IMG/VR virus record: IMGVR_UViG_3300037502_000417
Location: 1-36,455 of that record
Length of the DNA: 36,455 nt
DNA from: a virus
Reading direction: 5' to 3' (one strand)
In this document: piece after piece, positions 1 to 36,455 of the stretch
How positions within the stretch are numbered: position 1 is the stretch's first letter
Layout: each line of letters opens with the position of its first letter
The notes under the pieces: generated by a model
Seen by the model: the letters and a program-made list of their open reading frames with translations, nothing else
Databases searched by the model: none
What the model was told of the DNA's origin: nothing
Translations under genes and position numbers: made by a program

Positions 1-95
1 CGCAGCTTGATACCTGCACTGTGGAGCAACTGGAAAAGGGTCTGGAGTTCGTTGCACGCGAGATCAGAGCACGCAGAGCGAGGGAAATAGCATGA
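1..95 (+). CDS. 3' fragment of 154-aa early protein (duplicate of 35959-36423)
   Basis: This is the C-terminal end of the gene that is complete at 35959-36423, repeated here because the contig ends overlap. It ends with the TGA at 93-95, which overlaps the ATG of the next gene at 92. In the real circular molecule it is not a separate gene. The full-length entry carries the description. Confidence 0.85.
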   Translation, partial: QLDTCTVEQLEKGLEFVAREIRARRAREIA

Positions 96-127
96 ATGAC
101 GACGACACCGAAGCGATCTTTGAAAAC
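1..127. repeat. Terminal direct repeat, left copy
   Basis: Bases 1-127 are identical, base for base, to 36329-36455. The copy starts inside one gene and stops inside the next, with no special sequence at either edge. A length of exactly 127 matches a common maximum k-mer size in de Bruijn assemblers, so I read it as the overlap of a circular contig and not as a biological terminal repeat. True unique genome length would then be about 36,328 bp. Confidence 0.93.
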
Positions 128-196
128 CTTAAATTCTGGGCGCTCGTCCTGGCGGCGATCGGTCTGCCTTGGTCTCTGATTTACATGATTCTATGA
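92..196 (+). CDS. Small membrane protein, 34 aa
   Basis: A 34-residue protein starting at an ATG that overlaps the preceding stop by 4 bp (ATGA), and ending in another ATGA overlap at 193-196. The first dozen residues are acidic (three consecutive Asp near the N-terminus). Residues from about 15 to 34 are almost all hydrophobic with two Trp, consistent with a single membrane-spanning helix. I do not recognise a family. Support comes from the perfect overlaps on both sides within a long chain of such overlaps, and from the sensible amphipathic composition. The gene crosses the contig junction, and its first 36 bases also appear at 36420-36455. Confidence 0.6.
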   Translation: MNDDDTEAIFENLKFWALVLAAIGLPWSLIYMIL

Positions 197-441
197 AGTG
201 CAAATGCCATCCACAGTCGCCATTTCTCTGGCGTAATGACAAGTCGCCCACGATTTTCGTGCAGGCTCACCTGAACCAGTACAGCAAGCTCTCGCAAAAG
301 CAATCGGCCTACGTCGAGCGCGAGCGCAATGCCGGCCGCGACATATCGCACATTGCCGGGATCAGCAAGGCCAGCCACGCAGCGCGCCTGACCGAGTTCA
401 AGCGCTTCGCGGTGTATTCACTTGCAAAGCCAAAAGAATGA
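193..441 (+). CDS. Hypothetical early protein, 82 aa
   Basis: Basic 82-residue protein of unknown function. The ATG at 193 is chosen over an upstream in-frame TTG at 169 because it overlaps the preceding stop as ATGA, the rule throughout this operon. The N-terminus has a Cys-x-Cys pair (C3, C5). The central part (about 35-75) is rich in Arg, Lys, Gln and Ala and probably helical, and could contact nucleic acid. No family recognised. It ends with a 4-bp overlap with the winged-helix-like gene that follows. Confidence 0.65.
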   Translation: MKCKCHPQSPFLWRNDKSPTIFVQAHLNQYSKLSQKQSAYVERERNAGRDISHIAGISKASHAARLTEFKRFAVYSLAKPKE

Positions 442-722
442 AACCACCACGCAAGAACCGAGGCAGCCGCATCACCCAGGTGCGTCAACTGCTGCGCGAT
501 AACCCCGACGGCCTGACAACGTATCAGCTCGAGGAGCTGACGCAGACCGACAGGACGCACCTATCGCGCATCCTCAACAAGATGATGCCCGACGCCTATA
601 TCGACCGCTGGGTCGCCGCCAAAGGCAATACCCGCTGGGTGCGCGCCGTCTGGTGCGTTGTGGTGCCGCCCGAGAACTGCCCGAGACCCGTGTTCAACAC
701 CACGAAAGGAAAGAAAAAATGA
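438..722 (+). CDS. Winged-helix-like DNA-binding protein, 94 aa
   Basis: Small basic protein with a likely winged-helix fold. Residues about 9-50 read as helix-turn-helix: a 'VRQLLRDNPDGLTTYQLEELT' type start (VRQLLRDN...GLTTYQL), then a recognition-helix-like TDRTHLSRILNKM. A strand-rich segment with Trp residues follows (RWVAAKGNTRWV), as expected for a wing. It probably binds DNA as a regulator of phage or host transcription, but no target can be named. The start overlaps the upstream stop by 4 bp. An AAGGAAAG Shine-Dalgarno-like element for the next gene lies inside its Lys-rich C-terminus. Confidence 0.72.
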   Translation: MKPPRKNRGSRITQVRQLLRDNPDGLTTYQLEELTQTDRTHLSRILNKMMPDAYIDRWVAAKGNTRWVRAVWCVVVPPENCPRPVFNTTKGKKK

Positions 723-937
723 AACTGATTGACCACGACGAAGCGCTGCGCATGGCGCAGGACACGCTGATCTGGAGGCGCCTGCCGGAGAAACTGCAGA
801 GCATCTTCCTGACCAGCATGATGGACCTGTCTGACCAGATCCAGGCCGAGCTGGTGGCGCGTAACACGAGCGCGCCTGACGACGACTTCTACGCCCGCGG
901 TGAGGCGATGTGGGCCAAGCTGGGGCTGGACAAATGA
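719..937 (+). CDS. Hypothetical early protein, 72 aa
   Basis: 72-residue protein, acidic overall and predicted helical. The ATG at 719 overlaps the upstream stop by 4 bp and is preceded by AAGGAAAG at about 705-712, the best ribosome binding site in this stretch. The product has no Cys, no obvious membrane segment and no motif I recognise. Its place between a winged-helix protein and further small early proteins suggests a host-takeover or regulatory accessory role, but that is context only. Confidence 0.68.
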   Translation: MKLIDHDEALRMAQDTLIWRRLPEKLQSIFLTSMMDLSDQIQAELVARNTSAPDDDFYARGEAMWAKLGLDK

Positions 938-1167
938 GCCAGCCGATGCAAGACGACGAGCGCCAGACGATGCGCGAGCACATCCTCTTCCTGGGCAAAG
1001 CGCTTGAGCAAGAGCGCGCCAGATCCGTCAGGAAGACGCGCCTGCTGCAGCGGATGCTGGACCCCGAGGATCTGGGTTGGGCCGTGAGCCACGAGGTGCG
1101 GATGATCGCCTATGAAATCCTGTCGCAGGAGACGTACTCGGATCGCGACAAGGAGAACAAGCAATGA
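934..1167 (+). CDS. Hypothetical early protein, 77 aa, coiled-coil-like
   Basis: 77-residue highly charged protein. The start at 934 is preferred over an upstream in-frame ATG at 910 because it forms the ATGA overlap seen at every neighbouring junction. Residues about 8-40 are rich in Glu, Arg, Leu and Gln with heptad-like Leu spacing, so a coiled coil or helical dimer is plausible. Function unknown. It shares both ends with neighbours through 4-bp overlaps, implying translation coupled to theirs. Confidence 0.68.
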   Translation: MSQPMQDDERQTMREHILFLGKALEQERARSVRKTRLLQRMLDPEDLGWAVSHEVRMIAYEILSQETYSDRDKENKQ

Positions 1168-1433
1168 CATTCGGCTTTGCAGACGGATGCCCTCAAGCGC
1201 AGCGAGCGACGACTATTGGCGTCGATGAACTGAGGCGCCTACGTAAAGAGGAAATCATTGCGGCTCACGCGAAGCGCCTGGCGCTGGAGTTGGAGTGCCT
1301 GCTTCTGTCGTGTGAAGAGACTGCGGTTGTAAGCAAGTGGTGGGCAAGCGCACATATGGCGCTGGGCGAATACCAGGACGACATCGACCGACTGTACCCG
1401 CAACCGCACGTCTCACCTTTAGGAAAGGATTGA
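1164..1433 (+). CDS. Hypothetical early protein, 89 aa
   Basis: 89-residue, mostly helical protein of unknown function, with Arg/Lys/Glu-rich residues 22-40, two Cys around residues 45-50, and Trp pairs further on. It is the last member of an unbroken chain of twelve small genes joined by 4-bp overlaps. Its 3' end holds the AGGAAAGGA ribosome binding site (about 1420-1430) of the DUF2800 nuclease gene that begins one base after its stop codon. Confidence 0.68.
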   Translation: MTFGFADGCPQAQRATTIGVDELRRLRKEEIIAAHAKRLALELECLLLSCEETAVVSKWWASAHMALGEYQDDIDRLYPQPHVSPLGKD

Positions 1434-1434
1434 T

Positions 1435-2553
1435 ATGACCCAGCTAATCCTACGCCCCTCTGCTGCCTCGCGCTGGATCGCCTGCCCGGCCAGCGTCCGG
1501 CTGTCCAAGGATATCCCAGACACGCCAAGCGGCGATGCAGCAATGGCGGGCACCGCCATCCACGCGCTCGCCGAGACCTGTTACCTGCTAGGCGACGACC
1601 CGATGCACAGCATCGGCAAGTCGATCGAAGGCGTCGTGATGGGGCGCTGGCACTGCGAGATGGCGCAGCAGCACCTGGATCACATTCACCACATCGAAGC
1701 CAACTGCCGACGCGGCGCCGTCAAGGTCGAGGAGAAGGTGACCTACCTGGACGCGCCGGGTGTTCTGCTTCGCGGAACGGCTGACGTGATTGGCATTGGC
1801 GGCAATACGCTGTACATCGCTGACCTGAAGACGGGCAGCGGCTACGTCGATGAGGACAGCGACCAACTGAAGATCTACGCGCTCGGCGCCCTGTTGCAGC
1901 AAGACGAAGCGACGCGAGGCGAGATCGCCCACGTCCAGCTCCACATCGTCCAGCCGCGCCACGGCGACGTGCGCGTGCATACGATGACGATCGACGAGCT
2001 GCTCGAGTGGGAGGTCAAGGTGCTGGTGCCAGCGATCCACGCCACGACGAATCCCGACAGTCAACCGCGGCCGTCAGAAAAAGCCTGCCAGTACTGCCCG
2101 GCAAAGCTCACTTGCCCCGCGCAGCGCGAGGCGCTCGCGGTTATTGAGCAGCAGCCCAACGTCACCGCCATGACGAAGGAGCAGGTCCAAGAGGTCATGG
2201 TGCGCCTGTCCGACGAGCAGATCAGCGACCTTCTGAACCGCGCGCCGATCGTGGAGTCGTTCGTCGATGCGCTCAGGAAGCACGCGCTCGAGCGCATGAA
2301 GCAAGGTGGCATCCTGCCAGGCTGGCAACTGGCGCCCAAGCGCTCGGTGCGCAAGTGGAAGGACGAAGCTGCGGCAAGGGACGCGCTAGTCGAAGCAGGG
2401 ATACCTGTGAAGAACCTGTTAATAACTGAATTCATTTCGCCGGCGGCTGTGGAAAAGCTGTTAGCAAAAGAGCAAAAGGGGATGCTGGAGGACTTAACCG
2501 TCAAGGAGTCTAGCGGCGTCACCATTGCCCGCGACGCAAGCCTGCGTCAATAA
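1435..2553 (+). CDS. DUF2800 family RecB/Cas4-like nuclease with Fe-S cluster cysteines
   Basis: A 372-residue member of the PD-(D/E)XK nuclease superfamily, resembling phage DUF2800 proteins. Visible motifs are H43, D117 (in GTADVI), the D130-x-K132 pair in ADLKTG, and the following Q144/Y148, the usual RecB-family order. One Cys near the N-terminus (C17) and three near residues 218, 221 and 227 reproduce the 1+3 spacing of the 4Fe-4S cluster in Cas4 and AddB-type nucleases. Likely role: DNA exonuclease in phage recombination or replication, with the SSB-like protein encoded next. The remaining C-terminal part (about 240-372) is helical and charged. The start is clear, with AGGAAAGGA at proper spacing. 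The exact substrate is inferred from the family. Confidence 0.85.
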   Translation: MTQLILRPSAASRWIACPASVRLSKDIPDTPSGDAAMAGTAIHALAETCYLLGDDPMHSIGKSIEGVVMGRWHCEMAQQHLDHIHHIEANCRRGAVKVEEKVTYLDAPGVLLRGTADVIGIGGNTLYIADLKTGSGYVDEDSDQLKIYALGALLQQDEATRGEIAHVQLHIVQPRHGDVRVHTMTIDELLEWEVKVLVPAIHATTNPDSQPRPSEKACQYCPAKLTCPAQREALAVIEQQPNVTAMTKEQVQEVMVRLSDEQISDLLNRAPIVESFVDALRKHALERMKQGGILPGWQLAPKRSVRKWKDEAAARDALVEAGIPVKNLLITEFISPAAVEKLLAKEQKGMLEDLTVKESSGVTIARDASLRQ

Positions 2554-2602
2554 TGCCTGCCCTGCAGGTCAACTCTGTAACTACTGAAAGCGAAACGCGA
2601 AA

Positions 2603-3193
2603 ATGCTAAACCTCTCATCTGGTGGCGGTAACGCCAACTTCCTGCGCTTCTCTCCGCAAGCCAACGCATGGACCAACAGCGAAGGCGTCGAGGTCGATCT
2701 GAAGAAGGTCGTCTTCGACATCGACAACGTGAAGACCGGCTGGCTCCTCCTCGGTGCCGGCGTGCGTGACTGGCAACCCGATGCAGCGCTCGGAAAGAAA
2801 GGCGCGCAACCCACGCCGGACCATAAGCGAGGATTCGAGGTCACCTTCTACAACAAGGAGATCGGCACCGCATCCTGGTCCAGCAACGGCGTCGGTCCCA
2901 ACATGGGACTCGAGCAGCTTTACACGGCCTGCGCCGCCGAGCGCGAAGCGCATCCAGGCAAGCTGCCCGTCGTCGAGTACAAAGGCTCGAAGATGGAAAA
3001 GATCGGCAAAGGTACGACGCGAATCCCTCAGTTCGCGATCGTGAACTGGATCGATCGCCCCGCGGGAATGGACGCGCCCGTCGAGGCCGAGGAGTATGTG
3101 GCACCTGCGCCTGCACCTGTTGCAGCGCCGGCACCTGCCAAGGCACCGGCTCGGGCGGCTGCGCCAGCGGCGGCGGATGACGAGATGTTTTAA
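2603..3193 (+). CDS. Single-stranded DNA-binding protein-like, acidic C-terminal tip
   Basis: 196 residues. The N-terminal ~150 residues are strand-rich with many aromatics, typical of phage ssDNA-binding proteins found beside DUF2800 nucleases. An Ala/Pro-rich flexible linker follows (about 160-188), then the acidic tip DDEMF, which resembles the DDDIPF tip that bacterial SSB uses to recruit partners. It would coat single-stranded DNA during replication and recombination and may contact the host SSB interactome through the tip. It is the last gene before a strong terminator at 3211-3237, closing the early operon. The start codon has only a weak upstream ribosome binding site. The OB fold is inferred, not proven. 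Confidence 0.78.
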   Translation: MLNLSSGGGNANFLRFSPQANAWTNSEGVEVDLKKVVFDIDNVKTGWLLLGAGVRDWQPDAALGKKGAQPTPDHKRGFEVTFYNKEIGTASWSSNGVGPNMGLEQLYTACAAEREAHPGKLPVVEYKGSKMEKIGKGTTRIPQFAIVNWIDRPAGMDAPVEAEEYVAPAPAPVAAPAPAKAPARAAAPAAADDEMF

Positions 3194-3210
3194 CGCTCGT
3201 CGGTAAACGC

Positions 3211-3237
3211 ACCCGGGCATCTCGCCCGGGTTTTTTT
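3211..3237 (+). terminator. Rho-independent terminator after the SSB-like gene
   Basis: Perfect 8-bp GC-rich stem (ACCCGGGC at 3211-3218 with GCCCGGGT at 3224-3231), 5-nt loop ATCTC, then a run of seven T (3231-3237). It sits 18 bp after the SSB-like stop and 17 bp before the methyltransferase start, so it marks the end of the early operon, possibly with some read-through. Confidence 0.9.
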
Positions 3238-3253
3238 GCCCCTAAAAACTGAC

Positions 3254-4228
3254 ATGAAGAACGTAATCGAATTCGGAGACTGCCGCGACACGATGCGGCG
3301 CTGGGCAAGCGAAGGCGTCAAGGCGCAAATGTGCGTTACCAGCCCGCCTTACTTTGGTCTGCGCGACTACGGACACGAAGGGCAGATCGGGCTGGAGCAG
3401 ACGCCAGAGGAATACATCGCCGCGATGGTCGAGGTCTTCCGGTGCGTGAGGGATGTGCTGGCTGACGATGGGACGCTTTGGCTGAACATTGGGGATAGCT
3501 ACGCCACCGGCACCAAGGCAGACCGGCAACAATCTAGTAACCCAGGCGTCGGCGCGAACCGACCGGAGGCGCAGAACAGCGTGGCCCGGATTGGCAACCC
3601 GCCAGGATGTAAGACCAAAGACCTGATCGGCATCCCCTGGATGCTGGCCTTCGCCCTTCGCGCTGATGGCTGGTATCTGCGCCAGGACATCATCTGGCAA
3701 AAGCCGAACCCCATGCCCGAGTCGGTGCGCGACCGCTGCACCAAGGCGCATGAGTATGTATTTCTGCTGTCGAAGTCGGAGCGGTATTTCTTTGACAGCG
3801 AGGCCATGAAGGAGCCTGCCACTGGTCGCGATCCAGGGAACAAGGCGCACAAGTATGCCGACGCATACGACGCCAGCGACAGCGAGGAACACCGCACCAA
3901 GGCCGGCCTTTTGGCTGTTGGCGCACGCGAAACCCGCAACCGCCGCAGCGTGTGGTCAGTCGCCACCCGCCCCTACAAGGGCGCTCACTTCGCCACCTTC
4001 CCGCCAGCTCTGATTGAGCCTTGCATCCTGGCGGGCAGCCGCCCAGGCGACATCGTGCTCGATCCCTTCATGGGATCAGGCACCACCGCGCAAGTGGCGC
4101 TGCAGCACGGACGCGCTTACCTGGGTTGCGAACTGAATTCAGACTACAAGGCGCTGCAGGACGAGCGCATCAGCAAAGCCAGCGAACAACAACAGGAGCA
4201 CCAGCTTTCGCTCGTGCTGGAGGGATAA
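3254..4228 (+). CDS. Site-specific DNA methyltransferase (beta-class, SPPY type)
   Basis: A 324-residue amino-methyltransferase. The catalytic motif IV TSPPY lies at residues 29-33. The S-adenosylmethionine-binding motif I DPFMGSGTT is near the C-terminus at about 270-278, so the motif order is that of the beta class. A Ser before PPY is common in N4-cytosine enzymes but also occurs in N6-adenine enzymes, so the base modified is uncertain. No restriction endonuclease is encoded beside it. The likely role is therefore shielding phage DNA from host restriction, or regulation. The ATG at 3254 is preferred over an upstream in-frame TTG at 3236, which lies too close to the terminator. GGAGGG at its 3' end serves the next gene. 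Confidence 0.9.
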   Translation: MKNVIEFGDCRDTMRRWASEGVKAQMCVTSPPYFGLRDYGHEGQIGLEQTPEEYIAAMVEVFRCVRDVLADDGTLWLNIGDSYATGTKADRQQSSNPGVGANRPEAQNSVARIGNPPGCKTKDLIGIPWMLAFALRADGWYLRQDIIWQKPNPMPESVRDRCTKAHEYVFLLSKSERYFFDSEAMKEPATGRDPGNKAHKYADAYDASDSEEHRTKAGLLAVGARETRNRRSVWSVATRPYKGAHFATFPPALIEPCILAGSRPGDIVLDPFMGSGTTAQVALQHGRAYLGCELNSDYKALQDERISKASEQQQEHQLSLVLEG

Positions 4229-6283
4229 ATGCAAGCCGAAGAAATCGCCAAGCAATTAGGCAACGCGAAGAAGGTAAACGGCCAATGGTTAGCAAGCTGC
4301 CCCGTTCCAGGCCACGGCAGGGGCAACGGAGACAAGAACCCGTCACTGTCCATCAGCGAAGGCCCGGACGGCAAACCGCTTTTCCACTGCCACGGCGGCT
4401 GCGATCAGAGCACAGTGTTCTCCGTGATGCGCGAGCGCGGCTACCTGCCGGAACTTGAGGCGCGCAACGTCGAACCGCTGGCGCTCATCAAGCCCATCAC
4501 CCGCCAGCTCGAGCAGGAATGGCACTACAGCGACGAGGAAGGTGTGACGCTTTTCATCAAGCAGCGATTTCGCACCGCTGACGCCAAGGGCAAGGACTAC
4601 AAGCTGATCAAGGTGGACGAGGCAGGTCGGCGGCACGCCACGCTAGGCGACGCCCGCATCGTGCCGTACAAGCTGCCTGAGCTGCGCGACGCCGTCTCAA
4701 AGGGCCGCTACGTCTACCTCACGGAAGGCGAGAAGGCGGCCGACGCCATCATCTCGCTGGGCAGCGTCGCCACGTCCAGCCACGCAGGATCAGGCACCTG
4801 GCCCGACGCCATCACCGAATACTTCGCCGGCGCGAACGTCGTCATCCTGCCCGACAACGACGTGCCAGGCTGGAAGTACGCCAAGAAGGCCGCGGCAAAG
4901 CTCCTGCCCGTCGCCAAGTCAGTGCGCGTCGTGGACCTGGGCGGCGAGGCGCTGGGCGACGATGCCTACGAGTGGATCTACAGCCAAGGCAAGACGCGCC
5001 AGGACCTCGCGGATCTGGTCAAGGCGCAGGCGCCCATTACCGCGGCCGATGAGGTCCAGGCGCCCGAGCGGCTGCGCGAGAAGCCGGCGTCGGAGGTCGC
5101 GGCGGTGGCGCTTGAGGCGGTGCAGACGCCGCCAGAACCAGCCAAAGAGCCGCCACGCAAGACCCTCACCCTCGAGGCATGGGACGAGATCAAGGATGAG
5201 CCGGTCGAGTGGCTTGTGGAGAAGGTCATCCCGAAGCGCGGATTCGTGGCGCTTTATGGCCCTCCAGGGTCGTTTAAATCGTTCATTGCGCTAGATCTGG
5301 CCGCCGCCATTGCCCGCTCGGCGCCCTGGATGGGCCAAGCCTCAACGCCTAGCGACAACGGGGCCGTGGTCTACATCGCCGGCGAGGGCCACGGCGGCAT
5401 CGGGGCGCGCATCAAAGCGTGCCGCATTCACCACCAGATTGACTCCAGCATCCCGATCTACATCCTCAGACACCAGATCAACCTGCGTAGCAGCGCCGAG
5501 GACATCAACAGTCTGATGATCGCGGTGGCGGAACTCGCGGAAAGCCGCCAGCTCAAGATTGACCTTATCGTCATCGACACGCTCGCCCGCGCCTTCGGCG
5601 GGGGCAACGAGAACAGCTCCGAGGACATGGGCGCCTTCATCACGTCCTGCGGGCACCTGCAGCAGGTCTTCGAGGCCGCGCTGCTCGTCATCCACCACAG
5701 CGGCAAGGACCAGGCCAAAGGGCTGCGGGGCCACTCGTCGCTGCTCGGGGCCGTGGATACCGAGCTGGAGCTGCTGCGCTTTGACGACCAGCCGCGGGGC
5801 GTCGTCACCATCAGCAAGCAAAAGGACGGCGAGGACGGCGTGAGATATGGGTTCGAGATGGTGGAAATCGAGATCGACGAGCCGTCGCCGGCGGCGCTCT
5901 CGCTTGACGAGCCGCGCAAGTCTCTGGCCGTGAATCCCTCGGATGAAGCGGCCCAGCGGACGGCGGAAGAGTCCCGTAAAGTAGGACTAAATCGCTCAGG
6001 CAAGGGTAAACGGCAGATGATCGCGATCGAGTCGCTGCAGGCTGCAATTAATGCTAAAGGCACACATTGGAAGGTGTCGGTCGGGGTCAGGAAGTGCGCC
6101 AGGATGGACGACTGGAAGGAATTCTTTGCTCAAAAAATGGGCACTGACGAGGCGGGAACCGACGCATTTCGATCAGCATGGAAACGTGCGAGAAGTGATT
6201 CGGGCCGTCCGGCAAACGTCAAGATTGAAGGCGATTGGGCTTGGATCGAGGACTTTAGTGAGAAAGAAAATGAAAACTTTTAG
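4229..6283 (+). CDS. Primase-helicase: zinc finger, TOPRIM and RecA-fold ATPase
   Basis: A 684-residue fused replication protein. A CHCC zinc-binding module (C24, H29, C54, C58) matches phage primase zinc fingers. A TOPRIM domain carries E166 in TEGEK and D209/D211 in PDND. An Ala/Pro/Glu-rich linker (about 270-310) follows. The C-terminal RecA-like ATPase has a Walker A GPPGSFKS (344-351), a Walker B LIVID (446-450) and a conserved HH at 489-490, like RepA or DnaB-type hexameric helicases. It should prime and unwind at the phage fork, with host polymerase doing synthesis because none is encoded here. The start abuts the methyltransferase stop and has GGAGGG at 4219-4224. The last ~90 residues are basic and may bind DNA. 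An array of repeats follows immediately. Confidence 0.9.
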   Translation: MQAEEIAKQLGNAKKVNGQWLASCPVPGHGRGNGDKNPSLSISEGPDGKPLFHCHGGCDQSTVFSVMRERGYLPELEARNVEPLALIKPITRQLEQEWHYSDEEGVTLFIKQRFRTADAKGKDYKLIKVDEAGRRHATLGDARIVPYKLPELRDAVSKGRYVYLTEGEKAADAIISLGSVATSSHAGSGTWPDAITEYFAGANVVILPDNDVPGWKYAKKAAAKLLPVAKSVRVVDLGGEALGDDAYEWIYSQGKTRQDLADLVKAQAPITAADEVQAPERLREKPASEVAAVALEAVQTPPEPAKEPPRKTLTLEAWDEIKDEPVEWLVEKVIPKRGFVALYGPPGSFKSFIALDLAAAIARSAPWMGQASTPSDNGAVVYIAGEGHGGIGARIKACRIHHQIDSSIPIYILRHQINLRSSAEDINSLMIAVAELAESRQLKIDLIVIDTLARAFGGGNENSSEDMGAFITSCGHLQQVFEAALLVIHHSGKDQAKGLRGHSSLLGAVDTELELLRFDDQPRGVVTISKQKDGEDGVRYGFEMVEIEIDEPSPAALSLDEPRKSLAVNPSDEAAQRTAEESRKVGLNRSGKGKRQMIAIESLQAAINAKGTHWKVSVGVRKCARMDDWKEFFAQKMGTDEAGTDAFRSAWKRARSDSGRPANVKIEGDWAWIEDFSEKENENF

Positions 6284-6557
6284 GTGGTGCAAATGGGGAA
6301 AAACACGATTTGACCAGCAATTGAATAATCGTAACGTACTAAAAATATTGCGCGGCCTTCAGAGCAAGTCAAAAAACACAGAAAACCAGACAGTTGAAGC
6401 ACATCTGTGTAGTACTTTTTCAGGGGTCAAATGGTCAAATCGTGGTCAAATCGTGACGATTTGACCAGCCCGAGAAATGCGGTCGGAAGGTGGTCAAATC
6501 GTAGCAAGGGTATACCTGCTACGATTTGACCGCCCGATCTGACCATTTGACCGGTCT
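6284..6557. repeat. Array of GGTCAAATCGT repeats in both orientations (274-bp intergenic)
   Basis: The gap after the primase-helicase holds at least five perfect copies of GGTCAAATCGT. Plus-orientation copies are at 6433-6443, 6444-6454 and 6492-6502. Minus-orientation copies (ACGATTTGACC) are at 6305-6315, 6456-6466 and 6521-6531, and partial copies lie at 6425-6432 and 6545-6552. Two plus copies abut exactly at an 11-bp period. Copies at 6492 and 6521 form the ends of a 40-bp inverted repeat. Base composition is clearly more AT-rich than the flanking genes. Such iteron-like clusters usually bind a replication initiator or a dedicated regulator. No convincing gene lies here. Confidence 0.85.
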
Positions 6558-7250
6558 ATGTTAGTGAGGACTTACAAAAGCATCATGGCAACCCAAAAAA
6601 CAGCAAAGATTCGAGGCGAACTTCCCAAGCCGCAACCGCTGGCGTTTCCAGAATCGGAGTTCTCCAGGTTCTGGAAATCCAAGCTCGTGGAGCTGGAGGC
6701 AGCGCAGCGTGAGCATGAACAGCGCTGGGGTGTAGGCAGGTTAATTAATTTGGTTGATGTAGAGTTTCGCATTAAAGTGTGGACTCAGGTGGAGCGGGTC
6801 TGGGCAGCGCAGGAATCGCAGAACATCGAGAAGGCCCGAGCGGCCGCCGATGGAATGATCCGGGCCTTGCGGGCAATGGAGCAGTGGGCTACTGCCGAAG
6901 GCATTGCGCCCGTGGGGGATGTCAAGGCGATCGAATGGATGATGGAAGACGGGTCGGTGCTGGCCGTGGTGTCAACCGAGGCCGACGCGGTGGAGTATCA
7001 ACGCGCCAGGCCGGACGTCGAGAATCGGCACATCTGGTCGGTTCAGGAGATCGCGAAGATGCTCGAGGCTGGACTGGGCAACGACGTCGCCAGACTCAAG
7101 GCGACGCTCGGGATGCCGGCGACTGTGGTTAAGGTCGAGGCTAATGGCTCAGGGTTCGACGACTTCGGCAATGACCTAGACCTTGATGCGCCGTCATCAA
7201 CCCCTAAAATGTTCCCGACCGCGATGAAACCCTTGGAAAAGATGGAATGA
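6558..7250 (+). CDS. Hypothetical protein upstream of terS, 230 aa
   Basis: A 230-residue soluble protein of unknown function. Residues about 35-110 are strongly helical with many Glu, Gln, Arg and Trp. Further on is an acidic stretch with the WMMEDGS segment. The C-terminus is low complexity (Asp, Pro, Ser, Thr). A second in-frame ATG at 6585 is a plausible alternative start; neither has a good ribosome binding site, so the N-terminus is uncertain. It lies between the repeat array and the terminase small subunit, suggesting a role in replication or packaging, but nothing in the sequence proves that. Confidence 0.7.
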   Translation: MLVRTYKSIMATQKTAKIRGELPKPQPLAFPESEFSRFWKSKLVELEAAQREHEQRWGVGRLINLVDVEFRIKVWTQVERVWAAQESQNIEKARAAADGMIRALRAMEQWATAEGIAPVGDVKAIEWMMEDGSVLAVVSTEADAVEYQRARPDVENRHIWSVQEIAKMLEAGLGNDVARLKATLGMPATVVKVEANGSGFDDFGNDLDLDAPSSTPKMFPTAMKPLEKME

Positions 7251-7338
7251 AGGCGTTAGCGCGGCTTTTGGGGCGCTTTGGCGCGTTGTGCATAGGATGG
7301 GTGCCGCGAGGCACGAAAACGGCTTGGAGGGCGTTTTA

Positions 7339-7785
7339 ATGGCTGGGACACCGAAGTTCCATCAGGACATGAAACTGCTGGCGAAGTTGCCGGACGACAT
7401 GATCTGGTCGATGTTGGAGGGCGGTAAAACTAAGACCGAGATCTGCATCGAGATGGGAATTAGCCGCAAAGCGCTAGACCGCTGGATGGACGAGGTTGAT
7501 CCTGATGGTGATAAGATCGCGCGTGCACGCGCACAAGCGGCGGATCAGCTTGCGACAGAGACGCTGCAGATAGCCGATCAGAGCGATCCCGAGCACGCCG
7601 CGCACGCTCGGCTGCGCATCCAGGCGCGGCAGTGGATCGCCGAACGCTGGGATCCTAAAACTTATGGGTCACAGAAGGCCGCGCAGATCAACATTAACGT
7701 ACAAGACCTGCGCATGAACGCGCTGCGGCACGTCGAGGTCGTAGAGGACTTATCCACAGAGGTTACGCCTAAGTTGTCCACATAG
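7339..7785 (+). CDS. terS: Terminase small subunit (Sf6-like)
   Basis: A 148-residue DNA-recognition subunit of the packaging motor. Residues about 31-52 form a helix-turn-helix (KTEICIEMGISRKALDRWM). A long helical segment rich in Ala, Arg and Gln follows (about 58-100), then RQWIAERWDPKTYG, which is typical of Sf6-like small terminases. The ATG at 7339 is preferred over 7288 because GGAGG lies at 7326-7330 with correct spacing. The last codons contain two DnaA-box-like sequences (7750-7758 and 7774-7782), so the gene end doubles as part of the candidate origin or packaging region. Small terminases often bind near their own gene, which makes the neighbouring repeats candidate target sites. 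Confidence 0.88.
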   Translation: MAGTPKFHQDMKLLAKLPDDMIWSMLEGGKTKTEICIEMGISRKALDRWMDEVDPDGDKIARARAQAADQLATETLQIADQSDPEHAAHARLRIQARQWIAERWDPKTYGSQKAAQININVQDLRMNALRHVEVVEDLSTEVTPKLST

Positions 7786-8208
7786 CCCTGTGGAAACGGG
7801 CCAGATTGCCTAATCGTTGTGCATTTCGGCACGAAAACAACAAACGCAATTTGACATAATGAACCTTGTATCTCTTTGTTTTTGTAGGTTTCGTGTAAGT
7901 ATCCAATGAAATCAACAACTTAGCAGCGATACCTCCACGCTTATCCACAGAGCGCACGCTGCCAGGTTGTCCACAGACCGAAACCGCGCGGCAGTGAGCG
8001 CTCGCTAACCCGGCCGGCGCGAGACCCCCCCCGGTCGGCGCGGCGGCGGGGCGGGTTGTGGCGGCACCAAACAGATACCGAGGCCACGATTTCAGATGCA
8101 TTTCAGATGGATTTCAGATCCGCCGCATTTGCGCACATAATCACGACGCCCACCCCCCTACCCCCGTCACGGTAAAAAGTGTCCCCGAAAAAAAATTTAG
8201 AAATTTTT
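7750..8208. other. Candidate replication origin / packaging region with DnaA boxes
   Basis: The 393-bp gap between terS and the next gene (7786-8178) contains no convincing gene. Two perfect consensus DnaA boxes TTATCCACA lie at 7750-7758 and 7941-7949. Each is followed by TTGTCCACA 24 or 26 bp on (7774-7782 and 7967-7975). A near-match on the other strand lies at 7789-7797. An AT-rich stretch (about 7800-7925) lies between the pairs. A GC-rich, C-run-containing segment (about 8005-8060), three 11-bp-spaced repeats (8089-8119) and an AT-only inverted repeat (8191-8208) follow. This combination is what an origin with an unwinding element looks like. A cos/pac site is the main alternative because terS and terL flank it. 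Confidence 0.6.
8089..8119 (+). repeat. Three tandem ATTTCAGAT iterons, 11-bp period
   Basis: ATTTCAGAT occurs three times without mismatch at 8089-8097, 8100-8108 and 8111-8119, spaced exactly 11 bp apart, so all lie on one face of the helix. They sit between the DnaA boxes and an AT-only palindrome. This suits a protein-binding array such as an initiator or the small terminase. Confidence 0.85.
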
Positions 8209-8646
8209 CCGGTGACATTGAGCCAGGCCAATGAATTCGTCGCACAACTGCATCGCCATAGCAAACCGACTGTCGGGCATAAGTTCAGCGTTGGCGTTAG
8301 GGCCGACGGCGTTTTGTGCGGCGTTGCGATTGTCGGGCGCCCAGTTGCGCGCCGACTTGATGATGGCGTTACGTTGGAGGTGACCCGCTTGTGTACTGAT
8401 GGCACATACAACGCCTGCAGCATCCTTTACGCTGCCGCACGGCGTGCCGCCAAGGCGCTGGGGTATCGGCGAATCTACACTTACACGCTGCCGCAGGAGG
8501 GCGGAGCCAGTTTGCGCGCTGCCGGCTTTATGTTGGATAAGCAAGACGCTGGCGGCGCGTCCGCGATGTGGCACAGCCGAGACGGACGCAAGGCGCAACC
8601 AGTAGGCGACGATCTGGTGGGCGGTAAATGGAGATGGATCGCGTGA
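8179..8646 (+). CDS. XF1762 family protein (GNAT-like fold)
   Basis: 155 residues resembling the XF1762 family, conserved in phages and prophages. The segment VTLSQANEFVAQLHRHSKP, then a GHKFSVGV block and a VEVTRLCTDG-like block (here LEVTRLCTDGTYNACS), and a later GYRRIYTYTLPQEGGASLRAAGF stretch, are the family's signature. The layout resembles an acetyltransferase-like fold, but the biochemical activity is not established. The start is a GTG at 8179 with a weak ribosome binding site, and the codons just after it include an AT-only inverted repeat. It ends overlapping the start of terL. Confidence 0.82.
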   Translation: MSPKKNLEIFPVTLSQANEFVAQLHRHSKPTVGHKFSVGVRADGVLCGVAIVGRPVARRLDDGVTLEVTRLCTDGTYNACSILYAAARRAAKALGYRRIYTYTLPQEGGASLRAAGFMLDKQDAGGASAMWHSRDGRKAQPVGDDLVGGKWRWIA

Positions 8647-10076
8647 AGAATAAAAACGCTGCCGTTGAGCTAGCGAATAACCCCTTTGTGGAGTTCGTCA
8701 AGCGCTACAAGAACAACCCGGTCCTGTTCGTCCGCGAGGTGCTAGGCACCACTCCCGACCAGTGGCAGGTGGAGTTTCTGAACCACATTGCCAAGGGCAA
8801 TCGCCGCATTAGCGTCAGGTCCGGTCACGGCGTGGGCAAGTCCACCGCCGCCGCGTGGGCGATGCTGTGGTATCTGTTCCTGCGTTTCCCGGTGAAGATT
8901 GTCGTCACGGCGCCGACGAGCAGCCAGCTGTATGACGCCCTCTTCGCGGAGGTCAAGCGCTGGGTCAAGGTGCTGCCGCCGATGCTGGCGGACCAGCTTG
9001 AGGTCAAGCAGGACCGCATCGAGGTCAAGGATGCCAATACCGAGGCGTTCATCTCCGCGAGGACGTCGCGCGCCGAGCAGCCCGAGGCCTTGCAGGGTGT
9101 CCACTCCGATAACGTGATGCTGGTGGCCGACGAGGCTAGCGGCATTCCTGAGCAGGTGTTCGAGGCTGCGGCCGGCTCCATGTCGGGCCATGCTGCCGTG
9201 ACGTTGTTGCTGGGCAACCCGGTGAGGAGTAGCGGCTTCTTCTACGACACGCATAACCGCCTGGCGGGTGACTGGGTGACGATGCGGGTGAACTGCGAGG
9301 AGTCGCCCCGGGTGAGCGCGGCGTACATTGAGGAGATGAAGTCGCGTTACGGCGAGGAGAGCAATGCGTACCGGATTCGTGTCCTGGGGGAGTTCCCGCG
9401 CAGCGATGACGATACGGTCATACCGATGGAGCTACTGGAGATGGCGATGGCGCGGGATGTCACGCCCAGCGCGCACGCTCCTGTGGTGTGGGGTCTGGAC
9501 GTGGCGCGCTTTGGCAGCGACAGGAGCGCGCTGGCCAAGCGCCAGGGTAATGCGTTGCTGGAGCCTGTGAAGACGTGGAAAAACCTGGATTTGATGCAGC
9601 TTACGGGTGCCGTGGTGGCGGAGTACGAGGTGCTGCAGCCGAGCCAGCGGCCGGTGGAGATCCTGGTGGATAGCATCGGCCTTGGCGCTGGCGTGGTCGA
9701 TCGCCTGCGCGAGCTGCGGCTGCCGGCTCGCGGAATCAACGTGGCGGAATCGCCGGCGATGGGATCGACCTATCGGAATCTGAAGGCCGAGCTGTGGCAC
9801 AAGGCCAAGGCGTGGCTGGAGGCGCGTGACTGCTGGATGCCGCGAGACGAAATGCTGGTGGCGGAGCTGGCGACTGTGCGCTATTCGTTCACGAGTAGCG
9901 GTAAGATTCAGATTGAGGGCAAAGATGAGATTCGCAAGCGCGGCTTGCCAAGTCCTGATCGCGCAGATGCGTTTTGCTTGACATTTGCGGGTGATGCGGT
10001 GGTGGGTGCTTATGGCTCGAGCGTCTCGAGCAAATGGAATCAGCCGCTGCGCCGCAACATTCCTCGAGTTGCTTGA
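8643..10076 (+). CDS. terL: Terminase large subunit (ATPase-nuclease)
   Basis: The packaging motor, about 477 residues. Walker A SGHGVGKS lies near residues 60-67, Walker B VMLVADE near 158-164, and the coupling segment LLGNPVRSSGFF follows. The C-terminal RNase H-like nuclease shows acidic residues in GLDVARFG, ILVDSIGLG and DRADAF. It would translocate DNA into the prohead and cut it. An ATG at 8628 is also possible. I prefer the GTG at 8643, because GGAG lies 9 bases before it and it makes the 4-bp GTGA overlap with the upstream stop that is common in this genome. Length is typical of the family. Confidence 0.93.
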   Translation: MKNKNAAVELANNPFVEFVKRYKNNPVLFVREVLGTTPDQWQVEFLNHIAKGNRRISVRSGHGVGKSTAAAWAMLWYLFLRFPVKIVVTAPTSSQLYDALFAEVKRWVKVLPPMLADQLEVKQDRIEVKDANTEAFISARTSRAEQPEALQGVHSDNVMLVADEASGIPEQVFEAAAGSMSGHAAVTLLLGNPVRSSGFFYDTHNRLAGDWVTMRVNCEESPRVSAAYIEEMKSRYGEESNAYRIRVLGEFPRSDDDTVIPMELLEMAMARDVTPSAHAPVVWGLDVARFGSDRSALAKRQGNALLEPVKTWKNLDLMQLTGAVVAEYEVLQPSQRPVEILVDSIGLGAGVVDRLRELRLPARGINVAESPAMGSTYRNLKAELWHKAKAWLEARDCWMPRDEMLVAELATVRYSFTSSGKIQIEGKDEIRKRGLPSPDRADAFCLTFAGDAVVGAYGSSVSSKWNQPLRRNIPRVA

Positions 10077-10088
10077 AAGGGGTTGACC

Positions 10089-10256
10089 ATGAAGATGACC
10101 AAGGCTGAGAAGAAGATTGGCAAGGTGATGCGTGAGTACAAATCGGGCAAGCTGCACTCGGGTGCTGGCGGCAAGGTTGTAAAGAATCCGAAGCAGGCGA
10201 TCGCGATCGCGCTGTCCGAGGCGGGTAAGAGCAAGCCCGCGAAGAAGGGGAAATGA
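10089..10256 (+). CDS. DUF6496-like small basic protein, 55 aa
   Basis: 55 residues, about a quarter Lys. The core KVMREYKSGKLHSGAGGK followed by KQAIAIALSEAGK matches the DUF6496 pattern found in many phages and in bacterial genomes. A short Lys-rich tail ends the protein. Function is unknown, though the charge suggests DNA or nucleoprotein binding. It begins 12 bp after terL and ends with a 4-bp overlap with the next gene, so it belongs to the head operon. Confidence 0.8.
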   Translation: MKMTKAEKKIGKVMREYKSGKLHSGAGGKVVKNPKQAIAIALSEAGKSKPAKKGK

Positions 10257-10729
10257 TGGCTGAGGAATACGAAGAGGGCATGGCGTGCCCGCCTGCGACG
10301 CAGGACATTACGCTGAACCTGAAGAACCGCGGTCGCGCCATCGAGGCGGCGAACTACGGCCCGGAGAACCCGGCGCTACCGAATACGGGTTTTTGGCGTG
10401 AGCTGGCGAAAGAGTGGGACGTGACTCCTGAAGAGGCGAAGATGTCGCGCTGCGGCAACTGCGCTGCCTTTGACCGCGAAGAGAAGATGCTGCAGTGCAT
10501 CGCCAAGGGTATGGGAGCCGAGGGCGATCCGTGGGATGTGATTGACGCGGGCGATCTGGGTTACTGCGAGATCTTTGACTTCAAGTGCGCAGCCTCGCGT
10601 ACCTGCCGCGCTTGGATCGCCAAAGAAGGCGACGAAGAGGGCGAAGAAGGTGAAGAGGGCGAGTACGAGGAAAACGGCGAGGAATATGGCTCCAAATCCA
10701 TGATAGAGGGCGAGGATTATGAAGACTAA
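10253..10729 (+). CDS. Cys-rich protein with acidic tail, 158 aa
   Basis: 158 residues (156 if the second ATG at 10256 is used). Six Cys cluster in the middle, with CGNC at about residues 64-67, a Cys after the EKMLQ segment, GYC, FKC and RTC, followed by RAWIAK. The spacing looks like a metal or Fe-S site, or a small knot of disulfides. The last ~40 residues are almost entirely Glu, Gly, Asp and Tyr. Similar Cys-patterned proteins occur between terminase and portal genes in other podoviruses, with no proven role. Overlaps link it to both neighbours. Confidence 0.75.
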   Translation: MMAEEYEEGMACPPATQDITLNLKNRGRAIEAANYGPENPALPNTGFWRELAKEWDVTPEEAKMSRCGNCAAFDREEKMLQCIAKGMGAEGDPWDVIDAGDLGYCEIFDFKCAASRTCRAWIAKEGDEEGEEGEEGEYEENGEEYGSKSMIEGEDYED

Positions 10730-10874
10730 ACCTGCAGGTCTGTACGCCAACATCGCGGCCAAGCGTGAGCGCATTAAAGCCGGCTCTGGCGAGAAGATGC
10801 GCAAACCCGGAACGCCTGGCGCGCCAACGGCTAAAGCGTTCAAGATGGCCGCCAAGACTGCTAAGAAGAAGTGA
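10719..10874 (+). CDS. Small basic conserved phage protein, 51 aa
   Basis: 51 residues containing LYANIAAKRERIKAGSGEKM, then RKPGTPGAPTAKAF and a Lys-rich end. I recognise this GSGEKMRKPG...GAPTA pattern as a widely shared small phage protein of unknown function, usually near head genes. Its first 11 bases overlap the end of the acidic gene before it, and its stop overlaps the GTG of the glycosyltransferase gene. Strongly basic, probably binding DNA or an acidic partner such as its neighbour's tail. Confidence 0.8.
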   Translation: MKTKPAGLYANIAAKRERIKAGSGEKMRKPGTPGAPTAKAFKMAAKTAKKK

Positions 10875-11572
10875 GTCCGGCGATTGTTGTGGCCAGCGTG
10901 AGCGGGCGGTGCTTGCCCGTCATGCTTGCCAGTTGCCGGGAATATGCGCCAGCGGCCAAGGTGTATCTGCGCACGCCCGTGGACGCCCGTATCTACGACG
11001 TGTATACGCAGCTTCGCGGCCCTGCGCGCTCGTTCGGTGCTGACTACAACGATGTGATTGACGCCGCGTTTGCCGATGGCCATAAGTCCGTGGTGGTCGC
11101 AAATGACGATATTGTCTTGACGCCCACGAGCTACTCGGATCTGCTTGAGGACGTGATGACGCTGCAGGAAGAGGTGGGCGAGCCGATCGGCTGGGTGTGC
11201 TCAAGGTGTGATGCGTCGCGTCCGATTCAGAACATTCGCAGCAATCCGTTTAACCAAGAGATGAATTATTTTCGTTTCCCTTGGGAGGACTGCATTGCGC
11301 CGATGGAGGTGATCTCGCCTATATTCGGGCACATCTCACGGGCTGCTTGGGAGGTGGCGAAGTTTCCGCCGCTAAATTGGTACTCGGATGATGTGCATTG
11401 CCGCGATCTGTCGGCGGCCGGTTTTAAGCACTTTCTCTCGCGTTCGTATGTGCATCATGTAGGTTCGCAGTCCACGGGCATGGATGGTGAGGCGTTGACT
11501 CTGGCGTCGGTGCCTTGGATTCGCGAAAATAGGCCTGATTACGCTAAAGAATGGTTTGGGGGTGAGCAGTGA
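10871..11572 (+). CDS. GT-A type glycosyltransferase I
   Basis: 233 residues with the layout of a GT-A fold sugar transferase. A nucleotide-binding-like N-terminal half ends in VVVANDDIVLT, where N78-D79-D80 fill the place of the DxD metal/nucleotide-sugar motif. The later SDDVHCRDLSAAGFKHFLSR segment followed by HHVGSQS fits the acceptor side of family 2-like enzymes. It lacks membrane segments. Placed between small head genes and the portal, it may decorate a virion protein or act on the host surface or DNA; the acceptor is unknown. The start is GTG with a GTGA overlap. Confidence 0.75.
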   Translation: MSPAIVVASVSGRCLPVMLASCREYAPAAKVYLRTPVDARIYDVYTQLRGPARSFGADYNDVIDAAFADGHKSVVVANDDIVLTPTSYSDLLEDVMTLQEEVGEPIGWVCSRCDASRPIQNIRSNPFNQEMNYFRFPWEDCIAPMEVISPIFGHISRAAWEVAKFPPLNWYSDDVHCRDLSAAGFKHFLSRSYVHHVGSQSTGMDGEALTLASVPWIRENRPDYAKEWFGGEQ

Positions 11573-11823
11573 CTGTAAAACGCGGTAACGAGGTTTTTTC
11601 TGGCTATAACAAGCCCAAGCGCACGCCCGGCCATGCCACCAAGTCTCACGCGGTGCTGGCGAAATCTGGCGATGAAGTCAAGCTGATTCGCTTCGGCCAG
11701 CAAGGCGTCAAAGGTTCGCCCGAGGGCACGGCGCGCAATGAAGCGTTTAAGGCGCGCCACGCGAAAAACATCGCTAAGGGTAAGATGAGCGCAGCGTATT
11801 GGGCCAACCGCGTCAAATGGTGA
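11569..11823 (+). CDS. Conserved small basic phage protein, 84 aa
   Basis: 84-residue basic protein with GTG start in a 4-bp overlap. The region KLIRFGQQGVKGSPEGT followed by ARNEAFKARHAKNIAKGKM and SAAYWANRVKW is a pattern I recognise from many phages, commonly beside the portal gene. No catalytic role is known. Its charge suggests contact with DNA or with the portal/packaging complex. It stops 4 bp before the portal start. Confidence 0.8.
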   Translation: MTVKRGNEVFSGYNKPKRTPGHATKSHAVLAKSGDEVKLIRFGQQGVKGSPEGTARNEAFKARHAKNIAKGKMSAAYWANRVKW

Positions 11824-11827
11824 CTTT

Positions 11828-14029
11828 ATGGATACAAACAATTTTCCTCTGTCTGTCGATGTTGCTGCCCCCGAGGCGATGGACGACGCCGAGCTGCAGT
11901 CAATCATTAATGGCGAACTGACGGACGCCGTTTCTTACATTGATTCGGACATTTCGCCGATCCGTGCCAAGGGCACGGAGTACTACCGCGGCGACCCGTT
12001 TGGCAACGAGGAAGATGGCCGCTCGCAGGTCGTGGCGATGGAGGTGCGCGACACTGTGTCGGCGATGATGCCGTCGCTGATGCGCGTGTTTTTCTCCAGC
12101 GAGAACGTGGTGGAATTCGTGCCCCGCGGCCCCGAGGACGAGGCGAATGCCCAGCAGGCTACCGATTACGCCAATTACGTCTTTTCTGCCGATAACAACG
12201 GCTTCATGCAGTCCTATGCGATCTTTAAGGACGCATTGGTGCGCAAATGCGGCATCGCGAAATACTGGTGGGAAGAGAACGCCGAGGTCCGCATTGAGGA
12301 TTATTCGGGGCTGGACGACGCCACAGTGCAGATGCTGATGGCCGAAGACGCCGAGGTGAAGATCGTCGTGTCGTATCCCGACCCGGCGGTCTCGCAGGAG
12401 GCGCTTGCCCAGGCTGCTGCTGCGGCGCAAGCCGCCGGGATGTCCGAGCCAATGGCGCCGATGCTGCACGATGTGCAGATCAAGCGCGTTCTGCGCGACG
12501 GACGTATCCGCATCATGGCGGTGCCGCCCGAGGAGCTGATTATTGATCGCCGCGCTCGCTCGTTTGAGGAGGCCGGGATCATTGCCCACCGCCAGATGCT
12601 CACTGTTGGCGATCTGCTGCAGATGGGCTACGACATGGAGGAGATCGAGCCGAATATTTCGTCTACTGATCTGGATACGAATGACGAATATCTGGCCCGC
12701 CAGCCGCTATCCACCACGATGGGATCTAACGATTCCATGAACCCGATGCAGCGGCGCCTGCTGTACGTCGAGGCTTATCTGCGCGTTGACTATGACGGCG
12801 ACGGCCTGCCCGAGTTGCGCAAGGTCTGCTGCATGGGATCGTCTTACAAGATGGTGCGCAACCTGCCGGCGTCTTATATCCCGTTCGTTGACTTCCCGTT
12901 TGACCCCGAGCCGCACACCTCGCCCATTGAGGCGATGAGCGTTTTTGACATCACCCACGACATCCAGGAGATCAAGTCGCAGGTGCTGCGCAACACGCTG
13001 GATTCGCTGGCGCAGTCGATCCACCCGCGCACCGCGGTCGTGGAGGGGCAGGTCAACATTGACGATGTGCTAAACAACGAGACCGGCGCTGTCATTCGTA
13101 TGCGCGCTCCCGGCATGGTGCAACCCCTGTCGCAGCCCTTCGTGGGTCAGGCTGGCTACTCGATGCTTGAGTACATGGACCAGCTCAAGGAAGACCGCAC
13201 CGGCATGAGCAAGGCCGCGATGGGCCTGAACGCTGATGCGCTGCAGTCGTCTACGAAGGCGGCGGTTGCGGCCACGATCAGCGCGTCACAATCGCGTCTG
13301 GAGCTGACCGCTCGGATCATGGCCGAGGGCATGAAGAAGCTCTTTAAGGGCATCTTGTTCCTGCTGACCACGCATCAGGATAAGCCGCGGATGGTGCGCC
13401 TGCGTAATCAGTGGGTGCAGATTGACCCGCGCGCCTGGGATGCGTCGATGGATGTGTCCGTGAATATCGGTCTGGGTGGCGGCGACGTGAATGATCGACT
13501 GCAGACCCTGACGATGATCTCGCAGATGCAAAAGGCGATCATTGACCAGTATGGTCTGATGAATCCGCTGGTGACGCCGCAGATGTACTCACGCACGCTG
13601 CAGAAAATGGTGGAGCTGTCTGGATTTAAGGATTCCTCGCAGTACTTTAACCAGATCCCGGCTGACTTCCAGGTGCCGCAGGAGCCGCCTAAACCCACCC
13701 CCGAGGAGGTTCTGGCGCAGGTGCAGGCTGAGTCCATCCAGGCCGACATCCAGAAGAAGGCGGCCGAGCTGGAATTGAAGCGCCAGCAGATGATGCGCGA
13801 CGATGACTATCGCCGTGACCAACTGGCTCAAGAATTCCTATTGAAAAAATACGAATTGGAATTAAAGTACGGCACCCAGATCAGCAATGCGGAACTAATG
13901 GCCGCGCAGAATCTGGACCGTGAGGCAATGCGTGCGCAGACAGCCGTTGTGCAGTCTGCGCTGCAGGCAGCACAGGCGCAGCCGCAAGCTGTACCTGTAC
14001 CCATCAACCTTAATGGAATGGCTCAATGA
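11828..14029 (+). CDS. Portal protein (P22-like, podovirus)
   Basis: 733 residues, the right length for a P22-type portal, which forms the dodecameric ring at one capsid vertex for DNA entry and exit. Supporting features are an N-terminal stretch with AKGTEYYRGDPFG, the repeated RVFFSSENVVEFVPRGPED block, a wing-like middle with PPEELIIDRRARS, and the long C-terminal helical barrel rich in Gln, Lys and Glu (about 620-720) typical of podovirus portals. An Ala/Gln-rich end follows. It precedes the scaffold and capsid genes as in related phages, and overlaps the next gene by 4 bp. Confidence 0.9.
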   Translation: MDTNNFPLSVDVAAPEAMDDAELQSIINGELTDAVSYIDSDISPIRAKGTEYYRGDPFGNEEDGRSQVVAMEVRDTVSAMMPSLMRVFFSSENVVEFVPRGPEDEANAQQATDYANYVFSADNNGFMQSYAIFKDALVRKCGIAKYWWEENAEVRIEDYSGLDDATVQMLMAEDAEVKIVVSYPDPAVSQEALAQAAAAAQAAGMSEPMAPMLHDVQIKRVLRDGRIRIMAVPPEELIIDRRARSFEEAGIIAHRQMLTVGDLLQMGYDMEEIEPNISSTDLDTNDEYLARQPLSTTMGSNDSMNPMQRRLLYVEAYLRVDYDGDGLPELRKVCCMGSSYKMVRNLPASYIPFVDFPFDPEPHTSPIEAMSVFDITHDIQEIKSQVLRNTLDSLAQSIHPRTAVVEGQVNIDDVLNNETGAVIRMRAPGMVQPLSQPFVGQAGYSMLEYMDQLKEDRTGMSKAAMGLNADALQSSTKAAVAATISASQSRLELTARIMAEGMKKLFKGILFLLTTHQDKPRMVRLRNQWVQIDPRAWDASMDVSVNIGLGGGDVNDRLQTLTMISQMQKAIIDQYGLMNPLVTPQMYSRTLQKMVELSGFKDSSQYFNQIPADFQVPQEPPKPTPEEVLAQVQAESIQADIQKKAAELELKRQQMMRDDDYRRDQLAQEFLLKKYELELKYGTQISNAELMAAQNLDREAMRAQTAVVQSALQAAQAQPQAVPVPINLNGMAQ

Positions 14030-14283
14030 CGGATGACGAGTTAGTAAGAAAAGGAAGGCGAGCGCAGCAACTGCTGGAGGATGAAACCCTAGCGGCTGCT
14101 CTTGCCAAACTGGAGAACGATCAGGTTTGGCTGTTCAAATCAACGCGAGCAGAAGAGACGGCAAAGCGCGAGCAATGCTGGTCGATGCTCAAAGCGATTG
14201 AGAATTTGAAGGTTGAGCTGACAAAGGTGATCGACAATGGCAAGGTGGCGCAGCGCGCCATCGAGCGTGTTCAAAAGAAATAA
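14026..14283 (+). CDS. Hypothetical head-operon protein, 85 aa
   Basis: 85 residues, almost entirely helical and charged. It starts in a 4-bp overlap with the portal stop and ends 14 bp before the scaffold gene. The layout LLEDETLAAALAKLENDQVW and a second helix ending in RAIERVQ suggests a helical hairpin. Similar small proteins sit between portal and scaffold in other podoviruses and may help head assembly. No specific role shown. Confidence 0.75.
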   Translation: MTDDELVRKGRRAQQLLEDETLAAALAKLENDQVWLFKSTRAEETAKREQCWSMLKAIENLKVELTKVIDNGKVAQRAIERVQKK

Positions 14284-14297
14284 GGAAAGATTGACCA

Positions 14298-15299
14298 ATG
14301 AATGCACCCACGCCCCAGGCAAGTGCGCCATCTGGCCCCCTGAATATGGACCAAGCGGTCCAAGCACTCGCAGCAATACTGCCTGAAGAAGGACAACAGG
14401 ACGGCGGCGAGACGCAGGAGTCACAACCTCAAGATGAGGAAGTGGCCGCGGCAGCAGAACAAGAGACGCAAGACGTTCAAGACGAGTCTGGCGACGAAAA
14501 TTCTGCTGAACAGACTGAGTTAGAAGAAGACGCCCAGGACGAGACAAAGCCCGAGGTTTTCACCGTCAAGGTTGACGGCAAGGAAGTCGAGGTCACTTTG
14601 GACGAACTCCAGAAGGGCTATTCGCGGACTCAGGACTACACCCGGAAGACGCAGCAGCTTGCTGAGGCGCGTAAATCTGCCGAAGCTGAACTGCAGGCGA
14701 TCCGGGCCGAGCGCGAGCAGTATGCTCAATTGTTAGGTGCGTTGAGTGAGCAAGTGAAAACGGCTGCCGAGCCGAAAATCGACTGGGACCGCCTCTATCA
14801 AGAGGACCCCATTGAATACGTCCGGCAGCGTGAGGTAATGCGTGAGAACCGGGAAAAAGCCGCGGCTATTCAGGCCGAACAGCAGCGGCTAGCCGAGATC
14901 GCGCAGAAAGAGCAAATGGCGCAGTTTGAGGCTCTGAAGGCCAAAGAGTCCGAGGCGCTGCTGGAGGCATTGCCGGCGTGGAAAGATCCCGCGAAGGCAA
15001 AAGCTGAGAAGGCAATGCTCGTTGAATTCGGTCAAAAGATGGGATTCACACCGCAAGAACTTGGCAACATTTTCGACCACCGGGTGGTGTTGGCGCTGCG
15101 TAAAGCAGCGTTGTACGACCAGATGCAGGCCAAGCGCCAAGGCATCAAACCCGTAACTAACAACGGGCCTCGACCCGCCAAGCCTGGCGCAGCCGGTCGT
15201 GTGTCTCAGATGAGTGAAACTGCTCGAGCAACCCAGCGTCTTGCAAAGACTGGTCGCGTCGATGACGCGGCTTCCGCAATTGAACTCCTTTTGAGGTAA
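14298..15299 (+). CDS. Capsid scaffolding protein
   Basis: 333 residues with the composition of a scaffold. The N-terminal ~95 residues are very rich in Glu, Gln and Asp. Then comes a short conserved-looking block (FTVKVDGKEVEVTLDELQKG, with SRTQDYTRKTQ) that occurs in many phage scaffolds, and a long coiled-coil region (about 120-220). It would guide procapsid assembly of the capsid protein encoded next and then leave the head. The ribosome binding site AAGGAAAG lies just upstream. Its stop is 3 bp before the capsid start. Confidence 0.88.
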   Translation: MNAPTPQASAPSGPLNMDQAVQALAAILPEEGQQDGGETQESQPQDEEVAAAAEQETQDVQDESGDENSAEQTELEEDAQDETKPEVFTVKVDGKEVEVTLDELQKGYSRTQDYTRKTQQLAEARKSAEAELQAIRAEREQYAQLLGALSEQVKTAAEPKIDWDRLYQEDPIEYVRQREVMRENREKAAAIQAEQQRLAEIAQKEQMAQFEALKAKESEALLEALPAWKDPAKAKAEKAMLVEFGQKMGFTPQELGNIFDHRVVLALRKAALYDQMQAKRQGIKPVTNNGPRPAKPGAAGRVSQMSETARATQRLAKTGRVDDAASAIELLLR

Positions 15300-15302
15300 A
15301 AA

Positions 15303-16268
15303 ATGGCTATCGTCACTAATACCTTCACCACCTACTCTGCAAAGGGTATCCGTGAAGACCTGAGCAACGTTATCACCAACATCTCTCCCGAAGAGACGCC
15401 CTTCATGTCGAACATTGGTCGCGAGAACGTGACCAATACTCTGTATGAGTGGCAAACCGACGCGCTGGCTGCTGCCGCTGCCAACGCTCAACTGGAAGGC
15501 GACGACGTCACTTCGTTTGACTCCGTCACCGCCACTGTGCGTCTGCAGAACTATGCGCAGATCTCCCGCAAGACCATCATCCTGTCCAACACCGAAGAGG
15601 TGGTGAACAAGGCAGGTCGCCGCTCTGAGGTCGCGTACCAGATCGCGAAACGCAGCGCTGAATTGAAGCGGGACCAAGAATTCGCGATGCTGAACAACGC
15701 TGGCACTACCTCTGGTAGCACCACCGCTGCTCGCACCTCGGCTTCTCTGGGCGCCTTCGTGAAGACGAACGTGGACTATGACACCACTAACGGCGGCAAC
15801 CCCACCTATACCACGCTGCCCACCCTGGGCCGTACCGACGGCACTGTGCGCACCTTTACTGAGACCATCCTGAAGAACGTGATTCAGAAGGTGTGGTCGC
15901 AGGGCGGTACGCCGAAGATCCTGATGACCGGCCCGGTCAACAAGCAGCGCGTGTCTGGCTTCGCCGGTATCGCTTCTTCGCGTTTCAACATCGACGGCGG
16001 TGCGCGTCCTGCCACCATCATCGGTGCTGCCGACATCTATGTGTCGGACTTCGGCAACGTGAACGTCGTGCCTAACCGCTTCCAGCGCGAGCGCGACGCT
16101 TGGGTTCTGGACCCCGACTACGCGAAGATGGTTGTTCTGCGTCCGTATCAGCAGGTTGAACTCGCCAAGACCGGCGACGCTGAGAAGCGTATGCTGATCG
16201 TCGAGTGGGGCCTGAAGGTTCTGGCCGAGAACGCTCATGGTCTGGCTGCAGACCTGGTGACTTCTTAA
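15303..16268 (+). CDS. Major capsid protein (SU10/DUF5309 family)
   Basis: 321 residues resembling DUF5309/SU10-like major capsid proteins of the HK97 fold. Recognisable parts are the N-terminal SPEETPFMSNIGRENVTNT segment, then YEWQTDAL, the ISRKTIILSNTEEVVNKAGR block, the GGTPKILMTGPVNKQRV segment and a C-terminal VEWGLKVLAENAHG. Codon use is strongly biased toward a few codons, as expected for the most abundant virion protein. GAGG lies just before the ATG. A terminator follows 7 bp after the stop, which would allow extra transcripts to end here. Confidence 0.92.
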   Translation: MAIVTNTFTTYSAKGIREDLSNVITNISPEETPFMSNIGRENVTNTLYEWQTDALAAAAANAQLEGDDVTSFDSVTATVRLQNYAQISRKTIILSNTEEVVNKAGRRSEVAYQIAKRSAELKRDQEFAMLNNAGTTSGSTTAARTSASLGAFVKTNVDYDTTNGGNPTYTTLPTLGRTDGTVRTFTETILKNVIQKVWSQGGTPKILMTGPVNKQRVSGFAGIASSRFNIDGGARPATIIGAADIYVSDFGNVNVVPNRFQRERDAWVLDPDYAKMVVLRPYQQVELAKTGDAEKRMLIVEWGLKVLAENAHGLAADLVTS

Positions 16269-16275
16269 ACGAAGC

Positions 16276-16306
16276 AAGGGGATCAGGGAAACCTGGTCCC
16301 CTTTTT
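16276..16306 (+). terminator. Rho-independent terminator after the capsid gene
   Basis: 12-bp stem (AAGGGGATCAGG at 16276-16287 with CCTGGTCCCCTT at 16292-16303; one T-G wobble), GAAA tetraloop, and a five-T run (16302-16306). The next gene starts 4 bp later with no room for a new promoter, so termination must be partial, lowering downstream expression relative to capsid. Confidence 0.88.
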
Positions 16307-16310
16307 AAAC

Positions 16311-16625
16311 ATGACCACTAAAAAACTGTTTGACGCAAATCCTGAACTTGGCATTACTCGTTTCTGGCACTACGACGAAGAAAAAGACGAGGCCACCATC
16401 CAGACACAGCAGGATGTGTCTGCGATCATTGAAGAGAATAAGCAAGAATTTAATCAGGTGGATGAGCGCGCACGCTGGGGCGAATGGACTCGCGTGGCGT
16501 CGATTCCGCTGAGTCTTTATTACCAGCTCAAGGCGGAGGGCAAGCTCGAGGACGAGGCGTACATGAAGCGCTGGCTCAACGACCCTGAAAATCGTCATTT
16601 CCGCGTGCGTCCGGGTCAGGTATGA
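16311..16625 (+). CDS. Conserved phage protein next to capsid, 104 aa
   Basis: 104 residues of a pattern widespread in phages with SU10-like capsids: a FHYDEE-like start (here RFWHYDEEKDEATIQTQQDV), an ARWGEW block with VASIPLSLYYQL, and a C-terminal RWLNDPENRHFRVRPGQV. The biochemical role is unknown; a head-completion or capsid-associated role is suggested by position only. The gene starts immediately after the capsid terminator and overlaps the next gene by 4 bp. Confidence 0.82.
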   Translation: MTTKKLFDANPELGITRFWHYDEEKDEATIQTQQDVSAIIEENKQEFNQVDERARWGEWTRVASIPLSLYYQLKAEGKLEDEAYMKRWLNDPENRHFRVRPGQV

Positions 16626-17281
16626 AGACGAACTACATCGCTGTCTGCACCCCTGCGCGGGACATGGTTCATACCATGTTTACCTACGATCTGGTCAATA
16701 TGGTGTGCCATCACACCTTGACGACGAATGACGCGATTTCGCTGAAGATTTCAGAAGGAACGCTGATCGCTAACCAGCGCGCCGAGCTGTCGCTTGACGC
16801 CATGCGCGAGGGCTGCTCGCATCTGCTGTTTGTAGACTCGGATATGCGGTTTCCGCAGGACATGATCTCGCGGTTGCTCAAGCATGACCTAGCCATCGTG
16901 GCGGCTAACTGCGCCCGCCGCCGTATGCCTACCGGCCCGACGGCGCAGATTTATAAAGAGAACGGCGAGCGCGAACTGGTCTGGACGATGCCAGAGAGCA
17001 CAGGCCTGCAGGAGATTGGATCGGTAGGCATGGGTGTAATGCTCATCAAGGCTGAGGTGTTCAAGGCGCTGTCTGAGCCGTGGTACGAGACGCCGTGGCG
17101 CAGCGACAAGCGCGGCTACATTGGCGAGGACGTTTATTTCTGCAACAAGGCTCGCGCTGCTGGCTTTAAAATCTGGATAGATCACGACGTATCGAAAGAG
17201 ATCGGGCACGTCGGCACGTTTGAATACAAGCACGACCATACCTGGGTCATCAAAGACCTGGAGAAGGAAAAGGCGCCCTAA
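16622..17281 (+). CDS. GT-A type glycosyltransferase II
   Basis: 219 residues. LLFVDSDMRFP at about 69-79 carries a textbook DxD motif (D72, D74), preceded by a helix ending in LDAMREGCSH. Further on, GSVGMGVMLIKAEVF and GYIGEDVYFCNKARAAGF, then HVG, fit the acceptor-site part of GT-A enzymes, with E-D in place for a general base. It is clearly distinct from the glycosyltransferase at 10871 but sits in the same head operon, on the other side of portal, scaffold and capsid. It may glycosylate capsid or tail protein. Substrate unknown. Confidence 0.82.
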   Translation: MKTNYIAVCTPARDMVHTMFTYDLVNMVCHHTLTTNDAISLKISEGTLIANQRAELSLDAMREGCSHLLFVDSDMRFPQDMISRLLKHDLAIVAANCARRRMPTGPTAQIYKENGERELVWTMPESTGLQEIGSVGMGVMLIKAEVFKALSEPWYETPWRSDKRGYIGEDVYFCNKARAAGFKIWIDHDVSKEIGHVGTFEYKHDHTWVIKDLEKEKAP

Positions 17282-17905
17282 ATGGCACTATCAACGTACA
17301 CGGAACTCAAGGCGTCGGTGGCAGACTGGCTTAACCGCACCGATCTGACGAGCGTTATCCCGGACTTCATTGCTCTGGCGGAGGCGCAGATTGAGCGCAC
17401 CCTACGCACTCGTCAAATGATCGTGCGCGCCACCGCGTCGATTGATACCGAGTACAGCGCAGTGCCTGGCGATTTCCTTGAGACCAAGTCGATTAAGCTG
17501 AACACGAATCCCGTGACGGCGCTCACGTTCGAGTCTGTTGACGCGCTTGATGACCTTAAATCGACAACGTACATCTCTGCGGGTAAACCCCAGTATTTCA
17601 GCATAGTCGGCGGTCAGATTCGTGTTTTGCCGGTGCCGGATAACAGCTATACAGCGGAGCTGATTTACTACGCGAAACTGTCTAAGCTGTCGTCAACGAA
17701 TGCGACGAATTGGCTTTTGACGCAAGCGCCCGATGTATATCTGTATGGCTCGCTGATGCAAGCCGCACCTTACTTGAAGGATGATGCTCGGGTATCGGTT
17801 TGGGCTGCGATTTACACCCGCGGCCTCGAGGAGCTGCAGGTCGCTGACGATCGTGGCGCAACGTCTGGCGGCTCCATAATGATGCGGGCCAGGACTTTCG
17901 GATAA
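17282..17905 (+). CDS. Head-tail adaptor protein
   Basis: 207 residues matching phage adaptor proteins of the P22 gp4/SU10 adaptor kind. The start YTELKASVADWLNRTDLTSVIPDFI followed by ALAEAQIERTLRTRQM is the usual N-terminal helix bundle; the middle has YSAVPGDFLETKSIKLN; the end is helical. It would bind below the portal to connect the tail. The gene begins directly after the upstream stop codon. Gene order capsid-adaptor-fibre agrees with this role. Confidence 0.85.
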   Translation: MALSTYTELKASVADWLNRTDLTSVIPDFIALAEAQIERTLRTRQMIVRATASIDTEYSAVPGDFLETKSIKLNTNPVTALTFESVDALDDLKSTTYISAGKPQYFSIVGGQIRVLPVPDNSYTAELIYYAKLSKLSSTNATNWLLTQAPDVYLYGSLMQAAPYLKDDARVSVWAAIYTRGLEELQVADDRGATSGGSIMMRARTFG

Positions 17906-17918
17906 AGGAGCTTTTTAA

Positions 17919-18317
17919 ATGTCATCGTTCACCGACTACACCGAGAACCTGGTTCTTAACTGGCTTCTCACCACCAACAGCGCCACCCGGCCCACCGCCT
18001 GGTATGTGGGCCTATTCACGGCTGCCCCGTCCGACACGGGTGGTGGCACTGAGGTTTCTGGCAACGGCTACGCCCGCGCTGCGACTGGCACTATTACTGT
18101 CTCTGGCACTTCGCCAACAAACGCAACAAACGCAGCGGCCATTGAATTCGCCGCAGCTTCTGGCGGTAACTGGGGCACGATTACGCACGCCGGCATCTTT
18201 GATGCTTCTACCAGCGGCAATTTGCTGGCCTGGGCTGCGCTGTCTACCTCGCGGACCATTAACGACGGCGACGTGCTGCGCATTCCCGCCGGCGATCTGG
18301 ACGTCACCTTGACGTAA
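17919..18317 (+). CDS. Tail-fibre-type virion protein, 132 aa
   Basis: 132 residues rich in Thr, Ser, Ala and Gly, mostly predicted beta strand. The start FTDYTENLVLNWLLTT followed by WYVGLFTAAPSD, and a C-terminal part with WAALSTSRTINDGD, is a pattern seen in many phage 'tail fibre' small proteins. It probably forms part of the virion surface or tail. A good ribosome binding site (AAGGAG) lies upstream. No enzymatic motif. Confidence 0.75.
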   Translation: MSSFTDYTENLVLNWLLTTNSATRPTAWYVGLFTAAPSDTGGGTEVSGNGYARAATGTITVSGTSPTNATNAAAIEFAAASGGNWGTITHAGIFDASTSGNLLAWAALSTSRTINDGDVLRIPAGDLDVTLT

Positions 18318-18324
18318 TCCGCAA

Positions 18325-19086
18325 ATGGCTGCCTACGGCTCCGGGCCATACGGCCAGGGTAATTACTCCTACGGGGTAACGCTTGCAGCCGTAGCGGTCG
18401 CCGCATCCTCGAGCGCATCGGTTTCGGCCGTGCGCTATGCGTTTGGCGCGTTTACCGCTGCCGGCGCGTCGTCAGTTAGCGCATCTGCTAACGTCATCAA
18501 GAGCGCTTCTTTTAGCGTTTCGGCGTCTTCCTCTGTTTCTGCGGCAGCGCAGCGCGTTGCTATTGCATCCAGCGCTATAGCCGCTGAGTCGGCTGTTAGC
18601 GTCTCTGCGCTGCGCTACGCGATTGGCGCCTTTACGGCGGCCAGCTCGTCCGCCGCCAGCATTTCCGCGGTGCGGTACGCCATTGGGGCATTTGCCGCCA
18701 ATGACGAAAGCGCCATGTCGGTCTCGGCGATCCGGGTGCCGCTGGTTAGTATCCTGATAGACGCCTGGGCTGACATGACTGTCAGCACCAGCGTTATCGT
18801 GAATCAGGCGCTAACGATTAGCGCCGAATCGGCGGCTTCCATTAATGGCATTCGTATCCAGCCTGGCGCGATATTGAGCGCATCTGAGTCTGGCATGACG
18901 CTCAATGCTGTTCTAAAATGGGTCGCAGAATCTGACACGGCAGAAACATGGACGAGCATCCCGGACCAAGGCGAGGTCTGGACTGCGGTTTCTGACGCCT
19001 CGACAAGCTGGGCCGCGCAAAGCGACACCCCTGAGACTTGGACGCCTATCCCTGAGAATTCCGAAACTTGGCAGCTTGCTGCATGA
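18325..19086 (+). CDS. Repeat-built virion fibre protein: 20-aa repeats then Trp decapeptides
   Basis: 253 residues made almost wholly of repeats. From about residue 31 to 200 the sequence repeats every 20 residues without insertions; units at 31, 91, 111, 131 and 171 share a (V/I)SAxRYAxGAF-like core. The next 50 residues switch to a 10-residue repeat with Trp at exactly 199, 209, 219, 229, 239 and 249 (TWTxIP / VWTAVSD alternation). The N-terminus is Gly/Tyr-rich. No signal peptide or membrane segment. The strict periods suggest a beta-solenoid shaft followed by a Trp-stacked tip. Placed between fibre genes, it is likely a tail appendage, but its role is inference. Confidence 0.78.
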   Translation: MAAYGSGPYGQGNYSYGVTLAAVAVAASSSASVSAVRYAFGAFTAAGASSVSASANVIKSASFSVSASSSVSAAAQRVAIASSAIAAESAVSVSALRYAIGAFTAASSSAASISAVRYAIGAFAANDESAMSVSAIRVPLVSILIDAWADMTVSTSVIVNQALTISAESAASINGIRIQPGAILSASESGMTLNAVLKWVAESDTAETWTSIPDQGEVWTAVSDASTSWAAQSDTPETWTPIPENSETWQLAA

Positions 19087-19094
19087 GGTAATAA

Positions 19095-20549
19095 ATGGCT
19101 GATACGACCACCACTAACTTGCTGCTGACCAAGCCCGAGGTCGGTGCATCAACTGACACCTGGGGCACCAAGATCAACACGGATCTGGACAGCATTGATG
19201 CTGTCTTTGCCGCGGCGGGTAACGGCACCTCTGTGGGCCTAAACGTAGGTTCTGGCAAGACGTTGAGCGTGGCCGGCACGTTGACCGCAACTGGCACGAT
19301 ATCTCTCACATCTCCTAAGATCATTACGCAAATTAGCGACACGAACGGCAATGAACTGCTTAAGCTTACAGCGACTGCATCTGCCGTCAACGAGCTAACA
19401 CTTGCAAATGCTGCAACAGGTGGCGCACCTGAACTATCCGCGACTGGCGGCGATACAAATATTGACGTTAAGTTAACTCCGAAGGGAACTGGATCGCTAC
19501 TGATTTCTTCTATTAAAGACGCCTCTGGCGGCAGCAACGCCGTGTTCAGTGGTGTCGCCTCGCCGCCTAACTCGATGGGGTTCCGCAACCGCATCATCAA
19601 CGGCGATATGCGGATCGACCAGCGCAATGCTGGGGCGAGTGTGACGCCTGCAAACGGGGCATATACGCTGGATCGCTGGGCCGCATTCACCAATGGCGCT
19701 GGTGTTTACACGGTGCAGCAGTCTTCAACCGCACCTGCTGGATTCACAAACAGTTTGCTTTGCACTGTGACGACGATTGATTCGTCTGTTACTGGAACAG
19801 ATTACTACATGCTCCAGCATAAGGTGGAGGGTTTTAACTCCTCTGATCTCGCTTGGGGCAGCGCTAGTGCGGCTTCTGTAACGCTGTCATTTTGGGTTCG
19901 CTCCTCCATTACAGGCACCTATTCGGTAAAGCTGGGAAACAGCGCCTCTGATCGTTTTTATGTCGCCACTTACACGATCAGTGCTGCTAATACTTGGGAG
20001 CAGAAAACCATCACGCTGTCTGGCGATACGTCCGGCACTTGGGTGACCAATAACGGCACAGGCATTGAAATTCGGTTTGGGTTGGCAATTGGGAGTTCGT
20101 TCACCACCTCTACGATTGGATCGTGGGCTGCGGGTAACAGCTTTGGGGCCACTACTGCGTCCAACAACTGGATCGGCACCAACGGAGCCACCTTCTACAT
20201 CACCGGCGTCCAGCTTGAAGCAGGCACTGTGGCCTCGCCGTTTGAGCGCCGCGACTACGGGCGCGAGTTGATGATGTGCTACCGCTACTATGAAAAATCC
20301 GCAGAATTTTCCGAACAGTATCGGCTAACAAAGACAAGGGAGTCTGATCGTAACCGGGACATTGTGATTCATTACAAGGCGGATAAACGAGCCACGCCAA
20401 CCATTACGTTGGCTGGCGCGAATGGCGATGGTGGCGGAGTTCCTGCCACGCAAACAATTGGGTCTTGGGCCGTTCGATTAAATTGTCTTTCAACCGCTGA
20501 CACGCAAACCCCTTGGGTGAACGGCTATGCGGCAGCGGCGGAGCTTTAA
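19095..20549 (+). CDS. Tail fibre / receptor-binding protein with carbohydrate-binding-like domain
   Basis: 484 residues. The N-terminus, with [20 protein letters not shown] then [13 protein letters not shown], is the common virion-attachment start of phage fibres. A Thr/Ser/Gly-rich shaft (about 40-165) follows. A C-terminal half with [14 protein letters not shown] and, later, [20 protein letters not shown] then [15 protein letters not shown] is the hallmark of carbohydrate-binding-module-like fibre domains in many phages. It should bind the host surface glycan. The distal end (about 410-484) is the most likely specificity tip. It is followed by a small tail-fibre accessory-like gene. Confidence 0.87.
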
Positions 20550-20551
20550 CC

Positions 20552-20722
20552 ATGTACCAACAACTCCCAAACGACCTTCGCGGAAACCCCGCACAGTGCG
20601 TCAAGCGCCTCGCAGACAACGCCTTCATCCCCTTCGATCCCGCCAACACCGACTATCAGCAGTATCTGAAGTGGCTGGAAGAAGGCAACACGCCGCTGCC
20701 TGCGGATGCGCCGACGGAGTAA
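20552..20722 (+). CDS. Small protein downstream of tail fibre, 56 aa
   Basis: 56 residues with FIPFDPANTDYQQYLKWLEE then GNTPLPAD, a short pattern (an XkdW-like 'P.DPANxDYQxYLxWLxxGN.P' box) that follows fibre genes in many phages and prophages. It may be a fibre chaperone or accessory protein. The ATG at 20552, 3 bp after the fibre stop, is chosen over an upstream in-frame start inside the fibre gene. Function unproven. Confidence 0.8.
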   Translation: MYQQLPNDLRGNPAQCVKRLADNAFIPFDPANTDYQQYLKWLEEGNTPLPADAPTE

Positions 20723-20727
20723 AAAAG

Positions 20728-20931
20728 ATGAGCGTTGAGATCACCAAAGCAGCAACCACAGCGCAGTACGGAGGCAGCGGCGCTGCTGTCTATTTCGGGC
20801 TGACCGCGAATGAAATCGCTGCTTTCGGTGGTCTGATCATCGCCATCATTGGTTTACTGGTAAACATCTGGTACAAGCACCAGCACCTGAAGATCGCCAA
20901 GGAAAAGGCGAAGTCAGAAAACGAGGAGTAG
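20728..20931 (+). CDS. Holin, HP1-like single-TM family
   Basis: 67 residues: a soluble N-terminus, one hydrophobic helix at about 28-47 (AAFGGLIIAIIGLLVNIWY), then a Lys/Glu-rich tail with YKHQHLKIAKEKAK. This matches HP1-like class holins, which form the membrane lesion that releases endolysin. AAAAAAG just before the ATG gives a weak ribosome binding site. It opens the lysis block that ends with the GH108 endolysin at 21925. Confidence 0.83.
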   Translation: MSVEITKAATTAQYGGSGAAVYFGLTANEIAAFGGLIIAIIGLLVNIWYKHQHLKIAKEKAKSENEE

Positions 20932-21027
20932 ATGATGCTGGACTGGCTGCTTGCTTTCATCATGGCTAGCGGCCTGGTAGCTGCGGCGGTCCTACTCATA
21001 AAGCTCGGAATTTGGGTGTTGATGTGA
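20932..21027 (+). CDS. 31-aa single-TM protein in lysis cassette
   Basis: A 31-residue almost entirely hydrophobic peptide beginning at the ATG directly after the holin stop, with GAGG as ribosome binding site (about 20922-20926). One transmembrane helix with two Lys/Asp flanks. Given its place, it may be an antiholin, lysis regulator or accessory holin. Too short for family assignment. Confidence 0.62.
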   Translation: MMLDWLLAFIMASGLVAAAVLLIKLGIWVLM

Positions 21028-21028
21028 C

Positions 21029-21490
21029 ATGGACCCGATTACCGCATTTGCCGCAGCGCAGGCCGCTGTCGCTGGCATCCAGAAAGCCATAAAGCTCGGC
21101 AAGGACATTAATGGCCTGATTGGCGAGTTCAGCAGATTCTTTGACGCTAAAGATGTCGTCCAGAAAGCCGCCAACGATGCTGGCAAATCCGGCAAGTCAG
21201 ACACAAGCCGAGCTATGGAAATCGTAATGCAGGCTAATGCTCTTCGCGAGGCCGAGGAGCAGCTCAAACATCAGCTCGTGTATGGCGGGTACCCAGAATT
21301 ATGGGAGATGATGCTGCGCGAGCGCATGAAGATCAAGCAGGAGCGAGCCAAGGCCGAGCGCGCAGCGCGCATTGAGCGCAAGCGCGTCATGGCCCAGCGG
21401 CTCCTGATTGCGCAGATCGTTGGCGCTTGCATTGTCGCGGTGATCTTCGGAATCCTTACAATTTCGATTATTAAACAAGCTACTCGGTAA
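21029..21490 (+). CDS. Tail-anchored membrane protein in lysis cassette, 153 aa
   Basis: 153 residues. A short Ala-rich N-terminus (DPITAFAAAQAAVAGIQKAIK) and a helical, highly charged middle (about 45-125, with Arg/Lys/Glu runs) precede a single C-terminal transmembrane helix at about 128-148. It is orientated like a tail-anchored protein. Marine and freshwater podoviruses often carry similar genes near lysis or internal virion genes, with unknown function. A role in lysis timing or as a spanin-like factor is possible but unproven; I see no lipobox. Confidence 0.7.
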   Translation: MDPITAFAAAQAAVAGIQKAIKLGKDINGLIGEFSRFFDAKDVVQKAANDAGKSGKSDTSRAMEIVMQANALREAEEQLKHQLVYGGYPELWEMMLRERMKIKQERAKAERAARIERKRVMAQRLLIAQIVGACIVAVIFGILTISIIKQATR

Positions 21491-21499
21491 AGGATGACT

Positions 21500-21928
21500 A
21501 TGTTTCCTATCGCAGCGCTCCTAGATGTCGGCGGCAAGCTGATCGACAAGCTGATCCCGGACCCCGAGGCGAAGGCTAAGGCCAACCTTGAGCTAGCCAA
21601 GATGGCCCAGGATGGCGAACTAGCCAAGATGGCTAACGACACCGAGGTCTACAAGACTGAGCAGGAAAACGTTACCGAGCGCTGGCGCAGCGACATGGGC
21701 AGCGATTCGTGGCTGTCTAAAAACATCAGGCCGCTGGCGCTGATCGCCATCTTCGTGGCGTATTTCCTTTTCACCGCGATGAGCGCCTTCGGCTACAACG
21801 CGCAGGAATCCTATGTCCAGTTGCTCGGTCAATGGGGGCAAATCATTTTCCTCGCTTACTTTGGTGGCCGCACTGTTGAGAAGCTGGCTGACATGAAGTA
21901 CACCAAAGAGGACAAGGCTGGCAAATGA
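21500..21928 (+). CDS. GTA-type holin (holin of 3 TMs family)
   Basis: 142 residues resembling the GTA_holin_3TM family. The N-terminal part has LLDVGGKLIDKLIPDPEAKAK; an amphipathic charged segment follows; then RPLALIAIFVAYFLFTAMSAF forms a membrane helix, and a second hydrophobic segment with IIFLAYFGGRTVEKL follows. Two plausible starts are 21494 and 21500; 21500 is preferred because AAAGG lies 6 bases upstream, whereas the same element touches 21494. It overlaps the endolysin start by 4 bp, typical of holin-endolysin pairs. Confidence 0.83.
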   Translation: MFPIAALLDVGGKLIDKLIPDPEAKAKANLELAKMAQDGELAKMANDTEVYKTEQENVTERWRSDMGSDSWLSKNIRPLALIAIFVAYFLFTAMSAFGYNAQESYVQLLGQWGQIIFLAYFGGRTVEKLADMKYTKEDKAGK

Positions 21929-22437
21929 AAGAGAACTTTGACGCCGCGCTAAAAGCCATCCTGCATCACGAGGGTGGCTTTGTGAACCATCCTCGAGACC
22001 CTGGTGGCATGACTAACCTTGGCGTGACTAAGCGCGTCTGGGAGGAGTGGGTCGGCCATGAGGTGGATGAGAAGGCGATGCGCGCACTGACGCCTGAAGT
22101 TGTCGCGCCTATGTACAAGGCGAAATACTGGGACCGCATTCGCGGCGACGATCTGCCTACTGGTGTGGATTACATTGTTTTCGACGCTGCCATCAACTCC
22201 GGCCCAGGGCGCGCCGCCAAGTGGCTACAGCAGACTGTCGGCGCTGTGCCTGATGGCGCTATCGGTCCTGGCACGATGGGCAAGGTTTCGGCCATGAAGG
22301 CAAGCGACATTGTTGAGAAGTACCAGGCAATGCGCCTAGCGTTCCTGCAAAGTCTGCCGACGTGGGATACGTTTGGCAAGGGATGGGGCCGTCGGGTGGC
22401 AGAAGTCAAAGACGCCGCCATGAAGATGGTCGGATAA
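21925..22437 (+). CDS. Endolysin, GH108 muramidase
   Basis: 170 residues of the glycoside hydrolase 108 family with the expected N-terminal catalytic Glu in HHEGGFVNHPRDPGG (E16), followed by TNLGVTKRVW. The second half, with FDAAINSGPGRAAKWLQQ and VPDGAIGPGTM, matches the C-terminal peptidoglycan-binding 3-like domain. It cleaves the glycan strands of peptidoglycan. No signal peptide, so it depends on a holin. The 4-bp overlap with the 3-TM holin gene supports a lysis pair. Confidence 0.92.
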   Translation: MKENFDAALKAILHHEGGFVNHPRDPGGMTNLGVTKRVWEEWVGHEVDEKAMRALTPEVVAPMYKAKYWDRIRGDDLPTGVDYIVFDAAINSGPGRAAKWLQQTVGAVPDGAIGPGTMGKVSAMKASDIVEKYQAMRLAFLQSLPTWDTFGKGWGRRVAEVKDAAMKMVG

Positions 22438-22443
22438 TTCGTC

Positions 22444-23325
22444 ATGCCAAACCTGAACCAGCAGATACAAGTACCAGCGACGCCTGACATTGGATCGGCG
22501 CCGCAGGGATACGATCGCGGCTACGTCGATCAGAGTAACGGCGTCCTGCGCACGTTCTTTATCAAGCTGGCGAACACTCTAGCGGCGTTGTTCGGGCCTC
22601 GAGGTAGCAAGTACCTTAATGCGCCTTACGGGGTATTTCAGGACGACACGGATCAGACGGACGGCTCAACTGCCGTTGCGTACTATTTTCGATTCAACAC
22701 GACGGACTTCAGCAACGGCGTTACCAAAGTATCGCGCACGGCATCGTTTACGGGGTCCATTGCCACGACGACGCTAACAGTCTCTGCTGTGTCTGCTGGT
22801 GCGATTTACCCGTCCATGCAGATTACGGGCACAGGCGTTACGGCGGGAACGCGCATCGTTGCTCAATTGACTGGCACGACGGGCGGTGCTGGCACTTACA
22901 CAGTATCTGTTTCGCAGACTGTTTCCTCTGCCGCCATGACCGGCGATTTGCCGTCAAAGATTCAAGTTTCGCAGGATGGCATTTATGATTTCCAGTTCAG
23001 CGCGCAACTGGTTAACACCACGAATGACGTGCAGACTGTCTCGATTTGGTTCCGCAAAAACGGAACCGATATTGCCAATTCAAACAGCGAATTCGGCATT
23101 AAGCCGAGAAAGTCTACCGGGGCGCCAAGCCAGACCATTGCCGCGCTGAACTTCTTTGTCGATATGGTCAAGGATGACTACATCGAAATTATGTGGCGGG
23201 TGTCAGATTCTGGCGTGAGTCTTGAGCACTTCAACGCAGTAGCCGCCAGTGGCACGACTCCCGCAATCCCTGCCACCCCGTCTATCATTCTGACTGTTAC
23301 TTTTATCTCTAACAGATCGGCCTGA
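22444..23325 (+). CDS. Virion protein with jelly-roll-like domain split by an Ig-like insert
   Basis: 293 residues. Residues about 70-98 ([17 protein letters not shown]) and about 170-290 ([20 protein letters not shown] and on) together look like a C1q/TNF-type jelly roll seen on many phage virions. Between them lies an insertion of ~70 residues (about 99-167) rich in Thr, Ser, Gly and Val with [10 protein letters not shown] and [20 protein letters not shown], the pattern of small Ig-like phage domains. It is likely a surface or fibre-tip protein. Placed between endolysin and stabilisation protein. Exact role unknown. Confidence 0.78.
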
Positions 23326-23327
23326 CC

Positions 23328-24809
23328 ATGCCTTACATCAAGTTGAAGCTTCCTCCTGGCGTGTATCGCAACGGCACCGAATACGAGTCGGCTGGGCGCT
23401 ATTACGACTCCTCTTTAGTCCGCTGGTTTGAAGGCACCATGCGCCCCGTTGGCGGGTGGCGCAAGCGTTCCAATTCCCAGATGACGGGCGCCTGCCGCGG
23501 CTTCCTGAACTGGCGCGATAACAGTGGAAATCGCTGGATTGCTGCCGGCACTCATTCCAAGCTGTACGCCATGAATGAGGCGGGGACGCTGAAAGACATT
23601 ACCCCGACTGGCTTCACCCCTGGCGCTGCTGATGGCGTGAGTAAGGTCGGCTATGGATATGGGCCTTATGGATCTTACGCTTATGGCGTGGCCCGTCCTG
23701 ACACCAATAGTTTCACGCCTGCCACGACGTGGAGCCTAGACACTTGGGGCGAGTATTTGGTCGGATGCTCAAGTTCTGATGGCAAGCTGTACGAGTGGCA
23801 GCTTGGTTTTACCTCGCCCACGCTGGCCGCTGCGATCGCGAACGCCCCGACGGGAAATGAGGCTGTAATGACCACCTCGGAGCGGTTCGTGTTCGCTCTG
23901 GGCGCGGGTGGCAATACCCGTAAGGTGCAGTGGTGCGATCAGGAAAATAACACTGTCTGGACGCCGGCAGCAGACAACCAGGCCGGCGACTTCGAGCTGA
24001 CGACTGTTGGCGACATCAAGTGCGGCAAGCGCGTGCGCGGTCTGTCTTTGATTTTTACGGACGTTGACGTCCACACGGCGACCTATGTGGGACTGCCGTA
24101 TGTGTACTCGTTTGAGAAGGTCGGCTCTGCTTGCGGCGTGATTTCATCGCAATCAGTGGCGGCAATTGAGACTGCCGCGATCTGGATGTCGCGCTCCGGC
24201 TTCTGGATTTATGACGGATACGTCAAGCCGCTGCCGTGCGACGTATCAGATTTCGTCTTCCAAGACATTAACTACGCCCAGGCCAGCAAGATCTACGCAG
24301 TGAATAACTCGAAGTATGGCGAGATCTGGTGGTTCTACCCGTCGGCCTCCGCGACTGAAAATGATTCTTACGTTGTATATAACTACCGCGAGAATCATTG
24401 GGCGATCGGCGATCTGGCGCGTACCGCCGGAACCGACCGCGGCGTGTTTGCTAATCCCCTGATGGTGTCTCCTGACGGATACATCTACGAGCACGAGGTC
24501 GGCTACGCCTATGACTCGGCGGTGCCTTTTGCCGAATCCGGGCCGGTTGAGCTGGGTAACGGCGATCAGACCATGAGCGTCCTTCAACTGGTGCCGGATG
24601 AGCAGACGCTAGGCGAGGTTCAGGTCTCGTTTAAAGTGCGGCAGTATCCGATGGCTACCGAGACAACTTACGGCCCGTATACGGCATCGCAGCCCACGGA
24701 TGTGCGCTTTTCTGGCCGCCAGGTCAAGGTGCGTTATACCGGGGCGGTGTTAGAGGATTGGCGGGTCGGCGTGCCTCGGATGGAGGCGGTGGCGGCAGGT
24801 AAACGCTGA
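23328..24809 (+). CDS. Tail stabilisation / nozzle protein (P22 gp10-like)
   Basis: 493 residues resembling packaged-DNA stabilisation proteins of podoviruses (P22 gp10 and relatives). It begins with a KLPPGVYRNGTEYESAGR segment, then YYDSSLVRWFEGTMRPVGGW, which is the widely shared start, and continues as repeated beta-rich units with Trp, Tyr and Gly typical of a beta-propeller nozzle. It would close the tail below the adaptor and keep DNA inside. The stop overlaps the next start by 1 bp. Its presence, with no tail tube gene, is the best support for a short tail. Confidence 0.83.
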   Translation: MPYIKLKLPPGVYRNGTEYESAGRYYDSSLVRWFEGTMRPVGGWRKRSNSQMTGACRGFLNWRDNSGNRWIAAGTHSKLYAMNEAGTLKDITPTGFTPGAADGVSKVGYGYGPYGSYAYGVARPDTNSFTPATTWSLDTWGEYLVGCSSSDGKLYEWQLGFTSPTLAAAIANAPTGNEAVMTTSERFVFALGAGGNTRKVQWCDQENNTVWTPAADNQAGDFELTTVGDIKCGKRVRGLSLIFTDVDVHTATYVGLPYVYSFEKVGSACGVISSQSVAAIETAAIWMSRSGFWIYDGYVKPLPCDVSDFVFQDINYAQASKIYAVNNSKYGEIWWFYPSASATENDSYVVYNYRENHWAIGDLARTAGTDRGVFANPLMVSPDGYIYEHEVGYAYDSAVPFAESGPVELGNGDQTMSVLQLVPDEQTLGEVQVSFKVRQYPMATETTYGPYTASQPTDVRFSGRQVKVRYTGAVLEDWRVGVPRMEAVAAGKR

Positions 24810-25174
24810 TGGATGAGGCAGAGTTTCAAAGATGCTCCAAATACCTGGAGGCGGCATTAGAATACTCTGGAGGGACACACGGAATTGAGGACATTGCGGA
24901 GGGTGTGCGTGAGGGCCGATACCAGTTCTGGCCGGCGCCGAACTCCGCGGCAATTACCGAGATCATTGTCTACCCGCGACTGAAAGAGCTTCATTGCTTT
25001 CTGGCTGGCGGCGACCTAGATGAACTCAAAGTCATGCGACCATATGTCGAGGCTTGGGCGAAGAAGCATGGTTGCAGCAGGTCAACGTTTGCAGGCCGTC
25101 GAGGCTGGGAACGAACCTTTATGAAGGACGAAGGCTACAAACCGCGCTGGTTTGTAGTAAGCAAGGAGCTATAA
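24809..25174 (+). CDS. Conserved virion-region protein, 121 aa
   Basis: 121 residues with a recognisable phage-wide pattern: ALEYSGGTHGIEDI, then YQFWPAPNSAAITEI and YPRLKELHCFLAGGDLDEL, ending in GRRGWERTFMKDEGYKP. The second half resembles part of a GNAT-like fold (GWERTF...GYKP), but no acetyl-CoA motif is clear. Its genomic place between stabilisation protein and internal virion proteins is constant in related phages. Function unknown. Confidence 0.8.
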   Translation: MDEAEFQRCSKYLEAALEYSGGTHGIEDIAEGVREGRYQFWPAPNSAAITEIIVYPRLKELHCFLAGGDLDELKVMRPYVEAWAKKHGCSRSTFAGRRGWERTFMKDEGYKPRWFVVSKEL

Positions 25175-25175
25175 A

Positions 25176-26438
25176 GTGGCAACACGACTACCCTACTATG
25201 TAGGCGGGGACGACATCTACACGCAACTGATGCGGCAATTCGAAAGCGAAGTGCCGTATTACAGCGCTGCGCCCGCTGGCATTGCTGGTGGTTACGATCC
25301 TTCGCTGTATTCGCGTTTGATGCAGCCGATGCCAGTTGCTACTGACTTGACCGGCGACTATTCTGGTCTGCTTGGCGGTGGCGCCTCTTTTGATTCAACG
25401 CCTTCTCCGACTTCAACCGGCGTCGGTCTATCGTTTGGTGGTCTGCTAGGCTCTGGTTTGGGTGCCCCATCTGGTGCGGTTCCTGGAACTGTTAGCACCG
25501 GCATCGGTGGCGTTTCGTTGTCGCCATCAGGTACTGTTACGGCCAATACTGTCAGCGTTCCAGCTTTGTCTGCGCTTGGTTTGGTAACAGGCGTCCCACT
25601 AGGCTTAATTGGAACGATTTCAAACCAATCAGCACAACAAGCAGCCGCAGCACTTTCATCCGCCCTGTCAGACACTGGCGGAGTCAATGCAGATGGAGGA
25701 ACTGCCGCAGCCACCGCTGGCCCAGGCGGCACTGGCGGAGCCGCAGCCGCCGCGGGCGCTGCTGCTGCCGCGGCTGCCGCTGCGGCTGGTATGTCGGATG
25801 CTGCTCAAGGGGCTGCATCTCAGGCCGCTGCAAGCGCTGTAGTGGCTGGTGCAACTGCAGCCGAGGCAGCGGCCGCAGGTGCTTCGGCGGCAGCCGCAAC
25901 GACTACTGGAGAAGTTGGTATCGCCGGTCTTTCCACTGGGTTTAGCGATAGTGGAACTGCTGGAGGTGACGCGACTGGTATTGCCGGAATCGCGACTGGC
26001 TTTTCTGATAGCGGGACGATCGGCGGGAACTCTGATGCAGGCGTCGGCGTCGGCGTTGGTGGCGATGCTGGCGGCCCGGGCGGTTCCTCCAAAATCATTT
26101 GCACCAAGCTGCACGAGCTGGGCAAGATGCCGACCGAAATCTACGAGGCCGATCAGGCTTTTGGCGCGAAGCTGGTTCAAAACGACCCGCAGGCGTATTA
26201 CGGATATGCCTGCTGGGCGCAGCACGTCGTGCGCTGGATGAGCCGCGAAGATCTATTCGGCAAGTTTGTCGTCTTCGCGGCGTATCACATTGCCACGCCC
26301 TGGTCCAAAGCAATGGCGCAAGAGATGGGCGTTGACGTTAAAAGTGGCTGGTTTGGGCGCTTCCTGATGAAGCATGGCCTTAAAGTATGCCGAGCCATCG
26401 GCGAGATGAAACAGGATAGGAGTATGCAAAATGTCTAG
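25176..26438 (+). CDS. Ala/Gly-rich internal virion protein, 420 aa
   Basis: 420 residues. An N-terminal region with Tyr-Gly motifs is followed by a very long Ala/Gly/Ser/Thr low-complexity segment (about 60-300) containing two near-identical blocks around GIAGLSTGFSDSGTAGG and GIAGIATGFSDSGTIGG. A conserved C-terminal domain (about 305-420) has CTKLHELGKMPTEIYEADQ, then FGAKLV and YGYACWAQHVVRWM, which recurs in many phage virion proteins. It is probably carried inside the capsid and ejected. GTG start with AAGGAG at 25163-25168. It overlaps the next gene by 8 bp. Confidence 0.75.
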   Translation: MATRLPYYVGGDDIYTQLMRQFESEVPYYSAAPAGIAGGYDPSLYSRLMQPMPVATDLTGDYSGLLGGGASFDSTPSPTSTGVGLSFGGLLGSGLGAPSGAVPGTVSTGIGGVSLSPSGTVTANTVSVPALSALGLVTGVPLGLIGTISNQSAQQAAAALSSALSDTGGVNADGGTAAATAGPGGTGGAAAAAGAAAAAAAAAAGMSDAAQGAASQAAASAVVAGATAAEAAAAGASAAAATTTGEVGIAGLSTGFSDSGTAGGDATGIAGIATGFSDSGTIGGNSDAGVGVGVGGDAGGPGGSSKIICTKLHELGKMPTEIYEADQAFGAKLVQNDPQAYYGYACWAQHVVRWMSREDLFGKFVVFAAYHIATPWSKAMAQEMGVDVKSGWFGRFLMKHGLKVCRAIGEMKQDRSMQNV

Positions 26439-27183
26439 AAGCAGCGGCGGCACGCAGACCACCAGAACCGAGATCGACCCGGATGTAAAAACCGCGTATC
26501 TGCAGAACCTGCAGCAGGCGCGTAACGTCGCGGCTGCATTGCCAGCTCGCGAGTTCGCTGGCTTCAATCCGCTGTATCAGGCTGGTGAGCAGCAGCTCAC
26601 GAACCTCGGCCTTACGCCCTTCACGGGCGAAGAGATCGCCGCCTTTCAGAATCCTTACGAGCAGATGGTGGTGCAAAACACCCTGCAGGACATTGAGGAC
26701 CAGCGGCGCATGGGGCAAGTGGCCGAAGCGCAGCGCGCCACGGCCGCTCGCGCCTTTGGCGGCTCCCGTCAGGCAGTGCAACAGGCGCTGACTAACCAGG
26801 CCGCGCTGCGCCAGGCGGCGACGGCCGCAGCCAATCTGCGCCAACAGGGTTTCGGCGAAGCGTCGCGGCTTGCACAAACAGCTCGCCAGATTGGCCGTCA
26901 AGGCGCGATGGACGTCATGGGTCTGGGCGGTGCGCGTCAGGCGTTCACGCAGCAGCAACTGGATGCGATGCGCAACCTGGGCCTCGAGCGCCTGGGCATC
27001 TCTCAGGCGGGTCTAAGCTTGAACCTGCCGAATCTGGGTATGACCCAATCAACGCCGCTCTTCCAGAATCGTGCCTCTGGCGCTCTTGGCGGCGCGTTGG
27101 GCGGCGCGATGCTGGGCGGCCAGATTCCAGGTCTTGGAACTGGCACCGGCGCTGCGCTGGGCGCACTGGCTGGTCTGCTGTAA
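26431..27183 (+). CDS. Internal virion / DNA ejection-like protein, 250 aa
   Basis: 250 residues, rich in Ala, Gln, Arg and Gly. The segment AFQNPYEQMVVQNTLQDIED followed by AEAQRATAARAFGGSRQA is common to podovirus ejection-type proteins. The C-terminus is a Gly-rich hydrophobic stretch (about 215-250) with two GALGG-like repeats that could enter a membrane. It likely travels in the virion and helps DNA entry. Neighbouring genes are also internal virion candidates. Detailed role inferred. Confidence 0.75.
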   Translation: MSRSSGGTQTTRTEIDPDVKTAYLQNLQQARNVAAALPAREFAGFNPLYQAGEQQLTNLGLTPFTGEEIAAFQNPYEQMVVQNTLQDIEDQRRMGQVAEAQRATAARAFGGSRQAVQQALTNQAALRQAATAAANLRQQGFGEASRLAQTARQIGRQGAMDVMGLGGARQAFTQQQLDAMRNLGLERLGISQAGLSLNLPNLGMTQSTPLFQNRASGALGGALGGAMLGGQIPGLGTGTGAALGALAGLL

Positions 27184-27192
27184 GGGGGAACT

Positions 27193-28659
27193 ATGGCAAC
27201 GTCTTTCAACCTTGGCGGTCTGCTGGGCACCACCTTCGGCGGTGGCTTGTCGTCGCTGAATGACCTTTTGACGGAAGAGCAACGCGCCGCGATCCAGCAG
27301 CAGGCGGGTCTCGCTGCCGCTGCCGCGTTGCTGCAGGCCGGCGGCCCGTCCACCACGCCCACGAGCCTGGGTCAGGCGCTGGGGTCTGCGTTCACGGCCG
27401 GTCAGGCCGGGCTGCAGCGTGGCACCGAGTCTGCGCTGACGCAGATGCTGACGCGCCAGAAGCTGGAAGAGGCCAAGCGTGCGCAAGATCTTCAAAAGCG
27501 AATTGCCGGCGTCTTTGATGGCACTGCTGCACCTAGTGGAACCATTACGCCTGAGCAAGCGCTCGCCGCTCCCGGTATGGCCGCTGGGCCGACTGTCCAG
27601 CGCGCTGCCCTAATTGGGCAACCGCGCACCGAGGCCGCGGGGCCGAAGATGAGCGCGGCAGAGCAGCGTGCGCAGCAATATCGCCAACTCGCTGACATTT
27701 ACGCGATGAGCGGTAAAGGGGAAGACGCCAAGCGTTACATGGATATCGCCGAGAACTTGGCGCCGACCCGCCAAGAGGTTGCGGGGCAGCCATTTGAGGC
27801 GACGGATGCTGAAGGTAAGCGTGTCATGGTGCAGCAATTTAAAGATGGCACCATCAAGACAATGGCTGGTTTTGGACCTAAGCGCGAGGTGGTGCTGCAA
27901 AACGTCGGCAATAGGATTGTCGCTGTTGATAAGAACAAACTATCTGGCGGCGAATCTCTTGCTATTTCCATGACTGAGGCTGAACAGCGTCGTCTACAGA
28001 TTGAAGAAGCTCAATTGAAGATCGCCCAGCAGCGTCTGGGTCTGAGTCAAGCCGAGTTCAACCGCGGCGCTTATGACCGCGTGGAGACGGCGCAGGGCAT
28101 CATGTATGTACCGAAGACGCCTGGTTTCGCTCCGATTCCCATTACGGATGCCTCTGGCGCCCCGCTGATGGGCACTGGCGGCAAGCCAAGCGAAGGCGAA
28201 TCAAACGCCGCAGGTTTTGCGCAGCGCATGGAGCGCTCGCAGCAGATTCTTTCGCAGTTGCCAACTAGCGCAGTTCCTGGTGTGTTGTCTGCAACGGCTG
28301 GCGCTATCCCGCTGGTTGGCGGTCTTGCACAGCGCGGTGTCCAAAGTGCGCAAGAGCAGCAATTTAAGCAGGCCGCCGATGATTGGATTCGCGCCAAACT
28401 GCGTAAGGAATCTGGCGCTGCAATTGGCAGGGATGAAATGGAAAGTGAATATCGAACCTACTTCCCGCAAGTTGGTGATACGCCTGAAGTTATTTCCCAG
28501 AAGGCTTACGCTCGACAGGTTGCCACCAATGCCATGAAGACGTCTGCAGGCAAGGCTTATAAGCCGTTTGTTTTGTCGGAAGAAGAGGCGGCAGCTCGTG
28601 GAGGTCAGGCAGCGCCAAGCGTCCCGGGTATGCCTGCTGGATTCCGCGTTATCCGTTAA
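27193..28659 (+). CDS. Large internal virion protein, 488 aa
   Basis: 488 residues. The Gly/Ala-rich N-terminus (about 1-60) precedes a long helical region with many Gln and Glu (about 70-300). A conserved-looking C-terminal domain (about 385-465) has FKQAADDWIRAKLRKESGAA, then YRTYFPQVGDTPE, a pattern I know from phage internal proteins. No catalytic motif seen. Placed between two other Ala-rich internal virion genes. RBS GGGGGA lies upstream of the ATG. Confidence 0.75.
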   Translation: MATSFNLGGLLGTTFGGGLSSLNDLLTEEQRAAIQQQAGLAAAAALLQAGGPSTTPTSLGQALGSAFTAGQAGLQRGTESALTQMLTRQKLEEAKRAQDLQKRIAGVFDGTAAPSGTITPEQALAAPGMAAGPTVQRAALIGQPRTEAAGPKMSAAEQRAQQYRQLADIYAMSGKGEDAKRYMDIAENLAPTRQEVAGQPFEATDAEGKRVMVQQFKDGTIKTMAGFGPKREVVLQNVGNRIVAVDKNKLSGGESLAISMTEAEQRRLQIEEAQLKIAQQRLGLSQAEFNRGAYDRVETAQGIMYVPKTPGFAPIPITDASGAPLMGTGGKPSEGESNAAGFAQRMERSQQILSQLPTSAVPGVLSATAGAIPLVGGLAQRGVQSAQEQQFKQAADDWIRAKLRKESGAAIGRDEMESEYRTYFPQVGDTPEVISQKAYARQVATNAMKTSAGKAYKPFVLSEEEAAARGGQAAPSVPGMPAGFRVIR

Positions 28660-28668
28660 GGGCTGAAT

Positions 28669-30651
28669 ATGGCAATCTATAAAGTCCAAGCGCCTGATGG
28701 CAGTGTTATTGAAGTTGAGGGTCCAGAGAACGCGACCGACGCGCAACTTGGGCAAGTCGCGCAGGCTATCTTCGCTGCGCGGCAGCCCGGCGCAGCGCCC
28801 GCTGCTGCCGTGCAGCCAGCCGCCCCGAGCGCCGCGCAGAACGTCCTGCGTCAGCTTGGGCTAACGGCTCGCGCCGCTGGCCCCGTCGCCGCTGGCGCTC
28901 TGGGCGGTGGCGCTCTGGCTGGTCCTCCTGGCGCGCTTGCTGGCGCTCTGGGCGTCGGGCTAGGTCAGATGATCGGCGACCCGCTTGTGAGTTTGTACAA
29001 CCGCGCTACCGGCTCCAATGTGCCGACTCCGACGCAGGCAATGGAGCGCTTGATGACGCAAGCCGGCTTGCCGGAGCCTGCGACCGCGCAAGAGCGCATC
29101 GTGCAGGACGTTGTGCGCGCCGGAACCTCTGCGGCTGGTGCTGCTCGAGGCGCTGGCGTTATCGGAACGAGTCTCGCCCGCGAAGCGGCGCGCACTGGCG
29201 CCGCGCCCGCAATGGGGCCGGGCGCACCGATTGCCGCTGAAGTAATGAACATTCTGGCGCGCTACCCGACTCAGCAAACCGCAGCCGCGAGCCTAGCGGC
29301 TGGAGCTGGCGGCACTCTGCGCGAGCAAGGCGCAAGTCCTAGCGCACAGCTTGGCGGCTCGCTGTTGGCTGGCATGGTGGCGCCTGGTGGTCCGAGGCTG
29401 CCGATTACTGCTCAGGTTGCAGGCGCTCCCGCCAATCTCGTGCGGCCGTTTACTGAGCAAGGCCGTCAAGTCATCGTCGGGAACGTGCTTAACCGCCTTG
29501 CCACGACGCCGGAAGCGACCGCGGCACGTCTGGCGACTGCGGAGCCGCTGGTCCCTGGCGTTCGCCCCACGACCGCGGCAGTCGCCCGCGATCCTGGACT
29601 TGCAGCCGCTGAAGTGCCAATTCGTGCTCTGGACGAAATGGGCGCGTTCCCGTCGCGTCTCTCCGCTAATCAGCAGGCCATCCTCGAGGCTTATCGACGC
29701 CTATCTGGTCGCCCTGGCTCTATCGCACAAGCCGAAGCAAAGCGCGGCGAAATCACCGCCCCGATGCGTGAGCAAGCGTTCGCTAATGTGCAAGTTGACC
29801 CGCAGACGTTCCAGTCTGGTCTCACGTTGACTGTGAATAAAGCGATTGACAGCATCAAGAACAGCCCCGCCGGCGTCCGCCAGGACGTTGAGGTGGCGAT
29901 GAACTGGGCGACTTCGCGTCTGGCAAAAGCGCGTAACCCGATGGAGCTGTACGAAGTCCGTAAGGATCTGGCGGCCGCCATGATGGGTAAATACAACCAG
30001 GACAACCCGAGCCTGCGTTTGGCTAAAGGCCAGCTCTCTGATGTCGTCAAGGCGGTTGATGACGTAATCGAGGCCTCGGCGCCAGGCTTCAAGGCCTACA
30101 TGGAGAAATATTCCAAGATGTCGGCCCCCATTGACCAGATGCGAGTGTTGCAAGACATCGAGCGTCGCGTCACCACGGGCCAGCCGAACCTAATGACTGG
30201 CGAACCTGTCATCGCAGCGGGTTCGCTGCGTCGCCAGCTTGCAACGAGGGCCGAGGAAATCGGAGCGGAGCTGTCGCCGGCCGCGCAGCGCAAGCTGGAT
30301 AACATCGTCGAGGAGATTAATCGCGGCATGGCTGCTACTGCTCCTGGTGTGCGTCCTCCCGGCTCCGACACCTTCCGCAATATGAGCATGGGTAACCTGA
30401 TCGGTCGCGTGTTCTCTGAGTCGCTTGCGACTAACACGACGCTGCGCACCATGACCCGCCCGCTGGACTTCCTGTACAAGCTGCCAGATCAGCAGATTCA
30501 GCAGTTGCTGGTAGAGGCAATGCTCGACCCTCAACTGGCGTCTCAGTTGATGAGCAAGGCTAGCGTGATGAAGGTTGAGCCGTTAGCGCGCTCGTTGCGA
30601 CAAAAAGCCGAGCAGCTTGGATTCGGCGCTGCCATAGGCGCCGCTGAGTAA
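28669..30651 (+). CDS. Large internal virion protein, 660 aa
   Basis: 660 residues. The start IYKVQAPDGSVIEVEGPENA followed by TDAQLGQVAQAIF is a signature found at the N-terminus of many large phage internal or tape-measure-like proteins. Residues about 60-110 are Ala/Gly-rich and may be membrane-seeking. The rest is helical with Arg/Gln-rich stretches. No lytic transglycosylase motif is visible. Likely an ejected internal virion protein, the longest of the set. It ends the virion-structural block. Confidence 0.75.
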   Translation: MAIYKVQAPDGSVIEVEGPENATDAQLGQVAQAIFAARQPGAAPAAAVQPAAPSAAQNVLRQLGLTARAAGPVAAGALGGGALAGPPGALAGALGVGLGQMIGDPLVSLYNRATGSNVPTPTQAMERLMTQAGLPEPATAQERIVQDVVRAGTSAAGAARGAGVIGTSLAREAARTGAAPAMGPGAPIAAEVMNILARYPTQQTAAASLAAGAGGTLREQGASPSAQLGGSLLAGMVAPGGPRLPITAQVAGAPANLVRPFTEQGRQVIVGNVLNRLATTPEATAARLATAEPLVPGVRPTTAAVARDPGLAAAEVPIRALDEMGAFPSRLSANQQAILEAYRRLSGRPGSIAQAEAKRGEITAPMREQAFANVQVDPQTFQSGLTLTVNKAIDSIKNSPAGVRQDVEVAMNWATSRLAKARNPMELYEVRKDLAAAMMGKYNQDNPSLRLAKGQLSDVVKAVDDVIEASAPGFKAYMEKYSKMSAPIDQMRVLQDIERRVTTGQPNLMTGEPVIAAGSLRRQLATRAEEIGAELSPAAQRKLDNIVEEINRGMAATAPGVRPPGSDTFRNMSMGNLIGRVFSESLATNTTLRTMTRPLDFLYKLPDQQIQQLLVEAMLDPQLASQLMSKASVMKVEPLARSLRQKAEQLGFGAAIGAAE

Positions 30652-30663
30652 AGTTTTATCACC

Positions 30664-31044
30664 ATGCCTAACAAACCTAACGCCGAACAAGCCAAGCAAT
30701 TCGACGGGTTTGTTAGGCAATGGCAGCAGGTGCTGAACCTGCAGGACTGGCGCATCGAGCGCGGCGCACGCCCTGCTCGTGGCGCGATGGCCTGCGTTGA
30801 GTGCGACAGCCCTGCTCGCCTGGCGATTTATCGCTTAGGCGACTTCGGCAATGAGCCGATCACTCCTGACTCGCTTTCGCATACAGCACTGCATGAAGTG
30901 CTGCACGTTTTCCTATTTGAATTGATCGCCGTGGCGCAAGACCAGAAGGCGACGCCTGAACAACTGGAGAGCGCCGAGCATCGCGTGATTAACGTGCTCG
31001 AGCGGATACTGGGGGAATGTTATGCCGCAACCGGCGATCAGTGA
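30664..31044 (+). CDS. HExxH metallopeptidase-like protein, 126 aa
   Basis: 126 residues with H77-E78-V79-L80-H81 within HTALHEVLHVFLFE, the zinc-binding HExxH of minimal metallopeptidases. A third zinc ligand may be one of the acidic or His residues in AEHRVINVLER (about 105-117). The N-terminus has WQQVLNLQDWRIE, also typical of this small phage family. Could process a phage or host protein; no substrate is visible. It lies after the structural block and overlaps the next gene by 23 bp. Confidence 0.78.
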   Translation: MPNKPNAEQAKQFDGFVRQWQQVLNLQDWRIERGARPARGAMACVECDSPARLAIYRLGDFGNEPITPDSLSHTALHEVLHVFLFELIAVAQDQKATPEQLESAEHRVINVLERILGECYAATGDQ

Positions 31045-32002
31045 TGAGGAGTTCATGGAACTTTGGCGGCAACACCAGTCCGCTGCCATCGTATCAGACA
31101 TAACGGGCATCACGCGACAAGCAGTATTTCGTCGCCGCCGCCGCATTGAACAGCGCACCGGCAAGCCGCTCAACGCGAAAGACGAAAAGCGCGCCCATAA
31201 CTGGATCGCCACGGCGCATAACCATGCCGCGAGGTATTCGCTTGGCATCGAGAATGGCGTCGTCATCGTGTTCAGTGACGCGCATTTCTGGCCTGGCATC
31301 CGATCTACCGCGTTTAAGGGGCTGCTATGGGCCATCAAGGAGCTGCAGCCCAAGGCGGTGATTAACAACGGCGACGCCTTTGACGGCGCCAGCATCTCGC
31401 GCCACCCGCGGATCGGATGGGATAGCAAGCCTAGCGTGATCGAAGAGCTGACGGCTTGCGATATGTACCTCGGCGAGATCGACGACGAGGCGAAGAAGGC
31501 GCGCAAGAACGTCAAACTAATCTGGGCGCTGGGTAACCATGACGCCCGTTTCGAGAACCGCCTGGCGAACACTGTGCCAGAGTTCATGGCGGTCGGCGGG
31601 TTCAAACTTAAGGACCATTTCCCGGCGTGGATTCCGTGCTGGTCATGCTGGCCTACGGAGAATGTGGTCGTTAAACACCGCATGAAAGGCGGAGTTCACG
31701 CCACGCATAACAATGCGGTAAACAGCGGGAAAAGCATCGTAACGGGGCATCTGCATTCTTTAAAGGTTACTCCATTTTCTGACTACAACGGGGAACGCTT
31801 TGGTGTTGATACTGGAACGCTGGCAGATGTTGGTGGACCTCAGTTTGTAGACTATCTTGAGGACAACCCAGTCTCATGGCGTTCAGGCTTCGCCGTTCTG
31901 ACGTTCCATGAAGGTCGTCTGCTGTGGCCTGAACTCGTTCACGCGATGGCGCCTGATTTAATTCAGTTTCGCGGGCAAGTGATTAACGTGAGCAAGCTGT
32001 GA
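31022..32002 (+). CDS. HTH-calcineurin-like metallophosphoesterase fusion
   Basis: 326 residues. Residues 8-45 form a helix-turn-helix-like segment (DEEFMELWRQHQSAAIVSDI then TGITRQAVFRRRRR). From about 80 a calcineurin-like phosphoesterase follows with D86-x-H88, GD118, G171-N172-H173-D174, and G242-H243-L244-H245, the full metal-ligand set. Similar fusions occur in phages; the substrate (nucleotide, 2',3'-cyclic phosphate, DNA end or RNA) is not known. It overlaps the HExxH gene upstream and the HNH gene downstream (4 bp). Confidence 0.88.
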   Translation: MPQPAISDEEFMELWRQHQSAAIVSDITGITRQAVFRRRRRIEQRTGKPLNAKDEKRAHNWIATAHNHAARYSLGIENGVVIVFSDAHFWPGIRSTAFKGLLWAIKELQPKAVINNGDAFDGASISRHPRIGWDSKPSVIEELTACDMYLGEIDDEAKKARKNVKLIWALGNHDARFENRLANTVPEFMAVGGFKLKDHFPAWIPCWSCWPTENVVVKHRMKGGVHATHNNAVNSGKSIVTGHLHSLKVTPFSDYNGERFGVDTGTLADVGGPQFVDYLEDNPVSWRSGFAVLTFHEGRLLWPELVHAMAPDLIQFRGQVINVSKL

Positions 32003-32568
32003 AAATTTGTAAGCGCTGCGGCGAACAGAAGCCACTTGAAGAGTTCCCGTTATGTAAAGGGAAGCCGCGCGCCCGTTGCAAAAAGTGCCACACAAACGAT
32101 GCTAGGCAATGGGCAATCCAAAACAGCGAAAAATATAAAGCAAGGCTTAAAGCCTGGCATAAGAAAAACAAGCCGGCCCGCTTTATGGGACCGCCATTGC
32201 CAGAGTCCATAAAAAGAGATCGACGCCTTGCAAGTAAAAAAAAGTGGAGAGAAGCTAACCAAGATCTGCAAAAGCAATTGAATCGAGAGTGGAGCGCAAA
32301 AAATAAACACATAGTTCAAGAGGCGGTGCGTCGAAGACAAGCCTGCAAATTGCAACGGACGCCATCTTGGGCGAATCGCGAAAAGATGAAAGCGATTTAT
32401 AAAGAAGCAAGGCGCTTAACACTAGAAACTGGCATCCCACACGACGTGGATCACATCGTCCCTTTACGAGGCAAGATGGTCTCTGGCTTGCATTGCGAAA
32501 CAAATTTACAAGTTCTGCCTCGTAAGCAGAACAGGCAAAAGCACAATCATTTTGAGGACTGCTTATGA
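31999..32568 (+). CDS. HNH endonuclease with zinc ribbon
   Basis: 189 residues. An N-terminal zinc ribbon (C4, C7, C27, C30) and a basic, Lys/Arg-rich middle (about 50-125) precede an HNH nuclease motif: DVDHIVPLRGKMVSGLHCE (D151-H152), then TNLQVLPRKQNRQKHN. It would cut double-stranded DNA, in the manner of homing or free-standing phage HNH enzymes. GC content is clearly lower than in its neighbours, suggesting recent acquisition. GTG start in a 4-bp overlap. Confidence 0.87.
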   Translation: MKICKRCGEQKPLEEFPLCKGKPRARCKKCHTNDARQWAIQNSEKYKARLKAWHKKNKPARFMGPPLPESIKRDRRLASKKKWREANQDLQKQLNREWSAKNKHIVQEAVRRRQACKLQRTPSWANREKMKAIYKEARRLTLETGIPHDVDHIVPLRGKMVSGLHCETNLQVLPRKQNRQKHNHFEDCL

Positions 32569-32729
32569 GCATCGCCTTCTGGTTCGTGCTGGTGCCGACG
32601 CTGTGCTACGCCGGCGCGATGGCGGTGTACCTATACCGCGGCGACGCAGCGATGGCGATCGTGTACTCGGGGTATGCCTGGGCTAACGTCGGTCTACTAT
32701 GGCTTGAGCTGACGCGAAAGAACATATAG
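32565..32729 (+). CDS. Small two-TM membrane protein, 54 aa
   Basis: 54 residues: two hydrophobic helices (about 3-23 and 29-46) separated by a short polar turn (YRGDAA), and a basic C-terminus (TRKNI). The start overlaps the HNH stop by 4 bp. No family recognised; small membrane proteins at the end of late operons may modulate lysis or exclude other phages. It is the last plus-strand gene before the convergent leftward operon. Confidence 0.65.
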   Translation: MSIAFWFVLVPTLCYAGAMAVYLYRGDAAMAIVYSGYAWANVGLLWLELTRKNI

Positions 32730-32760
32730 GTACCAATTCCGCGAGGAATGGAAATCTATA
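32725..32760. terminator. Hairpin between convergent operons (possible bidirectional terminator)
   Basis: The 33-bp gap between the plus-strand operon and the minus-strand oxygenase gene has an inverted repeat: outer arms TATAG (32725-32729) and CTATA (32756-32760), and an inner CCAATTCC-GCGA-GGAATGG stem with one bulge. No long T run on either side. Location between converging genes is the main argument. Confidence 0.5.
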
Positions 32761-32762
32761 AG

Positions 32763-33473
32763 TTACCGCGACCGCCGCTCAATCAGATCTAGCACCTCGC
32801 GGTCGCCAGCCTGCGCCTCAGTGGGCGCGAACAGCGCCCGATTCCTTGCCACCGCACCCTCGCGTGGCTCGCATAGGTAATACACCGCCACTGACTTGCG
32901 GTATTGCCCTGGCGGGCATTTGATCGGCTCGGGTAGCCCATGCCAGGCGTTCGTCGTGTCAAACAGCACCGCCCGGTTAAACAGCGGTGCGATCGACTTG
33001 ACCAGCTCGCCGGGCTTGCCGTTATCGTCGCGCCAGAACCCGAGCGACCCACCCCATGACTCCTGCCAATCGGGGTTGAGGTACACGATCAGATTCAGGC
33101 GGCGCTCGAGGCCGAGCTTCGGGTGGATGCTGTAGTCTAGGTGCGTGTTGAGCTTGCCGCCCGCGCCATGAATGTGCAACCCAGCCCCGTGCAGGCCAGG
33201 GTCAGGGTACAGGGTGCAGTGCGTCAGGCGCTCGAAGATGCGCACGCACTCGCGAGAATTGATATCGTCAAAAAATTTATACAAATTCGGTGCAAAAAAG
33301 TGCCAATTGTTTAGCGTCTTTTTCACCTCGATGGCGTTGTCGTAGGTATGCCAGACCGGGCTGTCGTAAGGCGGGAAGTCGCTAGCAAGCTGGTGCGCCA
33401 GCTCGTCGTCGAAAAAGTTGTCCAGCACCAGATGCGGGAACGGATCTAGGCTGCCCCAGTGGTTTGGTTTCAT
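32763..33473 (-). CDS. 2OG-Fe(II) oxygenase
   Basis: 236 residues of the 2-oxoglutarate/Fe(II)-dependent dioxygenase superfamily. The iron triad is seen as H111-x-D113 (in THLDYS) and H178 (in AWHGLP), with R192 (YRKSVAVYY) as the 2-oxoglutarate ligand. The double-stranded beta-helix spacing is normal. It hydroxylates a substrate; prolyl-hydroxylase-like proteins, DNA/nucleotide bases and small molecules are all possible. It is the last gene of a leftward operon with a resolvase and an HTH regulator, joined by 4-bp overlaps. Confidence 0.88.
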   Translation of the reverse strand: MKPNHWGSLDPFPHLVLDNFFDDELAHQLASDFPPYDSPVWHTYDNAIEVKKTLNNWHFFAPNLYKFFDDINSRECVRIFERLTHCTLYPDPGLHGAGLHIHGAGGKLNTHLDYSIHPKLGLERRLNLIVYLNPDWQESWGGSLGFWRDDNGKPGELVKSIAPLFNRAVLFDTTNAWHGLPEPIKCPPGQYRKSVAVYYLCEPREGAVARNRALFAPTEAQAGDREVLDLIERRSR

Positions 33474-33937
33474 TGCTGCTTTGCACCATAAAGCGCGATT
33501 AGGGCGGCATCTGAGCGGCCGTCGTCCTTCACGCGAGCGAACATTCCGGCCTCGTCTGGAAACAGTTGGGCCGCTCGGTAGCGGGAGCCGTCTTTGCCCT
33601 GCGGCACGTCCAGCGCCTTCTGCCAGGTGCGTGGCGGGATCGTCGTGGTGGGCACCTCGCAGGCCGCCAGCACGCCCAGGACGACGCCCAGAGACTGCCC
33701 CATTGAAAACATACTGGTGACGCCCTGGCCTGGCATGGCGTTCAGGCGCTCAAGGTAAGCGGCGTCCGCCTTAGCGCCGCGAATGATCAGGTGCAATGCA
33801 CTTGCATTCACCATGCGCTTGGTCTTGTTGTTGCGCTCCAGCGACAGCGTAGGCATATCGTGGATTTCGTAGAGCTGGCCGTCCACCACTAGCGCGATCG
33901 CGCCGTTTAGGCCGACGTCGATCCCTAGGACCCTCAC
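33470..33937 (-). CDS. RuvC-like Holliday junction resolvase
   Basis: 155 residues with an RNase H-like fold. Acidic residues in expected positions are D7 (LGIDVGLNGAIA), E63 (YLERLNAMPGQG), and D139/D143 (KDDGRSDAALIALYG). Similar phage RuvC-like resolvases cut branched DNA before packaging or in recombination. It overlaps both the HTH gene (33934-33937) and the oxygenase gene (33470-33473) by 4 bp. No N-terminal extension. Confidence 0.88.
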   Translation of the reverse strand: MRVLGIDVGLNGAIALVVDGQLYEIHDMPTLSLERNNKTKRMVNASALHLIIRGAKADAAYLERLNAMPGQGVTSMFSMGQSLGVVLGVLAACEVPTTTIPPRTWQKALDVPQGKDGSRYRAAQLFPDEAGMFARVKDDGRSDAALIALYGAKQQ

Positions 33938-34179
33938 GCCTTACCCACCGCGGCGTCCATCGCCTCAGAGAGCGATTTCATCCTCGCGGCTATGAGGGCA
34001 TCAACCGCCGCCTCCAAGCGCCTCACGGACCCGTATAGAGGCTCCGTGGCCCCACTGGACCAGCGGCTCACCTGAGCCTGGTCAATCTCGGCCACGCGGC
34101 ACACGTCCGAGAGGCGAAACCCTGCGCTGGTGGCTTTCTCACGGATCTGCGAAATGGCTTGCTGTGCGTAAGTTGTCAT
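33934..34179 (-). CDS. Cro/CI-type HTH regulator
   Basis: 81 residues with an XRE-like helix-turn-helix at about 22-44 (RLSDVCRVAEIDQAQVSRWS) followed by a short helical C-terminus. It lacks an autocleavage domain, so it resembles Cro or a small repressor more than a LexA-like CI. It should bind sites in the 34180-34419 intergenic region. The predicted promoter puts the transcription start at or next to the ATG, so the mRNA may be leaderless. First gene of the leftward operon. Confidence 0.85.
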   Translation of the reverse strand: MTTYAQQAISQIREKATSAGFRLSDVCRVAEIDQAQVSRWSSGATEPLYGSVRRLEAAVDALIAARMKSLSEAMDAAVGKA

Positions 34180-34186
34180 GCGTAGA

Positions 34187-34216
34187 ATTGTAAGGGCGTA
34201 ATGACTAGCGGGTCAA
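34187..34216 (-). promoter_or_regulatory. Leftward promoter for the HTH-RuvC-oxygenase operon
   Basis: Read on the minus strand: TTGACC (34216-34211), an 18-bp spacer, and TACAAT (34192-34187), a good sigma70 match. The -10 element lies only 7 bp before the ATG at 34179, so the transcript would begin at or within a base or two of the start codon. An inverted repeat TGAC-N6-GTCA (34202-34215) overlaps the -35 and spacer and may be an operator. Confidence 0.65.
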
Positions 34217-34223
34217 CGCAGGC

Positions 34224-34253
34224 AAAAAAGGGGCGAGGTGTTACCCCCGCCCC
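34224..34253 (-). terminator. Leftward rho-independent terminator upstream of the HTH gene
   Basis: On the minus strand a GC-rich hairpin (GGGGCGGGG... with ...CCTCGCCCC, 34253-34230, one G-T wobble) is followed by six T (34229-34224). It lies upstream of the leftward promoter, so it does not end the HTH operon. It would instead end a separate leftward transcript starting between it and the right promoter. Confidence 0.72.
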
Positions 34254-34341
34254 GAACCATGGCCGACCGCGGGGAGACGCCGCGGCCAGATGCGGGAAAC
34301 TGCTAACCGCACCCGAGTCCATTCTAGTCGGGCAATACCTG
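34224..34341 (-). ncRNA. Possible structured small RNA, leftward
   Basis: Between a weak leftward promoter (TTGACG at 34374-34369, 16-bp spacer, TACAGT at 34352-34347) and the leftward terminator lie three successive inverted repeats: TGCGG/CCGCA (34291-34295 with 34307-34311), TGGCCG/CGGCCA (34260-34265 with 34283-34288), and the terminator hairpin. No gene fits here. A ~115-nt structured RNA like the short RNAs of lambdoid immunity regions is a reasonable guess. Promoter quality is the weak point. Confidence 0.3.
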
Positions 34342-34345
34342 ACTA
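34325..34345. promoter_or_regulatory. Operator-like inverted repeat
   Basis: 21-bp imperfect palindrome: TAGTCGGG (34325-34332), 5-bp spacer, CCTGACTA (34338-34345), with one mismatch between arms. It lies just upstream of the right promoter, in the intergenic region flanked by the HTH regulator gene. A related half TGACTA occurs at 34202-34207 within the leftward promoter. Size and symmetry fit an XRE dimer site. Confidence 0.5.
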
Positions 34346-34358
34346 AACTGTAGGGGAG

Positions 34359-34386
34359 TTGACAGCATCGTCAATTGTTGTATGAT
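34359..34386 (+). promoter_or_regulatory. Rightward early promoter
   Basis: Consensus TTGACA (34359-34364), 16-bp spacer, and TATGAT (34381-34386), the best sigma70 promoter I see in the window. TTGAC-N6-GTCAA (34359-34374) forms an inverted repeat over the -35, a candidate operator. The first gene starts at 34420 with AGGAG at 34407-34411. It should drive the whole early operon through the circle junction to the terminator at 3211. Confidence 0.82.
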
Positions 34387-34419
34387 TCGCTCATCAACAA
34401 CTCTTTAGGAGCTTCCTAA

Positions 34420-34599
34420 ATGTTCTCTACCAACCAAATCGTTCGCGGCCACAAAGCTGGCGTCTTCGTGATTCTGTCCTTCCGCATCGGCGCCGACGGC
34501 GAGCGTTGGGCTAACCTCAAAGAGGTCAACCCTCTCACCATGAAAACTTACAGAGGCGGTCTGTCGCTTCCTGAGTCTGCCCTGCGCCCCTACGCTTAA
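34420..34599 (+). CDS. First early gene, small conserved phage protein, 59 aa
   Basis: 59 residues beginning FSTNQIVRGHKAGVFVILSF, with a strand-rich core and VNPLTMKTYRGGLSLPES near the end. The NQIVRG...AGVFVIL...KEVNP layout is shared by small early proteins of several phages, without known function. It is the first gene after the strong right promoter, with AGGAG 8 bp before the ATG, and may be the most abundant early product. A UUCG hairpin follows. Confidence 0.78.
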   Translation: MFSTNQIVRGHKAGVFVILSFRIGADGERWANLKEVNPLTMKTYRGGLSLPESALRPYA

Positions 34600-34605
34600 C
34601 TTAAC

Positions 34606-34619
34606 GGCCCTTCGGGGCC
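34606..34619 (+). terminator. GGCCC-TTCG-GGGCC hairpin (attenuator or mRNA stabiliser)
   Basis: A perfect 5-bp GC stem with the very stable TTCG tetraloop, 7 bp after the first early gene. Only a weak T content follows (TTCACC), so it is unlikely to terminate fully. It may reduce downstream transcription or protect the 3' end of a short first-gene mRNA. Confidence 0.5.
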
Positions 34620-34637
34620 TTCACCCAGGAGACCACA

Positions 34638-34811
34638 ATGCGAACCACCAAGAAATTTCCCCGCACCCTTGAGGAGGCCTTCGGCCCTTACGCTCGCGGC
34701 CCGATCAGCGAGCCTTACACCCCGATGGACTTCGCCGACAAGGTCATCACCGGCGTTGCTGGCGTTATCCTGTTTGGCCTGCTGCTGGCGATCCTGACGG
34801 GAGTGATCTAA
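34638..34811 (+). CDS. Small single-TM early protein, 57 aa
   Basis: 57 residues: the N-terminal KFPRTLEEAFGPYARGPISE then PYTPMDFADK is a pattern I know from small proteins of betaproteobacterial phages, and residues about 35-56 (VITGVAGVILFGLLLAILTG) form one membrane helix. AGGAG lies before the ATG. Possibly modifies the host membrane or excludes other phages; unproven. Its stop is immediately followed by the next ATG. Confidence 0.78.
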   Translation: MRTTKKFPRTLEEAFGPYARGPISEPYTPMDFADKVITGVAGVILFGLLLAILTGVI

Positions 34812-35057
34812 ATGCACGACAAGCTCAACGCCGAGATCGACAAGCTGGTCGCCGAGATGGCGCCGCCTGCCAACGCCGTCGGGTTGCTCACGGCCGAGGA
34901 TGTCACGCGCATTTTGCGCCAAGCGGCCACCCGTGGGGCTATGGCCGGATGGGTCGCTGGCGAGCGCACGGCGCGCGCACACTGGGGCCGCGAGATCGAC
35001 AAGCTGCGCGAGCGCATCAAGGAGCTGGAGATGGATCAGATCGCGAGGACTCGGTGA
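34812..35057 (+). CDS. Helical early protein, 81 aa
   Basis: 81 residues, predicted helical with a coiled-coil-like C-terminus (REIDKLRERIKELEMDQIA). A small Ala/Gly-rich middle with WVAGERTARAHW. Start directly after the upstream TAA; stop overlaps the GTG start of the immunity-like gene. No family recognised; the coiled coil suggests dimerisation or binding to a host protein. Confidence 0.72.
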   Translation: MHDKLNAEIDKLVAEMAPPANAVGLLTAEDVTRILRQAATRGAMAGWVAGERTARAHWGREIDKLRERIKELEMDQIARTR

Positions 35058-35386
35058 GACACGCCCTCGCCACCGCTGCGCTCGTGGCGCTGTGCGCCAC
35101 AGCCCATGCCAAGTTCTGGGATGGCAACTCGTTGCACAGCCATCTGAATGGGAACTCTTCCGAGCAGATCCTCGCCGTGGGTTTCATCATGGGTGTGGCC
35201 GATTCGCTGCATGGCGAAGCGCAATGCGCGCCAGCCAATGCAAGCGTTGGGCAGATCCGCGACATGGTGGCGGGGTTCTTGAATCGTGTCCCGAATGCGC
35301 GCCACCTGCCTGCAGATGCGCTTGTGGCGTATGTGCTGATTAACACCTGGCCGTGCCAGAAAAAGAACAAGGGGGGCGGCGTATGA
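35054..35386 (+). CDS. Secreted Rap1a/Tai-type immunity-like protein
   Basis: 110 residues with a signal peptide (about 1-19, cleavage after AHA) and a small helical domain resembling Rap1a/Tai immunity proteins: WDGNSLHSHLNG, then GFIMGVADSL, VGQIRDMVAGFLNRVP and ADALVAYVLINTWPC. Two Cys (C58 and C101) could form the disulfide. Rap1a/Tai proteins bind and inhibit cell-wall amidase effectors in the periplasm, so a phage copy could block a rival or host peptidoglycan enzyme during infection. GTG start in a 4-bp overlap. No effector gene is nearby. The assignment is from sequence pattern only. Confidence 0.78.
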   Translation: MRHALATAALVALCATAHAKFWDGNSLHSHLNGNSSEQILAVGFIMGVADSLHGEAQCAPANASVGQIRDMVAGFLNRVPNARHLPADALVAYVLINTWPCQKKNKGGGV

Positions 35387-35532
35387 CTGAGCGCGAACCG
35401 CTCGAGTGGGTGGGGCTGACAGACAGAGAGATCGAAGAGATCGCCCGCTATCAGGACGAGCATGGCAGCGGCCCGTGGCATCTGGCATTCGCCCGCGCCA
35501 TTGAGGCCAAACTCAAGGAGAAGAACGCATGA
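35383..35532 (+). CDS. Hypothetical early protein, 49 aa
   Basis: 49 residues with 4-bp overlaps on both sides. Sequence has EPLEWVGLTDREIEEIARYQ followed by a WHLAFARAIEAKLKEK helix; such short 'LTDEEI...FARAIEAKLKE' proteins are common in phage early operons of Burkholderiales, with unknown function. Two predicted helices, acidic N-terminal half and basic end. Confidence 0.72.
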   Translation: MTEREPLEWVGLTDREIEEIARYQDEHGSGPWHLAFARAIEAKLKEKNA

Positions 35533-35750
35533 CCCGCGACGACATCATTCGCATGGCGCGGGAGGCTAGGTTAGTTGATTACTGCGATCTTGAGGGCGAC
35601 TCAGTTGGCCTGCTTGCGCTGGTTACGCTCTGTCAAGATGTCGCCGCAGCCGAGCGCGAGGCGTGTGCGAAGTTGGTTGACATTGAAAGCGCACTGCTTT
35701 GTAAAGAGTTGCAAAGCGCCGCCGCCATCCGCGCAAGGGGACAGGAATGA
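35529..35750 (+). CDS. Hypothetical early protein, 73 aa
   Basis: 73 residues: TRDDIIRMAREARLVDY at the start and AAAEREACAKLVD in the middle are common to many small proteins in phages of betaproteobacteria. Four Cys, not in a clear metal-site spacing. Overlaps neighbours by 4 bp on both sides. Helical, no motif of known function. Confidence 0.75.
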   Translation: MTRDDIIRMAREARLVDYCDLEGDSVGLLALVTLCQDVAAAEREACAKLVDIESALLCKELQSAAAIRARGQE

Positions 35751-35962
35751 AAGTTGAGCAGATTAGAAACAACTGGGGTGCAAAGGCGATGCTGGCTCAT
35801 GCGCTGGAGCGCATTGAAGACGATCAGCCCTGCGTGTTGTTGTTTTACGAAGACGAGAAGTTGTGCTCGCTATCAGCTCACGTTACGCACGAGCACGCGG
35901 TTTGGATGTTTGAACTGGCAAAGCTGCAATGCTTACATCAATGCTTGGAGCATGATGAATGA
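35747..35962 (+). CDS. Hypothetical early protein, 71 aa
   Basis: 71 residues; mixed helix and strand. Contains DDQPCVLLFYEDEKLCSLSA, a strand-like hydrophobic core, then several His and Cys near the C-terminus. No family recognised. 4-bp overlaps at both ends; same reading arrangement as adjoining genes. Confidence 0.7.
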   Translation: MKVEQIRNNWGAKAMLAHALERIEDDQPCVLLFYEDEKLCSLSAHVTHEHAVWMFELAKLQCLHQCLEHDE

Positions 35963-36423
35963 CTCGCAAGCGCAGTCGCTATCGCCCTAGAGGTGTCATC
36001 ATGGACACCATTAGCCACGTCCTAGGCGGCTTTCGCCCGGTGCGCGAGGTCGGTCACGCGGTGACTCTGAAGATCCGCAACCACGCGGCCATGACCGCGA
36101 TGGTGCAAGGCAACGGAACGCGAGGCGACATTGACGAGCTGATCTCCGCGATGAACGTTGCCGAAGCGCTGGCGATCACCTGCGGTCTGGGCCACGAATA
36201 CCGCGAAGAGATTACGTCGGCGCAGGACGCCATCCTGTCGATGTGCAAGCGTGGCCTGAACAAAGGCAGATTCCTATTCACGGGGCCAGAGATCCAAGCG
36301 CTCAATCTGGGCATGGAAATCCACGACGCGCAGCTTGATACCTGCACTGTGGAGCAACTGGAAAAGGGTCTGGAGTTCGTTGCACGCGAGATCAGAGCAC
36401 GCAGAGCGAGGGAAATAGCATGA
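35959..36423 (+). CDS. Conserved early protein, 154 aa (spans the circle junction)
   Basis: 154 residues with a pattern I recognise in phages of Burkholderiales: HVLGGFRPVR, then LKIRNHAAMTAMVQGNGTRG, DIDELISAMNVAEALAITCG, and FTGPEIQALNLGMEIHDAQL near the end. Predicted helical, no known activity. The ATG at 35959 overlaps the upstream stop; an internal ATG at 36001 is a possible alternative. Its last 95 bases are repeated at the start of the window. Confidence 0.8.
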   Translation: MTRKRSRYRPRGVIMDTISHVLGGFRPVREVGHAVTLKIRNHAAMTAMVQGNGTRGDIDELISAMNVAEALAITCGLGHEYREEITSAQDAILSMCKRGLNKGRFLFTGPEIQALNLGMEIHDAQLDTCTVEQLEKGLEFVAREIRARRAREIA

Positions 36424-36455
36424 ATGACGACGACACCGAAGCGATCTTTGAAAAC
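36329..36455. repeat. Terminal direct repeat, right copy
   Basis: Identical to 1-127; see that entry. Removing one copy gives the circle. Confidence 0.93.
36420..36455 (+). CDS. 5' fragment of the 34-aa membrane protein gene (duplicate of 92-196)
   Basis: First 12 codons of the gene that is complete at 92-196, cut by the window end. In the circular molecule this is the same gene. Confidence 0.75.
   Translation, partial: MNDDDTEAIFEN

Follow-up and report, generated by a model that had tools for sequence, protein, structure and literature searches.

A conserved group of phage repeat proteins encoded next to the gp80-type fibre gene

Introduction

What is the role of a phage protein whose sequence repeats every 20 residues over most of its length and then every 10 residues towards its C-terminus? 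This question is raised by a 253-aa protein encoded in the window, the 36,455-nucleotide (36-kb) linear virus record IMGVR_UViG_3300037502_000417 (positions 1–36,455). A first-pass annotation, made from the sequence alone, had interpreted the protein as a fibre protein and had proposed monomer structure prediction and the comparison of repeat number among relatives as checks. We find that the protein belongs to a real, conserved and widespread group of unnamed, fibre-associated repeat proteins.

Results

Architecture and periodicity

The gene of the repeat protein occupies positions 18,325–19,086 on the plus strand, as defined by its open reading frame (ORF) and translation, and its product can be divided into three parts, all encoded on the same strand: an aromatic-Gly N-terminus (residues 1–17, MAAYGSGPYGQGNYSYG; 18,325–18,375), nine gap-free 20-residue units (residues 18–197; 18,376–18,915), and a Lys-Trp junction with aromatic decapeptides of the approximate form W-T-x-I-S-D-T-S-E-T (residues 198–253; 18,916–19,083). 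The lag self-similarity of the protein was compared with that of 2000 shuffles. For the whole protein, period 20 gave z = 11.6, the highest value in a shuffle being 4.4, which confirms the gap-free 20-residue period noticed in the first-pass annotation; residues 18–197 on their own gave z = 9.2 at lag 20 and 9.8 at lag 60, and residues 197–253 gave z = 7.0 at lag 10 and 8.8 at lag 30. The repeat region had been estimated at about 170 residues, which is slightly short of the 180 residues found here. Trp is present at residues 199, 209, 219, 229, 239 and 249, exactly as had been listed, and one additional Trp (residue 148) lies off this array.

The repeats had also been called exact, and this holds for their spacing but not for their sequence, as only 54 of 160 residues (34%) in the repeat region are identical at a distance of 20. 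Tandem Repeats Finder reported no DNA-level tandem array at the gene, and this, together with the low identity at lag 20, indicates that the repeats are old and not recent duplications. We also weighed a 60-residue super-period as the basic unit but discarded it, since relatives differ in length by 20 and by 260 residues, neither of which is a multiple of 60. Mean pairwise identity is highest in residues 1–17 (0.84), followed by residues 198–253 (0.74), and amounts to 0.60 and 0.57 in the 20-mers; within the 20-residue units, Ser at position 12 (0.97) and Arg at position 20 (0.87) stand out. The protein is rich in Ser (48 residues), has 6 Arg and 2 Lys, and contains no His or Cys.

Relatives and the length rule

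In IMG/VR, 122 relatives of the repeat protein were found by protein scan and at least 310 by alignment scan; a scan of genome contigs with the repeat protein found none. Within the window's own family, down to 55% identity, the spacing is kept and the alignment is gap-free apart from two events, namely an N-terminal insert of 17 residues, which is carried by a 270-aa form, and the loss of two decapeptides. The remaining lengths in this family are 233, 253, 433, 493 and 513 aa, each a multiple of 20 apart from the others. In two families, the array has its first Trp on residue 19 modulo 20 (199, 379, 439 and 459; 139, 159, 219 and 239). A strict modulo-20 rule for all relatives was rejected, as the first-Trp positions of the MKYG/MRYS/MLYN group (159–181) do not fit it. 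In the comparison of repeat number, relatives vary mostly by whole 20-residue steps, with about 5 to 21 units in those linked to gp80, and the switch from period 20 to period 10 proved to be real and conserved among them. The Trp ladder is present in the window protein, but its residues are not always Trp, since Tyr or Phe takes this place in some relatives.

One relative in a named record, UOF82909.1 (MW202879.1, isolate ctjtQ328, Manatee Spring), is 37% identical in alignment to the window protein and shares its N-terminus, 20-mers and aromatic tail, although the tail is shorter; its gene comes after a gp80 that is 81% identical to that of the window, and it is annotated only as a hypothetical protein. 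Several variant forms were also observed. The 797-aa protein of locus L135 carries a non-repeat insert of approximately 210 residues amid its 20-mers (L135:2906–3541); a LamG-like identity, suspected by eye, received no support from Pfam or PDB, in which the insert had no match, the top Pfam entry being an insignificant polysaccharide-lyase (E = 0.033). In L118, L124, L127, L130, L136 and L151, a fibre-type gene separates gp80 from the repeat protein, which starts with MFG..F..PF instead of YG repeats. In L095 (CRP-4 gp54) and L096 (MEP402 gp61-62), short N-terminal repeats of the GDSRITE type replace the YG motif, and the C-terminal motifs are aromatic.

Gene neighbourhood

The window has the gene order portal, scaffold, major capsid protein, adaptor, gp80-type protein, repeat protein, tail fibre, holins and endolysin. 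On the plus strand, an SU10-type head-to-tail adaptor (17,282–17,905; PF24175, E = 1.1e-39) is followed by a 132-aa gp80-type fibre protein (17,919–18,317), which matches PF23140, named "Podophage GP4 fiber I protein gp80" in Pfam (E = 2.4e-43), and PDB chain 8jou_a (E = 4.5e-12), and which ends 7 nt upstream of the repeat gene. Downstream lies a tail fibre gene on the same strand (19,095–20,549; phrog_4492, E = 1.7e-56), a homologue of which occurs in all 73 close relatives with enough sequence. This position, between a gp80 homologue and a tail-fibre gene, supports the first-pass reading of the repeat protein as a fibre-type structural protein.

Other genes of the window are mentioned here for completeness. 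A glycosyltransferase-like gene (16,622–17,281; Anp1, PF03452, and PHROG glycosyltransferases) lies within the morphogenesis operon, in the interval between capsid and adaptor, and of the 143 gp80 loci whose upstream sequence was long enough, 85 contain a homologue. The Ser-rich repeat protein is one possible substrate of its product; a link between the two was considered and set aside, the glycosyltransferase being missing from many loci. The lysis module includes two different holin-like genes (20,527–20,931 and 21,494–21,928; phrog_20 type and GTA_holin_3TM type) and an endolysin gene (21,925–22,437), and a calcineurin-like metallophosphoesterase gene (31,022–32,002; PF00149) follows unassigned large genes at 25,176–30,651.

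Linkage to gp80

The linkage was assessed in loci L112–L191, which were retrieved by the gp80 profile alone and 72 of which have a complete downstream ORF. The architecture scored after gp80 comprised an aromatic-Gly N-terminus, 20-mers and a W/Y decapeptide tail, and the automatic criterion was a period of 10, 20 or 40 together with Trp pairs 10 residues apart. The gene next to gp80 had the repeat architecture in 59 of the 72 loci (58 automatically and L168 by eye); in the remaining loci, the protein was found one gene further (seven), was classed as 20-mer only (one) or was not found in the available stretch (five). All loci together contain 1,010 other ORFs of 150 aa or more, and nine of these passed the criterion: the seven displaced copies plus two members of the family with a gp80 truncated by a contig edge. 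The 59 linked proteins fall into 47 clusters at 90% identity and 22 at 50%, so that the result does not depend on near-identical contigs. In the reverse direction, gp80 was directly upstream in 85 of the 86 loci retrieved by the repeat protein, the single miss being located at a contig edge. The window protein shows both features of the group, lying downstream of gp80 and combining an aromatic-Gly N-terminus and period 20 with a C-terminal W/Y/F every 10 residues.

Among named records, the same layout after gp80 is seen in phiM5 (phiM5_18), C72C1 and ct2t2046. In CRP-4, MEP402, DSL-LC06, BcepIL02, JC1, Itty13 and PBC5, a repeat protein with other terminal motifs was recognized by eye after gp80, and these proteins are regarded as positional counterparts; in Lietuvens, likewise a counterpart by position, the repeat segment is fused to a DUF2313 protein. 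Other genes occupy this place in Octadecabacter DB2, ctvy9321, ctXG6705, Xanthomonas X1 and Mendera, and some large myophages have gp80 without an adjoining repeat protein.

Database searches and structure prediction

The PF23140 profile matched only the neighbour at 17,919–18,317 and not the repeat protein itself, which had no PHROG match at E ≤ 0.01 (phrog_19041 included), a best Pfam match below the cut-off (E = 0.24) and only chance matches when the protein and its profile were searched against PDB sequences. The proposed β-solenoid narrowing into a Trp ladder was not borne out by AlphaFold2, which gave no confident monomer fold: the model of the window protein (47 sequences) was all-beta with a pLDDT of 42.5 and the aromatic region as coil, and that of the highly regular relative L191 (35 sequences) was all-beta with a pLDDT of 52.2, reaching approximately 60 in the repeats. 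Both models have one tight turn per 20 residues, but it is located after Ser in one and after Arg in the other, and neither topology is therefore trusted. On the basis of these weak models, the 20-residue unit probably consists of two strand-turn halves of approximately 10 residues with two possible turns, and the protein may be one that requires oligomerization or a partner to fold, which could account for the low confidence. Foldseek hits outside the PDB were confined to proteins of uncultured phages and had a very large rmsd.

Discussion

We consider it rather likely that a small podovirus-like phage uses the repeat protein as an elongated, all-beta structural part of its gp80-type tail (neck) fibre. 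This reading is based on the length changes, which go by whole units in the best-sampled families, on the conserved ends and on the near-constant adjacency to a known tail-fibre protein; the large myophages that have gp80 without an adjoining repeat protein and the low confidence of the AlphaFold2 models speak against it. The combination of conserved ends with a middle of variable length suggests that the ends dock and the middle serves as a spacer; each end would bind a fixed partner, one of them gp80 or the collar and the other the following component of the fibre, whose reach would be set by the number of units in between. If the two halves of approximately 10 residues become equivalent in the C-terminal array, this would explain the switch from period 20 to period 10.

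An assembly ruler or chaperone, which would template or count gp80 during fibre assembly and then be left out of the virion, is unlikely in our judgment, although the length changes by whole units speak for it. Distant counterparts give mixed evidence on presence in the virion. In JC1, the positional counterpart gp54 is missing from the virion mass-spectrometry list, in which gp51, gp52, gp53, gp55 and gp56 are present (PMC9144972), and phiM5_18 carries no detected mark, whereas its gp80 neighbour does; this non-detection, combined with the gp80 linkage, favours a ruler. With only 6 Arg and 2 Lys, however, close relatives of the window protein would be poorly detected by trypsin-based methods, so that their absence is weakly informative, and the BcepIL02 counterpart gp56, a member of phrog_19041 ("virion structural protein"), is annotated as virion-associated.

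Sugar binding commonly uses exposed aromatic residues, and the aromatic decapeptides might accordingly form a receptor-binding tip for a host surface glycan; the insert of L135, with its insignificant polysaccharide-lyase match, points in the same direction. We nevertheless regard such a tip as improbable, and the glycan-binding surface suggested in the first-pass annotation is disfavoured if it is taken as host-specific, since the protein lacks His and Cys and its C-terminal array is better conserved than the 20-mers, whereas such tips usually vary. Moreover, the aromatic motif is common to phages of unrelated proteobacterial hosts, and a separate tail-fibre gene comes next.

The interpretation of the repeat protein as a fibre component can be compared with known systems, among the closest being fiber I of the Ralstonia podophage GP4 (gp80 and gp77, PDB 8jou), a homologous gp80 gene lying directly upstream of the window's repeat gene. 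The 8jou entry contains three chains of the adaptor gp77 and ten of gp80, and GP4 fiber I was reportedly described as chain-like by Zheng et al. in 2023. The collar of GP4 shows a 15:12 mismatch, as does that of DEV (PMC10925440), and 15-fold symmetry together with the gp80:gp77 ratio of 10:3 implies five fibres with approximately ten gp80 each, that is, a chain. The Anabaena myophage A-1(L) has five long bead-chain neck fibres, formed by gp82-gp81-gp80, on a 15-fold collar protein (PMC10966104); its beads are separate gp81 trimers, the section consulted mentions no 20-residue repeat protein, and the likeness is one of description. For a bead-chain fibre of this type, the 10:3 ratio in GP4 is suggestive. 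A more specific picture would make the repeat protein a thread strung with gp80 beads, with one unit, or one pair of 10-residue halves, per gp80, so that the unit number would count the beads and fix the length; we hold this picture to be quite doubtful. No PDB chain matches the repeat protein of the window, or credibly its counterparts in the Burkholderia phages BcepIL02 and JC1, which share the order adaptor, gp80, repeat protein with the window. Those counterparts have units of approximately 20–22 residues by eye but carry an Arg-rich tail where the window protein has its Trp decapeptides, and they are likened to the window protein by position and repeat style, not as homologues. PHROG 19041 likewise stands directly after gp80 and has repeating units of similar size, but its profile is not matched by the window protein and it has no Trp array.

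Finally, a monomeric or trimeric β-solenoid spike puncturing the membrane, as raised in the first-pass annotation, would suit the all-beta prediction and the 20-residue regularity but is highly improbable, given that even the very regular L191 yields no confident solenoid, that Foldseek returned no PDB fold at E ≤ 0.001 (a weakly informative search, as the model is weak), that His and Cys are absent, whereas the metal-bound apex of such spikes is of the His-x-His type, that conservation in the C-terminal array is among the highest in the protein, and that the gp80-linked relatives have such different numbers of units.

The first-pass observation is solid, and the mechanism is offered as a well-placed hypothesis. 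The repeat proteins constitute a large unnamed phage protein group with a strict rule of architecture and a tie to a fibre protein whose structure is known, and the group can be used to annotate "hypothetical proteins" adjoining gp80 in many uncultured phages. If fibre reach is set by the number of units, the natural length series of these proteins would make the measurement of fibre length by phages testable.
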